Shown here: piece by piece, positions 1-64,000 of the stretch | Position numbering within the stretch: the first letter of the stretch is position 1 | How the letters are laid out: each line of letters starts with the position of its first letter | Origin: Pedobacter sp. BS3 | Lineage (GTDB): Bacteria > Bacteroidota > Bacteroidia > Sphingobacteriales > Sphingobacteriaceae | Assembly (NCBI RefSeq): GCF_008274585.1 | Contig: NZ_VTRT01000003.1 | Coordinates: forward strand, 310,001-374,000 | Reading direction: 5' to 3' | DNA length: 64,000 bases | Position numbers and translations under genes: made by a program | Notes under the pieces: generated by a model | Seen by the model: only the letters and a program-made list of their open reading frames with translations | Told to the model about the DNA's origin: nothing | Databases searched by the model: none

Positions 1-454
1 CAATTGAAGATACATGAATTTGTAACGCACCTTTATTCCGGGTAATGGTTGCACCGTTTACATTGACCACTACAGAATCACCAATTTTATAAGGGATATT
101 GGTGGCCTGCGTAACCGAAACTTCAATTCCCCTCTTCAATGTCCTGCTGGTTTGTTGTATGGCAAATACTCCCGGGGGAATGTTTCCCGATGTAGCATCT
201 GAAACAACCACCCCGGTTATTTTGTCCGCACCATCCATATTACTTGTATTCAGCACCACATCAGCCCCTTTATAAATTTTGCGTACATCCAATATAGATA
301 TGTATTCATTAGGGGTTCCCGAAGCCGGGAATACATCTTTTTTCAGGCAGGACGCCAGCGTCAATACACATCCAAACAGCACTAAGAACAGGCTATATTT
401 GTGTATTGCGCTTTTATTGACCTTTCTTATTTTAACAAGCTTCAAATTATTCAT
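1..454 (-). CDS. DUF5689-like lipoprotein, partial (C-terminus off the left edge)
   Basis: Reading from an ATG at 454 towards position 1 the frame is open for 151 codons and leaves the window. The N-terminus has a basic start, a hydrophobic stretch and a lipobox-like LASC, so it should be a lipid-anchored envelope protein. The following sequence (DVRKIYKGADVV, then ITGVVVSDATSGNI) resembles the DUF5689 domain found downstream of SusC/SusD pairs, a family likely to bind ligand at the cell surface. It lies 51 bases downstream of the SusD gene on the same strand, so it is probably the third gene of that uptake locus. Family assignment is from pattern memory; the fold and ligand are unknown. Confidence 0.7.
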   Translation of the reverse strand, partial: MNNLKLVKIRKVNKSAIHKYSLFLVLFGCVLTLASCLKKDVFPASGTPNEYISILDVRKIYKGADVVLNTSNMDGADKITGVVVSDATSGNIPPGVFAIQQTSRTLKRGIEVSVTQATNIPYKIGDSVVVNVNGATITRNKGALQIHVSSI

Positions 455-505
455 GAATATTTTATTTCAGAAATTGATTAACTCTTAAATTCCATTTACC
501 AAAAC

Positions 506-2017
506 TTATTCTACCTGCCACCAAACCTTAGCTTTAAGATCATCGCCGCCCATTCTCGCCGCAGCTTCCTGGTAATTACTCCGGTTTAACGATTGTACCG
601 TTACGGGGTAATAAAGCCGTGTTGGCATGATGCCATCATTCTTAACTCCGGGCCCTATTGGCAAAGTGGGTCGTTTTGTACGCCTGTATTCAAACCATTG
701 CTGAAAATCTGTAAAGAAGAGCGTGAAATACTTTTGGGTCATGATCTGCTCCATTTTCTGATCTTCCGTACCGGTTACAGGCCACATAATCTCGCCCGTA
801 GTCAGATAGTTTGCCGGCATGATTAGTCCCCAATGTTCAATTCCGGCCTGTACGCCTGCATTATAATAGGTTTTGGGGTCGCCCGGAATATATCCTTTTA
901 GGGCAGCCTCTGCCAGGATAAACTGCAACTCAGCATAATTCATGATATTGCCTAAAAGCGGTTCTAATTTTAAGGCGGAGACATACGTTGAACCACGGGC
1001 AGGAATATTTCCATCTGCATATCCGCTTTGTATCCCTTTATATTCATTATCTACCTTTGTGGCCCATAACGGTAAACGGGGATCGCCGGTTTCACTTAAC
1101 GTATTGATGAAAAATTCGCTCAGGGAACCGGTTCCGCTAAAATCTACATCGCGATAGCCTGCAAAGGGCGAACGTAACGGAAAATCTTCACCGGTTAAAC
1201 GTAATATCGCCGATTCGGCATTGCTGGTAAAAATTGGATATGTTGTTGGCGATGCAACTATCTCACCAATTTTTTGAACGGCCGTTTTTCCATCTATAAC
1301 AGCTTCTGTTCTGGCCGATACCCGCATTAACAGGCGGAGATAAAGCGAATTGCCGAATTTACGCCAGCGATCCAGCTCAATGACATTGGTTGCCGAGCTG
1401 CCATAAAGTGCGTCGAGGCTTTTTTGATTGTCTGTAAGAAGCTGAGCTGTTACCAGACCGGTAAGCAAGGTATTCGCTTCTTCCAGCTTTCTGAAAATAT
1501 CTTTGTAGATATCTTCTTGTTTATCAAAAACCGGTGTAAACCGATTTTCCTTTCCTTTATTTGCCTGCGAATAAGGAACATCTCCCCAGGTATCGGTTAT
1601 CAGGGAGCTGGCCCATGCATCCAAAATATTGGCAATAGCCATATACGGCTCACTCTGACCGGTAACAGCGCTATGGCTGGCGACCGCCAAATTGTACATA
1701 TCCAGAAAGTTTGTTTTTTCCAGGTACCAGGCATTCCATATCGGATCTGACAAATTGGGCCTGATAATATACTTGTGAATTTCTACCTGCTCGTTTAAGG
1801 GAACAAATACCTGCGTCAGCTGATTATTGATCTGCCAGCTCTTGGCAACGTTCGTCTGTACCATAGCGTATAAAGCAGGATTAAGCAAACGCTCAGGAGC
1901 GGCAACGCTTACTGCATTCGGGTTTTCGTTTAATTGCTGATAGTTTTTTGTGCAGGAAAAGAGAAGCAACAACACCGAAGATCCTGTTAAAAGCAATATT
2001 TTTCTTATTCTCATCAT
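506..2017 (-). CDS. SusD/RagB-family nutrient-binding outer membrane lipoprotein
   Basis: A 503-residue protein with a short signal peptide ending in the lipobox LLFSC, followed by the typical SusD start (NYQQLNENPNAVS). The body has the TPR-rich SusD-like pattern (FLDMYNLAV, ANILDAWASSLITDTWGDVPYSQA) and a C-terminal FFTDFQQWFEYRRT segment, closest to the SusD-like_2 group. SusD proteins sit on the outer membrane surface as a lid over the SusC TonB-dependent channel and pass oligomeric nutrients to it. The gene is intact and lies 10 bases after the end of a SusC gene that is itself truncated, so this SusD has probably lost its cognate channel unless one is supplied in trans. Substrate cannot be told from sequence. 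Confidence 0.9.
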   Translation of the reverse strand: MMRIRKILLLTGSSVLLLLFSCTKNYQQLNENPNAVSVAAPERLLNPALYAMVQTNVAKSWQINNQLTQVFVPLNEQVEIHKYIIRPNLSDPIWNAWYLEKTNFLDMYNLAVASHSAVTGQSEPYMAIANILDAWASSLITDTWGDVPYSQANKGKENRFTPVFDKQEDIYKDIFRKLEEANTLLTGLVTAQLLTDNQKSLDALYGSSATNVIELDRWRKFGNSLYLRLLMRVSARTEAVIDGKTAVQKIGEIVASPTTYPIFTSNAESAILRLTGEDFPLRSPFAGYRDVDFSGTGSLSEFFINTLSETGDPRLPLWATKVDNEYKGIQSGYADGNIPARGSTYVSALKLEPLLGNIMNYAELQFILAEAALKGYIPGDPKTYYNAGVQAGIEHWGLIMPANYLTTGEIMWPVTGTEDQKMEQIMTQKYFTLFFTDFQQWFEYRRTKRPTLPIGPGVKNDGIMPTRLYYPVTVQSLNRSNYQEAAARMGGDDLKAKVWWQVE

Positions 2018-2027
2018 TTTAGTTCTG

Positions 2028-2813
2028 TTAGAAACTTACATTAAGATTTACTCCAAAGGTTCTGGTAGCGGGAAATTGCCCCACCTCAAAGCCTGATTGT
2101 ATCAGCCCGTTATTAATGGTTCCGAACTCAGGATCAAAGGATGGCCAGTTACTGATAATAAACAGGTCTCTGCCGTAAATGCCTATCGCGGCCTTTTGGA
2201 GCTTCAGCTTTTTCAGAAATTTAGCAGCAAAGGTGTAATCCAGACGGGCTTCACGGAATTTTATAAAATCTGTACTGAAAATATTTGCTTCTACATTATC
2301 GGGTATAAAATGCTCTGTGTAGTAAGTCCATATCTCTGTAGCCGGTACATCGTTTTTCCGGAATGTTCCGTCGGGATTTTGTATTACACCATCGCCAACA
2401 AGCCCATTATAACGTCCGGGTAAGGTGCTTTTCAACTGCCCGGTCATAGCGTTATTAGCGTAGGTATGAGAATAAGCTTTAGCGCCAAATTGCGCATCGA
2501 ATAGAACATTCAGCCTGAACCGTTTATACCTGAACTCGTTACCGATACTTGCTTTCCATTTAGGATAGATATTGGTTAAATACCTCACCGTTTGTGATTT
2601 TACGGGATAGCCGTTGGAATAGATGATCTGGCCATCGGGAGCCCGCTCGTAGCCAAGACCGTACAGATCGCCCATACTTCCGCCTACATGCGCTTCAACA
2701 GACCCACGTCCGCCCGGCCCGCTTTGTAATTGCAGCACCTCTACACTATCCGCCAATGAAAGTACCTTATTACGGTTTGCCGTAAATGTACCGGTAACAT
2801 TCCATGAAAAACT
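2028..2813 (-). pseudogene. SusC/RagA TonB-linked outer membrane protein, C-terminal fragment
   Basis: Only about the last 260 residues of a SusC (normally around 1000) are present. The frame contains the conserved SusC stretch WNVTGTFTANRNKVLSLAD, then YPKWKASIGNEFRYKRF and the terminal FGVNLNVSF beta-strand with a C-terminal Phe. Carboxypeptidase-like domain, plug and most of the barrel are missing. Homologous coding starts at about 2813 and an in-frame stop lies directly upstream at 2814-2816, so there is no start of its own; the first internal near-start is a TTG at 2756. The upstream side runs straight into a truncated sigma factor gene on the same strand. This looks like a deletion remnant, since a fragment of this size cannot form the 22-strand barrel. 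Confidence 0.85.
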
Positions 2814-3033
2814 TTAGCTTAAATTCAGAACGGTTGTTCCACAATACCGTAAATAAATCCTGGACAACATCACGGGCCTGTTCCCTATCCTTCAGCCGCT
2901 TATAAGCATGCAGGTATAACAGCCGTGAATACCGGTGGTAAATTTCTGTATAAGCGGCATGGTCGTCTTTTGTTAACAGATTGGCAAGTTCATTATCGGA
3001 ATAGCGATTGTAAGAGAGCATACTAACAAACAA
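2806..3033 (-). pseudogene. ECF RNA polymerase sigma factor, N-terminal fragment
   Basis: The first 74 residues match the sigma-70 region 2 of Bacteroidota ECF sigma factors that sit beside SusC/SusD loci: NELANLLTKDDHAAYTEIY and then REQARDVVQDLFTVLW. After FKLK the family signature stops and the frame runs for 13 unrelated codons into a stop at 2770, because the DNA is now SusC sequence read out of frame. Region 4 (the -35 binding helix-turn-helix) and the anti-sigma gene normally found between sigma and SusC are absent. The join is at about 2805-2813. The product, if made, would be 87 residues with no promoter-binding domain. It may be a true deletion or an assembly error. Confidence 0.85.
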
Positions 3034-3394
3034 TTTTTATCTTTAAGTATGAACTTGTTTATTACAATTCATCGTTAAAAAACAGTGAGGATATTGCCGT
3101 TTACAATGGATACTGTAGTTATAATTAGTAAGAATCCTGAACGAAAATATAAAATTCCGACATAATAAGAAAACGTATCGGTATAATAATACGCTGGAAT
3201 GCGCTTATATAATTATCTTTATCGCATGGGCCCATTTGATATTTTCAATGATTGGTATGCCAGGGAACTTGCAGTTATTTGAATATATCAGCGGGCAATG
3301 GAAATCGCAAATTATCCAGCCGTAAATCAGCAAGTTTCGGGTTTTATAACAGGGACAGGCCCTTTAATTTTGTCCTGATAAAATGAGGTAAGCC
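3034..3394. other. Intergenic spacer between divergent sigma remnant and MGMT gene
   Basis: AT-rich spacer of 361 bases between divergent genes. A TAnnTTTG box lies near its right end. A short ORF at 3226-3282 is followed in the same frame, after one stop, by a further open stretch to 3378; I could not assign it to a family. No repeat or RNA gene seen. Confidence 0.5.
3365..3372 (+). promoter_or_regulatory. Putative Bacteroidota -7 box for the AraC-MGMT gene
   Basis: TAATTTTG matches the Bacteroidota -7 consensus TAnnTTTG and lies 22 bases before the ATG at 3395, which fits a short 5' UTR. No convincing -33 TTTG is seen at the right distance, so this is a tentative call. Confidence 0.4.
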
Positions 3395-4252
3395 ATGAAC
3401 GCACAGGATAATTTCAACTATAACCGTATAGCCCAGGCTATAAATTATATCAGGCAAAATTTCAAAAGCCAGCCTGATTTAGATGAGGTAGCCGAAAAAG
3501 TACATTTAAGCCCGTTCCATTTTCAGCGGTTATTTACCGAATGGGCCGGCGTGAGTCCGAAGAAGTTCCTGCAATACATTAGCATTGAACATGCCAAAAA
3601 GTTATTGAAAGAGAGCCAGGTAACGTTGTTTGAGGCAGCCGGCGAAACAGGGCTTTCGGGGACAGGCAGGCTGCATGATCTGTTTATTCATATTGAGGGA
3701 ATGACACCGGCCGAATATAAAAACGGTGGCAGGAACCTGATGATCAATTACAGTTTCGCAGAAAGCCCATTTGGAAATATCCTTGTGGCTTCTACACAAA
3801 AAGGCATCTGTTATATGGCTTTCGCCGATGATGAACAACAGGCGTTACAAGGATTACACCATCATTTCCCGAATGCGCAATTCAGGCAAATGACTGACAG
3901 GATACAACAAAATGCCTTATCTGTTTTTACACATAACTGGCAGGAACTGAACCAGGTCAAACTCCACCTGAAAGGAACAGATTTCCAGCTAAAAGTTTGG
4001 GAGACATTGCTAAAAATTCCCCTGGGAAAAGTGTCTACTTATGGAACCATTGCCCAAACTATAGGAACTCCTCATGCGTCGCGTGCGGTTGGTACGGCAA
4101 TCGGCAGTAATCCCGTAGCCTTTTTAATTCCCTGTCACCGGGTCATCCGGTCAACAGGCGTAGTTGGAGGTTATATGTGGGGAAATACCAGGAAAACAGC
4201 TATTATCGGGTGGGAAAGCGCAAGAGTAAGTGAAAAGTTGAGCACCGAGTAA
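3395..4252 (+). CDS. AraC-type HTH / methylated-DNA-protein-cysteine methyltransferase fusion (Ada-like, no N-terminal zinc domain)
   Basis: A 285-residue fusion. Residues about 10-110 are an AraC helix-turn-helix pair (LDEVAEKVHLSPFHFQRLF, then TPAEYK). Residues about 115-275 are the alkyltransferase, with the acceptor Cys247 in IPCHRVI. The second half removes the alkyl group from O6-methylguanine to its own cysteine in a single-use reaction. The N-terminal Ada zinc domain that senses methyl phosphotriesters is absent, so it cannot be induced in the E. coli Ada way; what signal the AraC part reads is unknown. The expected GLGGYRWG after the active site is VVGGYMWG here. It is followed on the same strand by a VOC protein and AlkB, giving an alkylation-repair cluster. 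Confidence 0.9.
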   Translation: MNAQDNFNYNRIAQAINYIRQNFKSQPDLDEVAEKVHLSPFHFQRLFTEWAGVSPKKFLQYISIEHAKKLLKESQVTLFEAAGETGLSGTGRLHDLFIHIEGMTPAEYKNGGRNLMINYSFAESPFGNILVASTQKGICYMAFADDEQQALQGLHHHFPNAQFRQMTDRIQQNALSVFTHNWQELNQVKLHLKGTDFQLKVWETLLKIPLGKVSTYGTIAQTIGTPHASRAVGTAIGSNPVAFLIPCHRVIRSTGVVGGYMWGNTRKTAIIGWESARVSEKLSTE

Positions 4253-4344
4253 TTCGGGATTCGAAATTAAAAGTCTCAACGCAGCTATTTTGTATGGCTC
4301 ATTTTATTTATTTTGCACCAACTCATAAAACACCCTTAAAACTC

Positions 4345-4701
4345 ATGATAAATTTCCGTCGTGCAGATCATGTCCTGATCACTATTCCGGTTGGCAAACG
4401 TGAAGAAGCCCGCCGTTTTTATACCCAAAAACTCGTATTAACCGAAATACCGGGCGAACACCCGAATAATGCCCTCTGGTTTCAGATAGGCGATATTGAA
4501 TTACACCTTATAGAAGAAGGAACAGAAAACGACCGGTCAGCACGGCATCCCGCATTTGAAGTAGATGATCTGGAAAAAGCTAAAGCTCACCTGCAAAACC
4601 AGGGAATTGAGATCAGCTTTTCTTCAAAGATCAAGGGTCGCGACCGTTGCTTTTTCAGGGATCCGTTTGGCAACCGGTTTGAGCTGTTGTGCTTTGAGTA
4701 A
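4345..4701 (+). CDS. VOC (glyoxalase/bleomycin resistance) family protein
   Basis: About 118 residues from the ATG at 4345; an earlier ATG at 4294 would add 17 residues unlike the family start. RADHVLITIPVGKREEARRFY is the first beta-alpha unit of a VOC fold, and RDRCFFRDPFGNRFELL is the classic C-terminal strand. Candidate metal ligands include the His in ADHV, the His in ELHLI and the terminal Glu in NRFELL. VOC proteins range from lyases to dioxygenases and drug-binding proteins, so the substrate is open. It sits between two alkylation-repair genes with short gaps, which suggests co-transcription but does not prove a repair role. Confidence 0.8.
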   Translation: MINFRRADHVLITIPVGKREEARRFYTQKLVLTEIPGEHPNNALWFQIGDIELHLIEEGTENDRSARHPAFEVDDLEKAKAHLQNQGIEISFSSKIKGRDRCFFRDPFGNRFELLCFE

Positions 4702-4710
4702 TACGACGAA

Positions 4711-5325
4711 GTGGAACTTTTTAATATAGCACCCGACTCCACCAAAAACCTTCTCCCCTGCGATGGCACGGTACATTATTACGGAAAAGTGTTACCGGAA
4801 GAACAGGCAAACAATTACTTTAACCGCTTGCTGCACACCATTGAATGGCGAAACGATGAAGCCATGATCATGGGAAAACGAATAGTTACCAAACGCAAAG
4901 TAGCCTGGTACGGCGATGCAGCATTTGAGTACACCTATTCTAACGTTAACAAATATGCCCTGCCCTGGACAGAAGAGTTGCTGACACTGAAGCAATTAAC
5001 AGAAGAGTTGTCGGGAGAATCGTATAATTCATGCCTGTTAAACTTATATCATAACGGAGAAGAAGGCATGGCCTGGCATAGCGATGGCGAAACCGATTTA
5101 AAAAAGAATGGTGCTATCGGCTCAGTAAGTTTCGGCGCCGAACGTAAATTTGCCTTCAAACATAAAAAGAGCAAGAAAACCGTATCGCTTATGCTGGAAA
5201 ATGGCAGTCTACTGGTTATGAAAGGTACTACTCAAACGCACTGGCTGCATCGCCTTCCTCCATCCAGAAAAATTCATTCGGCAAGGATAAATCTCACATT
5301 CAGAACAATTGTAGAAAACCAGTAG
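4711..5325 (+). CDS. alkB: Alpha-ketoglutarate-dependent DNA dealkylase, AlkB family
   Basis: A 204-residue protein starting at a GTG (4711), 9 bases after the VOC stop; no ATG is available near the family start. It carries the Fe(II) dioxygenase ligands: His123 and Asp125 in AWHSDGE, and His180 in THWLHRLP. The 2-oxoglutarate-binding arginines are in RINLTFR near the C-terminus. YTYSNVNKYALPW and SYNSCLLNLYHNGEEGMAWH are typical of the AlkB/ALKBH2-like group. The enzyme oxidatively removes methyl groups from 1-methyladenine and 3-methylcytosine in DNA. Together with the upstream MGMT fusion it covers both direct-reversal routes for alkylated bases. Confidence 0.93.
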   Translation: MELFNIAPDSTKNLLPCDGTVHYYGKVLPEEQANNYFNRLLHTIEWRNDEAMIMGKRIVTKRKVAWYGDAAFEYTYSNVNKYALPWTEELLTLKQLTEELSGESYNSCLLNLYHNGEEGMAWHSDGETDLKKNGAIGSVSFGAERKFAFKHKKSKKTVSLMLENGSLLVMKGTTQTHWLHRLPPSRKIHSARINLTFRTIVENQ

Positions 5326-5404
5326 TATACCGGACACTTCCGATCATTCCGGCCGGTAGTCAAACAAGTTGTGGTTCTATTTTTCAAGGCTTATACAGCT
5401 TCTC

Positions 5405-6124
5405 TTAAAGCAGCTCAAACAAATTGCTTACCCCCAGCTGCCGCCGGCAGGTAAAGCCTTCGCCAAAGGTTACCCCGATGTTTTTACCAAACTCCCGGGC
5501 CCGCCCCTCTACAATGTGCATAAATTCGGGCGAAGAGATGTATGTTGCTGTGGGTTCATCATATTCAGGATTATAAAACTGCGTTTTAAATGCCTGTATA
5601 GAAGCCACTTTCTGCTGCCAGAAATCCGTTACATCAACAATAATGTCGGGTTTTATGTAGCGGTCCTGTATAAATTGCAGCAGTAAACGCGGACGCCATG
5701 CCTGTTGCGGCTGCCCCTCATCATCTGTTACAATCTTGGTTAAACCCGATAAAAACACAGCATCGTTTACCAGGTCTCCGCCACGCCCGTGGTCGGGATG
5801 CCTGTCTTCCAGTGCATTACACAATACAATATCCGGCTGATATTGCCGTATCTTCCGGATAACCTGAAGCTGATGCTCCTCATCATTCCTGAAAAACGCG
5901 TCACGCATCCAAAGGTTTTCACGAACAGCAAGACCCAATATCCTGGCCGAATCGGCAGCTTCCACATCACGGGTTTCGGCTGTACCACGGCTACCAAGCT
6001 CACCGCGGGTAAGATCAATAATACCTACTTTCTTGCCCAGGGCAACATGCTTTAAAATTGTTCCGGAACAGCCTAATTCGGCATCGTCAGGATGTGCGGC
6101 AAATACCAGGATATCTAATTTCAT
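5405..6124 (-). CDS. bshB1: Bacillithiol biosynthesis deacetylase BshB1
   Basis: A 239-residue LmbE/PIG-L family protein. The zinc motif AHPDDAE (His11, Asp13, Asp14) and the second motif DRHPDHGRG place it in the family, and SRGTAETRDVEAADSARILG is diagnostic of the BshB1 subgroup that deacetylates GlcNAc-malate to GlcN-malate in bacillithiol synthesis. Its start overlaps the stop of the glutathione peroxidase gene by 4 bases (ATGA), so the two should be translationally coupled. This predicts that the cell makes bacillithiol as its low-molecular-weight thiol; bshA and bshC are not in the window. Confidence 0.92.
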   Translation of the reverse strand: MKLDILVFAAHPDDAELGCSGTILKHVALGKKVGIIDLTRGELGSRGTAETRDVEAADSARILGLAVRENLWMRDAFFRNDEEHQLQVIRKIRQYQPDIVLCNALEDRHPDHGRGGDLVNDAVFLSGLTKIVTDDEGQPQQAWRPRLLLQFIQDRYIKPDIIVDVTDFWQQKVASIQAFKTQFYNPEYDEPTATYISSPEFMHIVEGRAREFGKNIGVTFGEGFTCRRQLGVSNLFELL

Positions 6125-6642
6125 GCGGTGCTTTTATCTTGCAATAATAACTGGATACGTTTTCTTACCCGTGTTGCGTTAGGCCGGGTAAACGGATAAA
6201 AATAGGTTTCTACCTCGCCATGCCGGTTAACCAGGTATTTATGAAAGTTCCACCTGGGCCGTGCATTCAGCTTACCGTTGCGCCTTCTATCCGACAGGAA
6301 CTTGAACAAGGGATGCGTATGCTTCCCGCGAACGTGTACTTTCTCAAATAGCGGGTAATTGATCCCAAAATTGATCTTACAGAATTTTGAAATGGCTTTT
6401 TCAGGAAGAGGCTCCTGCCGGCCAAAATCATTGGATGGGAAGGCCAGTACCTCAAACCCGGAACCGGCAAACTCTTTTCGCAGGTTTTCCAGGTCTTTTA
6501 GCTGAGGCGTAAAACCACATTCGGACGCGGTATTGACAATCAGCAATACTTTGTCTTTAAACTCACTTAAACTTACCTCTTTGCCGTTTATTTGTTTTAC
6601 AGTAAATTGATAGATGCTTTTCTGCTCACACTGATCGCTCAT
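6121..6642 (-). CDS. Glutathione peroxidase-family thiol peroxidase
   Basis: A 173-residue thioredoxin-fold peroxidase. The peroxidatic residue is Cys42 in NTASECGFTPQ (Cys form, not selenocysteine), and WNFHKYLVNRHG holds the conserved Trp-Asn pair. The usual FPCNQFG is FPSNDFG here, so the conserved Gln of the catalytic tetrad is Asp and the preceding Cys is Ser. Cys88 in FCKINFG is also conserved in family members. The gene lies 3 bases after a DUF4294 gene and overlaps bshB1, forming a three-gene operon. Bacillithiol or thioredoxin is a more likely reductant than glutathione; that is inference from context. Confidence 0.9.
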   Translation of the reverse strand: MSDQCEQKSIYQFTVKQINGKEVSLSEFKDKVLLIVNTASECGFTPQLKDLENLRKEFAGSGFEVLAFPSNDFGRQEPLPEKAISKFCKINFGINYPLFEKVHVRGKHTHPLFKFLSDRRRNGKLNARPRWNFHKYLVNRHGEVETYFYPFTRPNATRVRKRIQLLLQDKSTA

Positions 6643-6645
6643 AGC

Positions 6646-7275
6646 TTAATTATACATATTATAGTATCCGGCAGTTTGAATGATGTTTTCAATATCGCGT
6701 TCACGCTGCGGATCGTACTTTTCTTTCAGGTCATGGCCAAAAACACGGGCAACTGACTGGTAAAAAAAGGCAGTAACCCCTCCCCTTAACTCCCTTACCA
6801 GGTCGTAACTGCTGTTACCGGTTTCCCGGTCAATCAGTTTGATCAGTATCTCGCCCTGCGTAATGGTCATATTCTTGATATCTTTATTAAATTTCTCTTT
6901 GATTTCCTGTTCACAAACCTTTACCAGCCGTTTTTGCTCCCTCCTGTCGCCGGTAAGCGAGAGGTCACGCTGTAGCTGGGCATAACGGTTTCGTGCATAA
7001 ATGGCATAAGGGAGTACCTTCAGCACATTATAACGTAGTCTGTTGTAATCCATACGCTGCGCCGATGAACCAAAAACACGTTTGCCGTATATATTTACCT
7101 GGTCTAAAGGCAGCCAGGGTATCATTTCTCCGTCAACTTTTGTGACAGCTACTCTTATGGTATCGTTTTTGCCCTTATTAAAAATAGATGTTGTATCCTG
7201 TGCATACACTGACACACACAGCAAAAACAAACACAACATACATAAAGGGGCAAAAAATTTCATATTTTTAGACAA
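6646..7275 (-). CDS. DUF4294 family exported protein
   Basis: A 209-residue protein with a clear signal peptide (hydrophobic run, then SVYAQ) and the DUF4294 pattern: PWLPLDQVNIYGKRVF, LRYNVLKVLPYAIYARN, FNKDIKNMTITQGEILIKLIDRETG. DUF4294 is a Bacteroidota family of unknown function; the many charged helices suggest a periplasmic helical protein. Two starts are possible, 7275 or 7263; the second gives the more compact signal peptide. It is the first gene of the operon with the peroxidase and bshB1. A TATTTTTG box lies just upstream at 7278-7285. Confidence 0.85.
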   Translation of the reverse strand: MSKNMKFFAPLCMLCLFLLCVSVYAQDTTSIFNKGKNDTIRVAVTKVDGEMIPWLPLDQVNIYGKRVFGSSAQRMDYNRLRYNVLKVLPYAIYARNRYAQLQRDLSLTGDRREQKRLVKVCEQEIKEKFNKDIKNMTITQGEILIKLIDRETGNSSYDLVRELRGGVTAFFYQSVARVFGHDLKEKYDPQRERDIENIIQTAGYYNMYN

Positions 7276-7277
7276 TG

Positions 7278-7285
7278 CAAAAATA
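7278..7285 (-). promoter_or_regulatory. Putative -7 box for the DUF4294-gpx-bshB1 operon
   Basis: On the minus strand this reads TATTTTTG, a match to TAnnTTTG. It is almost touching the 7275 start, which favours translation from 7263. No clear -33 element was found. Confidence 0.3.
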
Positions 7286-7379
7286 ATTGTTTTTTGTTAT
7301 TAATATCAGAAATTAACAATTGTAACCCAATTAATTACAGCAACCACAGGTTAACACCCGATTTTGATTTTTAGATGAT

Positions 7380-9587
7380 ATGAAGGAACTGGTTATTGAT
7401 CTTGAAGCCGAGAAGAAAGAAATATTAAAACGATACCGTGCCTTATTGCGTGCCTGCAAGCCCACCTTGCAGAAAGGCGATAAACGTATGATTCGCCGTG
7501 CTTTTGACATGGCGCTTGACAGCCATCATGACATGCGGCGCAAATCGGGCGAGCCATATATATATCATCCCATTGCGGTTGCGCAAATAGCCGCAGAGGA
7601 AATCGGACTGGGAACTACCTCCATTGTGTGTGCATTGCTGCACGACGTAGTTGAGGATACGGCCATTACCCTTGAGGATATTGAACGTGAATTTGGCAAG
7701 AAAGTAGCCAAAATTATCGACGGTCTTACCAAGATATCCGGCGTGTTCGGAGCAAACAGCTCGTTGCAGGCAGAGAATTTCCGTAAGATGCTGCTGACGC
7801 TGGCTGATGATGTACGTGTGATACTGATCAAGCTGGCCGACAGGCTGCACAACATGCGGACTATGGATTACATGCCCCGCGATAAGCAGCTAAAGATATC
7901 ATCCGAAACGGTGTACCTCTACGCTCCCCTCGCCCATCGTTTGGGTCTCTATGCCATGAAATCAGAGCTGGAAGACCTTGCCATGAAGTACATGGAATCT
8001 GAAACGTATAAGTTTATCGCTTACAAGCTTAATGAAAAGAAAGCCGAACGGGAGCTGTACATCAAAAACTTTATCGGCCCTATACAGGAGATTTTACAGG
8101 AACAGGGATTGAATGCCAAAGTATACGGACGACCAAAATCCATCCATTCCATCTGGAATAAAATGCGCAAAAAAGGTATTCCTTTTGAGGAAGTTTATGA
8201 CCTGTTTGCCATCCGTATCATTTTAGACAGCACACTTGAAAACGAAAAATCCGACTGCTGGAAGGCGTATTCTATTGTTACTGACTTATACCGGCCCAAC
8301 CCTGATCGTTTACGCGACTGGATTTCCTCACCGAAAGCAAACGGTTATGAATCATTGCACACTACCGTGATGGGCCCCAAAGGACAATGGGTAGAGGTGC
8401 AGATACGTACCGCACGCATGAACGAGATTGCCGAAAAGGGTTTTGCCGCACACTGGAAATATAAGGAATCCACATCTGATAGCGGACTGGATCAATGGAT
8501 ACAAAAGGTGCGTGAACTGTTAGGTAATCCAGAATCAAATGCGCTGGATTTCCTGGATGATTTTAAAATGAACCTGTTCTCTGACGAGATATTCATTTTT
8601 ACCCCCAAAGGTGCGCTCATTCAGTTACCTATTGATGCTACAGCTCTTGATTTCGCTTTTGAGATACACTCCGATCTGGGCGCCCGGTGTATCGGCGCTA
8701 AAGTAAATCACAAGCTGGTTCCTTTATCGTATAAATTGCAGAACGGCGACCAGGTAGAGATCATTACCTCAAACAAGCAAACGCCCAAAGAAGACTGGCT
8801 GAATTTCGTGGTAACGGCAAAAGCCAAATCGCGTATCAAGGCTTCGCTTAAAGAAGAAAAACGTCGCAAGGCAGAAGACGGGAAAGACATCCTGGAACGC
8901 AAGCTAAAGTCGCTTAAGATCACCTACAATTCAGAAAACCTGCACAAGCTGGCTACATTTTTCAAGCTGAATTCCACTCTGGATCTCTTTTACGGGGTAG
9001 CCACAGGCGCCATCGATCTGAAAGACCTGAAAGATTTTCAGACATCCGAAAAATCGGTTGAAAACCGTACACCAAACACCATTGAGCCCAACCAGTTAGA
9101 AGGCATTATTAACCGGGTAAAAGCTAAAGACAGCGATACGCTGCTGATTGGCGAGGATATGCAGAAGATTGACTATAAGCTGGCCAATTGCTGCAACCCT
9201 ATCCCAGGCGATGATGTATTTGGATTCATTACCGTAAACGATGGCATTAAGATCCATCGAACCAATTGTCCAAATGCGGCCAAGCTGATGGCAAGCTACG
9301 GTTACCGTATTGTCAAGGCGAAATGGACCTCGCAAAAAGAACTTGCCTTTTTAACCGGCCTGCGTATTACCGGCATTGACGATGTGGGTTTGATAAACAA
9401 ATTAACCACGGTAATTTCCAACGATTTCAAGGTAAATATGCGCTCCATTACTGTTGACAGTGACAACGGTATATTTGAAGGCTCGATTATGGTGTATGTG
9501 AACGACACCCAACATTTAGATAACCTGATCAAAAAGCTGAAACAGGTAAAAGGTGTTACCAGCGTTACCCGATTTGACTCGGAGTAA
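7380..9587 (+). CDS. rsh: Bifunctional (p)ppGpp synthetase/hydrolase (RelA/SpoT homologue)
   Basis: A full-length 735-residue RSH protein. The N-terminal HD hydrolase domain has YIYHPIAVA and His88-Asp89 in ALLHDVVED. The synthetase domain has YGRPKSIHSIWNKM, DLFAIRII and EVQIRTARMNEIAEKGFAAHWKYK. A TGS domain follows (FTPKGALIQLPIDATALDFAFEIHSDLG), then a conserved Cys pair (ANCCNPIPGDDVFGF) and a C-terminal ACT domain. With HD and synthetase signatures both intact it should make and degrade the alarmone, setting the stringent response. It is monocistronic and convergent with the next gene, 6 bases apart. Confidence 0.95.
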   Translation: MKELVIDLEAEKKEILKRYRALLRACKPTLQKGDKRMIRRAFDMALDSHHDMRRKSGEPYIYHPIAVAQIAAEEIGLGTTSIVCALLHDVVEDTAITLEDIEREFGKKVAKIIDGLTKISGVFGANSSLQAENFRKMLLTLADDVRVILIKLADRLHNMRTMDYMPRDKQLKISSETVYLYAPLAHRLGLYAMKSELEDLAMKYMESETYKFIAYKLNEKKAERELYIKNFIGPIQEILQEQGLNAKVYGRPKSIHSIWNKMRKKGIPFEEVYDLFAIRIILDSTLENEKSDCWKAYSIVTDLYRPNPDRLRDWISSPKANGYESLHTTVMGPKGQWVEVQIRTARMNEIAEKGFAAHWKYKESTSDSGLDQWIQKVRELLGNPESNALDFLDDFKMNLFSDEIFIFTPKGALIQLPIDATALDFAFEIHSDLGARCIGAKVNHKLVPLSYKLQNGDQVEIITSNKQTPKEDWLNFVVTAKAKSRIKASLKEEKRRKAEDGKDILERKLKSLKITYNSENLHKLATFFKLNSTLDLFYGVATGAIDLKDLKDFQTSEKSVENRTPNTIEPNQLEGIINRVKAKDSDTLLIGEDMQKIDYKLANCCNPIPGDDVFGFITVNDGIKIHRTNCPNAAKLMASYGYRIVKAKWTSQKELAFLTGLRITGIDDVGLINKLTTVISNDFKVNMRSITVDSDNGIFEGSIMVYVNDTQHLDNLIKKLKQVKGVTSVTRFDSE

Positions 9588-9593
9588 CCCGGA

Positions 9594-10055
9594 TTATTTG
9601 ACTTGCTTAAAGAAACTGATATTGCCGCCGGCAGGATCTACCTTTACCAGGAATTCCTCTTTGTCGTTCGCAAGATCAACAAAATACGCATGATCATCAC
9701 CCAGGTACTTGATAACCAGACCGATGGTATATCCGGAATAGGCTTTAGCCAGCTCTTTACGGGCATCGGCAGGTAATTCTGAGGCCGCTACATGTTGTGT
9801 GGTAGCCACATGCACGTTGTTCATATCGTAAAATGCGGTAGTATAAACTCCGTCCAGTTCAAAGGTTGCTTTTTGAAGCCTTGAATCGGTTACCGCCCAT
9901 TCTACATGTTTAGCATTTTCAAAATCAGCATCAAACTGCGCTTGCAGCAAATAAGATGCTTCGGCTTTTTTCTCAGATTTTTTGTCATCACCAAATGCAT
10001 ACGCCGATGCAGTTAGCATAGATACCATTGCTGTTGCGATAAATAACTTTTTCAT
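9594..10055 (-). CDS. Hypothetical exported protein (PepSY-like size and pattern)
   Basis: About 153 residues from the ATG at 10055, which begins directly with the signal peptide MKKLFIATAMVSMLTASAYA; the upstream in-frame start would add 12 residues ahead of it. The mature part contains an aromatic-rich beta pattern (AKHVEWAVTDSRLQKATFELDGVYTTAFYD, split by short turns) seen in small periplasmic PepSY-like proteins of Bacteroidota. No catalytic motif is visible. It is monocistronic, followed tail-to-tail by rsh, and preceded by a very AT-rich spacer. The family link is tentative. Confidence 0.75.
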   Translation of the reverse strand: MKKLFIATAMVSMLTASAYAFGDDKKSEKKAEASYLLQAQFDADFENAKHVEWAVTDSRLQKATFELDGVYTTAFYDMNNVHVATTQHVAASELPADARKELAKAYSGYTIGLVIKYLGDDHAYFVDLANDKEEFLVKVDPAGGNISFFKQVK

Positions 10056-10372
10056 AGTATTATAATTAATATTTACACAACAAAAATCCAAAATAAATGA
10101 TAAAATATCAAATAATTAACATAAAAAATATAAATAATTCATAATTTTTACCATTTTATTAAAATAAGCATAAATAACACATCACACTTTAACACTTAAA
10201 TATGAAAAACTCGATTTAAATGATAAAATATCAATATTATTCCAAATAAATTTTTAAAAAATCAATAAAACGCTTAAAATATTGAAATATTAAACCAAAA
10301 ATCACCTTATAATTCTTTATCTAAACAAAAATTTTGCCTATTTTAGTATATAACCTAAATAAATCATTAAAC
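10056..10372. other. Extremely AT-rich divergent intergenic region
   Basis: About 317 bases between two divergent exported-protein genes, composed mostly of A and T with many short A and T runs. Both promoters should be here but no clean TAnnTTTG pair could be assigned. Base composition is far below that of neighbouring coding DNA, which may mark a curved or nucleoid-protein-bound region. Confidence 0.5.
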
Positions 10373-11080
10373 ATGGATACCAGAAAGGCCATATACTACT
10401 TGGCAACTACACTCCTTTCCACTATCCCGTCTTTTGGTCAAACCAATAAAGAAGCGACAGGCGCAACTAATTTCCTGAGCCAGATCAACTATACGGGATT
10501 TAAAGCTAAGCCTGAACGTTCAAAACATATTGATTTTATGGCAGAGCCGGCTTCTCCACCTAACTTTGCTTTAGATTCACTTTATCAACCGGAGAAGAAC
10601 TACCAGTTTGAATTTAGATTGTATCAGGAAACAATGTATAACCAAGGGAATACGGTTTTTGTAATGACACTGGTACATAACCGGTGGACAGCCCGGTATT
10701 TTATATATGATACAAGCACTAAACAGGAAGGTCGGTTAAAAGAAGTTAGCATAGATCAGCAATACCTGGATGAGCTTTGGAGTTTACTTGTAAGCCACGC
10801 GGTATTGGAACTTCCCGATCAAAAAGCCCTTCAGAGCCAGCTCATTCATTACTCAGCGGACACGTTAGATCTGCCATTTTCACCACAAAAAAGCATAATC
10901 ACCATAGATGGAACCATGTATCGATTCTCACTAAGCACTCCTCAAAAACAACGAACGTACACTTATGCCAATCCTAAAGGTCAACTGGCAATGAGTTCTA
11001 ATATTAAAGAATTATACGATGCTTTTGCGATCATTGCGCTGATTAAAAAGTTTCTGAATATTCCATGTGAAGTTGGTTGA
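10373..11080 (+). CDS. Hypothetical exported protein
   Basis: About 235 residues from the ATG at 10373; an upstream ATG at 10334 lies in the AT-rich spacer and would place 13 residues before the signal peptide. The N-terminus has a hydrophobic core ending in IPSFGQ, so export is likely. The mature protein has no motif I recognise. It contains a segment of alternating polar and hydrophobic residues (YQFEFRLYQETMYNQGNTVFVMTL) compatible with beta structure. It stands alone between an AT-rich region and the pheA leader. Codon use is ordinary for the window, so it is probably a real gene. Confidence 0.65.
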   Translation: MDTRKAIYYLATTLLSTIPSFGQTNKEATGATNFLSQINYTGFKAKPERSKHIDFMAEPASPPNFALDSLYQPEKNYQFEFRLYQETMYNQGNTVFVMTLVHNRWTARYFIYDTSTKQEGRLKEVSIDQQYLDELWSLLVSHAVLELPDQKALQSQLIHYSADTLDLPFSPQKSIITIDGTMYRFSLSTPQKQRTYTYANPKGQLAMSSNIKELYDAFAIIALIKKFLNIPCEVG

Positions 11081-11125
11081 ACGTGAGTAATATTTTACCA
11101 CGAAGGCAAAAAAATTAATTTAAAA

Positions 11126-11251
11126 TTTGTGCCTTCAGGATTTTGTGGCACCCTTAAATTTGTGGACTATCTCCCATGTACCAGCTCATGAAGACTATAA
11201 GGTATAAAAAAACCAGCCCATAACTTTGTGCCTCGGTGACTTCGTGGCACA
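11126..11251. repeat. Two diverged direct copies of a GTGCCTTCGTGGCAC-type repeat
   Basis: Positions 11126-11152 and 11225-11251 each read TTTGTGCC, about 10 variable bases, then TTTGTGGCAC or TTCGTGGCAC. The first also has an upstream inverted partner (CCACGAAGGCA at 11100-11110). They resemble dispersed palindromic repeats common between Sphingobacteriaceae genes. They lie before the pheA promoter and are probably unrelated to its control. Confidence 0.5.
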
Positions 11252-11298
11252 CCCTATTTTACAGCACATCTCAACCTGAAAAAAAATTATCTTTTTTC

Positions 11299-11328
11299 TT
11301 GATAAAAAAAAATTAGTCCGTACATTTG
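11299..11328 (+). promoter_or_regulatory. Promoter of the aromatic amino acid operon leader
   Basis: A -33 TTG at 11299-11301 is followed after exactly 19 bases by TACATTTG at 11321-11328, matching the Bacteroidota promoter TTG-N19-TAnnTTTG. Transcription would start near 11335, about 14 bases before the leader peptide GTG. Confidence 0.7.
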
Positions 11329-11348
11329 GCGCAGCAAATAACAAAACA

Positions 11349-11417
11349 GTGAATTTTACCTACGCATATTTTTACGGATACTTTTACAACAGTAAGAGCC
11401 GGGACAATATTGCGTAG
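11349..11417 (+). CDS. Phe/Tyr-rich leader peptide of the pheA operon
   Basis: A 22-codon ORF with a GTG start and a TAG stop. Residues 3-13 contain three Phe and five Tyr (order F, Y, Y, F, Y, Y, F, Y). It sits between a good promoter and an intrinsic terminator and ahead of pheA, as expected for ribosome-mediated attenuation. Codons 17-19 (AGC CGG GAC) hold the bases GCCGGGAC at 11398-11405, which are identical to the 3' arm of the terminator hairpin and can pair with its 5' arm. A ribosome stalled on the aromatic codons (11355-11387) leaves this segment free to form the antiterminator; a ribosome that reaches the stop covers it. There is no ATG alternative in frame. Confidence 0.75.
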   Translation: MNFTYAYFYGYFYNSKSRDNIA

Positions 11418-11437
11418 ACAAAAAAATATAAGCGTAG

Positions 11438-11469
11438 AGTCCCGGCCGAAAAGCCGGGACTTTTTTTTT
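11438..11469 (+). terminator. Attenuator terminator upstream of pheA
   Basis: An 8-bp GC-rich stem, GTCCCGGC (11439-11446) with GCCGGGAC (11453-11460), loop CGAAAA, followed by nine T (11461-11469). The flanking A-T pair extends it to 9 bp. The pheA ATG follows after 8 bases. The 5' arm has a competing partner at 11398-11405 inside the leader ORF, so terminator and antiterminator are mutually exclusive. Confidence 0.85.
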
Positions 11470-11477
11470 AAATTTTT

Positions 11478-12305
11478 ATGCAGAAAAGAATAGCAATACA
11501 GGGTATTAAGGCATCATTCCACGAAGAAGCCGCGTTCAAGTTTTTTGGCGAGGACATCAAAACCATTGAATGCGATTCGTTCCGTGCAACCTGCGAGGCC
11601 TTAAAAAACAAACAAGCCGATTTTGTGGTAATGGCCATTGAAAATTCCATTGCCGGTAGTATTTTACCCAACTATTCACTTTTGCGTGATTACCATTTTA
11701 CCATTGTTGGCGAGGTTTATCTGCCGATACAATTACACCTGATGGCATTACCAGGCGTAAAATTCGAACAGATAAAATACGTGGAATCGCATCCAATCGC
11801 TATCCGGCAATGTATTGATTTCTTTTACGAATATCCTCACATCAAGGTAGTAGAAAGCACCGATACGGCCGCCTGTGCAAAAAAAATACGCGATAACAAG
11901 CTGACAGACACGGTAGCCATTGCCAACCAGCTGGCAGCAAAAACTTATGGTCTTGAAATACTGGAACGTCGCATTGAATCTAACAAGAAAAATTTTACCC
12001 GTTTCCTCATTCTTTCAGATAACGGCTCCGCGACCATCGAAAAACCGGATAAGGCCTCGTTAAGTTTCCAGGTGGGTAATGAAGTAGGTTCATTGGCAAA
12101 AATCCTGAATATCTTCGCCGAAAGGCAGATAAACCTCAGCAAAATCCAGTCGATGCCGGTGCTGGGAAAACGGAATGAATATAATTTTTACGTAGACATT
12201 GAATGGAAAAATCAGGCTGATTACGATTATGCCATCCGCAATGTTTTGCGATACGCCATTAACTTTACTATTATGGGAGAATATAAAAAGAACGAAAAAG
12301 CATAG
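11478..12305 (+). CDS. pheA: Prephenate dehydratase with C-terminal ACT domain
   Basis: A 275-residue stand-alone prephenate dehydratase. It starts IAIQGIKASFHEEAA and contains the catalytic NFTRFLIL (Thr-Arg-Phe) and the ESHPIAIRQC motif. Residues about 195-270 form an ACT domain (GSLAKILNIFAERQINLSKIQSMP) that normally binds phenylalanine for feedback inhibition. It converts prephenate to phenylpyruvate in the cytoplasm. It is the first gene after the attenuator, so Phe/Tyr supply should control it at transcription as well as by feedback. The chorismate mutase activity is supplied by the next gene rather than by fusion to PheA. Confidence 0.95.
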   Translation: MQKRIAIQGIKASFHEEAAFKFFGEDIKTIECDSFRATCEALKNKQADFVVMAIENSIAGSILPNYSLLRDYHFTIVGEVYLPIQLHLMALPGVKFEQIKYVESHPIAIRQCIDFFYEYPHIKVVESTDTAACAKKIRDNKLTDTVAIANQLAAKTYGLEILERRIESNKKNFTRFLILSDNGSATIEKPDKASLSFQVGNEVGSLAKILNIFAERQINLSKIQSMPVLGKRNEYNFYVDIEWKNQADYDYAIRNVLRYAINFTIMGEYKKNEKA

Positions 12306-12475
12306 ACCTTAAAAAATCAAAAGAATGAAATTCTGAGCATTCAGGATTTAAAATTCAAAAAGCGAAGAAGTAAACAATAATATAAACAAATAACAAACAA
12401 ATGTATAGCCCCCAAGCTCCCCTCTCCCTCGGAGAGGGGCCGGGGGTGAGGCCGAGTAACGAAATAAAAAACACT
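12306..12475 (+). repeat. Intra-operon spacer with a dispersed CTCTCC hairpin repeat
   Basis: The 170-base spacer carries CCCCTCTCC, a 3-base loop, and GGAGAGGGG at 12419-12439, followed by GCCGGGGGTGAGG. This GC-rich hairpin with its tail looks like a dispersed repeat of Sphingobacteriaceae; a weak relative (GGGAGGGCCGGGGTGGG) occurs near 27331. There is no T-tract, so it need not terminate transcription but could affect mRNA stability inside the operon. Confidence 0.55.
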
Positions 12476-13582
12476 ATGAAACTGAATTTAAATGTACAAC
12501 CGCTGTCTACCTGGTTAAAGCCAGTAAATGAGAATACGCCCCTGGTAATTGCAGGGCCATGCAGCGCCGAAACCGAAGATCAATTACTGGCAACAGCACA
12601 TTTGCTGGCCAAAACCGGTAAGGTTGCCGCCTTACGTGCCGGTATCTGGAAGCCCCGCACCCGCCCCGGCGAATTTGAAGGTATTGGAAGCATTGGCCTG
12701 GAATGGTTAAAACGGGCAAAAGCCGAAACCGGCTTACCGGTTGCCACCGAAGTAGCTACCGCTAAGCACGTTGAAGAAGCGCTGGCCGCCGGCGTAGATG
12801 TATTATGGGTTGGTGCACGCTCTACCGCGAATCCGTTTACCGTACAGGAAATTGCCGATGCCGTTCGCGGTGTCGACATCCCGGTTATTGTAAAAAACCC
12901 GGTTAATCCCGACCTTTCATTATGGATTGGCGCTTTGGAGCGTATCAACAATGCCGGCATTACCAAGCTTGCCGCCATTCACCGTGGATTCAGCTCGCAC
13001 GAAAAAACAGCATTCCGCAATCAACCGATGTGGGAACTGGCCATCCAGCTAAAAACACTATGCCCGGAATTACCCATCATCAACGACCCAAGCCACATTT
13101 GCGGAAACCGGGAGATCATTCCGTACATCAGTCAGAAAGCCTTAGACCTGGATATGCAGGGACTGATCATCGAATCGCATATTGATCCGTCTATTGCCTG
13201 GACCGATGCCAAGCAACAGGTTACCCCTTCTGCCCTGGCGGATATTATCGATCACTTAACATTGCGCCACAGCGAAGCTCAGAATGCCGAATTTTCTGAT
13301 AAGCTGGCTGAGCTCCGTAAAGAGATCGATCGTTTAGACGACCAGATCATCCAGAAAATTGCCGAGCGCATGAATGTGGCTGAGAAAATCGGTGAGTACA
13401 AACGCGATAACGATGTAACTGTTCTTCAGGTTAACCGCTGGGATGAGATCCTGCAAAAGCGTATTACGTTCGGAAAAGCGCTTAAACTGGATGAAGATTT
13501 CACAGCCAAGCTGCTGGAGCTTCTCCATAACGAATCTATTCGTAAGCAAACCGAAATTATGAACGCTAAACCCGTTGCTTAA
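12476..13582 (+). CDS. aroF: Bifunctional 3-deoxy-7-phosphoheptulonate synthase / chorismate mutase (type II)
   Basis: About 368 residues from the ATG at 12476; a longer in-frame start at 12401 lies in the hairpin repeat and is not credible. Residues 1-265 are a KDO8P/DAHP synthase-type barrel (VIAGPCSAETEDQL, RAGIWKPRTRPG, PVIVKNPVNPDLSLW). Residues about 275-360 are an AroQ-type chorismate mutase (LAELRKEIDRLDDQIIQKIAERM). It catalyses the first shikimate step and also converts chorismate to prephenate, feeding PheA encoded just upstream. The mutase domain may also serve as the allosteric sensor, as known for other fusions. Part of the pheA operon. Confidence 0.93.
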   Translation: MKLNLNVQPLSTWLKPVNENTPLVIAGPCSAETEDQLLATAHLLAKTGKVAALRAGIWKPRTRPGEFEGIGSIGLEWLKRAKAETGLPVATEVATAKHVEEALAAGVDVLWVGARSTANPFTVQEIADAVRGVDIPVIVKNPVNPDLSLWIGALERINNAGITKLAAIHRGFSSHEKTAFRNQPMWELAIQLKTLCPELPIINDPSHICGNREIIPYISQKALDLDMQGLIIESHIDPSIAWTDAKQQVTPSALADIIDHLTLRHSEAQNAEFSDKLAELRKEIDRLDDQIIQKIAERMNVAEKIGEYKRDNDVTVLQVNRWDEILQKRITFGKALKLDEDFTAKLLELLHNESIRKQTEIMNAKPVA

Positions 13583-13588
13583 TAAGAA

Positions 13589-14854
13589 ATGAGTTCCGAA
13601 AACGTCATCGTTTCTAACAGCAAACGCAGCTTTAACGGTATTATACAGCTTACCGGCTCTAAAAGCGAGAGCAACCGTGCCCTGATATTGCAGGCGCTCA
13701 GCAACGGGAATATCCGTATTGAAAACCTGTCGTCGGCTGCCGATACCGTTACACTGCATCGTATTCTGCAATCGGAAATTCATAATCCCGGTGCAACGGT
13801 AGATATCGGTCCGGCCGGTACGGCCATGCGTTTTCTTACCGCCTACAGCGCTGTGAAAGGCCTGGATGTTACGCTCACCGGAACAGCACGTATGAAGCAA
13901 CGGCCTATCGGCATGTTGGTTGACGCGTTAAGGGTATTAGGAGCCGATATTTCCTATACAGAAAACGAAGGCTTCCCCCCTATTAAAACAGGGAGCAATT
14001 TTGTCCAGAAAGCCAATCGCGTAAGCATTAAAGGCAATGTCAGCTCGCAATACATTACAGCATTACTGTTAGTTGCGCCTACCCTGCCGCAAGGCCTCGA
14101 TATATATATCGAAGGAGAGCTCACCTCGAAACCCTATGTGGAGATGACACTGACCATGCTCGAACAAAGCGGCATTGCGCATACCTGGACAGGCAATACC
14201 ATTCATATTGACCCGCAGGCGTTCAAACCGGTTACACTGACTGTAGAGCCCGATTGGAGCGCAGCGTCTTACTGGTATTCCATCGCGGCACTTTCTCAGG
14301 AAGCTGTCATCGAACTTCCTTACCTGAAAGCCGATAGTTTGCAGGGCGATAGCCGCATTGCTGATATTATGGCGCATTTTGGGATTGTATCCACGTTCAC
14401 CGGCAAAGGCCTTACCATCCGTAAAACGGATAAAGAGCTTACCCAGCGTGAGTTTGATTTTAAGGAATGCCCCGATTTGGCACAAACCGTTGTGGTTTGC
14501 TGCGCCGCATTGGGGCACAATGCTACCTTTACAGGATTAGAAACGCTTAAGATCAAAGAAACAGACCGGGTAAAAGCGTTACAAAACGAGCTGGCTAAGA
14601 TCGGTGTAACCCTGACCGAGGATAACGAAACGTATTACCTGGATTGCTCGCAAAAGCATATCCCTGAAAAAGTAAGTATTCATACCTACGATGATCATCG
14701 CATGGCCATGGCCTTTGCCCCGCTTGCGCTGGTTATTGATGAGGTTGAAATTGAAGATCACCAGGTAGTAGAAAAATCGTATCCCCATTACTGGGATGAT
14801 TTGAAAAAAGCAGGATTTAATGTACAAGTACAGACATCAGATGTGAGATGTTAG
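13589..14854 (+). CDS. aroA: 3-phosphoshikimate 1-carboxyvinyltransferase (EPSP synthase)
   Basis: A 421-residue EPSP synthase starting 6 bases after the previous stop. Visible motifs are GSKSESNRAL near the N-terminus (PEP/shikimate-phosphate Lys and Ser), GPAGTAMRFLTA, and KIKETDRVKAL. It joins shikimate-3-phosphate and PEP in the sixth shikimate step. The last residues (SDVRC) and the stop codon lie inside a 7-nt-phased repeat (14841-14861), so the true C-terminus appears to have been replaced or extended by repeat DNA. The catalytic domains end well before this. Confidence 0.95.
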   Translation: MSSENVIVSNSKRSFNGIIQLTGSKSESNRALILQALSNGNIRIENLSSAADTVTLHRILQSEIHNPGATVDIGPAGTAMRFLTAYSAVKGLDVTLTGTARMKQRPIGMLVDALRVLGADISYTENEGFPPIKTGSNFVQKANRVSIKGNVSSQYITALLLVAPTLPQGLDIYIEGELTSKPYVEMTLTMLEQSGIAHTWTGNTIHIDPQAFKPVTLTVEPDWSAASYWYSIAALSQEAVIELPYLKADSLQGDSRIADIMAHFGIVSTFTGKGLTIRKTDKELTQREFDFKECPDLAQTVVVCCAALGHNATFTGLETLKIKETDRVKALQNELAKIGVTLTEDNETYYLDCSQKHIPEKVSIHTYDDHRMAMAFAPLALVIDEVEIEDHQVVEKSYPHYWDDLKKAGFNVQVQTSDVRC

Positions 14855-14908
14855 ACGTGAGACCGAATTGGAAATCTCACATCTAAAATCGTATATCTAA
14901 AATCTAAA
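14841..14908. repeat. Heptamer-phased array across the aroA stop codon
   Basis: Three heptads (ATGTGAG ATGTTAG ACGTGAG, 14841-14861) run over the aroA 3' end. After a 12-base break come five more (ATCTCAC ATCTAAA ATCGTAT ATCTAAA ATCTAAA, 14874-14908). The two halves are partly inverted (AGATGTGAGAT against ATCTCACATCT), so the transcript can fold. The array ends 5 bases before the aroC ATG at 14914. Confidence 0.75.
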
Positions 14909-14913
14909 ATAAC

Positions 14914-16011
14914 ATGGCAGGCAATTCATTCGGACAGTTGTTTCGTATCACTACCTTCGGCGAGTCGCATGGGGCGGCTATTGGAGTGGTAATAGACGGC
15001 TGTCCGCCCAATGTTGATATTGACGAGAATTTCATACAATCGGAGCTGGACAAGCGTAAACCCGGCCAGTCCAGGATAACCACCCAACGTCGCGAAAGCG
15101 ATGAGTTCCAAATCCTTAGCGGAATATTTGAAGGAAAAAGTACCGGAACGCCTTTAACCCTGGTTATTCCTAATGCCGACCAACGCTCTAAAGACTACGA
15201 CCATAACAAAGATATTTTCCGTCCCTCGCATGCTGATTATGTGTACCAGGAAAAATACGGCATCCGCGATCATCGCGGTGGTGGCCGTTCATCGGCACGG
15301 GAAACCGCGGCCCGCGTTGCTGCCGGAGCTGTGGCAAAACTGTTCCTGAAAAAACACGGTATCGAATTTTTTGCCCACGTAACCGGTGTGGGTCAGCTTG
15401 AAGCCCCCGAAATTACAATTACCGACATTCCTGCACTCACAGAGATCAGGGAAAGTAACCTGGTGCGTTGTGCCGATGCCCACTTTGCCGAAACCATGAC
15501 CAACTATATTGACGAAGTACGAAAGGCAGGCGATACCGTTGGCGGACGTATTTCCTGTGTTATCCGTAACGTACCGGTTGGCCTGGGCGAGCCTGTTTTT
15601 GATAAGCTGCATGCCGACTTAGGCAAGGCCATGCTAAGTATTAACGCCGTACACGGTTTTGAATATGGCTCCGGCTTTGAGGGTTCTGAAATGAGGGGTT
15701 CCGAACATAACGACATTCCTGCACCATCGCAGGAAGGAACCGGCATTAAAACACTGACTAACTTTTCCGGTGGCATACAGGGCGGCATTTCCAACGGGAT
15801 GGATATTACCTTTAAAGTAGCATTTAAGCCAGTAGCCACCATTATGCATAATCAGCCAACGGTTGATAAATATGGCCACGCTGCCGAAATTAAAGGCAAG
15901 GGCCGCCACGATCCTTGTGTAGTGCCGCGTGCCGTCGCTATTGTTGAGGCCATGGCAGCGCTGGTTATCGCCGATCATTTTTTACGGGATAAAATTTATA
16001 ATAGGGAGTAA
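14914..16011 (+). CDS. aroC: Chorismate synthase
   Basis: A 365-residue full-length enzyme. It begins [19 protein letters not shown], contains [21 protein letters not shown]-type flavin/EPSP-binding sequence around residue 125 and ends with the family signature [20 protein letters not shown] (residues about 330-349). It converts EPSP to chorismate using reduced FMN. It is the last gene of the pheA operon, so the operon supplies the first and last shikimate steps plus chorismate-to-phenylpyruvate, while the middle shikimate genes, tyrA and an aminotransferase are elsewhere. Confidence 0.95.
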
Positions 16012-16014
16012 CTC

Positions 16015-16047
16015 TTCCCAGGTCTGTCGGGGGGACAGACCTGGGAA
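16015..16047 (+). terminator. Strong stem-loop after aroC
   Basis: A perfect 14-bp stem, TTCCCAGGTCTGTC with GACAGACCTGGGAA, and a five-G loop, starting 3 bases after the aroC stop. There is no T-tract after it, so it may stabilise the 3' end or be a dispersed palindrome rather than a classic intrinsic terminator. Confidence 0.6.
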
Positions 16048-16369
16048 CGGAAACGTTAATTGTGATCTCTGATCATAAGACCGCTTTTTCAGCCAACCGG
16101 CAAATTGCAATAACGAGAAAACCAGATCGTTTGCCCCGGCATGAAGTCCCGGGTTTACCCACATCTTTAACTTAACCTTTACAGCCCTTATCTGCACTAT
16201 ACGCTGTTCTCCTTACTTCCTTCGTTAATCGCTGTCCTCTGCCAGCTGGCGGGTGTTAGCAGCAAGGGCATCGAATGGTATTTATCCTGAGCACTTAAAA
16301 CGCTCCTTGTAAAAAGGCTTAGTATAACAGAGAATACCCCTATATTTACATCATAAAAAACTCACGGTC
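16048..16369. other. Intergenic region before the acyl-CoA dehydrogenase gene
   Basis: About 320 bases with no ORF, repeat or RNA gene that I recognise. Near its end CTATATTTAC (about 16340-16349) resembles a -7 box, TAnnTTTG with the last base changed, and lies about 20 bases before the ATG at 16370. Confidence 0.4.
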
Positions 16370-17728
16370 ATGTCCGGAACATTTTCAAAGATCAAACAGG
16401 CTTATAAGCTCTTAACAACTATCGATTTTGCCCAGCTCAGCAAGTTATCAGAGAAAGTTGACCTGGCAAAGGTAATGGATAATGTGTCCCGTTTGGATGA
16501 TAACCAGTTGAATGGCTTATTGAAAATGTTATCCTCGGGTGGCAAAAAAAAGGAATTGCCTCCGCTTAACGCGGATTTTTATGAGCTGGATCTTCGTTTG
16601 AGTGATGAAGACCGGGCTTTACAGCTGAAAGTCCGTGAGTTTATGGAAAAAGAGATCAAGCCCATTGTGAACAATTATTGGCTGCACGATGAATTTCCGT
16701 TTGATATTATCCCCAAATTTGCTGCCCTGAACATTTGCGGTGTTACTTACCAGGGTTATGGCTGTCCGGGCAGATCCTCGCTGATGGAAGGCATTATCGC
16801 TATGGAGATGGCCCGTGTAGACGCTTCCATAGCAACTTTTTTCGGTGTGCAAAGTGGTCTGGCGATGGGTTCGATATACCGGTGTGGTTCTGAAGAGCAA
16901 AAGCAGGAATGGCTGCCGGCCTTACAGCAGCTAAAGGTTATCGGTGCATTCGGTCTTACCGAGCCCGAAGTGGGTTCGGCGGTAGCGGGAGGACTGACCA
17001 CTACAGCTAAAAAGACCGGAGCGGGATGGGTGCTTAACGGTCAGAAAAAATGGATTGGTAATGCTCCTTTTGCTGATGTAACCATTATCTGGGCCCGCGA
17101 TGTGGACGACAACCAGGTAAAAGGTTTCCTGGTACGGAAAGGTACGTCCGGTTTTGCGGTTGAAAAAATCAAAGGTAAAATGGCTTTGCGCATTGTGCAG
17201 AATGGTTTAATTACGCTGACCGATTGTGTGGTTCCTGAAAGCGATCGTTTGCAGCAGGCCAATTCGTTTAAAGATACCGCCGAAATATTGCGCTTAACCC
17301 GTGCCGGTGTGGCCTGGATGGCCGTTGGCTGTGCCCGTGGCGCTTACGAGAGTGCGCTCAATTATACCCGTACCCGCAAGCAATTCGGAAAGCCCATCGC
17401 GGCGTTTCAGCTGGTGCAAAACCACCTGGTAGAAATGTTGTCGAATCTCACAGCCATGCAAACGCTGGTTTTCCGCTTATCAGAATTACAGGATGGCGGC
17501 CTGCTGAAAGATGAGCATGCTTCGCTGGCTAAGGTATTTTGTTCATTGCGTACCCGCGATATTGTAAGCAAGGCCCGTGAGGTAATGGGCGGAAATGGCA
17601 TCCTGCTGGATTATGATGTGGCCCGTTTTGTTGCCGATGCCGAAGCGATTTATTCGTACGAAGGCACCAAAGAGATCAATTCACTGATCGTGGGACGGGC
17701 GATCACGGGTTTTAGTGCGTTTGTATAA
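16370..17728 (+). CDS. Acyl-CoA dehydrogenase family protein, ACX4/glutaryl-CoA dehydrogenase-like
   Basis: A 452-residue flavoenzyme with an extra N-terminal stretch of about 65 helical residues. The core has GAFGLTEPEVGS, WVLNGQKKWIGN, TRTRKQFGKPIAAFQL and MGGNGIL, all FAD or acyl-CoA contact motifs. The catalytic Glu is Glu431 in YSYEGTKEINSL, as in glutaryl-CoA dehydrogenase. However, the Arg that grips the glutaryl carboxylate (YRSAMSVQ in the human enzyme) is replaced (IATFFGVQ), so glutarate is unlikely. Many stretches resemble plant ACX4 short-chain oxidase as I remember it (GQK+WIGN, MVQNG/IVQNG). Monocistronic; substrate unknown. Confidence 0.85.
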   Translation: MSGTFSKIKQAYKLLTTIDFAQLSKLSEKVDLAKVMDNVSRLDDNQLNGLLKMLSSGGKKKELPPLNADFYELDLRLSDEDRALQLKVREFMEKEIKPIVNNYWLHDEFPFDIIPKFAALNICGVTYQGYGCPGRSSLMEGIIAMEMARVDASIATFFGVQSGLAMGSIYRCGSEEQKQEWLPALQQLKVIGAFGLTEPEVGSAVAGGLTTTAKKTGAGWVLNGQKKWIGNAPFADVTIIWARDVDDNQVKGFLVRKGTSGFAVEKIKGKMALRIVQNGLITLTDCVVPESDRLQQANSFKDTAEILRLTRAGVAWMAVGCARGAYESALNYTRTRKQFGKPIAAFQLVQNHLVEMLSNLTAMQTLVFRLSELQDGGLLKDEHASLAKVFCSLRTRDIVSKAREVMGGNGILLDYDVARFVADAEAIYSYEGTKEINSLIVGRAITGFSAFV

Positions 17729-17730
17729 GT

Positions 17731-17780
17731 AATAGAGGCAAGAATATAGAGACAAGAAACAAGAAAAAAGAAACAAGTTA
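17731..17780. repeat. Short heptamer-phased array (A/G-rich)
   Basis: Six consecutive heptads that each end in AG (AGGCAAG AATATAG AGACAAG AAACAAG AAAAAAG AAACAAG) occupy most of the 68-base gap between the dehydrogenase stop and the next ORF. The motif differs from the other arrays in the window but the 7-base period is the same. Confidence 0.65.
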
Positions 17781-17796
17781 ATCTGAAGAAGAAAGA

Positions 17797-19239
17797 ATGA
17801 AAAGGATAATCAATTTTTACTTGCTGTTGATATTGCTTTATGCAATGCCATCCTGCACTGGTAGCCATCAGAAGGACGAAAGCATTGCTTCTCCGGTTGC
17901 GCTTTCACATGCAGGCAGCAAGGCTTCCTGTGTTTTTATGACAACAGATGAAAAAGGCGCTCCTGTGGTAAGCTGGGTAGAGGCCGACAGCATGGATCAC
18001 AAGCAATTTTATTTTGCATACTGGGATGCCGGAACCAGGAGGTTTACAGCGCCAAACCTTATTCCAATAGCAAATAATGCCAGCATCCATGAAGAAGGCA
18101 TGCCCAAAATCGCCATTAAAGGAGATGGCAGCATCATAGCTATTTACGAAACCTCAATTCCTTCGCCTAAAAGTAAGTGGGGTATTTCCGATGTTCGTTA
18201 TATTCAATCTTTTGATAAAGGTAAAAGCTGGACTGACGCCCGATCCGTCTCTCAAAATAAAACAGCTGAAGCATCCTGCTCTTTTGCAGGGTTATGCAGG
18301 CTTGGCGATGGTGAGATCGGCGCATGCTGGTTAGATACCGACCCGGATCCGAAAGAGAAAGGAAGACCGGTAATGTTTGCAAAAACAGCCGCTAAAGAAG
18401 GCTTTGAAAAGCCTGTACTGATTGAGCCACGTGCCTGCCAATGTTGCCGCACGGCTATTGCGAGTGATAAAAACGGACACGTAAGCATCGCGTACCGGGA
18501 TTTGCTTCCCGGCTCCGTAAGAGATATTTCGGTAAGTCTTTCATCAAATGACGGAAAAACGTTTCAACGTCCTGCGCCTTTCAGCAACGACCATTGGGTA
18601 ATAGACGGATGTCCTCATAATGGGCCTTCCATCGCTACCAGGAATAATAAAACGTATGTTGCCTGGTTTTCGGGCGGTATGAAAAGCGGCGTGCACTATG
18701 CTGAGCTTGATAATTCGGGAAAAATGCTGGTAAAGAAAGATATCAGTGCAAACGGCCGGTTTATACAACTGTGCTTGTTGCCCAATGGTACGCGGATTAC
18801 CGCTTACAATAAAAACTATAAAGACAGGGATTCAATCTTTAGCAAAATCGTATTGAATAAAATTGACGGAAATACTATCCTTGAAAAGGAAATCACACCT
18901 CCTCACGTATTTGCTACATACCCTGTGGTACAACCGCTAAACGATAACCATGTTATTGTGGCCTGGAGCGATAGGGGAAGGGTTTATTACCAGGAACTGA
19001 ATACGGATACTATTTTAGATAATACAAATGAATCCGCTGTGCAGACGATTTCGCCGGAAAAAATTCCGCCATCCGTTTTTGCTGCACTTTCTTCAAAAAC
19101 TGATCCTGTTTGTGGTATGCCATTAACCAGCAGAACGATCAGCGATACTACCCTATTCCGGGGAAAAATAGCCGGATTTTGTAACAAACACTGTAAGGAA
19201 CAATTTTTAAAAGAACCGGATAGATACAGCATCCATTGA
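17797..19239 (+). CDS. Sialidase-like beta-propeller lipoprotein with C-terminal YHS domain
   Basis: A 480-residue protein with a lipobox (AMPSC) after a hydrophobic signal. The body has repeated BNR/Asp-box-like units (SFDKGKSWTDA, SNDGKTFQRP) that indicate a six-bladed propeller. In the middle lies a Cys cluster, ACQCCRTAIA. Residues about 430-480 form a YHS-type domain (DPVCGMPL, FCNKHCKEQFLKEPDRY), known to bind transition metals in copper-handling proteins. The sialidase active-site Arg triad was not identified, so glycosidase activity is doubtful; a surface metal-binding role is more in line with the two Cys sites. It is followed by an ArsR-type regulator on the same strand but 156 bases away with its own promoter. 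Confidence 0.75.
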   Translation: MKRIINFYLLLILLYAMPSCTGSHQKDESIASPVALSHAGSKASCVFMTTDEKGAPVVSWVEADSMDHKQFYFAYWDAGTRRFTAPNLIPIANNASIHEEGMPKIAIKGDGSIIAIYETSIPSPKSKWGISDVRYIQSFDKGKSWTDARSVSQNKTAEASCSFAGLCRLGDGEIGACWLDTDPDPKEKGRPVMFAKTAAKEGFEKPVLIEPRACQCCRTAIASDKNGHVSIAYRDLLPGSVRDISVSLSSNDGKTFQRPAPFSNDHWVIDGCPHNGPSIATRNNKTYVAWFSGGMKSGVHYAELDNSGKMLVKKDISANGRFIQLCLLPNGTRITAYNKNYKDRDSIFSKIVLNKIDGNTILEKEITPPHVFATYPVVQPLNDNHVIVAWSDRGRVYYQELNTDTILDNTNESAVQTISPEKIPPSVFAALSSKTDPVCGMPLTSRTISDTTLFRGKIAGFCNKHCKEQFLKEPDRYSIH

Positions 19240-19342
19240 TCATTGTAATGCGTTCTTAGTTTCGCTGGCTGTAAAACACAGACTGATCTAATACAAATGA
19301 TAGTTGCTACCATAAACGGATCAATATAAAAATCTATAAAAA

Positions 19343-19374
19343 TTTGCGCAAGTAAATACTTGCATTTATATTTG
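19343..19374 (+). promoter_or_regulatory. Promoter of the ArsR-SRPBCC-hydrolase operon
   Basis: TTTG at 19343-19346 and TATATTTG at 19367-19374 are separated by 20 bases, a full match to the Bacteroidota TTTG/TAnnTTTG promoter. It lies 21 bases upstream of the regulator ATG at 19396, and the spacer is filled by a palindrome. Confidence 0.75.
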
Positions 19375-19389
19375 CAAGCAAATAGTTGC
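19348..19389 (+). promoter_or_regulatory. Two tandem palindromic operators for the ArsR-type regulator
   Basis: Operator 1, GCAAGTAAATACTTGC (19348-19363), is a perfect 7-bp inverted repeat with a 2-base centre and sits between the -33 and -7 boxes. Operator 2, GCAAGCAAATAGTTGC (19374-19389), is identical at 14 of 16 positions and begins at the end of the -7 box, 26 bases centre to centre. The placement predicts autorepression by blocking RNA polymerase. Confidence 0.7.
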
Positions 19390-19395
19390 ATAATA

Positions 19396-19737
19396 ATGAG
19401 AACCAGACGAGACGTATTTCAGGCGATAGCAGATCCAACCAGAAGACAGATCATTGACCTTGTTGCTACTCAACCGCTAAATCTTAATGCGCTTGCAGAA
19501 AAATTTGATGTAAGCAGGCAAGCAGTGTCACTTCATGTTAAAATCCTGACAGAATGCGGCCTTTTGGTTGCCCGGCAAAAGGGCAGAGAACGGTATTGCG
19601 AGGCACAGCTGGACAAACTGGCCGAGGTTTCTTCGTGGGTTGAGCAGTACAAGAAGTTCTGGACAAGCCGGTTTTCTGCCTTAGAAAAACATTTGGAAGA
19701 GGTTAAACTAAAAAATGAACAACATGATAGAAAATGA
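19396..19737 (+). CDS. ArsR-family winged-helix transcriptional regulator
   Basis: About 113 residues from the ATG at 19396; a longer frame from 19360 would overlap the promoter. It begins RDVFQAIADPTRRQIIDLV, the hallmark of the ArsR/SmtB fold, with the recognition helix in SRQAVSLHVKILTECGLL. No metal-binding ELCVCDL motif is present, so this is the non-metal subgroup that is usually co-transcribed with an SRPBCC (AHSA1) gene. Its 3' end overlaps that gene by 23 bases. It very likely represses its own operon through the palindromes at 19348-19389; the inducer is unknown. Confidence 0.9.
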   Translation: MRTRRDVFQAIADPTRRQIIDLVATQPLNLNALAEKFDVSRQAVSLHVKILTECGLLVARQKGRERYCEAQLDKLAEVSSWVEQYKKFWTSRFSALEKHLEEVKLKNEQHDRK

Positions 19738-20233
19738 GCAAAACGAAGCAGAAAACCTTAAACAGGAGGAAGTACTGATAACTCATGTATTCGACGCCAG
19801 CCGGGAGTTGGTTTTCAGGGCCTGGACAGAGCCTGAACAATTAATAAAATGGTATGCTCCCGAAGGATGCACCATCACATTCAAGCAGATCGATGTCAGG
19901 AAAGGTGGGCGGTTTCATTCCTGTATTTACAATCCGTTATATGGAAATTGTTGGTGTAAAGGCACTTATCTGGAACTGGATTTCCCTGAGAGGATTGTGT
20001 TTACTATGGAAGTAACCGATGAGGCAGCAAACGATGTACAGCCTGCAGATGCCGGAATGTCTCCCGGCTGGCCGGCAGTAACTAAAGTGACCGTAACATT
20101 TGATGAATCAGGGGGCAAAACAAAAATGATCCTTCATCAAACCGTACCTGCATCGCTTGCCAAAGAAACGGGGGCTTATCCAAGCTGGATCCAGATGTTT
20201 AACCGGCTTAATCAGATGCTATGTGATGATTAA
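19715..20233 (+). CDS. SRPBCC (AHSA1-like) domain protein
   Basis: A 172-residue START-like ligand-binding protein. VFDASRELVFRAWTEPEQLIKWYAPEGC is the typical first helix-strand unit, and PSWIQMFNRLNQML the last helix. The gene overlaps the ArsR-type gene; starts at 19715 or 19724 are both possible. In this regulator pair the SRPBCC protein usually binds a hydrophobic ligand, and may bind or modify the inducer. An unusual Cys-Trp-Cys (NCWCKGTY) lies in the central sheet. Alpha/beta hydrolase follows 11 bases downstream, suggesting a three-gene operon. Confidence 0.85.
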   Translation: MNNMIENEQNEAENLKQEEVLITHVFDASRELVFRAWTEPEQLIKWYAPEGCTITFKQIDVRKGGRFHSCIYNPLYGNCWCKGTYLELDFPERIVFTMEVTDEAANDVQPADAGMSPGWPAVTKVTVTFDESGGKTKMILHQTVPASLAKETGAYPSWIQMFNRLNQMLCDD

Positions 20234-20244
20234 ACAATGAGCAG

Positions 20245-21129
20245 ATGAAAAGAGTCATTTTATGCATTATCCTGATACCGTTTGTGGTTTCAGGTTACGG
20301 AAAAGCGAAGTTAATAGACCATCGTATGTCGATAATAACGGATAGTTTGGGTTTTAAGAGCGGTTATGCTGAGGTGAACGGGCTGAAAATGTATTATGAG
20401 ATTTACGGACAGGGACATCCGCTTGTATTAATTCATGGTGGTGGGTCTACCATTCAAACCACTTTCGGAAGGGTAATACCGCTTTTTGCCATGCACCGGC
20501 AGCTTATCTGTGTTGAATTACAGGCTCATGGCCGCACGGGCGACAGAAATACAGGTATTTCGTTTGAGCAGGATGCGGATGATGTTGCAGCCCTTCTGAA
20601 AAATCTTCACATTAAAAAAGCTGATATCTTCGGCTTTAGCAATGGCGGGAATACAGCCCTGCAAATGGCTATCAGGTATCCGCAGTTGTGCAATAAAATT
20701 ATAGCTGGATCAGTATTGCTGAAGCGTAACGGAACGTTTCCGCAGTTTTGGGAGTTTATGAAGAATGGAACATTTAAGCAAATGCCGCAACCGTATAAAG
20801 AGGCCTTTTTAAAAGTTAACCCGGATAGCTCAAAGCTGTTCAATATGTATCAAAAGTGTGCAAACAGGATGATAAATTTCAAGGACTTTAGCGATGAACA
20901 AATCAAATCCATAAAGGCTCCTGTGCTTCTCATTAACGGCGATGCCGATGTAGCTACGCCAGAGCATATCGTGGCCATGTCAAGGTTAATCCCTAATTGT
21001 AGACTGGCTATTATTCCCGGAGGTCACGGAGCGTACATCGGGGAGATCACGTCCTTAAAGCCAAACTATACTGACAAGGATTTCATTGTACCTATAATAG
21101 AGCAATTTCTTGATCAGCCGGCAAAATAA
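20245..21129 (+). CDS. Exported alpha/beta hydrolase
   Basis: A 294-residue hydrolase with an N-terminal hydrophobic signal (ILCIILIPFVVSG). The oxyanion loop is LVLIHGGGST, the nucleophile is Ser132 in GFSNGGN, the acid is in INGDADVATPEH and the base is the His of PGGHGAY. The triad is complete, so it should be active on an ester, lactone or similar bond in the periplasm. As the third gene after an ArsR/SRPBCC pair it may detoxify the compound that induces the operon. Substrate not predictable. Confidence 0.85.
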   Translation: MKRVILCIILIPFVVSGYGKAKLIDHRMSIITDSLGFKSGYAEVNGLKMYYEIYGQGHPLVLIHGGGSTIQTTFGRVIPLFAMHRQLICVELQAHGRTGDRNTGISFEQDADDVAALLKNLHIKKADIFGFSNGGNTALQMAIRYPQLCNKIIAGSVLLKRNGTFPQFWEFMKNGTFKQMPQPYKEAFLKVNPDSSKLFNMYQKCANRMINFKDFSDEQIKSIKAPVLLINGDADVATPEHIVAMSRLIPNCRLAIIPGGHGAYIGEITSLKPNYTDKDFIVPIIEQFLDQPAK

Positions 21130-21294
21130 TATGGTTCATAATGGCTAAATCCCCACTCTTTTATAAACACATGCGGCTAAAAAGACAATGTTGCTATCTG
21201 CCAATGATGAGGCATGGTATGATTTTACAAGGATCATCATGTTGTTGAACGTTATATTAGCAATTTTCAAAGATCAAGCTATACCCATATTACA

Positions 21295-21627
21295 ATGAGG
21301 ATATTTATTATTCCCGCAGGCAGAAGCACTACTGCAATGGCATTGTGGCCTGTTATTTTGATAAACCGTAAATTACGGGGTAAACCGCTTTCAGCAGAGC
21401 TCATCAACCATGAACGGATACATCATCGCCAGCAGTTGGAAATGCTGCTCCTGCTATTTTACCTGTGGTATTGTAGTGAGTTCCTGGTACGTTACCTGAA
21501 ATATCGCAACTGGAATCAGGCTTACAGGAATATATCGTTTGAACGTGAGGCTTATACCCACGAACACAACTTAAACTACCTGGATACCAGAAAACTTTGG
21601 AGTTTTATAAACTTATCTTTGAACTAA
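21295..21627 (+). CDS. Small membrane-associated protein with HExxH motif
   Basis: A 110-residue protein with HERIHH at residues about 39-44, matching the zinc metalloprotease HExxH motif, followed by a hydrophobic helix (LEMLLLLFYLWYCSEFLV) and an FEREAYTHE segment whose Glu could be a third ligand. It resembles the M56/M48-like catalytic helix but is far too short for those families. Similar small proteins are, as far as I recall, common in Bacteroidota but uncharacterised. It stands alone between the hydrolase and a palindromic repeat. Protease function is an inference from one motif. Confidence 0.65.
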   Translation: MRIFIIPAGRSTTAMALWPVILINRKLRGKPLSAELINHERIHHRQQLEMLLLLFYLWYCSEFLVRYLKYRNWNQAYRNISFEREAYTHEHNLNYLDTRKLWSFINLSLN

Positions 21628-21923
21628 GCAGATTGGCCGGCAGCTATTACTATTTAGGAGATTCCGGGCTTGGCCCGGAATAATGACGACAGGAGCTTTT
21701 TAACTTGGCGCCTATGCGAAGCCCGAGGTCTCGGGAAAACAATCGAATGAAGTGAGCTCATCAAACTCAGGTTGATATAATTTTATTTACGCCCATTTAC
21801 AATCCGGAGTTGTAAGGTCGTAGCTTTGGCAAAAACTCGTGGAAGTTCTATCCAAAAGCCCTCCTGTTAACAGTTTAAGTCAGACCTGCTCTACTCCCAA
21901 ATTCCTAAATTAAGTTAGCTTTT
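21628..21923. repeat. Intergenic region with a short palindromic repeat
   Basis: ATTCCGGGC-TTG-GCCCGGAAT at 21661-21681 is a perfect 9-bp stem with a 3-base loop, followed by AATGACGACAGG, like a dispersed extragenic palindrome. The rest of this 296-base convergent region shows nothing I recognise. Confidence 0.6.
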
Positions 21924-22361
21924 TTACTGCTGCTTCTGTTTTTCATTAAAGCTCATCATCCAGTTAATGCCGAATTTATCGGTCAGCATACCGAAGTAAT
22001 CGCCCCAAAATGTATTATTCATTGGCATGGTAACCTGTCCGCCTGCTGCCAGTGCATTGAAAATCCTGTCGGCTTCTTCTTTACTGTCTGCCGAAACGGA
22101 AATAGAAAAGTTATTGCCCTGCTTAAAGTTTGGAGCCCATTCGCAACCGTAATCGCTTCCCATAAGCATGGATGTCCCAATGGGTAATCCTACGTGCATG
22201 ATTTTGTTCCTGTCTGCTTCGGGTACTTTATATTCCCCACTTTCGGGCATTTCGCCAAAGCGCCCGATATAGCTAAATTCTCCGCCGAATACGGATTTAT
22301 AAAAGTTGAATGCTTCCTCGCAATTTCCGTTAAAGTTCAGATAGGTGTTTGTTGTTGCCAT
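21924..22361 (-). CDS. VOC family protein, PhnB/3-demethylubiquinone methyltransferase-like
   Basis: A 145-residue protein of the PhnB-like VOC subgroup: TYLNFNGNCEEAFNFYKSVFGGEF at the start, then IMHVGLPIGTSMLMGSD and the terminal WGDYFGMLTDKFGINWMMSF. Despite the database name, most of these are small cytoplasmic proteins of unknown substrate. It is complete, monocistronic, and on the opposite strand to its left neighbour. Nothing in the context points to a pathway. Confidence 0.85.
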   Translation of the reverse strand: MATTNTYLNFNGNCEEAFNFYKSVFGGEFSYIGRFGEMPESGEYKVPEADRNKIMHVGLPIGTSMLMGSDYGCEWAPNFKQGNNFSISVSADSKEEADRIFNALAAGGQVTMPMNNTFWGDYFGMLTDKFGINWMMSFNEKQKQQ

Positions 22362-22601
22362 TGTTGTAATTGTTTAGAGATTAATAATTTTTGTTTTCAC
22401 GTAGGCTTTTTAACATCCCCAAGCCTTTTTATACCCGATAAGAGCCAACATAAGTTCAAAATTAGTAATTAATTTTACAGGAACATGCTTCTTTATAGCG
22501 CTAATCCTGCATGTGCTATCTTTAAAAAAACAGATAGTGTATTGTGATTCTGTTGCCATTCGTCCTGATGAAACGTTATTTTTCTGCATTTTATTTCTTT
22601 C

Positions 22602-23195
22602 TTAAGCTCCAACAGTACCTGTTCTGACTTCTCCGGCCCGCTTGTAATGGGCAATAATTACTCCACCTGGTGTAAAAATACTTTCTATCAATGTAAATGC
22701 TGCCGGGATCGGGCCATTGTCAAATAACTTTTTTCCTTTACCTAAAGTCAGGGGATGGATTTTGAGCCGGAGCTCGTCTACAAGATCATTTTTAAGCAGC
22801 AGCTTAACAAGCTCACTGCTGCCCCAAACCTGAATGTCGGAGCCATTTGAATTTTTGAGCTTTTTGATATCTGCCACACTTTTGAGGAATACAGAATTTT
22901 TCCATTCTGATTCTTTCATGGTGTTTGACAGGACGTATTTTGTACCTTCATTGATACCCGGCCAAAAGTCGCCATGTTGAGGCCAGTAGCCGGCCCAGAT
23001 CTCAAATGTTTTTCTGCCCAAAAGATAATCTGCAGGTTTCAGCTCCTCCTGCACCACCTTACTATAAACTTCGTCAGTATACGGTGCTACCCATCCGCCA
23101 TATTTGAAGCCGCCGGATGTATCTTCCCCTGGTCCGCCGGGCGCCTGCATAACCCCATCTAATGTGATCATTGATAAGACGATTATTTTTCTCAT
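22602..23195 (-). CDS. Dihydrofolate reductase-like (RibD C-terminal domain) protein
   Basis: About 197 residues from the ATG at 23195, where the family motif RKIIVLSMITLDGVMQAPGG begins; the longer frame from 23276 adds non-family sequence. DYLLGRKTFEIW and IQVWGSSELVKLLL are the NADPH-binding motifs of the RibD-C/DHFR-like family, and GKGKKLFD is conserved. These proteins may reduce small substrates or act in drug tolerance, but the physiological role is generally unknown. It borders the 362-base tandem repeat on its upstream side. Confidence 0.85.
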   Translation of the reverse strand: MRKIIVLSMITLDGVMQAPGGPGEDTSGGFKYGGWVAPYTDEVYSKVVQEELKPADYLLGRKTFEIWAGYWPQHGDFWPGINEGTKYVLSNTMKESEWKNSVFLKSVADIKKLKNSNGSDIQVWGSSELVKLLLKNDLVDELRLKIHPLTLGKGKKLFDNGPIPAAFTLIESIFTPGGVIIAHYKRAGEVRTGTVGA

Positions 23196-23330
23196 AGCCT
23201 GTTCTTTAAAAATTGGTTTTGTTACAATACAAATCTCGCCAACAACCATCATGCTGTTGCTGTGCAAATGCGACAATCTTAGTGGCTGAATGCGAAATGT
23301 AGGGATAGTTCTACGTTAGCGGGCTATAGC

Positions 23331-24137
23331 TACCGGAAAGCGAAGCCAAGCTTCGTGTCTTCACGAAGCTTCCTTATACCGGTTCGTGAAGACACAAACC
23401 GGGGCGTTAGTACTATAAAGGATGGAAAAACCACTGCACTATCCGTAGAGTTCCGAAGGGCTCTACGGATCAACATATAGAAAAGAGTCTGCAGACTCTC
23501 GTAAAATAAATATAAAGGCCCACGCCAGTATGCCACGTATGTTTCTATGAGTTCAAAAACTCATCATCATTTTACCAATCCGGAGTGACGCTTGCGCTGA
23601 ACACTCCGGACAGTTGAGTATCACTTAGTCAGTAATAATAAAGCCCGGAGGCTTTTAAGTAACAGCACTAAGCCGGAGCTTAGCGCTATCAGTACCGGAA
23701 AGCCAAGCTTCGTGTCTTCACGAAGCTTCCTTATACCGGTTCGTGAAGACACAAACCGGGGCGTTAGTACTATAAAGGATGGAAAAACCACTGCACTATC
23801 CGTAGAGTTCCGAAGGGCTCTACGGATCAACATATAGAAAAGAGTCTGCAGACTCTCGTAAAATAAATATAAAGGCCACGCCAGTATGCCAGGTATGTTT
23901 CTATGAGTTCAAAAACTCATCATCATTTTACCAATCCGGAGTGACGCTTGCGCTGAACACTCCGGACAGTTGAGTATCACTTAGTCAGTAATAATAAAGC
24001 CCGGAAGCTTTTAAGTAACAGCACTAAGCCGGAGCTTAGCGCTATCGGTACTATAGCTACCGGAAAGCGAAGCCAAGCTTCGTGTCTTCACGAAGCTTCC
24101 TTATACCGGTTCGTGAAGACACAAACCGGGGCGTTAG
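23331..24137. repeat. Tandem array of a ~362-base hairpin-rich unit (two full copies and one partial)
   Basis: Units start with TACCGGAAAG at 23331, 23693 and about 24059; the third stops at GGGGCGTTAG (24137). Copies 1 and 2 differ by only a few substitutions and small indels (5 bases near the start, one C at about 23522). Each unit holds several palindromes in order: AGCTTCGTG-tctt-CACGAAGCT, CCGGTT...AACCGG, CCGTAGAG...CTCTACGG, GAGTCTGCAGACTC, ATGAGTT-caaa-AACTCAT and TCCGGAGTG...CACTCCGGA. Open frames here merely follow the repeat. The unit is non-coding, and the high identity points to recent duplication. Confidence 0.85.
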
Positions 24138-24154
24138 AGTTTGCATGGACATAA

Positions 24155-24255
24155 CAGTACTGCCCTAACAAAGCTAAACCCGATAGCAGCAAATACCGGC
24201 CTCGTGTGGAATGCTTGCAGGCGTATATGCGGATAGCGGGACTACCGGAACAAAC
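24155..24255 (+). repeat. Dispersed repeat, copy A (related to 62975-63065)
   Basis: The blocks ACTGCCCTAACAAAGCTAAA, CCCGATAGCAGC and GCGGATAGCGGGACTACCGG reappear in reverse orientation, diverged, at 62975-63065 as ACTGCCTTGACCAAGCTAAA, CCCGACAGGAGCGG and GCGGATGGCGGGACTGGCGG. Two copies 39 kb apart in opposite orientation indicate a dispersed element family. No ORF. Confidence 0.65.
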
Positions 24256-24285
24256 AGGGCTGTGAACCTGCTTTTCTAAAAAATA

Positions 24286-25026
24286 TCAACCGGGCAACTC
24301 AACGGTATCTAAAGCCTGTACCAGGGCCAGAAATTTGTTTAAACCCTGCCGTTTGGCTGGTGTAAGCGCATAATCAATACGATTGGTGAGGTAGTCGTGC
24401 AGGTCAAAATCAGCACGGGGCGGCAAACCGGCAACCACTTCTTCGCGGTGATTGAGCCCGTATTGCAATGCCTGGTTAAACTCATCGATAAAATCCTGCG
24501 AAATGGGTTTATTGGCAGCCCACACGGCAAACACAAAAGGCAGACCGGTAAAGTTTATCCATTCTTCGGCCAGATCATACACATAAGGATATTGCGAGGT
24601 TTTACCGAAGGTACGGTCGCCGATCTCTACAAAAGCATCGGCCTGGCCGGAGCTAACCCATTGCGGCTGGTGCTGCCAGTAATTTTTAAGCAATACCCGC
24701 GACAGGCTATTGGAGGTACGCGACTGGGAATCGGACCGGATGGTTTTTATTTGCCGGATTGGTTTATTACTGAAAATAAATACCGAATTGACCGGCCCAA
24801 CGGCGCCTATGCAAAAATCTGAAACGATATGCGCATCGGGTATCTGCAACAGGGCAACGGCCGGAACCAAACCGATATCAGCCTGGTTATCAATTAATTT
24901 CCTGGCGCAATCTGAAGGAATATCTAAGCTCAAATCTATTTTATTCAATACTTCGGCATGCTGAATGCCATACACAAAGGGACTGGTGTTGGTATATGAA
25001 ACGGCTGAAACTCTGATGGTACTCAC
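24286..25026 (-). CDS. mqnA: Chorismate dehydratase MqnA (futalosine menaquinone pathway)
   Basis: A 246-residue member of the MqnA/MqnD periplasmic-binding-like fold. It begins IRVSAVSYTNTSPFVYG and has IPSDCARKLIDNQADIGLVPAVAL and SDSQSRTSNSLSRVLLKNYW, typical of MqnA, which removes water from chorismate to give 3-[(1-carboxyvinyl)oxy]benzoate. This is the first committed futalosine step. Its start overlaps the stop of the upstream phosphatase gene by 4 bases (ATGA), and mqnE lies ahead, so the first two pathway enzymes are co-transcribed. Confidence 0.93.
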   Translation of the reverse strand: MSTIRVSAVSYTNTSPFVYGIQHAEVLNKIDLSLDIPSDCARKLIDNQADIGLVPAVALLQIPDAHIVSDFCIGAVGPVNSVFIFSNKPIRQIKTIRSDSQSRTSNSLSRVLLKNYWQHQPQWVSSGQADAFVEIGDRTFGKTSQYPYVYDLAEEWINFTGLPFVFAVWAANKPISQDFIDEFNQALQYGLNHREEVVAGLPPRADFDLHDYLTNRIDYALTPAKRQGLNKFLALVQALDTVELPG

Positions 25027-25691
25027 GGATGGGATAATAAATAGTGTAAATGATCGGTGTTATTAAAATCAACAATGGTGAAATCTGCTCCGTCATATTC
25101 CAGACGGTAAAGCGCTGTATTCTGGTGCGGAAACTTTTCCATATTGTAAAGCGGCTGGTTGGTAAGCAGGCACAGGAAAAGGCGTAAAGCCCGGCCGTGC
25201 ATACAAATCAGTATATTTTTGTGATCGTTTTTTTCAATGAGCTTTTCGAGCACGGTCAGTTGGCGTTCTTTTACTTCCAGCGGACTTTCGCCGCTATCGA
25301 ATTTAAGGTGAAGGTCGCCCTGCTGCCAGCTTTCGATCATATTTTTAAAGGCCTGGCGGATATCTTCGGTGCTCTCCTGCCCCTCGTAAACGCCCCAAGC
25401 CAGCTCATCTAAACCGGCATATTGTGTCCAGGGAATACCTGAATCAATAAACTGCTGTACGGTCTGGTGCGTACGTTTTAAGGTAGAGGTATAAATGTGG
25501 TCGAACGGGATATGTTTGTAAGCCCTGAAAAACGCGTCGGCCTGCTTACGGCCGGTTTCATTCAGGTCAGTATCTACGCCACGCCCCTGTACAATGCCGT
25601 GCTTATTTAAATCGGTTTCGCCATGCCGAATGATGTAGAGTGTTTTTAAGACAGATTTGTTATCGTTTTGATTTACAGTATTCTGGGACAT
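25023..25691 (-). CDS. Histidine phosphatase (phosphoglycerate mutase-like) superfamily protein
   Basis: A 222-residue protein with the catalytic TLYIIRHGETDLNKHGIVQG (phosphohistidine in RHG), the second conserved His in ILICMHGRALRLFL and the Glu in LDELAWGVYEGQ. Such proteins act as small-molecule phosphatases or mutases. It sits inside the menaquinone operon, 5 bases after mqnE and overlapping mqnA by 4. No phosphatase is part of the known futalosine route, so either it handles a by-product or the linkage is regulatory. Enzyme class is clear; substrate is not. Confidence 0.88.
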   Translation of the reverse strand: MSQNTVNQNDNKSVLKTLYIIRHGETDLNKHGIVQGRGVDTDLNETGRKQADAFFRAYKHIPFDHIYTSTLKRTHQTVQQFIDSGIPWTQYAGLDELAWGVYEGQESTEDIRQAFKNMIESWQQGDLHLKFDSGESPLEVKERQLTVLEKLIEKNDHKNILICMHGRALRLFLCLLTNQPLYNMEKFPHQNTALYRLEYDGADFTIVDFNNTDHLHYLLSHP

Positions 25692-25696
25692 TATGC

Positions 25697-26914
25697 TTAA
25701 CTAAGGGCTTCATCTGTTGCAGGCGATATTACAGGCAGCTTATAAAAAGCCGGCTTTTCGGGTTCGTCTGCAAATACGTAATCGGAATAATCGGTAACCA
25801 CATGATAAAGGGTATCGCGTTCTATGGGACGACGGCCTACGTGCTTAATGAGGTCTACCAACTGGCGGGTGCTCATAGCAGGATGCTGCTCTTCGGCGCC
25901 GGCCATGGAGTAGATTTTGGTGGTATCGTCCAGCGTACCGTCAATATCGTCTACGCCGTAATTCAGCGAAAGCTGGGCGGTATCGCGGCTGATCATGGCC
26001 CAATAGGCTTTGATATGGTCGAAGTTATCCAGGTAAATGCGGGCAATGGCGTAATTGCGTAAATCCTCAACTACCGAAACTTCGGGAACATTAGACATCT
26101 GGTTATCCTGGTTGCGGAATTTCAGCGGAATGAACGTCTGGAATCCGCCGGTTTTATCCTGGAGCTGCCGTAAGCGTTCCATGTGGTCTACCCGGTGCCA
26201 GAACTCCTCGATATGCCCGTACAGCATGGTAGCGTTTGAGCGCATGCCCAGTTTATGCCATTCCTCGTGGATTGCCAGCCATTGTTCGGCCGTACATTTA
26301 TCTTTGGCTATCTTATCGCGTACCTCGCTGTGAAAAATCTCAGCGCCACCACCGGGAATAGATTCCAGGCCGGCATCTTTCATCAGCTTCATACCGGTAG
26401 CGTAATCTATCTTAGCCTTCTTAAAAATATAATGATACTCTACAGGAGTTAATGCCTTGACATGCAGTTCAGGGCGATGCTGCTTTATCCGTGTAAACAG
26501 CTCTGAATAAAACGGAACATCGTATTGCGGCAGCACTCCGCCTACAATGTGCACTTCGGTAACGGGCTGGTCATCGTATTTTTTTACGATATCCAGCATT
26601 TCATCCATGGTATATTCCCACCCTTCCGAACGCTGTTTTATAAGCCGCGAATACGAGCAGAATTTGCAATCGTACACACATAAATTGGTAGGCTCGATAT
26701 GGAAATTACGGTTGAAATAGGTGTTATCGCCGTGGCGCTTTTCGCGGATGTAATTGGCAAGCGTACCCAGGTAGTTCAGTTCGCCTTTTTCGTACAGCAG
26801 CACGCCTTCATCAAAAGATATCCGCTCATTTTGCTGCACCTTACGGGCTATGGCCTTTAATGCTTCGGGTAAACCGGGGTCATTCAGTAAAACGTCTAAC
26901 GCTGACTCGTTCAT
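25697..26914 (-). CDS. mqnE: Aminodeoxyfutalosine synthase MqnE (radical SAM)
   Basis: About 405 residues from the ATG at 26914; the longer frame starts at a TTG inside the promoter box. The radical SAM cluster is CVYDCKFC (Cys79, Cys83, Cys86). IPGGGAEIF, HIVGGVLPQYDVPFY and TMLYGHIE are characteristic of the MqnE/CofH group; the gene context with mqnA favours MqnE, which couples the MqnA product with SAM to aminodeoxyfutalosine. First gene of the operon mqnE - phosphatase - mqnA. mqnB, mqnC and mqnD are not in the window. Confidence 0.92.
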   Translation of the reverse strand: MNESALDVLLNDPGLPEALKAIARKVQQNERISFDEGVLLYEKGELNYLGTLANYIREKRHGDNTYFNRNFHIEPTNLCVYDCKFCSYSRLIKQRSEGWEYTMDEMLDIVKKYDDQPVTEVHIVGGVLPQYDVPFYSELFTRIKQHRPELHVKALTPVEYHYIFKKAKIDYATGMKLMKDAGLESIPGGGAEIFHSEVRDKIAKDKCTAEQWLAIHEEWHKLGMRSNATMLYGHIEEFWHRVDHMERLRQLQDKTGGFQTFIPLKFRNQDNQMSNVPEVSVVEDLRNYAIARIYLDNFDHIKAYWAMISRDTAQLSLNYGVDDIDGTLDDTTKIYSMAGAEEQHPAMSTRQLVDLIKHVGRRPIERDTLYHVVTDYSDYVFADEPEKPAFYKLPVISPATDEALS

Positions 26915-26932
26915 GAATTGTTCTTTACCAGA

Positions 26933-26940
26933 CAAAAGTA
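26933..26940 (-). promoter_or_regulatory. Putative -7 box for the mqnE operon
   Basis: On the minus strand this reads TACTTTTG, a match to TAnnTTTG, 18 bases upstream of the mqnE ATG. The -33 side is T-rich but lacks a clear TTG. Confidence 0.45.
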
Positions 26941-27010
26941 CAATAATGCGTTAAAAAGCCCTATCATTTGGATGTAACTCTTTTGAGGGAGGAAGGTGAA
27001 AGGTTTAATG

Positions 27011-27248
27011 GAGAATGGACAGTTGACAGATGACAATGGAGAATGGACAGATGACAGTTGAGAATGGACAGTTGACAGATGACAATGGAGAATGGACAGA
27101 TGACAGTGGAGAATGGACAGATGACAATGGAGAATGGACAGATGACAATGGAGAATGGACAGATGACAGTGGAGAATGGGCAATGGACAGTTGAGAGGTG
27201 ACAATGGAGAATGGAGAATGGACAGATGACAGTGGAGAATGGGCAGTG
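27011..27248. repeat. Heptamer minisatellite, 34 uninterrupted 7-base units
   Basis: The region is exactly 34 x 7 bases. Every heptad begins with G and follows one of a few forms: GAGAATG, GACAGAT, GACAATG, GACAGTT, GACAGTG, with GGCAATG, GGCAGTG and GAGAGGT as rare variants. A 21-base super-unit (GACAGAT GACAATG GAGAATG or close) recurs. Because 21 is a multiple of three, the minus strand stays open as an ILHCHLS-repeat frame, which I regard as an artefact. It lies between divergent mqnE and the end of corA. Confidence 0.9.
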
Positions 27249-27444
27249 CTTTTTTAGTCCGAAAGTTGGAAAAGTCCGGAAGACCGGAAGCTTACTCCCT
27301 CCTTTGCGCCACCGCTAAGGCGACACGCGGTTGGGAGGGCCGGGGTGGGCCTCTATAGGGTCATCGTTCATGGTGGATAGTCCGCAGGCCGGGAAGCGGG
27401 AAAGTAAAGCACATATTGATGTATAGGGATCAGCCTGAACTATA
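27249..27444. other. Intergenic region downstream of corA
   Basis: Contains GTCCGAA AGTTGGA AAAGTCC GGAAGAC CGGAAGC (27257-27291), which again runs in 7-base steps, and a GC-rich GGGAGGGCCGGGGTGGG stretch at about 27331 resembling the repeat at 12431-12450. No gene or clear terminator seen. Confidence 0.4.
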
Positions 27445-28563
27445 TTACTTAAACCAGCCTTTTCGCCAGAAATAGATAATTTGCAAAATGGCGATAAGCA
27501 GCATGGCAATGAGCGTATAGATGTAGCCATTGGGCGAGTATAATTCGGGCATATTATACTTTAAAATGCGGTGCGTAATGGGGTCTTCGTAGGCAAAATT
27601 CATACCGTATATACCGGCAATGAAGGTTAACGGAATGAAAATGGACGAAATAATGGTTAACACTTTCATGATCTCGTTCATACGGTTACTGATAATGGAT
27701 AAATTCATGTCAATAAGCGTAGTGGTAACGTCCTTATAGCTTTCGATGAGGTCTACAGCCTGCATACAGTGGTCGTAAGCATCTTTCAGGAATGTGCGTG
27801 TATAATCCGTAACAAGAGGCGATTCTGAGCGCAGCATGTCGTTCAGCTTGTCGCGTTCGGGCCAGGCGGCCCGGCGGATCATGATCATTACCCGTTTAAT
27901 ATCCTGCATTTTATACATGATATTCCTGTTGGGCTTGCGATATAAAAGCTCTTCGATGGTGTCCAGTTCGTCGCCCAGCTTATAGATCAGATTGAAATAA
28001 TAATCGATAATTAAATCGGTCAAGGCATATAGCATGTACGATGGTCCGGCGGTACGTATGCTGCCTTTACCGCCTCTAAGGCGCTCAATAACCGGCTTAA
28101 ACGTATTGTTATGCGATTCCTGAAAACTTAGCAGCGTATTTTGGGTGAGGATGAAGGATACCTGCTCTGATTCAATTTCATGATGCTTGTTTATAAAAAT
28201 GTGCCTGCTTACCGCAAAGTTATACCCTTCGTACTCATCGAGCTTAGAACGCTGGTTGTTGTTGGTAATATCTTCAACCACCAGGCTGTGGATATTATAT
28301 CTTTTGCTGATGAAATTGTATATTTCAATATCGCCAAGCCCCTGGATGTCTATCCACGAAGTATGTTCGGGATACTTATCTAATATAATTTCAAGCTCAT
28401 GCACATTGTCTGCCGTCTCTTCAACCAGCTCTTTCTCATTATAACAATACACATTGATCTTGGAGGCCAGCGCTGTTTCGCTTAAGCGGATGATTCCCGG
28501 ACTGGAGCCCGGTTCTGTTACCGGCCTGGTATGCTTTATTACTAAGCGCTTTATTTTCGACAT
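27445..28563 (-). CDS. corA: CorA-family magnesium/cobalt transporter
   Basis: A 372-residue inner-membrane channel. The large N-terminal cytoplasmic domain is followed by two C-terminal transmembrane helices (about 310-330 and 348-368), the first ending in the diagnostic YGMNF (GMN selectivity motif). The C-terminus ends in basic residues (FWRKGWFK) as in CorA. It transports Mg2+ and possibly Co2+ or Ni2+ as a pentamer. It follows wbqC by 2 bases on the same strand; the link between the two is probably only transcriptional. Confidence 0.93.
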   Translation of the reverse strand: MSKIKRLVIKHTRPVTEPGSSPGIIRLSETALASKINVYCYNEKELVEETADNVHELEIILDKYPEHTSWIDIQGLGDIEIYNFISKRYNIHSLVVEDITNNNQRSKLDEYEGYNFAVSRHIFINKHHEIESEQVSFILTQNTLLSFQESHNNTFKPVIERLRGGKGSIRTAGPSYMLYALTDLIIDYYFNLIYKLGDELDTIEELLYRKPNRNIMYKMQDIKRVMIMIRRAAWPERDKLNDMLRSESPLVTDYTRTFLKDAYDHCMQAVDLIESYKDVTTTLIDMNLSIISNRMNEIMKVLTIISSIFIPLTFIAGIYGMNFAYEDPITHRILKYNMPELYSPNGYIYTLIAMLLIAILQIIYFWRKGWFK

Positions 28564-28565
28564 AA

Positions 28566-29174
28566 TTACAGGTAATGGATGCTTTGTGGCCCCTGGCTAA
28601 ACAACAAGTCGACAATACTCAGGTTTTTTAAAAATCCGCACTTATCTTCAAATACCTGAAAATACGGCTTAAAATCGCCTTCGGGCTCCTTTTTTGGATG
28701 TATGCTTTCGCGAAGATCGAGCATATCGGGATAATGCTTTTCGTAAGCCGTTGTTTTTTGCCAGGTGATATTGATTTTGAACAATTGCAGCAGCAATTGA
28801 AGCAATTGCTCATTAAGATCAAACAGGTAAGTGAATTTTTTTGAGTAAAAAGGCGCTAAGCTATCTTCATAAAACTCGAAAAACGATGATGTCCGATAAC
28901 AAGTTTGCAGGCTCATCCAGTGAATGCGCTGCCAGTTAAAGTCGTTGCTTATTTTTACATCCTTAACGCAAGTATGCACTTTAGAGCCTTTCACTACAGG
29001 CACAATCAGGTCAAGGCGTCCGTTTGGCGATTGTATGCGGGCACGGTTACGATAAGTTTGTTTCGGAAAGTGCTCGTATTGTTCTATCAGGATATTTTGC
29101 TTATTGGCGATCAGCTTCTTGAAAAAATCTGTTGGTGGCAGGTAAAATAATGGTAAAATTGCGCCTTTATACAT
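28566..29174 (-). CDS. WbqC-like family protein
   Basis: A 202-residue protein of the WbqC family: GAILPLFYLPPTDFFKKL at the start, then YRNRARIQSPNGRLDLIVPV and SNDFNWQRIHWMSLQTCYR. WbqC-like proteins are cysteine-protease-fold proteins associated with polysaccharide or lipid clusters, function not established. In Bacteroidota this gene is often near the signal peptidase genes; here it is upstream of corA. It has its own promoter (29204-29234), divergent from the acyltransferase gene. Confidence 0.85.
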   Translation of the reverse strand: MYKGAILPLFYLPPTDFFKKLIANKQNILIEQYEHFPKQTYRNRARIQSPNGRLDLIVPVVKGSKVHTCVKDVKISNDFNWQRIHWMSLQTCYRTSSFFEFYEDSLAPFYSKKFTYLFDLNEQLLQLLLQLFKINITWQKTTAYEKHYPDMLDLRESIHPKKEPEGDFKPYFQVFEDKCGFLKNLSIVDLLFSQGPQSIHYL

Positions 29175-29203
29175 TGTAACACTTATGTTTGTAACACTTT
29201 TGC

Positions 29204-29234
29204 CAAAGGTACAGTATTAAACTGCTGTAGCCAA
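29204..29234 (-). promoter_or_regulatory. Promoter of wbqC-corA
   Basis: On the minus strand TTGG (29234-29231) precedes TACCTTTG (29211-29204) by about 20 bases, a good TTG/TAnnTTTG promoter. The 5' UTR of about 23 bases and the first codon contain a direct repeat, TTGTAACACTT, on the plus strand at about 29175-29185 and 29190-29200, which could be a binding site. Confidence 0.6.
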
Positions 29235-29248
29235 TACACAATTAGCGG

Positions 29249-30136
29249 ATGAGGAAAAGTTTATCGGGTATTATTTCATTTTTTCTTTACCTGGCATCGC
29301 TGCTGCCGTTTAGGGCGCTGTATGTATTAGCCGATATAACGTATGTGCTCATTTATTATATAGTGGGTTATCGCCGGCAGGTGGTTAAAATCAATCTGCA
29401 AAACGCGTTTCCTGAAAAGAGTGTTGCCGAACGTAAAGCCATAGAAAAGAAGTTTTATCGCTTTTTAAGCGACCAGGCTTTTGAGATATTAAAAATGCGC
29501 AGCGTCTCCCCGGCATGCATCAAAAAGAGATTCGTGTTAAATAACCTGGATGAATTAAGGCAGCATCTTGATGCCGGACGGGCGGTGATTGGCGCTACCG
29601 GACATTATGCTAACTGGGAATGGGGAACATTGATCATTAGCCTGGCTATAGATAACCCGATCATAGTGGTTTATAAGCCGATACAAAACCAGGGGTTTGA
29701 AACCTATATGAACCGGATGCGAGCCCGGTTTGGTGCTCATTTGGTGGCCATGAAACGTACATTACGCAAAATTGTTGAATTTAAAGGTCAGCCATTTCTT
29801 GCGCTGCTGGTAAGCGATCAAACACCGGTTCAGGGCGAGACCCAGTACTATACCCGGTTCTTAAATCAACCCACTGCTGTGTTTCTGGGTGTTGAAAAGA
29901 TTGCCAGGCTGAACAACAGTCCCGTAGTTTTTTGCCACATAGATCGTTTAAAACGAGGTTATTATAATTGTACATTCAAAACATTAGTGGCCGACTCTGC
30001 TCAAACCGCCCCGCATGAAATAACAGAATTACACACCCGCGAGCTTGAGAGGATCATCCGGCAAAAACCCGAACTATGGCTTTGGTCGCACAGGCGCTGG
30101 AAGTTTAAACCGAAAGAAGAAACGGCACAATCATGA
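29249..30136 (+). CDS. Lysophospholipid / lipid A acyltransferase family protein (LpxL/HtrB-like)
   Basis: A 295-residue protein with an N-terminal hydrophobic anchor and the acyltransferase HX4E motif, His119 and Glu124 in GHYANWEWG. KINLQNAFPEKS near the N-terminus and LWLWSHRRWKFKP near the C-terminus are typical of LpxL-type lipid A secondary acyltransferases. It probably adds a secondary acyl chain to lipid A at the inner membrane. It overlaps the next gene by 4 bases (ATGA), coupling it to a glycosyltransferase. The Bacteroidota enzyme may act on another lipid, for example an aminolipid. Confidence 0.9.
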   Translation: MRKSLSGIISFFLYLASLLPFRALYVLADITYVLIYYIVGYRRQVVKINLQNAFPEKSVAERKAIEKKFYRFLSDQAFEILKMRSVSPACIKKRFVLNNLDELRQHLDAGRAVIGATGHYANWEWGTLIISLAIDNPIIVVYKPIQNQGFETYMNRMRARFGAHLVAMKRTLRKIVEFKGQPFLALLVSDQTPVQGETQYYTRFLNQPTAVFLGVEKIARLNNSPVVFCHIDRLKRGYYNCTFKTLVADSAQTAPHEITELHTRELERIIRQKPELWLWSHRRWKFKPKEETAQS

Positions 30137-31149
30137 GTTATCCTAAAGTTGCTGTAATCATCCTGAACTGGAACGGACAAAAGTTCTTAGAGCAATTTTT
30201 GCCTTCGGTTTACAATTCAAGCTATCCAAATTTAGAGATCATTTTAGGCGACAATGCCTCTACGGATGATTCCGTGGCTTTCACCAAACAGGTTTTTCCG
30301 AGGATCACCATTCTTCAGAATGATAAAAACTACGGCTATGCCGGCGGTTACAATCACATCATCGACCGTGTTGAGGCAGATTATTATGTGCTGCTAAACT
30401 CGGATGTAGAAGTGACCGAAAACTGGATCGAACCGGTAATTGCGATGATGGAAGCCGATCCAACCATTGCCGTAACACAACCCAAGCTCCGCTCCTATTA
30501 CCAACGCAACCAGTTTGAATATGCCGGCGCTGCCGGCGGCTATATAGACCGCTATGGTTACCCGTTTTGCCGCGGACGTATTTTTGACACCATAGAAACC
30601 GATACCGGCCAGTATGACGATAAGGCCGAAATATTCTGGGCATCGGGCGCCGCTTTGTTTATCCGCAGCTCCTGCTGGAAAGAAGTTAAAGGGCTTGATG
30701 CCGGATTTTTTGCTCACATGGAAGAAATTGACCTGTGCTGGCGTTTGAAAAACCGGGGTTATAAGGTAATGTATTGTCCTGATTCTGTGGTTTATCATGT
30801 TGGCGCCGGAACGCTGAACAGCGACAGCCCGCATAAAACCTATCTCAACTTCAGGAATAACCTGGCCATGCTGAAAAAGAACCTGCCGGCAGGCCAGGCT
30901 TTTGTTATCATATTTATCCGTTTCTGGCTGGATTTCCTTTCGCTGCTGCGCTTTGTGTTTCAGGGAAAATTTGGATGTGCCAGGGCCATCAGCAAGGCTC
31001 ACATTCATTTTTTAGGTAACCTGGGCAAACATTCTTCCAAAGAAGAAAAAGATAAAAGCCGGTTTAATAACGCAGGTTTTTATAGGGGCAGCATTGTATG
31101 GCAATATTTTATCAATAAAAAGCATACGTTCAGGGGGTTGTTTTTCTAA
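30133..31149 (+). CDS. Family 2 glycosyltransferase
   Basis: A 338-residue GT2 enzyme. VAVIILNWNGQKFLEQFLPS is the nucleotide-sugar binding start, DNASTDDS follows, and NSDVEVTENW holds the DXD-like metal site; ASGAALFIRSSCWKEVKGLDAGFFAHMEEIDL (given in parts) is the acceptor/catalytic region typical of rhamnosyltransferase-like GT2. The C-terminal 60 residues contain a hydrophobic segment that may bind the membrane. It is translationally coupled to the acyltransferase, so both likely modify a membrane lipid or glycan. Confidence 0.9.
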   Translation: MSYPKVAVIILNWNGQKFLEQFLPSVYNSSYPNLEIILGDNASTDDSVAFTKQVFPRITILQNDKNYGYAGGYNHIIDRVEADYYVLLNSDVEVTENWIEPVIAMMEADPTIAVTQPKLRSYYQRNQFEYAGAAGGYIDRYGYPFCRGRIFDTIETDTGQYDDKAEIFWASGAALFIRSSCWKEVKGLDAGFFAHMEEIDLCWRLKNRGYKVMYCPDSVVYHVGAGTLNSDSPHKTYLNFRNNLAMLKKNLPAGQAFVIIFIRFWLDFLSLLRFVFQGKFGCARAISKAHIHFLGNLGKHSSKEEKDKSRFNNAGFYRGSIVWQYFINKKHTFRGLFF

Positions 31150-31314
31150 GGCTGTTATTGTGCAATTAGGTATATTAAGCGAACGTACCATATTATCACT
31201 TAATAATCTGCCGACGAAAAGGCTGAGTAATATCGAATATAGCCAATTCTTTTTCGAAATAACAGGCAAAAATAGTTACACTTTCGGACAACTATCATTA
31301 CCTTTGTATAAGGT

Positions 31315-31655
31315 ATGAACAATGCGAAGATAAGAACTGTGTTCCTGTATAAACATTACTTCACTGATTTCTTCGAGAAACAGAGGCAAAAAGTGAAGGA
31401 CAAAATTCTGTGGACATTTAGAATAATTGAAACGCAGTCACAAATACCTCAGGAATATTTAAAACATCTGGAAGGTACAGATGGACTTTACGAGATAAGA
31501 GTTCAAACAGGAAGCGATATATTTCGATTTTCTGCTTTTTTGACTACGGAAAACTCATTGTGCTGGCCAATGGATTTCAGAAAAAGACACAAAAAACACC
31601 CAAAACGGAAATTGAGAAAGCATTAAAAATAAAGAGGGAATATGAAAAAGAATAG
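31315..31655 (+). pseudogene. higB: HigB/RelE-type toxin, frameshifted
   Basis: The first 71 codons match Gp49/HigB-type toxins (YLKHLEGTDGLYEIRVQTGSDIF). At about 31525-31532 the sequence reads CGATTTTCTGC where the family needs CGA ATT TTC TGC, so one A is missing. In the next frame the toxin C-terminus continues perfectly (IFCFFDYGKLIVLANGFQKK, then TQKTPKTEIEKALKIKREY) to a stop at 31653-31655, overlapping the antitoxin start by 14 bases as in intact pairs. As read, the product is 103 residues with a wrong C-terminus. The toxin is therefore probably inactive unless this is a sequencing error or programmed slippage. Confidence 0.85.
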
Positions 31656-31944
31656 TAATTTAAAATCGCTTGACCAATTTGTCGAAGAACAATATGGTAA
31701 GCGAGGCACTTCAAAACGTGATAAATTTGAAAAGGGATATGAAGCATTTAAACTTGGTTTTCTTATCCAACAAGCCCGGCTTGAAAAAGGAATGACGCAA
31801 GAAGAACTTGCTGAAAAGTGTGGAACAAACAAGGGCTATATCTCTAAAATAGAGAATAATATTAAAGAAGTTCGAATTTCAACACTCCAAAAAATAGTCG
31901 AACTCGGACTTGGTGGACATTTGGAGCTTTCCATAAAGTTATAA
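31642..31944 (+). CDS. higA: HigA-type antitoxin (XRE helix-turn-helix)
   Basis: A 100-residue antitoxin with SLDQFVEEQYGKRGTSKRDKFE at the N-terminus (toxin-binding part) and an XRE helix-turn-helix in MTQEELAEKCGTNKGYISKIEN. It is intact and starts inside the end of the toxin frame, typical of toxin-first HigBA modules. HigA binds HigB and represses the operon. With the toxin frameshifted it may persist as an orphan antitoxin that protects against related toxins. Confidence 0.9.
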   Translation: MKKNSNLKSLDQFVEEQYGKRGTSKRDKFEKGYEAFKLGFLIQQARLEKGMTQEELAEKCGTNKGYISKIENNIKEVRISTLQKIVELGLGGHLELSIKL

Positions 31945-32047
31945 CAAACAAAAAATTAGTTCAATTATATTTTGCAAAAATGAAAATGTTCATTTAAACT
32001 ATTCCTATCTCACAAGCTCAAAATGCAATAGGAAGCAGAAAACAGAA

Positions 32048-32215
32048 AATAATATCACAACCCTTGACGAAATTCTCGATAAGAAATACGGTAAGCGGGG
32101 AGCAAAAAAAAGAGAGCAATGGGAACAAGAGTTTGAAGCATTTCAGCTTGGTGTCTTGCTTGAAGAAGCAAGACCTAACTTGTTTCTCTCAAATAACCAA
32201 CTCAAATTATTCTAA
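32048..32215 (+). pseudogene. Second HigA-type antitoxin, N-terminal remnant
   Basis: In frame from 32048 the sequence reads NNITTLDEILDKKYGKRGAK and then REQWEQEFEAFQLGVLLEEAR, clearly paralogous to the N-terminal half of the intact HigA just upstream. At 32173 homology ends, before the helix-turn-helix, and the frame drifts to a stop at 32213-32215. There is no start codon in a suitable place. It is the decayed relic of a second module. Confidence 0.75.
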
Positions 32216-32353
32216 ACCAAAACTGCAATTATTTCAGGTTAAACCGCTATTTATCAGACATTTTTACAGAAATAATTTAAATCTAACCGACAAAATTTCC
32301 GGAAGCAGGAAACTAAACGTACATGGCAACTGTTTTGATGCTAACTTAGTACT

Positions 32354-34951
32354 ATGAACTTCAACAACTTTACCATCAAAGCACAGGAAGCCATTCAAAA
32401 GGCTTCCGAAATTGCGGTTGGCAATCAGCAGCAGGCTATTGAAACCGCACACCTGTTAAAAGGTTTATTAACGGTTGATGAGAACGTGGTTAGCTACCTG
32501 CTAAAGAAGCTGAATGTGAACATTAACCGACTGAATAGTGTACTGGATGCACAAATCCAGAGCTTCCCCAAAGTAAGCGGAAGCGAAGTCTATTTATCAT
32601 CAGGCGCAAACAGCGCTTTGCAAAAAGCACAATCGTATCTCAAAGAATTTAAAGACGAGTTTGTATCTGTTGAGCATATTTTGCTTGGCCTTTTAAATAC
32701 CGGCGATAAGGTAAGCGGCATGCTGAAAGACGCTGGCGTTACCGAAAAAGACCTGAAAAAAGCCATCACCGAGTTACGTGGCGACAGTCGTGTAACCGAC
32801 CAGAACGCTGAGGCAACCTATAATGCGCTCAACAAATATGCCCGTAACCTGAACGAATACGCCGAAAGCGGTAAACTCGATCCGGTAATTGGTCGCGATG
32901 AGGAAATACGCCGTGTAATACAGATACTCTCCCGCCGTACCAAGAACAACCCGATATTGATCGGTGAGCCCGGTGTAGGTAAAACCGCCATAGCCGAAGG
33001 TATCGCTTTTCGTATCATTAAAGGCGATGTTCCCGAAAACCTGAAGAGTAAAACCGTTTATTCGCTGGATATGGGAGCACTCATTGCCGGAGCCAAATAC
33101 AAGGGCGAATTTGAGGAACGCCTGAAAGCCGTAGTGAAAGAAGTAACCCAGAGCGATGGCGAGATCATCCTGTTTATTGATGAGATCCACACACTCGTGG
33201 GAGCCGGTGGTGGCGGCGAAGGCGCTATGGACGCGGCCAATATCTTAAAACCTGCCCTCGCCCGTGGCGAGCTGAGAGCCATTGGTGCTACCACGCTGAA
33301 CGAGTACCAGAAATATCTTGAAAAAGATAAAGCGCTGGAACGACGTTTTCAAAAGGTAATGGTAGATGAGCCGGACACCCAGGATGCCATTTCCATTCTG
33401 CGTGGGCTGAAAGAGCGGTACGAAACCCACCATAAAGTGCGTATCAAAGACGAAGCCATTATTGCGGCCGTCGAATTATCGCAACGCTATATTTCAGACC
33501 GCTTTTTGCCGGATAAAGCCATCGACCTGATGGACGAAGCGGCTTCAAAGCTTCGCCTGGAAATGGACTCTGTACCCGAAGAAGTCGATGAGCTCGACCG
33601 CCGGATCATGCAGCTGGAAATTGAACGTGAAGCCATCAAACGCGAAAAAGATGAAAAGAAAGTGGCCGATCTATCCGAAGAAATAGCCAACCTGTCATCG
33701 CAACGCGATTCGCTAAAAGCTAAATGGCAAAGCGAAAAAGACCTGGTTGATAAGGTGAACACCCAGATCGAGCAGATTGAAACGTATAAGCTGGAAGCCG
33801 AGCAAGCCGAACGTGCCGGCGATTACGGAAAAGTGGCCGAGCTGCGTTACGGTAAGATCAAAGAGGCTCAGGATGAGGTTGAACGCCTGAAAAAAGAGCT
33901 TGAAACCCAGCAGCATAACGAAAGCAGGATGCTGAAAGAAGAAGTCACCGCCGAGGATATTGCCGGCGTTGTATCACGCTGGACCGGCATACCGGTTACC
34001 AAAATGGTGCAGAGCGAACGTGAAAAGCTGCTTCACCTGGAAGAAGAGCTGCATAAACGTGTAGCCGGTCAGCAGGAAGCCATCGAAGCCATATCCGATG
34101 CCATCCGCCGTTCACGTGCCGGGCTGCACGATAAACGCAAGCCAATCGGCTCCTTTATCTTCCTGGGAACAACCGGTGTGGGTAAAACCGAGCTGGCCAA
34201 GGCTTTAGCCGAGTTCCTGTTTAATGATGAGCATGCCCTGGTACGTATCGACATGAGCGAATACCAGGAACGTCACGCCGTTTCACGCCTTATTGGCGCC
34301 CCTCCGGGATATGTTGGGTACGATGAAGGCGGTCAGCTAACTGAAGCCGTGCGCCGTAAGCCGTACAGCGTTATCCTGCTGGATGAGATTGAAAAGGCTC
34401 ACCCCGATGTATTCAATATCCTGTTACAGGTACTGGATGATGGCCGCCTGACCGATAACAAAGGTCGTGTGGTGAACTTTAAAAACACCATCATTATCAT
34501 GACCTCGAACATCGGCTCGCACCTTATCCAGGAAAACTTTAAGGATATAAATGAGGATAACCAGGAAGAGATCATGGCTAAAACCAAAAACGAGCTGTTT
34601 GAGCTGCTGAAACAAACCATCAGGCCCGAATTTTTAAACCGTATAGACGACCTGATCATGTTTACTCCGCTTGGCCGCGATGAGATACGCGAAATTGTGG
34701 ATCTGCAATTCAAAGGCGTACAGCAAACCCTGGCCGAAATGGGTATCCAGATCGAAGCATCGCCCGAAGCGCTGGACTGGCTGGCTCAGCTGGGCTATGA
34801 TCCGCAATTTGGCGCCCGTCCGTTAAAACGGGTTATCCAGAAACGCATTTTGAACGAGCTTTCGAAAGATATCCTTGCCGGGAAAGTAGATAAAGACAGC
34901 AAGATCAAGCTGGATGTGTTCGATAATCACTTTGTGTTCATGAACCAGTAA
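32354..34951 (+). CDS. clpB: ATP-dependent chaperone ClpB
   Basis: An 865-residue Hsp100 disaggregase. The N-terminal Clp repeat domain (1-145) is followed by AAA1 with Walker A GEPGVGKT and Walker B ILFIDEIH, a long coiled-coil middle domain (about 405-525, rich in KREKDEKK and [20 protein letters not shown]) that separates ClpB from ClpA/C, and AAA2 with GTTGVGKT and [15 protein letters not shown]. There is no ClpP-binding IGF loop evident. It works with DnaK, DnaJ and GrpE, the latter two encoded 25 kb away in this window, to rescue aggregated proteins. Confidence 0.96.
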
Positions 34952-34972
34952 TACTCCGGTTATCTCATTTAA

Positions 34973-35242
34973 GTGACGGAAGATAGCGGGCAGCCCGAAA
35001 AGCGGGGAAACAAATTCATAAACCTGGTTATCAGTGATGATCCCGGCAATGCCTTTGTCGATAAAACCGGGGTGAAGGATTTTCTGGCTATGCCTGGGAA
35101 ACGCCGGTACCCCGCTCTTCGACATCAGCCCTATCAGATAACCTGGTATCAAGCAGATAAAAGGAACGTGGAACAACTAAGAGAACTTGTTAGCAGCCTG
35201 AACAAGAGATCACCTGTAAAAATCGGGGAAGTGATTTCGTAA
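34973..35242 (+). CDS. Small hypothetical protein
   Basis: An 89-codon frame starting at GTG, 21 bases after clpB. The second half (QITWYQADKRNVEQLRELVSSLNKRSPVKIGE) looks like a genuine amphipathic helix and coding use seems normal, but I recognise no family. It could be a fragment of a longer protein or a chance frame. No signal peptide or membrane segment. Confidence 0.35.
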   Translation: MTEDSGQPEKRGNKFINLVISDDPGNAFVDKTGVKDFLAMPGKRRYPALRHQPYQITWYQADKRNVEQLRELVSSLNKRSPVKIGEVIS

Positions 35243-35390
35243 ATTGAATAGATATTCAGACAACTTCCTGTTCGCCCGGTATTTTGAAACAGGTAAGTCA
35301 GAATAGCTCAAAACGATGCCTGGAGCCTTTTAATCTTTAAACAATCGCCCGCACTGATACGTATATTAATATAATCATCGTTATCTGTTT

Positions 35391-35825
35391 ATGAATAAAC
35401 TGCTTTTAGTTGCCATTATGGCTATAGTGTATGCCGTACCAGGTATGGCACAAAACCCGGATGCTGTAACCGGCATTTGGTCCAGTCCTCACGGTAGCGG
35501 AAGAATACAGATCTATAAAAAAGGAGCTCAATATTTTGGAAAGCTGGTATGGATCAAAGAACCTAACGACGAGAACGGAAAGCCCAAACACGATATCCAT
35601 AATCCCAATAAAAATCTGCGGTCCGCTCCTGTTATCGGATTAGATGTATTGAGAAACTTTAAATACGATGATGGTGAATGGGTAGACGGAACCGCCTACG
35701 ACCCCAAATCCGGGAAAACCTACAGCTGTAAAATGTCATTAGAAAACCCCGATCGACTCAATATACGGGGTTATATCGGCATTAGTTTATTAGGCAGAAC
35801 AGAAACCTGGTCGAGAGTGAAGTGA
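35391..35825 (+). CDS. DUF2147 family exported protein
   Basis: A 144-residue protein with a signal peptide (LLLVAIMAIVYAVPGMAQ) and the DUF2147 pattern: VTGIWSSPHGSGRIQIYKKG, YFGKLVWIKEPNDENGKPKHD, RSAPVIGLDVLRNF and GKTYSCKMSLENPDRLNIRGYIG. The fold is a small beta-barrel of lipocalin-like type, exported to the periplasm. Function is unknown in all members. It is monocistronic and convergent with the next gene. Confidence 0.92.
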   Translation: MNKLLLVAIMAIVYAVPGMAQNPDAVTGIWSSPHGSGRIQIYKKGAQYFGKLVWIKEPNDENGKPKHDIHNPNKNLRSAPVIGLDVLRNFKYDDGEWVDGTAYDPKSGKTYSCKMSLENPDRLNIRGYIGISLLGRTETWSRVK

Positions 35826-35876
35826 TTTAATTGTTAGTTGGCTGGGGGTATATGGCCGGTTTTGCCCACTTATCAT

Positions 35877-35946
35877 AAATTCGTAAATCTAAAATCGTAA
35901 TTCGCAAATCCCTTATGCCTTAAACCCTTTACCTTCTACCCTCCTA
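35877..35946. repeat. Heptamer-phased array between convergent genes
   Basis: Nine heptads in series from 35877: AAATTCG TAAATCT AAAATCG TAATTCG CAAATCC CTTATGC CTTAAAC CCTTTAC CTTCTAC, then an 8-base CCTCCTAC. The motif changes halfway from an A-rich to a C/T-rich type without loss of phase. The C/T part is the complement of the GTAGAAG/GTTTAAG heptads seen near 50333 and 50471. The array ends a few bases from the stop of the GT39-type gene. Confidence 0.75.
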
Positions 35947-35950
35947 CCGT

Positions 35951-37483
35951 TTAACGGTGTTCTTTAAGTTCTTGGGTATAAATCGCGTTAATATCCTTAA
36001 CGGGATTGGATAACAGGTAAACCGGCGTACCTTTTTCGCTGGCATGCGGACTGCTTACTTCGCCAACTTTTAGTATTTTCTCAAATGCCGAAAGCCATAC
36101 TTCATTGTTACCGGCGTAAATGATATGTTTAGGTCTGATGGCTTCGGGAGCCCAAAGCATATAGCTGCTGCTGGTACAAATTACCGGGGGCAGATTTCCT
36201 GATTTGCCTAAATGGTCAATAGCGCCGGCAAGCCCGTAATTATCGGCAAGAATAATGGTGGTATCCTGCTCATCTCCCTGATGCTCCCAGGCGGTAACCG
36301 TGTATTGGGCAATTTCATCCCATCCCAACATATCGGCATAGGTTTGGTTGATCTCATGGTATTCCTGGTCGCTCCACTTCAGGGGAAATTTAATGTGCAG
36401 CCTATGGTACGTAAAGTCAAACAATGATAAAGTAGCAGGTAAAGGTAAAACCGGAATTGCCAGCGGCACAAATACCAGTGCCGGGACAAGGCAAACGGTT
36501 AACAGCACATAATGCGTTCGCTCTGATAAACGCATCAGTAATTTCTGCCAGGCTATTCCTCCTGCTGCAAATAAGGGCAGATAAGCGCCAAAACTGTATC
36601 GCAATTTAGAATGCAGCAATAGCAGTATGATCTGTATAATGATAAATGCAACCGACACAAAGGTGTATTTTATCCGGGTTCTGCTAACAAACAGGTAAAC
36701 CAAACCCGGCAGCCAGATGAGTATCCCGGTAGCATAAATCAATACCTGTTCCAGCAAATAATCGTATGTGCTAATATAAATTGCCAGCGAATAGTACAAA
36801 TGCTTAAAATGCGCTATAGCCGGGAAATGATGCTGATACTGCCATAATAAATTGGGCAGGGCAATCAGGAACGCCAGTAAAAGCGCTATAAAAACATGTT
36901 TGTTGAGTATGTATTTGCGCTGTGGAGAAAAAAGCAGGGCAATTAATAAACTGATAGCATACACGGCAATCGTATAATTAGTCAGCAAACCAAATCCAAA
37001 GGTCAATGCAAACCAGTAAACATAGTTAATATGCCGGGTCTGTACGTACTTAACCAGTAAATAGGCAATAACAATCCAGAAGAACTGCTCAAAAACTACC
37101 GGTTGCAGCAGATACTGGCTTCCCATAAAAGCCGGTGAGAATATGGCTCCCAGGCAGGCCACGCTTACAGCAAAACGTTTACCGCCAAACGCGATAGTAA
37201 GCAGACCGGTAAAATAGGTAGTAAGCGCACTAAAAATTGCGGGAAACAACCTGTACGCATACAAGCTATCACCGAATAAATGCCCTGATAACCAGGCTAT
37301 ATATCCTGTAAAAGGCGGCGCTTCGTTATATCCCCAACCTGGATGCTTGCTATAAGCAATATATAATAATTCATCGCGGTGAAAACCCAAATGTCGGTTG
37401 GCTAACAGATTGATAGCCAGTTTTAAACAAGCGTATAGCAGAATTAATTGCGCTTCTCTGGGGTTTCGCCGAAAAACAGACAT
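35951..37483 (-). CDS. Family 39-type (PMT/ArnT-like) membrane glycosyltransferase
   Basis: A 510-residue GT-C fold protein with about ten to twelve hydrophobic segments. The first extracytoplasmic loop carries HRDELLYIAYSKHPGWGYN and EAPPFTGYIAWL, the acidic catalytic region of PMT_2/ArnT-like enzymes that use a lipid-linked sugar. The C-terminal 130 residues are a soluble periplasmic domain. It probably transfers a sugar from a polyprenyl phosphate to a lipid or protein on the periplasmic side. Monocistronic; acceptor unknown. Confidence 0.88.
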   Translation of the reverse strand: MSVFRRNPREAQLILLYACLKLAINLLANRHLGFHRDELLYIAYSKHPGWGYNEAPPFTGYIAWLSGHLFGDSLYAYRLFPAIFSALTTYFTGLLTIAFGGKRFAVSVACLGAIFSPAFMGSQYLLQPVVFEQFFWIVIAYLLVKYVQTRHINYVYWFALTFGFGLLTNYTIAVYAISLLIALLFSPQRKYILNKHVFIALLLAFLIALPNLLWQYQHHFPAIAHFKHLYYSLAIYISTYDYLLEQVLIYATGILIWLPGLVYLFVSRTRIKYTFVSVAFIIIQIILLLLHSKLRYSFGAYLPLFAAGGIAWQKLLMRLSERTHYVLLTVCLVPALVFVPLAIPVLPLPATLSLFDFTYHRLHIKFPLKWSDQEYHEINQTYADMLGWDEIAQYTVTAWEHQGDEQDTTIILADNYGLAGAIDHLGKSGNLPPVICTSSSYMLWAPEAIRPKHIIYAGNNEVWLSAFEKILKVGEVSSPHASEKGTPVYLLSNPVKDINAIYTQELKEHR

Positions 37484-37637
37484 CCATATCAGTTGGTTGC
37501 CTTAAAGATATATAAATTTATAATAACACGATAAAAAATGTATTAATGTTACAATTAAAAACTACTGCATAGTATATTCTTATATTTATATTAAATCCTT
37601 TATATTTCGGGGTCAAACACTCCCTTGTAACGGATAC

Positions 37638-40400
37638 ATGAAAAGCCTTTTTATTTGCCTGCTGAGTTTGTCGCCCCTGTTCGTCGCATCGCAAACCATC
37701 AATGTTACCCGTTTGCAATGTCAAAATGCAAACAATCCGCTGGGCGTAGAACAGCCCAACCCGGCCCTAAGCTGGCAGCTTACCAGCAACCAGCGAAATA
37801 CGATGCAAACGGCCTATCGTATTTTGGTTTCTGATGATGTGAACCTGCTCAAAAGCAATAAGGGTAATATCTGGGATTCAGGGAAAATCAATTCCCAGTC
37901 GTCTATACAAGTGAAATATACCGGTCAAAAACTAAAGTCTGCCAAAACATACTACTGGAAAGTAAAAGTATGGGATAATAAAGGTCGTGTTTCAGATTGG
38001 TCAGACAAAGCTTCCTGGCAAATGGGGCTTCTAACCGCGGCAGATTGGAGTAAAGCGCAATGGATTGGCTATAACAGGCTACCGGATTCTGCACGGATTG
38101 TCCCGGCTTTACATTCACTAACCAAAGCCGGTAAAAATGTGCGCCTTAAACGGGATATTCTGCCATTGTTACGAAAAGAATTTACGGTAAGCACTTCTGT
38201 AAAAAGCGCTACCCTGTTTATATGCGGACTTGGGCAATTCGAGCTAAGCCTGAACGGAAAAAAAGTTAGCGACCATTTTTTAGACCCGGGCTGGACTCAA
38301 TATGATAAACATGCATTATATGTAACGTTCGATGTAACCAAGATACTGCAACATGGAAAAAATGCGTTGGGCGTACAGCTTGGCAATGGCTTCTACTATA
38401 TCCCTAACGAGCGCTATACCAAAATAACAGGCGCCTACGGCTTTCCCAAAATGCGATGTAAACTGATGATTGAATACCGAAACGGCGCTGTTGAAACCCT
38501 GGTTAGCGATACCTCCTGGCGTACGCATGAAAGTCCGACTGTTTTTTCAAGTATTTACGGTGGCGAAGATTATGACGCCCGCTTGGAGCAGAGCGGATGG
38601 GATAAACCGGGCTTTAACGACCGGCATTGGCAGCAAGCGGTCGTTGTTGACGGGCCTCCCCTGCTTCATTCGCAAACTGCCGAACCCGTTAAACTGTTCG
38701 ATGAACTAAAACCACAAAAAATCACACAGCCTAAACCTGGTCTGCGGGTTTACGACCTTGGACAAAATGCGTCCGGTATTCCCGCTATCAGCGTAAAAGG
38801 TAAACGGGGAAGCGTCGTCAAAATCACTCCGGGCGAATTGCTCAATCCGGATGGCACGGTAAATCAGTCGGCTACGGGAAGACCTAACTACTTTAGCTAT
38901 ATCCTAAAAGGTGAAGGAGTGGAAAGCTGGCAGCCTAAATTTACCTATTATGGTTTCAGATACGTGCAGGTAGAAGGCGCAGCGCCAGCCCAGGAACATA
39001 TTGACAGCCTGCCGGTTTTGTATTCCGTTAAGGGATTACACAACCATTACGATGCCCACGCCGATGGTACATTCTGGTGCTCGGACACCCTGTTTAACAG
39101 TACTTATAAACTGATAGACTGGGCGATACGGAGCAATATGGTGAGTGTACTTACCGACTGTCCGCACCGCGAAAAGCTCGGCTGGCTGGAAGAAGCACAC
39201 CTGATGGGCAGTTCCGTTCGCTATGCGTATAACATTGCCTCCTTAGGCCGTAAAATTACCCACGATATGATGAATGCACAAACCGGTGAGGGTTTAGTGC
39301 CTGATATTGCCCCTGAATATGTACAGTTTAGCGGTGGCTTTCGCGATTCGCCCGAATGGGGCAGCAGCGCTATTATTTTGCCCTGGTACCTGTATCACTG
39401 GTATGGCGATATCGAAAACCTGAAAATGGCCTACCCCATGATGAAACGATACATCGCTTACCTGGATAAAAAATCCGAAAATCATATCCTCTCCTACGGT
39501 TTGGGCGATTGGTTCGACATTGGCCCTAAACGTCCCGGCGAGTCGCAGCTTACTCCAAAAGGCGTAACGGCTACTGCCATCTATTATTACGACCTCGATA
39601 TTATCCGGCAGGTAGCCGCTTTATTGGGTGAAAAGCAAGACGCTGAACAATATGGTGCTTTGGCTGCTACGGTTAAAAAATCGTTTAACGAACAGTTTTT
39701 TGATAATAAAACGGCTCAATATGCCAGTGGAAGCCAGGCGGCCAACGCTATGGCGGTTTATATGAAGCTGGTTGAACTTTCTTACAAAAACGCTGTTGTG
39801 GCCAATCTGGTTAAAGATATCCGCGACCGGAATAACAGCCTTACGGCCGGTGATGTGGGTTTCAGGTATGTTTTACGGGTGCTGGAAGATGAAGGTTATC
39901 CGGATGTAATCTATGCCATGAACAGCCGCTCGGATGTGCCCGGCTATGGCTATCAGCTTGCTCATGGCGCTACCGCGTTAACCGAATCGTGGCAGGCTTA
40001 CGGCTTTGTTTCCAATAACCACTTAATGCTTGGTCATTTAATGGAATGGTTTTACAGTGGTCTGGGCGGTATCCGTCAGGCGGATGGTTCTATCGCTTTT
40101 AAAACGATTGAGATCAGGCCTCAGCCCGTTGGTAGTGTCACTGCGGCAAAGGCATCATACTCCTCTCCTTACGGGGTAATCCGCACGGAATGGAATAAAT
40201 TACCCAAAGGTTTTAACCTTACCGTTGAAATTCCAGCTAATGCTACAGCCCGTATCTATCTTCCGGCAAACGCCAGACAACAGGTTACCGAAAGTGGAAA
40301 GCCGGTTGAAAAGCTAACGGATATTCGTATCGCCGAAAGGCAGGAGAATTGCCTTGTTTTAACTGTTGGCTCCGGGAAATATCAGTTTTTGGTTAACTAA
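37638..40400 (+). CDS. Alpha-L-rhamnosidase, glycoside hydrolase family 78
   Basis: A 920-residue exported enzyme with a signal peptide (LFICLLSLSPLFVASQ). Domain order: Ig-like N domain (NPALSWQLTSNQRNTMQ), Bac_rhamnosid_N (KSATLFICGLGQFELSLNGKKVSDHFLDPGW in parts), the catalytic (alpha/alpha)6 barrel with TDCPHREKLGWLEEAHL holding the acidic residues, and a C-terminal beta domain (YGVIRTEWNKL). It releases rhamnose from plant glycosides or pectin side chains in the periplasm. It stands alone, not beside the SusCD remnant. TATATTTC, close to a -7 box, lies upstream near 37600. Confidence 0.93.
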   Translation: MKSLFICLLSLSPLFVASQTINVTRLQCQNANNPLGVEQPNPALSWQLTSNQRNTMQTAYRILVSDDVNLLKSNKGNIWDSGKINSQSSIQVKYTGQKLKSAKTYYWKVKVWDNKGRVSDWSDKASWQMGLLTAADWSKAQWIGYNRLPDSARIVPALHSLTKAGKNVRLKRDILPLLRKEFTVSTSVKSATLFICGLGQFELSLNGKKVSDHFLDPGWTQYDKHALYVTFDVTKILQHGKNALGVQLGNGFYYIPNERYTKITGAYGFPKMRCKLMIEYRNGAVETLVSDTSWRTHESPTVFSSIYGGEDYDARLEQSGWDKPGFNDRHWQQAVVVDGPPLLHSQTAEPVKLFDELKPQKITQPKPGLRVYDLGQNASGIPAISVKGKRGSVVKITPGELLNPDGTVNQSATGRPNYFSYILKGEGVESWQPKFTYYGFRYVQVEGAAPAQEHIDSLPVLYSVKGLHNHYDAHADGTFWCSDTLFNSTYKLIDWAIRSNMVSVLTDCPHREKLGWLEEAHLMGSSVRYAYNIASLGRKITHDMMNAQTGEGLVPDIAPEYVQFSGGFRDSPEWGSSAIILPWYLYHWYGDIENLKMAYPMMKRYIAYLDKKSENHILSYGLGDWFDIGPKRPGESQLTPKGVTATAIYYYDLDIIRQVAALLGEKQDAEQYGALAATVKKSFNEQFFDNKTAQYASGSQAANAMAVYMKLVELSYKNAVVANLVKDIRDRNNSLTAGDVGFRYVLRVLEDEGYPDVIYAMNSRSDVPGYGYQLAHGATALTESWQAYGFVSNNHLMLGHLMEWFYSGLGGIRQADGSIAFKTIEIRPQPVGSVTAAKASYSSPYGVIRTEWNKLPKGFNLTVEIPANATARIYLPANARQQVTESGKPVEKLTDIRIAERQENCLVLTVGSGKYQFLVN

Positions 40401-40429
40401 AAATGCCGGAATTGTGGTTCCGGCATTTT
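40401..40429. terminator. Bidirectional terminator between rhamnosidase and gapA
   Basis: AAATGCCGGAA (40401-40411), loop TTGTGG, TTCCGGCATTT (40418-40428): an 11-bp stem with A and T ends, directly after the rhamnosidase stop and before the convergent gapA end at 40452. Functional in both directions. Confidence 0.8.
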
Positions 40430-40451
40430 GTTGTATTAAAATAAATGAGGT

Positions 40452-42303
<1,852 letters not shown>

Positions 42304-42304
42304 C

Positions 42305-43288
42305 TCAAATAGTAAGCACGTTAGCCATTTCCAACAGATCTTCCTCCAGCTTAAAGGTAGAATGATTAATTGCCTCGCTCAGATCGGTGAGCTGCACTTT
42401 ATTGTTTTTTAGCCCTACCATTTTCCGGGTTTCGCCATTCAGCAAGGCATTAACAGCGCCATATCCTAAACGGCTGGCCAATACCCGGTCAAAGCTGCTG
42501 GGATTACCGCCCCGTTGTAAGTGGCCGAGAATGGTAACCTTAATATCGTAAAACTGTAATTTCTCTTTTACCCGCTTGGCTACGTTGTAAGCTCCACCAT
42601 TTTTATCCCCCTCGGCAATAATTACAATGCTCGATGTTTTATTACTGTCGTATCCCTGCTCAAGCTTTGTAATAAGGTCTTCTATGGCGGTATCTTTTTC
42701 AGGAAGAAGAACGGCTTCTGCCCCACCGGCAATACCGGCCCACAAAGCGATACTTCCGGAATCACGTCCCATAACTTCTACAAAGAAAATGCGATCGTGA
42801 GAGGCTGCTGTGTCCCTGATCTTATCAATGGCTTCAATAACAGTATTGTTTGCCGTATCATAGCCTATGGTAAAATCAGTTCCGTGCAGATCATTATCTA
42901 TGGTACCGGGAATTCCAATTACCGGGATCCCAAACTCTTTGGAAAGCAGCTCAGCGCCGGTAAATGTACCATCGCCACCTATGGCAACTAAGGCATCAAT
43001 ACCTTTTTCTACTAAATTTTTATAGGCTTTTTCACGGCCTTCCGGTGTTCTGAATTCCTGGCAGCGGGCTGTTTTTAACATCGTTCCGCCGTGCTGGATA
43101 ATATTGCAAACTGAGCGGGCATCCATATCCAGGAAATTTTTATCAATCATGCCCTGATATCCCTGTACAATACCTACCATTTGCTTACCTTTATATAAAC
43201 CAGTACGTACTACTGCCCTGATGGCAGCATTCATCCCGGGAGCATCGCCTCCTGATGTATAAACAGCTATTTTTTGTATGGATTTCAC
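42305..43288 (-). CDS. pfkA: ATP-dependent 6-phosphofructokinase
   Basis: A 327-residue bacterial PFK. TSGGDAPGMNAAIRAVVRTG binds substrate, IGGDGTFTGA has the Gly that marks ATP (not pyrophosphate) use, and PGTIDNDLHGTDFTIGYDTA holds the catalytic Asp (TIDND). DSGSIALWAGIAGGAEAVLLPE is also conserved. It phosphorylates fructose-6-phosphate. It is the first gene of the pfkA - kinase-like - gapA operon. A TATATTCG box at 43313-43320 on the minus strand may be its -7 element. Confidence 0.96.
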   Translation of the reverse strand: MKSIQKIAVYTSGGDAPGMNAAIRAVVRTGLYKGKQMVGIVQGYQGMIDKNFLDMDARSVCNIIQHGGTMLKTARCQEFRTPEGREKAYKNLVEKGIDALVAIGGDGTFTGAELLSKEFGIPVIGIPGTIDNDLHGTDFTIGYDTANNTVIEAIDKIRDTAASHDRIFFVEVMGRDSGSIALWAGIAGGAEAVLLPEKDTAIEDLITKLEQGYDSNKTSSIVIIAEGDKNGGAYNVAKRVKEKLQFYDIKVTILGHLQRGGNPSSFDRVLASRLGYGAVNALLNGETRKMVGLKNNKVQLTDLSEAINHSTFKLEEDLLEMANVLTI

Positions 43289-43830
43289 TAAGTGATTTAA
43301 ATAATGTGAGCACGAATATACTGTGTATTTTTTACACTAAGGTAATTTTTGTAATAATTTTTTCCACTTTTATCTAAATACCCGAAGTTATTATTGATAA
43401 TTATTGACTTTCAGTTTGTTATATTGTATAGGCTGAATCGCCGTAAAATGAGCAACAAAATCAGATCGCCTAACCTGCATTCATACTCCTGCAGCCAGTA
43501 GCAGGATTAACAGCAGACCATGCGTGTTGCTGCCCCAGGCTCATAGGGTGCCATCCGGCTAATCAGAATTAGCAATCAATATATTAGATATGGGGTTTGA
43601 AATGAGTCAATTAACATTTATTTATAATCCAGGTTTCATTAGATTAAGCAGTAATAGAACGCTTATTATTCCATATTACATGAATAGAAATGCGTCATTA
43701 TTCGTATCCATCAAGAACAAACATTGGCTGAGAGCCGTCTCCAACAACTGCTAGGTTTTATACAATATAGTCTTATACCTTTTGCATAATAGTTGACTTT
43801 TAGTCGGCTACTTTTTGAGCCTGCACTTTA
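43289..43830. other. AT-rich intergenic region upstream of pfkA
   Basis: About 540 bases with no supported gene. It is the pfkA side of an AT-rich block (to about 44585) that separates pfkA from the galK remnant. No tRNA, integrase or terminal repeat was found, so how the block arrived is unclear. Confidence 0.4.
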
Positions 43831-44343
43831 TCAAATTTTAATTTTCTTTGCTTTAATCAGGGAGGTATAATTTGGATTTATATGCTCTTTAGTGAGCATT
43901 TGATATAGCCGCATCCAGCCATCGTGTTCAAAGGTTTCTCTCAATCGAGCTTTTTTCTCTTCAGGAGACAATGTCAATATAGAGCTTTTATAGAAAAACA
44001 ATTGCTTGTCACTATTATAAAGCTTATCACTCTCTATTAACGTCAACTTATTTAAACCATAATCTGGTATATCTAAAACATTATTTTTAAACGTATATGC
44101 ATGTGTTTTAACAGTGTCAACACCATCTTCTACTATATCTCCATAGTACACTGTTCTTAAAATCTCAACCTCTTTACTGGTTTTAAAATACAGTTCAAGC
44201 TCTGTGATATAGGTTACCTTTTTTATATCTAAACTATTACCAAGAAGAATATAAAGCTTTTTCCCTCTCAATAAATCTGATGTAGTATTAACACAAGACG
44301 TTACTAACATCAATAACAGAAATAAAGATAAATAACTTTTCAT
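43831..44343 (-). CDS. Hypothetical lipoprotein
   Basis: A 170-residue protein with a signal peptide and lipobox (LMLVTSC). The rest is charged and rich in beta-type segments (TYITELELYFKTSKEVEILR); no family recognised. Its start lies 2 bases after the stop of a truncated ORF on the same strand, suggesting a former two-gene unit such as an effector and its lipoprotein partner. Base composition is more AT-rich than the surrounding core genes, a sign of acquisition. Confidence 0.6.
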   Translation of the reverse strand: MKSYLSLFLLLMLVTSCVNTTSDLLRGKKLYILLGNSLDIKKVTYITELELYFKTSKEVEILRTVYYGDIVEDGVDTVKTHAYTFKNNVLDIPDYGLNKLTLIESDKLYNSDKQLFFYKSSILTLSPEEKKARLRETFEHDGWMRLYQMLTKEHINPNYTSLIKAKKIKI

Positions 44344-44345
44344 CT

Positions 44346-44585
44346 CTAATTGTCAATGTTAACGCCATATTCACTGAAGCACCCGGCCATTAATTTGGTA
44401 AAATGATCCTTATTATCCGGTAATGCTTGCTTCATATCTTCAACCCTCGGATATTCAGTAATAAGTTTATCAAGAAAACAATCTGCAACTTCATTCTTAT
44501 GGGCAATAAGACGTTCATCGCCGATATTTCCTATAAGAAAATCTACATATTCACGAGTTTTCTGTTTATCTATTTCACTCCAATC
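44346..44585 (-). pseudogene. Truncated ORF (N-terminus lost at the galK junction)
   Basis: The frame is open back to 44732, but everything before the Asn at about 44588 is simply the antisense of galK. The likely real part is the last 80 residues, starting near DWSEIDKQKTREYVDFLIG and ending CFSEYGVNIDN. It is acidic and helical with no recognised family. The natural start codon and N-terminus are missing, so this is a 3' gene fragment cut at the same point as galK. Confidence 0.6.
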
Positions 44586-44889
44586 ATTGGCTGCCAACCG
44601 TATTGATGAATTTGGTAAGCTGATGTACGCCTCGCACCAATCACTTAAAGACCTGTACGAAGTATCCGGAAAAGAGCTGGACACTATTGTAGAATTTGCG
44701 TTAACACGCGATGATGTGGCCGGTGCACGCATGACCGGCGCCGGTTTCGGCGGTTGTGCTATCGCGTTGGTTAAAGGCGACTCTTTTGATGATTTCAGCG
44801 AAAAAATAATCGCTTATTATACCGACAAAATCGGTTATGCACCTTCGGTTTACAATTCGCTGATTGGCGATGGCGTGAAAGAACCATAA
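44584..44889 (+). pseudogene. galK: Galactokinase, C-terminal fragment
   Basis: From about 44590 the plus strand encodes the last 100 residues of galactokinase: RIDEFGKLMYASHQSLKDLYEVSGKELDTIVEFA (in parts), then ARMTGAGFGGCAIALV, the third conserved galactokinase motif. About 280 residues, with the galactose-binding and ATP-binding motifs, are absent. The join at about 44583-44592 meets a truncated ORF on the other strand. The fragment overlaps the downstream methyltransferase start by one base (TAATG), so the ancestral operon galK - methyltransferase is still visible. Confidence 0.85.
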
Positions 44890-45428
44890 TGCGCAAACTG
44901 AAACTGGAAAAATTAGGGCGGGTAAGTGTTCCCGAATTTCGGGAGCAGGAAAAACTGCCTGTTGTTATTGTACTCGATAATATCCGGAGCATGCATAATG
45001 TGGGCTCGGTATTCCGGACAACTGATGGTTTTGCCGTTGAGGAGATTGTACTTTGCGGCATTACGGGGCAGCCCCCGCACCGTGAAATTGAGAAAACGGC
45101 TTTAGGCGCTACCCATTCTGTTGCCTGGACGTATGAGGCTCATACCGTAACAGCGGTAAATCGCTTGCGAAAGGATGGTTATCAGCTTATCGCTATAGAA
45201 CAGGCCGAGAACAGCACGATGCTTAACCATTTCCAGCCTGATACAGGTAAAAAATACGCTCTGATATTCGGCAACGAGGTAAATGGCGTTTCCGACGAGG
45301 TGATGAAACTTGTTGATACCTGCCTGGAAATTCCACAATTCGGAACTAAACATTCGTTCAATATCGTGATATCAGCTGGCATTGTGCTGTGGGATTTTTT
45401 TTCAAAACTGAATGTAAAAGAAAACTAA
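44889..45428 (+). CDS. SpoU/TrmH family RNA methyltransferase
   Basis: A 179-residue SPOUT methyltransferase. VVIVLDNIRSMHNVGSVFRTTDGF is motif 1 with the catalytic Asn/Arg, YALIFGNEVNGVS is motif 2 and LEIPQFGTKHSFNIVISAGIVLW motif 3 forming the SAM knot. There is no N-terminal RNA-binding extension, like TrmL-type enzymes that 2'-O-methylate tRNA. The original promoter may have been upstream of galK; since that gene is truncated, transcription of this one must now start elsewhere. Confidence 0.9.
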   Translation: MRKLKLEKLGRVSVPEFREQEKLPVVIVLDNIRSMHNVGSVFRTTDGFAVEEIVLCGITGQPPHREIEKTALGATHSVAWTYEAHTVTAVNRLRKDGYQLIAIEQAENSTMLNHFQPDTGKKYALIFGNEVNGVSDEVMKLVDTCLEIPQFGTKHSFNIVISAGIVLWDFFSKLNVKEN

Positions 45429-45533
45429 CATATCCGGTATTGTTAAATTATTAACCCTATAACGATATCTAAAATTTCATAAGTAAATCACAATCAATCA
45501 TTTACGATTAAACCCATTGGGTTAATAATATAC

Positions 45534-45566
45534 AAACGTCATAGGTTTTTAAAACCTATGACGTTT
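45534..45566. terminator. Palindromic terminator between convergent genes
   Basis: AAACGTCATAGGTTTT (45534-45549) and AAAACCTATGACGTTT (45551-45566) form a long perfect stem around a single T. It lies between the methyltransferase and the convergent SusC gene and can serve both. Confidence 0.7.
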
Positions 45567-45646
45567 AAAACTATGTTTTAACAGACGAAACACTATTTAC
45601 GCCAGGTTAACCCGATTTTTACGATAGTGAAAGCTCATAAACTCTC

Positions 45647-48391
45647 CTACAAATTCAGCTCAAGCCCCGCCGATACAGTTCGTGGCCGGGGCAATGTTCC
45701 CCAATCTATTCCCCGGTTAATCACGCTATCGCCGTACGTATCAATATCCGGATCATAGCCCGAATAGTTGGTTATAGTGAAGATATTGGTAGCAGAAAGA
45801 TATACCCTCAGCTTCTTTACTTTTGAATTCCGGTTCATTGCAAAAGTGTACCCAGCAGAAATATATTGAAGCCTGAGAAAAGAAGCGTCTTCAACGGCCC
45901 AATCAGGAACACGCGTATTAATTGGAGCATTTATTAAATTACTATAGGTCGCTCTCGGATACAGGTTACTGCTGCCTGGCCCTGTCCACCGGTTAGTATA
46001 GGCATCCTGCGACATATTGTAATTGTTGTAGGTATTATTGGTATGTGTAACCCATTTATTGAGGTTCAAAAGCTCATTTCCATAACTTCCGGTAATACCT
46101 AAGTTAACCGATATTTTTTTATAGCTCACAGCCGCGTTTAGCCCGTAAATAAAATCAGGATACGGGTTGCCTGTTACTGTTCTATCGGCATCTGTGATCT
46201 GGCTATCATGGTTCCAGTCTACCCATTTAATATCGCCCGGCTGGGCGGTAGCTGCTTCCGGGCCCGCGGCAACTTCTGCCGCAGTCTGGTAAATTCCATC
46301 AGTTTTATACGTATAAAAGGAAGATACTGTATTACCGGATTGCGCTGTTTGCACCACCATACCCAAACCTGAATTATAAGAAGTATAATAAGCCTGCCCC
46401 GCTCCTGCAATGCCTTGAGGAAGGTTAAGTTTATTACGCATGAAAGCGATATTGCCGCCAATGGTTACCGACCAGTTTGTTTTACAGAGCAAATAATTTC
46501 CGGTAATCTCCAAGCCGCTGTTGGCTATTTCACCCATGTTGGTATAATAACTTATCCCACCCGGTGCGCTAACATTTATTAACATATTACTGACATTTTT
46601 TCTGTAATAGTCCAGCGAAAAATTCCATGCGTTACCCGCTAAACCAATATCAGCGCCAATATTGAAATTTTTCACCAGGGATGGTTTCAAATTCGCGTTA
46701 TTCATATCAGAGAGAACGTAGCCCGGTCCAACAGTGCTTCCCGGATAATAAACAAGTGACCCTGTCTCTACATAATTAGCAGATCTCACATATTCGATAC
46801 CGGCCACACCATAACCGGTGCGCAGACGAAGCAACGAGATAACTTGCCAGTTAAAGTTCTTTTCGTTGGATATTGTCCAGTTAAAACCGGCTGAAGGAAA
46901 GAGTTTCCACCTTGAGTCCGGGGCATATCGCGACATGCCCTCGTAAGTTCCTGTCAATGTCAGAGCGTAGCGCTTATCATAGTCGTATCCGACACGGGCT
47001 TTAATGGAATGAAGACCGGCATTATAGCTCGAATAAGAGCGACTGCCCTCATAATCAAATAAGCTTGTACCGTTAACCGTTTCATTTTTCCATTTCTGCC
47101 AGGCATATATCGCGGAAACATCAAATGTATGCGCCTGCCGGGTCTCACGGTAGTTCAATTCATTGAAAATAGTGTATGATGTATTTTTATTCCCGTCATG
47201 AACGGCTACCTCATCTCCTGAAGTTGTTCTGACAAGCTCATTTTTAGCATGATAACGGTCTATCCCCGCAAGGAAATTATACGTCCATTTTTCGTTAAAG
47301 TGATACGATGCGTTAATGTTTCCCAGCAGTATATCCAGCTTTGCATCATTTTTATTTAGGTAAAAAGTAAGTGCGGAATCAGAAAATGCCGGATTATTTT
47401 CCAGGGGACTGTTGATGAGGGCAAAAAGCGGGGCGAAATTGGTTTCGCCAAAAGCCGCTTCCGTGGTATTTCCCGCATAGTTATGTCGTGTACCTGAATA
47501 GTAGGAACGCAAACCTACTTTCAGTTTTGAACCAAAGGTATGATCGGCATTGATTCGTAACCCTCCTGTCAAATAATCAGATTGCGACGCGATAGCATTC
47601 TGATCGTTATAATTACCGGAAACAAAATAATTGCTCTTATCATTACTGCCACTTAAAGAAAGGTAATGCATCTGAGAAAACGAGTTTTTGAACACCCTGT
47701 CCTGCCAGTTTATACTGTTTGCCGATAATGTATTTATCTGCTCATCGGTATACAACGGGCTTTGACCGGAATTCTGGCGACCTTCGTTAATAAACCGCAT
47801 ATAATCGCCGGCGTTTAATACAGATTGTTGCCGGGGTAAACCGGCCATATCCACACGGTTAAAGTAAGTCAGCTTACCTTGCTTTTTATCTTGCTTTGTG
47901 GTAATTTTAATAATCCCGTTACCAGCCATCGCTCCGTAAATTCCGGTTGTTGCCGCATCTTTAAGCACCTCAATCGTTTCTATATCTTCCAGACTTATCC
48001 CTCCTAATACATCCGTTGGCCGGGAATTATCTCCTGCAATGGTATGGCCCGGAGTTGCATTCAACACCTGCCCGTCTATCACAATCAGAGGATAATTACT
48101 TCCGGATATAGTCGTAATTCCACGAATATCTAACGTAGTTGCCGTGCCTGGCTGCCCGCTATAGGGCGTTACTTTCAGCCCGGCAACCCTGCCTTGTAAA
48201 AATCCGGCAATCGAATTGGCATGATAATCGGGACTGAGCTTATAATCGCAAACAGTAACAACAGATAAACAGGAATCATTAATGGTTTTTTCATGAGCAT
48301 CCTGCGCTTTTAACAGTTGGGTAACAAATAGCGGAAACAAGATAAAAATCATTCTTATCCGCTGTAGGCGATAACGTAGATTTGTGGTCAT
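45647..48391 (-). CDS. SusC/RagA-family TonB-linked outer membrane protein (orphan)
   Basis: About 914 residues from the ATG at 48391. A signal peptide (MIFILFPLFVTQLLKAQ) is followed almost at once by the plug domain (AGFLQGRVAGLKVTPYSGQPG, DIRGITTISGSNYPLIVIDG, SLEDIETIEVLKDAATTGIYG). The usual N-terminal carboxypeptidase-like domain of SusC is missing. The barrel ends in RTVSAGLELNL. No SusD, sigma or anti-sigma gene is adjacent on either side. It should be a TonB-dependent channel, but for which nutrient is unknown. Confidence 0.9.
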   Translation of the reverse strand: MTTNLRYRLQRIRMIFILFPLFVTQLLKAQDAHEKTINDSCLSVVTVCDYKLSPDYHANSIAGFLQGRVAGLKVTPYSGQPGTATTLDIRGITTISGSNYPLIVIDGQVLNATPGHTIAGDNSRPTDVLGGISLEDIETIEVLKDAATTGIYGAMAGNGIIKITTKQDKKQGKLTYFNRVDMAGLPRQQSVLNAGDYMRFINEGRQNSGQSPLYTDEQINTLSANSINWQDRVFKNSFSQMHYLSLSGSNDKSNYFVSGNYNDQNAIASQSDYLTGGLRINADHTFGSKLKVGLRSYYSGTRHNYAGNTTEAAFGETNFAPLFALINSPLENNPAFSDSALTFYLNKNDAKLDILLGNINASYHFNEKWTYNFLAGIDRYHAKNELVRTTSGDEVAVHDGNKNTSYTIFNELNYRETRQAHTFDVSAIYAWQKWKNETVNGTSLFDYEGSRSYSSYNAGLHSIKARVGYDYDKRYALTLTGTYEGMSRYAPDSRWKLFPSAGFNWTISNEKNFNWQVISLLRLRTGYGVAGIEYVRSANYVETGSLVYYPGSTVGPGYVLSDMNNANLKPSLVKNFNIGADIGLAGNAWNFSLDYYRKNVSNMLINVSAPGGISYYTNMGEIANSGLEITGNYLLCKTNWSVTIGGNIAFMRNKLNLPQGIAGAGQAYYTSYNSGLGMVVQTAQSGNTVSSFYTYKTDGIYQTAAEVAAGPEAATAQPGDIKWVDWNHDSQITDADRTVTGNPYPDFIYGLNAAVSYKKISVNLGITGSYGNELLNLNKWVTHTNNTYNNYNMSQDAYTNRWTGPGSSNLYPRATYSNLINAPINTRVPDWAVEDASFLRLQYISAGYTFAMNRNSKVKKLRVYLSATNIFTITNYSGYDPDIDTYGDSVINRGIDWGTLPRPRTVSAGLELNL

Positions 48392-48942
48392 AAGGAATTG
48401 GTTAATAGATGCTAAAGATGATTCTTTTTTAGTATAGATAAAAGCCAAAAAACTATAACTTTTGTAGAATACACCTTAACAGTAAAGAAAAAACAGGCAA
48501 TTACCCTCTTAACTGTGGCAGCTATACCTTGATTTAAAACTCATATCAGCTATGCATAAACAAAAGCTCACTAATAGTATACAAGACTTTTTATTTAAAC
48601 CCGTTTTACTTTCCAAATGATTACACTAAGTCCATTGTGATTATTTTTCCCCGAAGAGCACCCGAAGAACTCACAAGCTATAGCTTGCCGGGACAGCACA
48701 TAGAAAACCATAAGACCATATATTTGTCGGTATTCCCTTAAAACAAAAACCCTGCTTATCATGCTTTAAACACAGAAACCAGGATTCCTTCCGGGTTACT
48801 TAGTGTATTGCTCCGGGACACATCCGGAAGTTTGGGGATTTTTCCCGAAGAAGTCCCGAACGTGTCCCGAAGAAGACTTCCCCCGATTTCCAGTTTTCAT
48901 TAATCCTTAGTAGTTTTGGCCGCAACAAACTTTCAGTAAAAT
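48392..48942. other. Divergent intergenic region between the orphan SusC gene and lpdA
   Basis: About 550 bases. CAAGCTATAGCTTG (near 48677) is a perfect palindrome. From about 48785 to 48890 there are repeated CCCGAAGAA-type words and inverted arms CGGGACAC (48814-48821) and GTGTCCCG (48862-48869), a structured segment that lies upstream of, not within, the lpdA transcript. No ORF supported. Confidence 0.5.
48911..48918 (+). promoter_or_regulatory. Putative -7 box for lpdA
   Basis: TAGTTTTG fits TAnnTTTG and lies 24 bases before the lpdA ATG (48943). The -33 region is GATTTCC, a weak match. Confidence 0.45.
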
Positions 48943-50331
48943 ATGGATTACGACGTAATAGTTATTGGTAGCGGTCCGGGTGGTTATGTAGCCGCCATAC
49001 GGGCGTCGCAGTTAGGGCTAAAAACGGCCATTGTAGAACGTGAATCGTTAGGTGGCATCTGCCTGAACTGGGGCTGTATACCAACCAAGGCATTACTAAA
49101 AAGCGCACAGGTTTTTGAATACATCAATCACGCACAAGAATACGGAATCAATGTACAGCAGGGTCAGGTTGATTTCAATGCGGTTATTAAACGCAGCCGT
49201 GGCGTTGCCGAAGGCATGAGCAAAGGTATCCAGTTCCTGATGAAGAAAAATAAAATTGACGTGATCATGGGAACCGCCCGCATTAAAAAAGGCGGGAAAA
49301 CCGAAGTAAAGCTGGCCGACGGATCAACCAAAGAATATACCGCGAAACATACCATACTGGCTACCGGCGGCCGCTCACGCGAATTGCCGAACCTGAAACA
49401 GGACGGTAAGAAAGTGATCGGATATCGCCAGGCCATGAACCTGCCGGAACAGCCAAAATCAATGGTTGTTGTGGGTTCAGGAGCTATCGGAATTGAGTTT
49501 GCATACTTCTATAACGCTATAGGCACTAAAGTTACCGTGGTAGAATACCTGGATAATATTGTTCCGCTGGAAGATGAGGAAATATCAAAAGCCTTGGCCA
49601 AAAGCCTGAAAAAAGCAGGTATTGATATCATGACCGGCTCCAACGTCGAATCGGTTGATACATCCGGCAACGGCTGCAAGGTGCAGGTAAAAACCGCATC
49701 CGGAACGCAAACGTTAGAGGCCGACATTGTGCTATCGGCCGTAGGGGTAACGCCAAACCTGGAAAATATTGGCCTGGAAGAAGTTGGCGTAAAAGTTGAA
49801 AAAGGTAAAGTGGTGGTTGACGATTTCTACAAAACCAACGTAGAGGGCGTATACGCTATTGGCGATATTGTTAAGGGACAAGCGCTGGCCCACGTTGCTT
49901 CCGCCGAAGGTATTACCTGCGTGGAAAAAATAGCCGGACATCACCCTGAACCTATTAATTATAATAACATTCCGGGTTGTACCTATTGTTCGCCGGAAAT
50001 TGCCTCTGTAGGTTATACAGAGAAAGCCGCCCGCGAAGCCGGATATGAAATCAAGGTAGGTAAATTTCCGTTCTCCGCATCCGGAAAAGCAAGCGCTGCC
50101 GGAGCAAAAGACGGCTTTGTGAAGGTAATATTCGATGCCAAATACGGCGAATTCCTGGGTGCGCACCTGATCGGCGCCAACGTAACCGAAATGATCGCCG
50201 AAGTAGTTGTTGCCCGCAAGCTGGAAACCACCGGAATAGAGATCATCAAATCGGTACACCCGCACCCTACCATGAGCGAAGCCATTATGGAAGCTACCGC
50301 CGACGCTTACGGCGAAGTGATACACTTGTAA
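48943..50331 (+). CDS. lpdA: Dihydrolipoyl dehydrogenase
   Basis: A 462-residue flavoprotein disulfide reductase. DVIVIGSGPGGYVAAIRA binds FAD, the redox pair is Cys40/Cys45 in GGICLNWGCIPTK, VVVGSGAIGIEFAYFY binds NAD, YAIGDIVKG is the second FAD motif and HPHPTMSEAIMEA holds the catalytic His-Glu at the C-terminus. It reoxidises lipoamide in 2-oxoacid dehydrogenase complexes or glycine cleavage. It is not next to any E1/E2 gene, so it may serve several complexes. Confidence 0.95.
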   Translation: MDYDVIVIGSGPGGYVAAIRASQLGLKTAIVERESLGGICLNWGCIPTKALLKSAQVFEYINHAQEYGINVQQGQVDFNAVIKRSRGVAEGMSKGIQFLMKKNKIDVIMGTARIKKGGKTEVKLADGSTKEYTAKHTILATGGRSRELPNLKQDGKKVIGYRQAMNLPEQPKSMVVVGSGAIGIEFAYFYNAIGTKVTVVEYLDNIVPLEDEEISKALAKSLKKAGIDIMTGSNVESVDTSGNGCKVQVKTASGTQTLEADIVLSAVGVTPNLENIGLEEVGVKVEKGKVVVDDFYKTNVEGVYAIGDIVKGQALAHVASAEGITCVEKIAGHHPEPINYNNIPGCTYCSPEIASVGYTEKAAREAGYEIKVGKFPFSASGKASAAGAKDGFVKVIFDAKYGEFLGAHLIGANVTEMIAEVVVARKLETTGIEIIKSVHPHPTMSEAIMEATADAYGEVIHL

Positions 50332-50332
50332 G

Positions 50333-50374
50333 GTAGAAGGCGGAAGGTGTGAGGCGGAAGGTTAAAAGACCCAA
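50333..50374. repeat. Heptamer-phased array directly after lpdA
   Basis: GTAGAAG GCGGAAG GTGTGAG GCGGAAG GTTAAAA GACCCAA, starting 1 base after the lpdA stop. These G-initial heptads are of the same class as those at 56661. Confidence 0.65.
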
Positions 50375-50416
50375 GCCGAGCATTGCAGAATGCTATACAT
50401 CCCGGCAACAAAACCC

Positions 50417-50457
50417 GTACAAAACCCTTTGATTCAGCCGAAGGGTTTTGTACTTTT
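50417..50457 (+). terminator. Intrinsic terminator downstream of lpdA
   Basis: GTACAAAACCCTT (50417-50429) pairs with AAGGGTTTTGTAC (50441-50453), a 13-bp stem with an 11-base loop, followed by TTTT. Confidence 0.8.
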
Positions 50458-50470
50458 ATGGCATAACAGC

Positions 50471-50505
50471 CTTAAACCGTATACCTCTGACCTTAAACCC
50501 TTACC
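50471..50505. repeat. Heptamer-phased array abutting the metallo-hydrolase start codon
   Basis: Five heptads, CTTAAAC CGTATAC CTCTGAC CTTAAAC CCTTACC, end exactly at the base before the ATG at 50506. They occupy the place of the ribosome binding site and are the complement of the GTTTAAG type. Confidence 0.65.
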
Positions 50506-51348
50506 ATGAAGCTATATACCATCGATACGGAACTTTTCAAACTGGATGGCGGGGCTATGTTCGGCGTGGTTCCTAAAACCATCTGGAACAAATCTAACCC
50601 GGCTGATGAAAACAACCTGTGCACCTGGGCCATGCGTTGCCTGCTGGTTGAAGATGGTAACCGCCTTATTCTGATCGATACCGGTATCGGTAATAAGCAA
50701 AGCGAAAAATTCTTCAGCCATTATTATCTCCACGGAAATGACACGCTGGATAAATCGCTGGCGAAATATGGTTTTAACCGCGATGATATTACCGACGTTT
50801 TCCTTACCCATTTGCATTTTGACCATGTTGGCGGCGCTATTATCCGTCAGGATGATAAGCTGGTTCCCGCCTTTAAGAATGCCGTTTACTGGAGCAATGA
50901 AAAACACTGGAACTGGGCAGTTTATCCCAACGCCCGCGAAAAAGCCTCGTTTTTTAAGGAAAATATTCTTCCTATCCAGGAAAGCGGGCAACTGCGATTT
51001 ATTGAAGAACGTGCTAACATCAGGTTTACTGACAATATTTCCGTAAAATTTGCTTACGGCCATACCGATGCCATGATGCTGCCGGTTATCCGGCACCGGG
51101 ATAAAACCATCGTCTACATGGCTGACCTGCTGCCTTCTGTGGGACACATCCCTCTCCCCTATGTCATGGCTTATGATATGTTCCCGATGACCACGCTAAC
51201 CGAAAAGGAAGCGTTCTTAAAGGAAGCACTCGATAATAATTATATTCTTTACCTGGAGCACGACCCAACGGTAGAATGTTGTACGCTACAGCTTACAGAA
51301 AAAGGCATACGTGCTAAAGACACATTTCCCTTAACAGATATTGGCTAA
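50506..51348 (+). CDS. MBL-fold metallo-hydrolase
   Basis: A 280-residue metallo-beta-lactamase-fold protein. The dinuclear zinc motif is THLHFDHVGG (His102, His104, Asp106, His107), further ligands being in KFAYGHTDAMM and VYMADLLPSVGHIP. NKQSEKFFSHYY resembles quorum-quenching lactonase or related groups, but the substrate cannot be assigned. No signal peptide, so cytoplasmic. The ATG is flanked by a heptamer array instead of a recognisable ribosome site. Confidence 0.88.
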   Translation: MKLYTIDTELFKLDGGAMFGVVPKTIWNKSNPADENNLCTWAMRCLLVEDGNRLILIDTGIGNKQSEKFFSHYYLHGNDTLDKSLAKYGFNRDDITDVFLTHLHFDHVGGAIIRQDDKLVPAFKNAVYWSNEKHWNWAVYPNAREKASFFKENILPIQESGQLRFIEERANIRFTDNISVKFAYGHTDAMMLPVIRHRDKTIVYMADLLPSVGHIPLPYVMAYDMFPMTTLTEKEAFLKEALDNNYILYLEHDPTVECCTLQLTEKGIRAKDTFPLTDIG

Positions 51349-51391
51349 TTCTTATTTCAGGCAGAAATAAACAGACTTTCGACTGACAAAC

Positions 51392-51427
51392 ATAAACCTT
51401 ACAGAGGCGGTTACTTGTAAGGTTTAT
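51392..51427 (+). promoter_or_regulatory. Hairpin ending 2 bases before the phosphoesterase ATG
   Basis: ATAAACCTTACA (51392-51403) pairs with TGTAAGGTTTAT (51416-51427), a perfect 12-bp stem with a 12-base loop. The 3' arm stops 2 bases before the ATG at 51430. It could terminate the upstream gene or hide the ribosome site of the next. Confidence 0.6.
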
Positions 51428-51429
51428 AT

Positions 51430-52248
51430 ATGAAAATTTATCGTCGGCTTTTTTCTGTTACTGCACTCCCATTTGTTATATGCCTGTGCCTGAACGCATG
51501 TAACAGTTTTGAATACAGCCCGAATGTGGCTTTTGATGCTGATTCTCCTGAAAACCTGAATGCCCAAAACCTGGCAAAAATCCAGGCTCAAACCCCTGAT
51601 GATACCATTAAGCTGATCTTATGCGGAGATACCCAACGGTCGTATGAATCGTGCGAAGCTTTTGTTAAAAAAGTAAATGCCATTGATAACGTAGATTTTG
51701 TATTGCTGGATGGCGATATTTCCGATTTCGGCCTTTTACAGGAAATGGAATGGGTGCATAAGATATTCAGCAAGCTGAAAGTGCCTTATCTCGGCGTAAT
51801 CGGTAATCACGATGCCGTAGCCAACGGCAAAAACGTATTTGAGCACATGTATGGCCCATTGAACTACAGCTTTGTATATGATAGTGTGAAATTTGTTTGC
51901 CATGACACCAACAGTCGTGAAGTTAAGTTTGATCATACCGTGCCTAACCTGGACTGGCTTCGTAAAGAGTTTACGCCACAGCAGGGTGTCAACCATTTTG
52001 TCGCTGTAGCCCATGTGCCGCCCACAAGTGTAGACTTTGATCAATCGCTGTTTAATGAATATGGCAGAATTTTAGATGGCACACCCGGTTTCCTGGGTTC
52101 GTTAAATGCGCATAATCATACCATCGGCATAGAATATCCTTACAGCGACAACAAGCCCTATTACATTACAAACGGGGTTTATACACGGGGATTCTCAATT
52201 ATCAAGATATTTAAAGGGCATTTTACCAATGAATTTATCCTGTATTAG
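51430..52248 (+). CDS. Calcineurin-like metallophosphoesterase lipoprotein
   Basis: A 272-residue protein with a lipobox signal (ICLCLNACNS). The metal-binding motifs are LILCGDTQR, LLDGDISDFG, GVIGNHDAV and AVAHVPPTS; the last GHxH appears as LNAHNHTIG. Family members hydrolyse phosphoesters such as cyclic nucleotides, diphosphate lipids or cell wall fragments. It should be anchored in the envelope, and the next gene, overlapping by 20 bases, encodes a probable outer-membrane barrel, so the two likely work as a unit. Confidence 0.85.
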   Translation: MKIYRRLFSVTALPFVICLCLNACNSFEYSPNVAFDADSPENLNAQNLAKIQAQTPDDTIKLILCGDTQRSYESCEAFVKKVNAIDNVDFVLLDGDISDFGLLQEMEWVHKIFSKLKVPYLGVIGNHDAVANGKNVFEHMYGPLNYSFVYDSVKFVCHDTNSREVKFDHTVPNLDWLRKEFTPQQGVNHFVAVAHVPPTSVDFDQSLFNEYGRILDGTPGFLGSLNAHNHTIGIEYPYSDNKPYYITNGVYTRGFSIIKIFKGHFTNEFILY

Positions 52249-52837
52249 ACGAATAATCCTGCCACTGGCACTTATTTTACCGGGTAATTTTGCCAATGCC
52301 CAGAAGCTGGACTTCCTGATACCCCATACAGCTACTTTACAATATGCAGGTAGCATCGGCTTTTTCAGCGCAGGTGCAGGCTATAGCTTTTTCGGGAAAG
52401 ATAAAGGCTCGCTGGATATAAGCTATGGGTTCGTTCCCAAAGCAGTTGGTGGTCCGTTGAATATCCTGGCCGCGAAATTCGCATGGCGTCCTTTTCTTAT
52501 TCCCGTCAGCAACTGGGGAACGCTGTTCCCAATTAATCCCGGAATGTTTATTTCATACCACATGGGTAGTAATTATAGCCGGTTTTGGGATAAAAACACC
52601 TATGAAAAAGGGTACTACTGGTGGTCAACTGCCCTGCGACCACATATTTCACTAAGTACCGAAATAAAGATTAACGCGGCCAAACTGCTCGGTCAAAGCA
52701 AAATAAAGTATATCAGCCTGTACAATGAATTTAACACAAACGAATTGTATTTAATTAGTTACATACAGAACCGTCATGCGCTGCGATTACATCAAATTAT
52801 CAAAATGGGGATAGGTGCAAAATTTTACTTTCAATAG
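52229..52837 (+). CDS. Hypothetical outer-membrane-type protein
   Basis: A 202-residue protein with a signal peptide (ILPLALILPGNFANAQ) and a mature part of alternating hydrophobic beta-strands (YAGSIGFFSAGAGYSFFG, GTLFPINPGMFISYH, LHQIIKMGIGAKFYF), ending in an aromatic residue plus Gln, as is usual for small outer-membrane barrels. No family name recalled. It overlaps the 3' end of the phosphoesterase gene by 20 bases, which argues for translational coupling. Confidence 0.75.
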   Translation: MNLSCIRRIILPLALILPGNFANAQKLDFLIPHTATLQYAGSIGFFSAGAGYSFFGKDKGSLDISYGFVPKAVGGPLNILAAKFAWRPFLIPVSNWGTLFPINPGMFISYHMGSNYSRFWDKNTYEKGYYWWSTALRPHISLSTEIKINAAKLLGQSKIKYISLYNEFNTNELYLISYIQNRHALRLHQIIKMGIGAKFYFQ

Positions 52838-52960
52838 ATATTCATTTCGGCAAGTAGTGGAACGATTTTTGTGGATGAATCTTTACATAAAAGATTTCAA
52901 AAAAACAACAATTTTCAGCCAACTTTTTACACAATCCATCGTTAAAGCTATAAAAGTTTT

Positions 52961-52968
52961 TAACTTTG
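52961..52968 (+). promoter_or_regulatory. Putative -7 box for rpoD
   Basis: TAACTTTG is an exact TAnnTTTG match 35 bases before the rpoD ATG (53004). The -33 side (GTTA at 52941) is weak. Confidence 0.45.
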
Positions 52969-53003
52969 CAAACTTTCAAAAATGAAAGGGGCTAATACCG
53001 TAC

Positions 53004-53864
53004 ATGAGACAACTCAAAATAACCCAGTCCATTACCAACCGTGAGTCGCAATCGTTAGATAAATATCTTCACGAGATTGGTAAGGTAGATTTAATTACAG
53101 CAGAGGAAGAAGTAATTCTTGCCCAAAAGATCAGAGAAGGCGATCAAGGCGCATTAGAACGTTTAACAAAAACGAATTTACGTTTCGTAGTTTCTGTAGC
53201 GAAACAGTACCAGAACCAGGGTCTCACCCTCGGAGACCTGATTAACGAGGGAAATTTAGGCTTAATAAAAGCCGCCAAACGCTTTGATGAAACCAAAGGT
53301 TTCAAATTTATTTCGTACGCCGTATGGTGGATACGTCAGTCCATTTTGCAGGCTATTGCCGAGCAATCGCGTATTGTTCGTTTGCCTTTAAACCAGGTAG
53401 GCTCGCTGAGCAAGATCAGCAAGGCATTTTCCAAGCTGGAGCAGGAATATGAACGCGAACCATCACCGGAAGAACTGGCAGACATTCTGGAAACTACGGT
53501 TGACAAAATTTCAGATACGCTCAGCAATTCCGGCAGACACGTATCTATGGATGCACCGTTTGTTCAGGGTGAAGAAAATACCCTGCTCGACGTACTGGAA
53601 AACCGCGATCCGAATACGGACAGTAACCTGATCAACGAATCGCTTTCGGAGGAGATAAAACGCTCATTGGCAACCCTTACCGAACGTGAGCGTGAGATCA
53701 TTGTACTGTTTTTCGGGTTAAGTACCAATCATCCGTTATCGCTGGAAGAGATCGGAGAGAAATTCAATCTTACCCGCGAACGCGTACGTCAGATCAAAGA
53801 CAAAGCACTGCAACGCCTGCGTCATACATCCAGGAGCAAGATCCTGAAATCGTATTTAGGCTAA
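53004..53864 (+). CDS. rpoD: Primary RNA polymerase sigma factor (Bacteroidota RpoD/SigA)
   Basis: A 286-residue sigma-70 that starts [20 protein letters not shown], the conserved form in Bacteroidota where the primary sigma lacks the long region 1.1. Region 1.2 ([12 protein letters not shown]), region 2 ([20 protein letters not shown] and [14 protein letters not shown]), region 3 and region 4 (LTREREREI..-type [14 protein letters not shown], then [18 protein letters not shown]) are complete. It reads the TTTG/TAnnTTTG promoters seen across the window. Monocistronic with a terminator. Confidence 0.95.
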
Positions 53865-53886
53865 AGCGATAAAAGATCAAGAACAG

Positions 53887-53918
53887 AACGCCCTTTCTGC
53901 ACAGGAAGGGCGTTTTGC
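53887..53918 (+). terminator. Intrinsic terminator after rpoD
   Basis: AACGCCCTT (53887-53895) pairs with AAGGGCGTT (53906-53914) around a 10-base loop, followed by TT. Begins 22 bases after the rpoD stop. Confidence 0.8.
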
Positions 53919-53970
53919 ATTTAGTATCTTTTCAAAACAAATAGCCTCATAAACCGGTTTTTGCTTTTAA

Positions 53971-54075
53971 TCCCGAACGGCGAATTACTCGGGGGATTTC
54001 GCTGAACTCAACCTTTAACTTTAATAGTACACTTTGCAGTTTTTTACTTTTTAATTTTAACTTTTAACTTATTAA
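53971..54075 (+). repeat. Composite dispersed repeat (palindrome + GATTTCGCT...CTCAAC + heptads), copy 1
   Basis: TCCCGAACGGCG...CGGGGGATTTCGCTGAACTCAAC is followed from 54006 by ten 7-base steps, the last five being TTTTTAC TTTTTAA TTTTAAC TTTTAAC TTATTAA. The same order (TCCCG...CGGGATTTCGCT.CGCTCAAC, then TTTTAA) occurs at 61205 and, reversed, at 57101-57147. The array reaches into the 5' end of the endonuclease V gene. Confidence 0.65.
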
Positions 54076-54775
54076 ACTGTCTCCCGAACAATACCAAAAC
54101 CTTACTGCCGCCGGGGCAATTGCATACCAGCACGAATTGCGCAAGCAAATCGTGCTCCGGCCATTGGATATCCCGGTAAAACACATTGGCGGAGCAGACA
54201 TCTCGTTTAACAAGTACTCAGAAACCGTTTATGCCGGTATCATTGTACTAAGCTACCCGGAGCTGCATGTTGTTGATAAAATTACCGTTATTGACCAGAC
54301 ACGGTTTCCGTATATCCCTGGTCTGCTTGCCTTTCGCGAAGTACCGGCCTTACTGAAAGCCTGGAAGCAGCTACAGACTAAACCTGATGTGATGGTGCTC
54401 GACGGTCAGGGTATTGCCCATCAGCGTCGTTTAGGTATTGCCACACATTTCGGTTTAGTTACCGGGGCGCCCAGCATAGGCTGCGCTAAAAGCAGGCTCA
54501 CCGGAAATTTTACCGAACCGGAAAATATCCCGTTTGCAGAAAGCATCCTGTATGACCAGGGCGAAGAAGTGGGCATTGTGCTTCGCACTAAACGGAACTG
54601 TGAACCGGTATATGTTTCGCCCGGACATCGTGTGAGTATGCGTGAAAGCGTTGATATCATTAAGCATTGTGTAGGTAAGCACCGTATTCCCGAGCCTACC
54701 CGGCTGGCGCATCTGCTGGTTAATCAAAGCCGGGTAGCAGCAAGCAATAATAACAACCAGCAGGAGCTATTCTGA
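54071..54775 (+). CDS. nfi: Endonuclease V, start codon uncertain
   Basis: A complete endonuclease V catalytic core: Asp in GGADISF, Glu in LLAFREVP and Asp in VLDGQGIAHQRRLG, cutting DNA 3' to deaminated adenine (inosine). Homology continues upstream of the first usual start (TTG at 54137): codons from 54071 read IKLSPEQYQNLTAAGAIAYQ and HELRKQ, the normal family N-terminus. In that part there is no ATG, GTG or TTG before 54137; the frame begins at an ATT (54071) or CTG (54077), with a stop at 54065. The heptamer array directly upstream appears to have taken the place of the native start. ATT is the start drawn here. Confidence 0.8.
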   Translation: MKLSPEQYQNLTAAGAIAYQHELRKQIVLRPLDIPVKHIGGADISFNKYSETVYAGIIVLSYPELHVVDKITVIDQTRFPYIPGLLAFREVPALLKAWKQLQTKPDVMVLDGQGIAHQRRLGIATHFGLVTGAPSIGCAKSRLTGNFTEPENIPFAESILYDQGEEVGIVLRTKRNCEPVYVSPGHRVSMRESVDIIKHCVGKHRIPEPTRLAHLLVNQSRVAASNNNNQQELF

Positions 54776-54785
54776 TACAATATCT

Positions 54786-54878
54786 TTTTGAATTATTGAT
54801 ATTTTTTTATTGTTTTATAAGATATCACTGAGCCCCCCAATTGGCGGGATTTTAATTTTTGAATTTTTTAATTTGTGC
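54786..54878 (+). repeat. AT-rich dispersed repeat, copy 1 (related to 61241-61312)
   Basis: AATTATTGATAT, a T-run, ATTGTTTTATAAGATAT (54790-54824), then a GGCGGG/TTTTAATTTTTGAATTTTT tail. The same layout occurs at 61241-61312 (AATTATTGATATG, T-run, ATTATTTCATAAGGCAT, then CGGGTTTTTTAATTTTGA). It ends at the exonuclease start. Confidence 0.6.
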
Positions 54879-54879
54879 C

Positions 54880-55596
54880 ATGCTTGAAAACCTCGACCTG
54901 CAAAATGTTTTAGTACTGGATATCGAAACCGTTCCGCAGTACCCCTCCTTTGAGCATGTGCCGGTGCAACTGGCAGAACTTTGGGCACAAAAAACCGTTT
55001 ACAACCGTCGCGAAGGCGAAACCGCCGAGGAATATTATCACCGGGCCGGTATATGGGCCGAGTTTGGCAAAATAGTATGTATCTCGGTCGGGATCTTTAC
55101 AAACACAAATGGCCAAACCGGTTTACGCCTTAAATCTTTTGCCGGCGAGGATGAAAAGATCGTACTGCAAGAATTTTCAGAGTTGCTCAGGCGTCAGCCT
55201 TCATCGCTGATCTTGTGCGCACACAATGGCAAAGAGTTTGATTTTCCATACCTGTGCCGGCGGATGCTGATCAACTGTATGCCTATACCTTCCCAGTTAC
55301 AAATTGCCGGCAAAAAGCCCTGGGAGGTCAATCACCTGGATACCATGGAGCTCTGGAAGTTTGGCGATTATAAAAACTATACTTCCTTAAACCTTCTGGC
55401 AGCAATTTTTGATATCCCCACGCCAAAAGATGATATTACCGGGGCCGACGTTCACGCCGTATTCTGGCAGGATAAGGATATCGACCGGATAAAAATATAC
55501 TGCCAGAAAGATGTTATCACTACGGCACAGCTACTGATGAAATTCAGGTGCAAACCGTTAATCCCCGACGAGCAGATCGTTATTGTTAATGAATAA
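54880..55596 (+). CDS. Predicted 3'-5' exonuclease related to the PolB exonuclease domain
   Basis: About 238 residues from the ATG at 54880; the longer frame begins at a TTG inside the repeat. The DEDD exonuclease motifs are LVLDIETVP (Exo I), LCAHNGKEFDFPYLCRR (Exo II) and IYCQKDVITTAQLL (Exo III). Stand-alone proteins of this type are common in bacteria and are assumed to trim DNA in repair. Its 3' end overlaps that of the convergent holA by 11 bases. Confidence 0.85.
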   Translation: MLENLDLQNVLVLDIETVPQYPSFEHVPVQLAELWAQKTVYNRREGETAEEYYHRAGIWAEFGKIVCISVGIFTNTNGQTGLRLKSFAGEDEKIVLQEFSELLRRQPSSLILCAHNGKEFDFPYLCRRMLINCMPIPSQLQIAGKKPWEVNHLDTMELWKFGDYKNYTSLNLLAAIFDIPTPKDDITGADVHAVFWQDKDIDRIKIYCQKDVITTAQLLMKFRCKPLIPDEQIVIVNE

Positions 55597-56614
55597 TTTT
55601 AAAGATCAGCTCTTTCAGTAATTCACCGTCGGTAGTATTGCCGGTAGCATCAACGCCTTTGGTTTTCAGGTCGTATTCTCTTAACCAGCCAATAACACTG
55701 AACACTTTAGGCCATGCATAATTACGGGCGGCAACATCATAATCCTTTACAAAAAACGGATTTACGCCCAGTTCCCGGGCTATTCCCTGCGGGGATTTAT
55801 CGGTACTGTAATGGTATTTTAACAGGCGGGTAAAATACGTATTCAGGTTACCCAATACCATTTGTATGGGGTTCGACTTCGGATTAGCCGCGAAATAATC
55901 AATGATCTGGTTCGCTTTCAGCACATCGCGTTTACCGATGGCAGTTTGCAGCTCAAACACATTATATTCCTTGCTGATGCCAATATTTCGCTGCACATCA
56001 TCCGCCGAGATCTCACGGCCTTTTTCTGTGCTCAATAATAATTTGTCAAGCTCATTGGCAATTTTAGAAAGGTCGTTGCCCAAATATTCGGCTATTAAAG
56101 CGGCGGCACGGGCATTTATCTTATATTCCTTTGCCTGCACATATTCCTCTATCCAGGCCGGGATCTTATTTTCATAAATAGTAGCCGATTCCAGTACCAG
56201 TCCATTTTTCTCAATGGCTTTATATACTTTTTTCCGCTTATCAAACTTATTATATTTATAGCAGAGCACCAGTATCGTCCCCCGAAGCGGGTTCTCCAGG
56301 TAAGCCAGAAACGGGTCAGGCGATTTTTTACTGTCATCCTCTTTTCCCCATTTTAATTCCTGGGCTTCCTTTACAATAACCACCTGGTAATCGCTCATCA
56401 TCGGGTAGCGTTTCACCGTATTCAGAATGGTAACCATATCGGTATCCTTACCATACAGAATCGTCTGGTTAAAACCTTTCTCCGCATCACTAAGCACATT
56501 ATCCTCAATATAATCACTGATCAGGTCAATATAATAAGGCTCCTCGCCATGCAACAGGTAAACCGGCTTAAACTTTCGGGCTTTTAGATCTGATAATACA
56601 GCTTTAACGGACAT
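55586..56614 (-). CDS. holA: DNA polymerase III subunit delta
   Basis: A 342-residue delta subunit of the clamp loader. PVYLLHGEEPYYIDLISDYI and NQTILYGKDTD form the start of the AAA-like fold without a Walker A motif, and IANELDKLLLSTEKGREISADDV (in parts) and FELQTAIGKRDVLKANQIIDYF are typical. Delta opens the beta clamp during loading. Upstream lies the heptamer array 56621-56871, beginning 7 bases before its start codon, so the array occupies the whole promoter region. Confidence 0.93.
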   Translation of the reverse strand: MSVKAVLSDLKARKFKPVYLLHGEEPYYIDLISDYIEDNVLSDAEKGFNQTILYGKDTDMVTILNTVKRYPMMSDYQVVIVKEAQELKWGKEDDSKKSPDPFLAYLENPLRGTILVLCYKYNKFDKRKKVYKAIEKNGLVLESATIYENKIPAWIEEYVQAKEYKINARAAALIAEYLGNDLSKIANELDKLLLSTEKGREISADDVQRNIGISKEYNVFELQTAIGKRDVLKANQIIDYFAANPKSNPIQMVLGNLNTYFTRLLKYHYSTDKSPQGIARELGVNPFFVKDYDVAARNYAWPKVFSVIGWLREYDLKTKGVDATGNTTDGELLKELIFKIIH

Positions 56615-56620
56615 GAGATG

Positions 56621-56871
56621 AGGTCAAAAGTAAAAAGGAAAAAGGTAAAAGCCAAAAAAGGAAGGTTGATGGTAGAAGGTTGAAGGCAGAAGGTTGAAGG
56701 TTGAAGGTAGAAGGTTGATGGTTGATGGTTGATGGTTGAAGGCAGAAGGTAGAAGGCTGGAAGGTAAAAGGAGTAAGGTTTAGGGCGTAATGCGAACAAC
56801 GAAGGACTAACAACGAACAACGAAGGACTAACAACTAACAACTAACAACTACAGACGAATAACGAACAAAA
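56621..56871. repeat. Large heptamer-phased array with changing motif, between holA and the next gene
   Basis: Five A-rich heptads (56621-56655: AGGTCAA AAGTAAA AAGGAAA AAGGTAA AAGCCAA), a 5-base break, then fourteen GA-initial heptads with GG at positions 4-5 (56661-56758: GAAGGTT, GATGGTT, GAAGGCA...), one 1-base slip, then sixteen heptads that change stepwise to AACAACG, AAGGACT and AACAACT (56760-56871). Phase is kept while the sequence changes entirely. It fills the space between the divergent starts of holA and a small gene. Confidence 0.9.
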
Positions 56872-56892
56872 AAAATTATATCTTTGAAAGCC

Positions 56893-57096
56893 ATGTATAT
56901 TATCAAAGTAAAGGGTGTTGCTAAAATTCCGGATTATGTGCAGTTACGCGATGAAAAGTTCACATTGCTGGCTTATTTTCGCATCGACCGGCCTGACAAA
57001 TCGTTAGAAAAAGCCGGCCTGGGTGCACACGCAGCTTATATTATGGAAAAGATCAGGGATCTGCCTTTCGGAAAGATCCTGGAATTAGATATTTAA
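56893..57096 (+). CDS. Small conserved-looking hypothetical protein
   Basis: A 67-residue protein from the ATG at 56893 (a TTG 9 bases earlier is also in frame). It starts MYIIKVKGVAKIPDYVQLRD and ends DLPFGKILELDI, with even codon use, suggesting a real gene with an alpha/beta fold. I do not recognise the family. It lies between the heptamer array and an ftsE gene on the same strand. Confidence 0.6.
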   Translation: MYIIKVKGVAKIPDYVQLRDEKFTLLAYFRIDRPDKSLEKAGLGAHAAYIMEKIRDLPFGKILELDI

Positions 57097-57100
57097 TTAA

Positions 57101-57147
57101 GTGAAAAGTAAAAAGTTGAACGTAGTGAAATCCCGGATATCCGGGAT
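57101..57147 (-). repeat. Composite dispersed repeat, copy 2 (reverse orientation)
   Basis: GTGAAAA GTAAAAA GTTGAAC GTAGTGA (57101-57128) followed by AATCCCGGATATCCGGGAT, containing the perfect 16-base palindrome TCCCGGATATCCGGGA (57131-57146). Read on the minus strand it has the same order as copies 1 (53971) and 3 (61205). Confidence 0.65.
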
Positions 57148-57228
57148 AAAAGCAGGTGGCAGTTCAATATTAACAGCACATAATCACAATATCCCTGTTT
57201 ATTATAAAAGTGTAGCATTAATAAAATA

Positions 57229-57912
57229 ATGATAGGAAACGCGGTAATAAAACTACAGAATGTAGACGTATATCAGCAAAAGCACCTGGTGCTTTCTAAC
57301 GTAAATTTACAGGTAAATAAAGGCGAATTTATTTTCCTTATCGGGCAAACCGGATCAGGAAAAAGCAGCCTGTTGAAAATAATTTATGGCGATCTGCACA
57401 TTGGCGCCGGTGAAGGGCAGGTTGCCGGATTCGACCTGAAAAAGCTCTCAGACCACGATGTGCCTTACCTGCGCCGGAAACTGGGCATTGTTTTCCAGGA
57501 TTTCCAGTTGCTTACCGACCGTACCATTGAGCAAAACCTGCATTTTGTAATGAAAGCCACCGGCTGGAAAGACAAAAACCTGATCAATGAGCGTGTACGT
57601 GATGTGCTGGAAAAAGTAGGACTACGCTCCAAGCTCAAAAAAATGCCCCACGAAATGTCGGGTGGCGAGCAGCAACGCGTGGTAATTGCCCGTGCCCTGC
57701 TCAACGATCCTGAAATTATACTGGCCGACGAGCCTACCGGAAACTTAGATCCCGATACCTCCGAAGAAATTGTGCTGCTGTTACGCGAAATCAGCAGCTC
57801 TGGCACTGCCGTGCTTATGGCTACACATGATTACCATATTATCAGGACATTCCCATCGCGTATTATTAAGTGCGAGAACGGCCAGGTACACGAAGACGCA
57901 AAGATCAGCTAA
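57229..57912 (+). CDS. ftsE: Cell division ATP-binding protein FtsE
   Basis: A 227-residue ABC ATPase. Walker A GQTGSGKSS, Q-loop VFQDFQLLTDRT, signature MSGGEQQRV, Walker B IILADEP and switch His in MATHDYHI are all present. FtsE with the membrane protein FtsX controls peptidoglycan hydrolases at the division site; ftsX is not adjacent, as is common in Bacteroidota. It lies between inverted heptad groups (GTGAAAA type at 57101, TTTTCAC type at 58056). Confidence 0.92.
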   Translation: MIGNAVIKLQNVDVYQQKHLVLSNVNLQVNKGEFIFLIGQTGSGKSSLLKIIYGDLHIGAGEGQVAGFDLKKLSDHDVPYLRRKLGIVFQDFQLLTDRTIEQNLHFVMKATGWKDKNLINERVRDVLEKVGLRSKLKKMPHEMSGGEQQRVVIARALLNDPEIILADEPTGNLDPDTSEEIVLLLREISSSGTAVLMATHDYHIIRTFPSRIIKCENGQVHEDAKIS

Positions 57913-58236
57913 GGCTATTAATCGAATAACACCTGCTCAAAATACAGGCCGGCCTGGTGTGCTTGGGCCATTTTGATGCGTTTTTGATTTTTTTAGCACA
58001 TGGCCCCGCCTTATGCGCATAGGCGTTAAGTTAATTTTAGGGATTCTTACAAAGTTTTTCACTTTTCACTTTTCACTTAATTCCAACTCCGTCATTATTG
58101 CAACAAGGCAGACATTTTGCAGGTCTAAGTACGTTTTACACTGACAGGATGACCTGTTTTAGACTCTGGCAAAAGATTTGCCGTATGCCGGTGATCAATC
58201 TAAGCTATTAAGGAATAACCGATAAATTCAAATAAC
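57913..58236. other. Intergenic region ftsE-grpE
   Basis: Contains three exact TTTTCAC heptads (58056-58076), the complement of GTGAAAA seen upstream of ftsE, and a short imperfect inverted repeat around 57950-58010 (GCTTGGGCCATTTTG against CACATGGCCCCG). No heat-shock-type inverted repeat (CIRCE) was seen before grpE, and no clear TAnnTTTG. Confidence 0.5.
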
Positions 58237-58818
58237 ATGCAGAAGACTAATCAGCGAGAGCAACAACCCGTATCAAAAGATAAAAATAGTGCAGAGGAAA
58301 TTGAACAAGTGAACGAAGCGACGCAAGATCACAAAGATGATGATGGTGCAGATGAGGGCGCTGAACTTTCTGAATTAGATAAGGCCAAAGCCGAAGCTGC
58401 AGATGCCAACGATAAATACCTGCGCCTATATGCCGAGTTTGATAACTTTAAGCGGCGTACCACAAAAGAACGCATAGACCTGCTGCAATCTGCCGGGAAG
58501 GATATATTACTTTCATTATTGCCCGTACTGGACGATTTTGAACGTGCTATCAAATCTATGGAAAACGCAACTGATATAGAATCGGTAAAAGAGGGTGTGA
58601 TGCTGATTTATCACAAACTGAAAACCACGCTGCAGCAAAAAGGCGTTAAAGAAATGAAGTCTGTTGGCGAGCCTTTTAATGCCGATATTCATGAAGCGAT
58701 CAGTAATATTCCGGCTCCATCCGACGATCTGAAAGGCAAGGTTGTTGATGAGCTGGAAAAAGGCTATTATCTAAACGACAAAGTGCTACGCTTTGCAAAA
58801 GTAATTGTAGGTGCATAG
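58237..58818 (+). CDS. grpE: Nucleotide exchange factor GrpE
   Basis: A 193-residue GrpE: an acidic, low-complexity N-terminus (about 1-50), a long coiled-coil (KAEAADANDKYLRLYAEFDN, FKRRTTKERIDLL) and the C-terminal beta-wing (PFNADIHEAISNIPAPSDDLKG, VVDELEKGYYLNDKVLRFAKV). It releases ADP from DnaK. dnaJ follows 62 bases downstream on the same strand; dnaK is not in the window. Confidence 0.95.
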   Translation: MQKTNQREQQPVSKDKNSAEEIEQVNEATQDHKDDDGADEGAELSELDKAKAEAADANDKYLRLYAEFDNFKRRTTKERIDLLQSAGKDILLSLLPVLDDFERAIKSMENATDIESVKEGVMLIYHKLKTTLQQKGVKEMKSVGEPFNADIHEAISNIPAPSDDLKGKVVDELEKGYYLNDKVLRFAKVIVGA

Positions 58819-58880
58819 GCAGACAACAGTTTTGAACAGCCCGGGGTATACATGTTCCGGCGTTCTATTACTATACTAAA

Positions 58881-60020
58881 ATGGCAAAAAGAGACTATTA
58901 TGATGTATTGGGGGTATCGCGTAGCTCCAGCGCCGATGAGATAAAAAAAGCTTATCGCAAGCTGGCCATAAAATACCATCCTGATAAAAATCCTGGCGAT
59001 AAAGCGGCAGAAGAGAAATTTAAAGAAGCCGCAGAGGCTTACGAGGTTTTAAGCAACCCCGAAAAAAGGCAGCGCTATGACCAGTTCGGGCACGCAGCCG
59101 GATCCGGTGGTTTTGGTGGCGGCATGAATATGGAAGACATATTCAGCCAGTTTGGCGATGTTTTTGGTGGCGGAAATCCCTTTGAGAGCTTCTTTGGAGG
59201 CGGCCAGTCCCGCGGAGGCCGGCGTGTTATCCGCGGCAGCAACCTGCGTATAAAAGTCAGGCTCACACTCGAAGAAGTTGCAAAAGGAACGGAAAAAAAG
59301 ATAAAAGTAAACAAACAGGTGATCTGCAAGGTCTGCGATGGCACCGGGGCAAAAGACCGATCCTCATTCCACACCTGTCCTACCTGCGGCGGAACAGGGT
59401 CGGTACGCCGGGTTACCAACACCATTTTGGGCCAGATGCAAACTACCAGCACTTGCCCCACCTGTAACGGCGAAGGCACTACCATTACCAATAAATGTAA
59501 CGCCTGCCATGGCGACGGCATTGTTCGCGGCGAAGAAACCATATCCATTAACATTCCGGCCGGCGTTAGCGAAGGCATGCAGCTTTCTATGAGCGGCAAG
59601 GGAAATGCGGCGCCAAGAGGCGGTATTCCCGGCGATCTGATCATCCTGGTAGAAGAAATTCCGCACGACCTGCTGAACCGTGAAGGCAACAATATTATTT
59701 ACGACCTGCATATTAGCTTTACCGATGCCGCCCTGGGCACCAGCGTTGAAGTACCAACCATAGACGGCAAGGCCAAGATCAAGATCGATGCCGGTACACA
59801 ACCCGGTAAGATCCTGCGCCTCAAAGGCAAAGGTATTCCCGAAGTAAACTCTTATCACCGTGGCGATCAGCTGATATACGTGAACATCTGGACACCCAAA
59901 GCCTTATCGCACGAAGAACGGGAGCTGCTCGAAAAATTGCATCACTCGCCCAACTTCAGGCCGCAGCCCGGTAAAAATGAGAAAAGCTTTTTCGAGCGCA
60001 TGAAAGAGTATTTCGAGTAA
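58881..60020 (+). CDS. dnaJ: Chaperone protein DnaJ
   Basis: A 379-residue class I J-protein. J domain with HPD in [11 protein letters not shown], a Gly/Phe linker (residues about 75-115), four CxxCxGxG-type zinc repeats ([32 protein letters not shown]) and a C-terminal client-binding domain. It delivers unfolded clients to DnaK and stimulates its ATPase. Pairs with grpE just upstream and with clpB at 32.4 kb. Confidence 0.96.
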
Positions 60021-60359
60021 GCTGTTTACATCATAAGTATGAGAGAGGGTGTCTCAAAAGTCATAAAGCACTGCCATTTCGACGACCTTAGGCGGAGACC
60101 ACGAAGTAACTGCGAAGCAAAATCTCTTTCCTAAGTACTTCTGGCGGAGATCTCTCTCCCGATCCCGTATGTACTGGAGGGATCGGGATTACGGGAGCTT
60201 TCTGGTCAGCTCCCTCCGCAATAGCAGCACATAAATACTGCTTCAGTCCCCGAAGCCCCGCATGGGTGTCCAGGAACAAAAGAGAAGATAGCTAAAAGAG
60301 CGCTCCCTGCCTCCCCGCCTCCTGCTCATTATGCTCTTATCTTACCTCTAAAACGCCGC
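60021..60359. repeat. Intergenic region with dispersed palindromic repeat
   Basis: From 60090 the text GCCATTTCGACGACCTTAGG...GAAATCTC-like (AAATCTC at about 60120) and GGCGGAGATCTCTC resembles a repeat class common after Bacteroidota genes. CCCGATCCC (60158-60166) pairs with GGGATCGGG (60179-60187) in a 9-bp stem with a 12-base loop, a possible terminator between the convergent dnaJ and membrane-protein genes. No ORF supported. Confidence 0.55.
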
Positions 60360-60767
60360 CTATTCCCTGTTTTCCTTCCCGGCCCCGGTAATAATAAAAA
60401 ACACACCCAGGAAAATCACCAGCCAGGTATACCATTGGTATTCTACCATTTTTCCGGCAAACCGGGCCAGCTTTTTGAGCGGGATAAACGAAAAAGCACT
60501 GTCAACCTTAAACCAGATACCGGCCAGCGTTAAAACCACCAGGAACCATACAGCCCATCCGCAGAATTTAAGCATCCGGCTTTTATTCAGGATAGCAGCA
60601 ATTAAAGACAAAACAGCAAACAAATAAACCAGCGAAGCCAGTGTAATATCTATGTTCCAGTAATTCCAGTTACCAACTATGGGTAAATGCAGCAACGGAA
60701 AGAAACCGGCCACTATAACTACCACGGCGCCCAAAGCACCTGCAATATTGACGTTTTTCAAGTTCAA
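60360..60767 (-). CDS. Hypothetical four-helix membrane protein
   Basis: A 135-residue protein with four clear transmembrane segments (about 8-26, 40-60, 68-84, 111-130): VAGALGAVVVIVAGFFPLLH-like start, then TLASLVYLFAVLSLIAAIL, FCGWAVWFLVVLTLAGIWF and YTWLVIFLGVFFIITGAG. No functional motif. Same strand as gldC, 27 bases downstream, so it may be co-transcribed. Function unknown. Confidence 0.75.
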   Translation of the reverse strand: MNLKNVNIAGALGAVVVIVAGFFPLLHLPIVGNWNYWNIDITLASLVYLFAVLSLIAAILNKSRMLKFCGWAVWFLVVLTLAGIWFKVDSAFSFIPLKKLARFAGKMVEYQWYTWLVIFLGVFFIITGAGKENRE

Positions 60768-60794
60768 GATTTAAAATCTAAAAATTTCCTATCG

Positions 60795-61130
60795 TTAGCT
60801 ATCCTGCTTAAGCTGCATTTTATCAGCAAAATGAGCGCAATAATCACGCAGATCCTCTACAATATTCTTTTCGCCGGTTGCCCGCAAAAAGCTATCGCCC
60901 ATAGTTTGCAGCGTTTCATAAAAAAAACGCTTCATTTCATCTACAGGCATATCCTTTGTCCAGAGGTCAATGCGTAATGAATTTTTATAATGATGATCCC
61001 AAAGCGCCAGCATCATAGATTTTACAGGCAACGCCTCCTTATTTTCAGCATCGCTCGATTCCCATAAAATATTCTCGGGCACATTGTTATCATCTAATTC
61101 AATAGTAAGTTTTATTTCTGCTTTTTTCAT
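60795..61130 (-). CDS. gldC: Gliding motility protein GldC
   Basis: A 111-residue protein matching GldC: KAEIKLTIELDDNNVPENILW, then ALPVKSMMLALWDHHYKNSLRIDLWTKDMP (in parts) and VDEMKRFFYETLQTMGDSF. GldC is a small cytoplasmic protein linked to gliding in Flavobacterium, but it is also widespread in non-gliding Bacteroidota, so its presence alone does not predict motility. gldB is often adjacent in other genomes; it is not seen here. Confidence 0.92.
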   Translation of the reverse strand: MKKAEIKLTIELDDNNVPENILWESSDAENKEALPVKSMMLALWDHHYKNSLRIDLWTKDMPVDEMKRFFYETLQTMGDSFLRATGEKNIVEDLRDYCAHFADKMQLKQDS

Positions 61131-61204
61131 ATAAACGTTTTCAGTATAACAAGGGTATTATGCTTGTGGTAAGCAAACCAAATGCACCTTGCAGGATTTC
61201 TTGA

Positions 61205-61312
61205 TCCCGAATAACCGGGATTTCGCTTCGCTCAACTTTTAATTATTGATATGTTTTTTATTATTTCATAAGGCATTAATGAACCTTTCGGGTTTTTTAA
61301 TTTTGACTTTAA
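61205..61312 (+). repeat. Composite dispersed repeat, copy 3, joined to the AT-rich repeat, copy 2
   Basis: TCCCGAATAACCGGGATTTC, then GCTTCGCTCAACTTTT (to about 61240), matches copies at 53971 and 57147. It runs directly into AATTATTGATATG...CATAAGGCAT (61241-61276), the second copy of the element at 54786. It fills most of the gap between gldC and the next membrane-protein gene. Confidence 0.65.
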
Positions 61313-61573
61313 TTAAATCCTGCTGATAATCATCGTTAAAACGGCCACAAAGATGATGAATATTAGCTGCACTATCCAAATGCGTTTTGTACTTTTAATG
61401 TAATGTCTGAAAATCAAATCGGCAATAAAAAACAATAAAGCTATAGCTAAAACACCCCATACAGAAACCAGTTGCCTGTTTTCAATAGTCTGCCCAAATA
61501 AACCGGTACGGGTGTACAATATATACACCAGCATGGCAGCCAGCACCATATTTAAAGGCGTTACCCGTATCAT
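61313..61573 (-). CDS. Hypothetical small membrane protein
   Basis: An 86-residue protein with three hydrophobic segments (about 6-22, 36-55, 66-84), including VWGVLAIALLFFIADLIF and IVQLIFIIFVAVLTMII. No motif recognised. Its start overlaps the helicase stop by 4 bases (ATGA), so it is translationally coupled to the DEAD-box gene. The close coupling is more informative than the sequence: it may be a membrane partner or just an operon passenger. Confidence 0.7.
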   Translation of the reverse strand: MIRVTPLNMVLAAMLVYILYTRTGLFGQTIENRQLVSVWGVLAIALLFFIADLIFRHYIKSTKRIWIVQLIFIIFVAVLTMIISRI

Positions 61574-62904
61574 TTTCTGCGTTTTTGCCTGGCAGATTTG
61601 TTAACCGGATTTCTACCACTCTTTGCAGCATTAGCTGTTTTGCCCTTAGCGGATGAAGGCGCATGCTTCTTCTCATGGAAAGCCCCTTTAAATTCAGGGT
61701 TCTCCTTTCGTTTCTGCATATCAATTTCACGGGCTATAGCCTGCCGTTCGTCAAAAGGCGTTTGCTCTATAAATACTTCCGCCGGAAGCTCCACTACCGG
61801 GATCTGCTGCCGTATCAGCTTCTCAATTTTGCGGACATAATATACCTCTGCCGGGTTACAGAAAGTAATGGCATCGCCGGTGTTAAAAGCCCGCCCCGTA
61901 CGCCCGATCCGGTGCACATAATCCTCGATCACAATCGGAACGTCAAAATTGATCACATGGCTTACATGGCTTATATCCAGCCCACGGGCAGCAACATCCG
62001 TAGCCACCAGCATACGCACATCGCCCTCCTTAAACGCATTGATCGAGTTGATCCGGGTATTCTGCCCCTTATTAGCATGGATTACCCTCACCTGCTCCTC
62101 GCCGTACTTACGCTGCAAAAAGCTGTAAATATTATCGGCAACAGCCTTCGTTTTGCAAAAAATGATCAGACGGTTAAAGTCTTCATCATTTTTCAGCAGA
62201 TGCTGCAGCAGGTTAAGCTTGGTTTTCAGGTTAGGCACTTCGTACAGTACCTGACGCACCGTTTGTGCCGGCGTTGCCTGCGGAGCCACCTCCACTACGG
62301 TAGGAAACTTCAGAAAATCGCCGGCAATTTTATGTACCAGCTCACTCATCGTAGCCGAAAACAGCAGGTTTTGCCGCTTACGGGGAACGATCTCCAAAAT
62401 ACGGTGTATGGAGCCGATAAAGCCCATATCCATCATTTTATCCGCTTCGTCAAGCACCAGCATCTGCAATTGCTTCACCACAATATGTCCGGCAAGGTAT
62501 AAATCCAGAAAGCGGCCGGGTGTAGATACAATAATATCAACGCCCTTTTCCAGCGCTGAAATCTGCGCTTTAGGGCCTAATCCGCCATACAGCACCACCG
62601 TCCGTAAATCCGTATAACGGGCAAACAAAGCAATATTCTCCGCTATCTGCATAGCCAGCTCACGCGTAGGCGCCAGCACCAGGGCCCGCACATCATTGCC
62701 CTGCGCATATTTCAGCTTCATGAGCATGGGCAGCACATACGCCGCCGTTTTGCCGGTTCCCGTTTGCGCAATCCCCATCACATCCTGCCCGGCCAATATG
62801 GGATTAATCGCTTTCTGCTGTATCGGCGTAGGCTCGGTATAACCCGCATCGGCAATGGCATTTAACAGTTGCCGGTTCAACTTAAAATCTTCAAACGAAG
62901 GCAT
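61570..62904 (-). CDS. DEAD-box RNA helicase
   Basis: About 444 residues from the ATG at 62904; the longer frame starts at TTG. Q motif (GYTEPTPIQQKAI), Walker A AQTGTGKT, PTRELA, VLDEADKM, SAT, and VHRIGRTGR are all present. The C-terminal tail of about 70 residues is basic and Lys/Arg-rich (KGAFHEKKHAPSSAKGKTAN), typical of RhlE-type helicases of Bacteroidota. It probably remodels RNA in ribosome assembly or RNA decay. Confidence 0.93.
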   Translation of the reverse strand: MPSFEDFKLNRQLLNAIADAGYTEPTPIQQKAINPILAGQDVMGIAQTGTGKTAAYVLPMLMKLKYAQGNDVRALVLAPTRELAMQIAENIALFARYTDLRTVVLYGGLGPKAQISALEKGVDIIVSTPGRFLDLYLAGHIVVKQLQMLVLDEADKMMDMGFIGSIHRILEIVPRKRQNLLFSATMSELVHKIAGDFLKFPTVVEVAPQATPAQTVRQVLYEVPNLKTKLNLLQHLLKNDEDFNRLIIFCKTKAVADNIYSFLQRKYGEEQVRVIHANKGQNTRINSINAFKEGDVRMLVATDVAARGLDISHVSHVINFDVPIVIEDYVHRIGRTGRAFNTGDAITFCNPAEVYYVRKIEKLIRQQIPVVELPAEVFIEQTPFDERQAIAREIDMQKRKENPEFKGAFHEKKHAPSSAKGKTANAAKSGRNPVNKSARQKRRK

Positions 62905-62974
62905 AACCGCAAAGATAAATTTATCAGGCAGCTTCAAGACAATAAATTATGAAAAGCAAAGCTATTACCTTATT

Positions 62975-63065
62975 TGCTCCGCCAGTCCCGCCATCCGCTA
63001 TAGCCCTCATTGCAATCGGGGCTGCCGCTCCTGTCGGGTTTAGCTTGGTCAAGGCAGTGCTGCTA
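62975..63065 (-). repeat. Dispersed repeat, copy B (related to 24155-24255)
   Basis: On the minus strand it reads ACTGCCTTGACCAAGCTAAA, then CCCGACAGGAGCGGCAGCCC and GCGGATGGCGGGACTGGCGG, parallel to copy A. Divergence between the two is moderate, so the family is not a very recent insertion. Confidence 0.65.
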
Positions 63066-63072
63066 TTCTGAG

Positions 63073-63103
63073 ACTTTGACAACTTTTAGAAAGTTGTCAA
63101 AGT
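63073..63103. repeat. Perfect 14-bp stem-loop
   Basis: ACTTTGACAACTTT-TAG-AAAGTTGTCAAAGT, a perfect inverted repeat with a 3-base loop and no T-tract. Probably a dispersed palindrome rather than a terminator. Confidence 0.7.
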
Positions 63104-63460
63104 TAACGCAGGCAGTTTAAACTATAGGTTTGAGATACTGAAAAACAATACCTTATTTATGCAACAGCCACCGGAACTTAGCGCTATCTGGGCTGCACAA
63201 ACCAATTGATTTCAATGTTACCCTTCTTCAACTCTTCAACGGAACAGCACCCTTTGTCCCATCGGGACAACCGCTTTGTAAAGAGTATTCATATCAAGCA
63301 AAATACCATTGTACCTACAGCACGTTTATCTCCTCTGATGTTAACTTCGAAGAGCTCGCTCAGCCCGGTTATTAATACCTAAGCCATGAGCCTGCGCCTA
63401 TTGCAGAAACCATTTCAATCATTCAACAATCTAACAATGCAACAATTTTAGCAATAGAAC

Positions 63461-63509
63461 AATTCAATCACAAATTCAAAATCGTAATTCGTAAATCCAA
63501 AATCGTAAT
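63461..63509. repeat. Heptamer-phased array upstream of the nucleoside transporter
   Basis: Seven consecutive heptads: AATTCAA TCACAAA TTCAAAA TCGTAAT TCGTAAA TCCAAAA TCGTAAT. Just before it, 8-base steps (TTCAACAA TCTAACAA TGCAACAA) occur at 63422-63445. The heptads resemble those at 14881 and 35877 (ATCGTAAT/AAATCGT type). Confidence 0.65.
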
Positions 63510-63573
63510 CCACCAGTAGTTTTCTATCAATCTAATTTTTAAATTCAGGGCGTATTTAAGTTAAGCCCTTTAT

Positions 63574-64000
63574 ATGGAAAGATTTACCGGCCTTATCGGC
63601 ATTGCGCTCATTTTTGCCATTGCCTTTTTAATTTCCAATAACCGCAAAGCAATCAATTACCGGGTAGTCCTGTCCGGTTTGGCTATTCAGGTGGCATTAG
63701 CGGTATTCATTCTCAAAGTACCTGTAGGTCAGGTTATTTTCGGATGGCTTGGTGCGGCCGTTACCAAAGTGCTTAACTTTTCGCAGGCCGGCGCATCGTT
63801 TGTATTTGGACCGCTGGTCAATAAAGAATACATGAGCAAAGCCTTCGGCGTAGGCAATGATTTCGTATTCTTTTTCGGCATCATCCCTACCATCATCTTT
63901 GTGGCCGTGCTGGTCAGCATGGCCTATTACCTGGGCATTATGCAGAAGGTGGTTCGTTTTTTTGCTTATATCGTATACAAGATCATGGGCGTTTCGGGAG
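63574..64000 (+). CDS. NupC-family nucleoside transporter, partial (C-terminus off the right edge)
   Basis: From the ATG at 63574 the frame is open to the window end (142 codons). It begins ERFTGLIGIALIFAIAFLIS, then NNRKAINYRVVLSGLAIQVA, and continues LNFSQAGASFVFGPLVN and NDFVFFFGIIPTIIFVAVLV, the N-terminal helices of concentrative (Na+ or H+ coupled) nucleoside transporters. It should import nucleosides across the inner membrane. The region upstream is a repeat-rich spacer, so it has its own promoter. Confidence 0.88.
   Translation, partial: MERFTGLIGIALIFAIAFLISNNRKAINYRVVLSGLAIQVALAVFILKVPVGQVIFGWLGAAVTKVLNFSQAGASFVFGPLVNKEYMSKAFGVGNDFVFFFGIIPTIIFVAVLVSMAYYLGIMQKVVRFFAYIVYKIMGVSG

Follow-up and report, generated by a model that had tools for sequence, protein, structure and literature searches.

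The window, a 64,000-nucleotide stretch of the Pedobacter sp. BS3 genome, carries on its plus strand a promoter, a short reading frame rich in aromatic codons, an intrinsic terminator and the genes pheA, aroF/CM, aroA and aroC (Table 1). Profile matches gave the four genes the identities under which the original prediction had named the pheA-aroF-aroA-aroC operon, and this operon supplies both Phe and Tyr. The DAHP synthase/chorismate mutase gene, which follows next after pheA in 80/80 relatives (the best 80 of 201), probably starts at 12476, judging from the sequence, and not at the first ATG (12401). A separate tyrA-like gene is located on another contig of the same genome. An inverted repeat (CTCTCCCTCGGAGAGGGG and GGGGGTGAGG, 12422-12451) lies between pheA and the DAHP synthase gene; it reads in frame as SLGEGPGVR in a longer ORF, and its core has six copies genome-wide, this one included.

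Table 1. Features of the pheA leader region and operon, in window coordinates
Feature	Position	Strand	Description	Basis
Promoter, Bacteroidota type	11299..11328	+	TTG 11299-11301, 19 nt, TACATTTG 11321-11328	sequence
Leader peptide ORF	11349..11417	+	GTG start, VNFTYAYFYGYFYNSKSRDNIA, TAG stop 11415-11417, 22 sense codons	sequence, relatives
Control codons 3-13	11355..11387	+	Phe 3, 8, 12; Tyr 5, 7, 9, 11, 13	sequence
1:2 hairpin	11360..11417	+	outer stem 11360-11369/11407-11417, one bulge	fold
Segment 2, antiterminator 5' arm	11398..11405	+	GCCGGGAC, within leader codons 17-19	sequence, covariation with segment 3
Second GCGTAG copy	11432..11437	+	right before segment 3; CTACGC 11360-11365 may pair here instead	sequence
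Intrinsic terminator	11436..11469	+	11-bp stem (11436-11463), 6-nt loop, T tract 11461-11469	fold
Segment 3	11439..11446	+	GTCCCGGC; partner of segment 2 (antiterminator) or 4 (terminator)	sequence, fold, covariation
Segment 4	11453..11460	+	GCCGGGAC, same as segment 2	sequence
pheA, prephenate dehydratase	11478..12305	+		NCBIfam PRK11898, E 3e-59, 200 bits, under cut-off 219
DAHP synthase with C-terminal chorismate mutase (aroF/CM)	12476..13582	+		PRK08673 and chorismate mutase models, below cut-off
aroA, EPSP synthase	13589..14854	+		TIGR01356, above cut-off
aroC, chorismate synthase	14914..16011	+		TIGR00033, above cut-off

When the sequence was read again, every coordinate given in the original prediction was found to be right, from the promoter through the 22-codon GTG leader and segments 2-4 to the nine T (11461-11469) and, 8 nt further, the pheA ATG. 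The region between 11335 and 11469 had a predicted folding energy of -40.7 kcal/mol (z -6.4), and none of 200 shuffled sequences was as stable. Segments 2 and 4 are identical and both complementary to segment 3, as had been claimed. The 2:3 pairing is exact over 8 bp, and segment 3 is common to the antiterminator and the terminator, as expected of an attenuator. The stretch 11392-11450, from which segment 1 is absent, formed the 2:3 antiterminator (-19.5 kcal/mol, z -5.1), and the terminator itself, located between the leader ORF and the first gene of the operon with its 11-bp stem and T9, folded with -19.9 kcal/mol (z -4.8). A terminator consensus scan of 11000-16400 alone gave no excess, seven sites being found against 7.0 expected; among these seven terminator-like sites, the one before pheA had the most pairs.

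The part upstream of segment 3 folded into the 1:2 hairpin with -20.8 kcal/mol (z -4.4). Its outer stem is the CTACGC:GCGTAG hairpin that had already been predicted; the inner and middle stems and the second GCGTAG copy were additional to that prediction; the second copy (11432-11437) may compete for CTACGC at 11360-11365. The middle stem pairs CGG (11375-11377) with CCG (11399-11401), and the inner stem pairs CTTTTAC (11381-11387), which lies within the Tyr-Phe-Tyr codons, with GTAAGAG (11392-11398). The 5' arms of the hairpin thus sit in the control codons; 16 of the 24 aromatic-codon bases were paired downstream of the block, and segment 2 was enclosed and partly paired, in keeping with a 1:2 alternative. 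Because the inner stem overlaps segment 2 only at G11398, and indeed coexists with 2:3 in one predicted fold, it is the middle and outer stems that exclude the 2:3 pairing.

The best 80 of 201 pheA relatives from named genomes, mostly Sphingobacteriaceae by title, gave 81 loci together with the window. A terminator-like hairpin was present upstream of pheA in all 81, and the combination of an aromatic short ORF and a terminator was detected in 79, the contigs of the other two (L034 and L041) starting inside the leader. Elsewhere in these sequences the detector gave a single match in 1,159,118 bases (both strands), which fell on the opposite strand of a pheA terminator already counted. Three of the 81 loci, L010, L008 and L014, are filed as Legionellaceae or Sphingobacterium thalpophilum MAGs, and their pheA and leaders resemble those of the Daejeonella loci; these contigs are possibly misbinned or misnamed.

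These relatives also bear on what the hairpin does. Since its end lies about 14 nt from the pheA ATG, it could act chiefly on pheA translation or mRNA stability instead of on termination. We consider this very improbable, given that the stem continues into nine T and that the gap to pheA extends up to 108 and 235 nt in relatives, which is too long for the hairpin to cover the start codon. Termination before pheA is the reading that we follow below.

Alignment A1 comprised 76 sequences after removal of five identical ones. Alignment of the region upstream of pheA in relatives had been set beforehand as the check on the prediction, and it showed that the aromatic codons are largely kept and that segments 2, 3 and 4 change together. 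In the terminator (3:4), 97.2% of the cells were paired, and both partners had changed in five pairs and 17 cells, against 1.6 and 2.8 in shuffles. The 2:3 pairing was retained in 98.2% of the cells, with both partners changed in ten cells (1.2 in shuffles); only two pairs were affected, which was matched by 57/500 shuffles, and the pair-type count was not above that of the shuffles, 360/500 of which matched it. The clearest 2:3 change was at column 86:148, with C-G in 65 and G-U in 9. The inner 1:2 stem was retained in the aligned relatives. The outer 1:2 stem was not retained column by column in the register of the window, and 86.6% of the A1 cells were paired in the slightly shifted register of most relatives. 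Its covariation was weak, the score and cell count being reached by 18 to 22 of 500 shuffles and the pair number by 492, and one slid version of the stem scored above the relatives' register.

An RNA model of A1 matched 71 of 81 whole family genomes at E ≤ 0.01 (66 at E ≤ 1e-6 and five weakly). Many genomes contained a second match, mostly a weak one. Four second matches exceeded 45 bits, all in one genus, and proved to be Thr/Ile leaders (L191-L194) before a thrA-like ORF; the one weak second match that we inspected (L195) resembles a gene-end terminator.

Pairing between the leader and the terminator was also assessed across families by comparing, in 42 loci outside the family (12 later class loci were excluded), the pairing of each leader with its own terminator arm and with those of the others. 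The mean for the leader and its own arm was -13.15 kcal/mol, against -8.62 (sd 0.36) for permuted combinations, and none of 10,000 permutations was as low, although some of the 42 loci are from related genera and are not independent. When tested individually against shuffled leaders, 37/42 loci had a significant pairing of their own (p < 0.05), and segment 2 was not significant alone in the remaining 5/42. In predicted folds, segment 2 was paired or enclosed in 86/86 family leaders and 53/54 others, counts that were made without a shuffle control. At least six aromatic-codon bases were paired downstream in 85/86 family leaders vs. 34/54 others, and the 1:2 region was unusually stable (z < -2) in 28/54 loci outside the family.

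A wider set of 296 genomes of the phylum included 258 with a pheA match: the genome of the window itself, 7 others from its family, 61 from elsewhere in the class and 189 from elsewhere in the phylum. Of the 7 family genomes, two apparently also belong to the named set (L082 = L021, L083 = L023). Leader and terminator were found in 56/68 further family and class genomes (44/48 and 12/20); L107, L123, L125 and L129 were recognised by eye and, with wider G+C and loop limits, by the detector. The signature was absent in the other 12/68. Among these 12, pheA directly follows an aroA-like ORF in three and another ORF in one; six (f3) possess a distant pheA (31-33% identical), which in 4/6 lies at most 30 nt from another ORF; and in two (f10) an ORF runs into pheA, apparently as a chorismate mutase fusion. 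Outside the class, 32 of the 189 genomes were examined, 12 of which were chosen from better-scoring rows. The signature was present in 5/32 (L130, L131, L133, L134 and L135) and was not found in 27/32, including L132, which has a weak candidate. The five leader-bearing pheA proteins are 44-47% identical to that of the window. For four of them, the remaining listed members of the respective family have much lower scores, and pheA was therefore likely transferred together with its switch into these four lineages; in the family of the fifth (f47), the only other member is L132, with the same pheA type.

The leader start has features that set the family apart from the other loci. GTG is used as the leader start codon in the window alone, ATG being assigned in 76/79 loci and TTG in 2/79 by a detector that favours ATG where it is present. 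TAnnTTTG is a promoter consensus given in the available text of PMC9723704, and 77/86 family loci had a TAnnTTT[GAC] box no more than 45 nt from the leader start, with a median spacing of 17 nt (IQR 16-18); outside the family, it was found in 26/54 loci and the spacing was not fixed. The 12 nt upstream of the leader start were 70% A in the family and 45% A outside it, and SD-like motifs preceded the start in 3/86 family loci and 0/54 others. Because the promoter box stands at a median of 17 nt, the leader mRNA of the family probably has only about 10-15 bases ahead of the start codon.

The absence of aromatic codons from homologous leaders, which had been considered as a possible objection, was not encountered: both Phe and Tyr codons occurred in all 140 detected leaders (133 distinct), and Trp codons occurred too in 45. 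Relatives largely retained the aromatic codons, with swaps among Phe, Tyr and Trp at aligned leader positions. At one such position of the family, anchored on the last clustered aromatic codon, TTT was found in 37, TGG in 20 and TAT in 18 of 86 loci, and a non-aromatic codon in only 5/86. Conservation of the ORF might also be explained if it encoded a functional small protein with no control role, the terminator lying behind it by chance. We give this next to no credence, for Phe, Tyr and Trp are swapped, neither length nor frame is constant for the region past the aromatic block and for the stop, and segment 2 and the terminator co-vary.

A more serious question is which amino acids a leader of this kind would sense. 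Codon totals were Tyr 370, Phe 259 and Trp 21 in 79 family loci. The excess of Tyr over Phe codons, together with the fact that the aromatic codons also form the 1:2 stems, would be consistent with a leader that senses one amino acid only (Phe, pheA being the first gene, or Tyr, which has more codons), the remaining codons being passive and shaped by pairing. This is unlikely in our view: both codon types are present in all the leaders, the ratio is inverted in 42 loci of other families (Phe 225, Tyr 162, Trp 18), and the three aromatic residues interchange at aligned positions in front of an operon that makes both amino acids. The proposal of joint Phe and Tyr sensing in the original prediction gains support from the same codon swaps and the dual product of the operon. 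We also considered a phenylalanine hydroxylase, which makes Tyr from Phe, as the reason for the Tyr codons; this candidate was rejected, as the genome had no PF00351 match and carries the separate tyrA-like gene.

The first base of the last clustered aromatic codon precedes the start of segment 2 by 13 nt in 45/79 loci including the window (range 9-17), and by 8-17 nt in 38/42 loci of other families. If a ribosome is assumed to cover 12 nt past the first base of its A-site codon, all eight bases of segment 2 in the window are free while it stands at codons 1-13, five at codon 14, two at codon 15 and none from codon 16. A ribosome has been reported to cover up to 12 nt beyond a stop codon, 2 nt more than our assumption (available text of PMC4833913); with this larger footprint, 6/8 bases are free at codon 13 and 8/8 at codon 12 and before. 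The spacing in the window is accordingly suited to attenuation, with the switch falling between codons 13 and 16, or 12 and 15 with the larger footprint. The start of segment 2 relative to the stop codon varies from -31 to +8 nt. The stop position is thus not fixed, and a ribosome waiting at the stop would therefore miss segment 2 in some relatives. Such a ribosome would cover segment 2 at least partly in the window and in most family members, and not in all other families, where the ribosome would have to pass while segment 3 is being transcribed, or to stand between segments 2 and 3, instead.

Taken together, these features make it very probable that the element works as a ribosome-mediated transcription attenuator with joint sensing of charged tRNA-Phe and tRNA-Tyr. 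In the mechanism that we propose, a ribosome would load on the leader closely behind RNA polymerase. When Phe or Tyr is short, it would stall on codons 3-13 and break the outer 1:2 stem, leaving segment 2 free; 2:3 would then form and the operon would be transcribed. With both amino acids plentiful, the ribosome would pass over segment 2, 3:4 would form and transcription would end before pheA. If the leader were not translated, 1:2 would form, and the terminator too. Because the Phe and Tyr codons are interleaved, shortage of either amino acid should give read-through. As worked out from its sequence, the element is best seen as a classical leader-peptide attenuator, a known kind of mechanism with a member in Bacteroidota, and it represents a well-supported and widespread candidate for ribosome-dependent attenuation in this phylum. 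The pheA leader is, in addition, a candidate for a new family in RNA databases, and it provides leader genes as a set and a conserved switch in aromatic amino acid production.

The same genome contains other leaders upstream of amino acid biosynthesis genes. The leader MSTTIHTKSWWWQGNHTFAGQLYAY and a terminator lie upstream of trpE (L164, C1:604686 region, minus strand). This leader carries CGCCGGGC, which can pair with 7/8 bases of the terminator 5' arm, and it scored 24.7 bits (E 0.0074) with the pheA RNA model. Cut before the 3' terminator arm, its stretch was not unusually stable (z -0.43, 62/200 shuffles as stable), and its best fold contained 2:3. Judging from these pairings, it is probably a Trp attenuator built like that of pheA. 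Upstream of thrA (L168:1526-1660), the leader MFNTSIITITTTTTTGIFSEEGL is followed by segment 2 GGAGGAAGG and a terminator with CCTTCCTCC; its fold had a z of -4.7, and in codon content it resembles the E. coli thr leader. The His-rich short ORF MPVLFTHHVHFHHRPVGDR lies upstream of hisG (L170, minus strand, near position 2202 after reversal). No terminator was seen by eye in the stretch read there, and the control of hisG may differ from that of the other leaders. Likewise, no leader was seen in the upstream stretches of ilvD and ilvE that were examined. The trpE, thrA and hisG leader loci had no Rfam match at the gathering cut-offs.

On balance, we lean slightly towards regarding the pheA element as a multi-tRNA attenuator that is ancestral in the class and works as an OR gate for Phe and Tyr (with Trp in 45/140 leaders), being one of a set of Phe/Tyr, Trp, Thr/Ile and His leaders. 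If this is true, RNA polymerase and the ribosome must be closely coupled in bacteria that start their leaders without SD-like sites, and coupling in the family would be enabled by the A-rich start, the promoter box at a median of 17 nt and the spacing of about 13 nt to segment 2. Transcription-translation coupling is under debate (PMC7858274, available text). Because the switch would work only with a ribosome close behind RNA polymerase, the question of coupling in these bacteria is reduced to a simple reporter test.

A search of the window against Rfam, at the gathering cut-offs and at E up to 10, gave nothing near a cut-off. Phe_leader (RF01859) scored 17.7 bits against a cut-off of 55, and 16.7 bits on the opposite strand; the best leader family was Thr_leader (RF00506), with 24.9 bits (E 0.0076), also below its cut-off of 55. 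Operons of the same kind are under T-box control in Firmicutes, and a tRNA-binding T-box, or another riboswitch that senses the amino acid directly, might be supposed here as well. This is exceedingly unlikely, as no Rfam family matched the window at the gathering thresholds and no T-box was present among the 37 weak matches. The ribosome-mediated attenuator remains our preferred reading, and its setting in the literature is as follows.

The original prediction also held that a Bacteroidota version of this attenuator may be little described. This stands insofar as the element is absent from Rfam and our search, which was thin in subscription papers, found only brief hints of ribosome-dependent attenuation in Bacteroidota; we make no claim to a first description. 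A 2010 survey by Lopatovskaya and colleagues, which PMC4833913 cites, may include Bacteroidota. The claim needs to be qualified in that the available text of PMC9723704 reports a structured 5' element before pheA that is conserved across genera of Flavobacteriaceae and has no Rfam hit. The same text finds strong indications of attenuation by leader peptides upstream of amino acid operons in Flavobacterium psychrophilum, and short ORFs reminiscent of leader peptides are mentioned for Bacteroides in the available text of PMC7366714.

Leader-peptide attenuators of amino acid operons are known in Proteobacteria, Actinobacteria and Firmicutes (PMC2965389, available text; PMC1262725 is listed on the same subject); they work by the mechanism proposed here, in other phyla, and the terms bacteroid, flavobacteri and pheA are absent from the main text of PMC2965389 as available. 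The enterobacterial pheL-pheA attenuator (RF01859) is among the nearest known systems. In that system, pheA is preceded by a leader with many codons for the regulated amino acid, by 1:2, 2:3 and 3:4 pairings and by a terminator, and the window is alike in all these respects. For E. coli, attenuation of pheA is mentioned in the available text of PMC1183508. Unlike pheL, the leader of the window has Tyr as well as Phe codons, has no match to the covariance model and precedes a pheA-aroF-aroA-aroC operon, and leaders of its type have SD-like sites in just 3/86 family loci. The Flavobacteriaceae element of PMC9723704 is alike in gene, phylum, conservation across genera and absence from Rfam. It is given without sequence or mechanism in the available text, whereas here the leader, the pairings, the spacing and the co-variation have been worked out and followed across the class.
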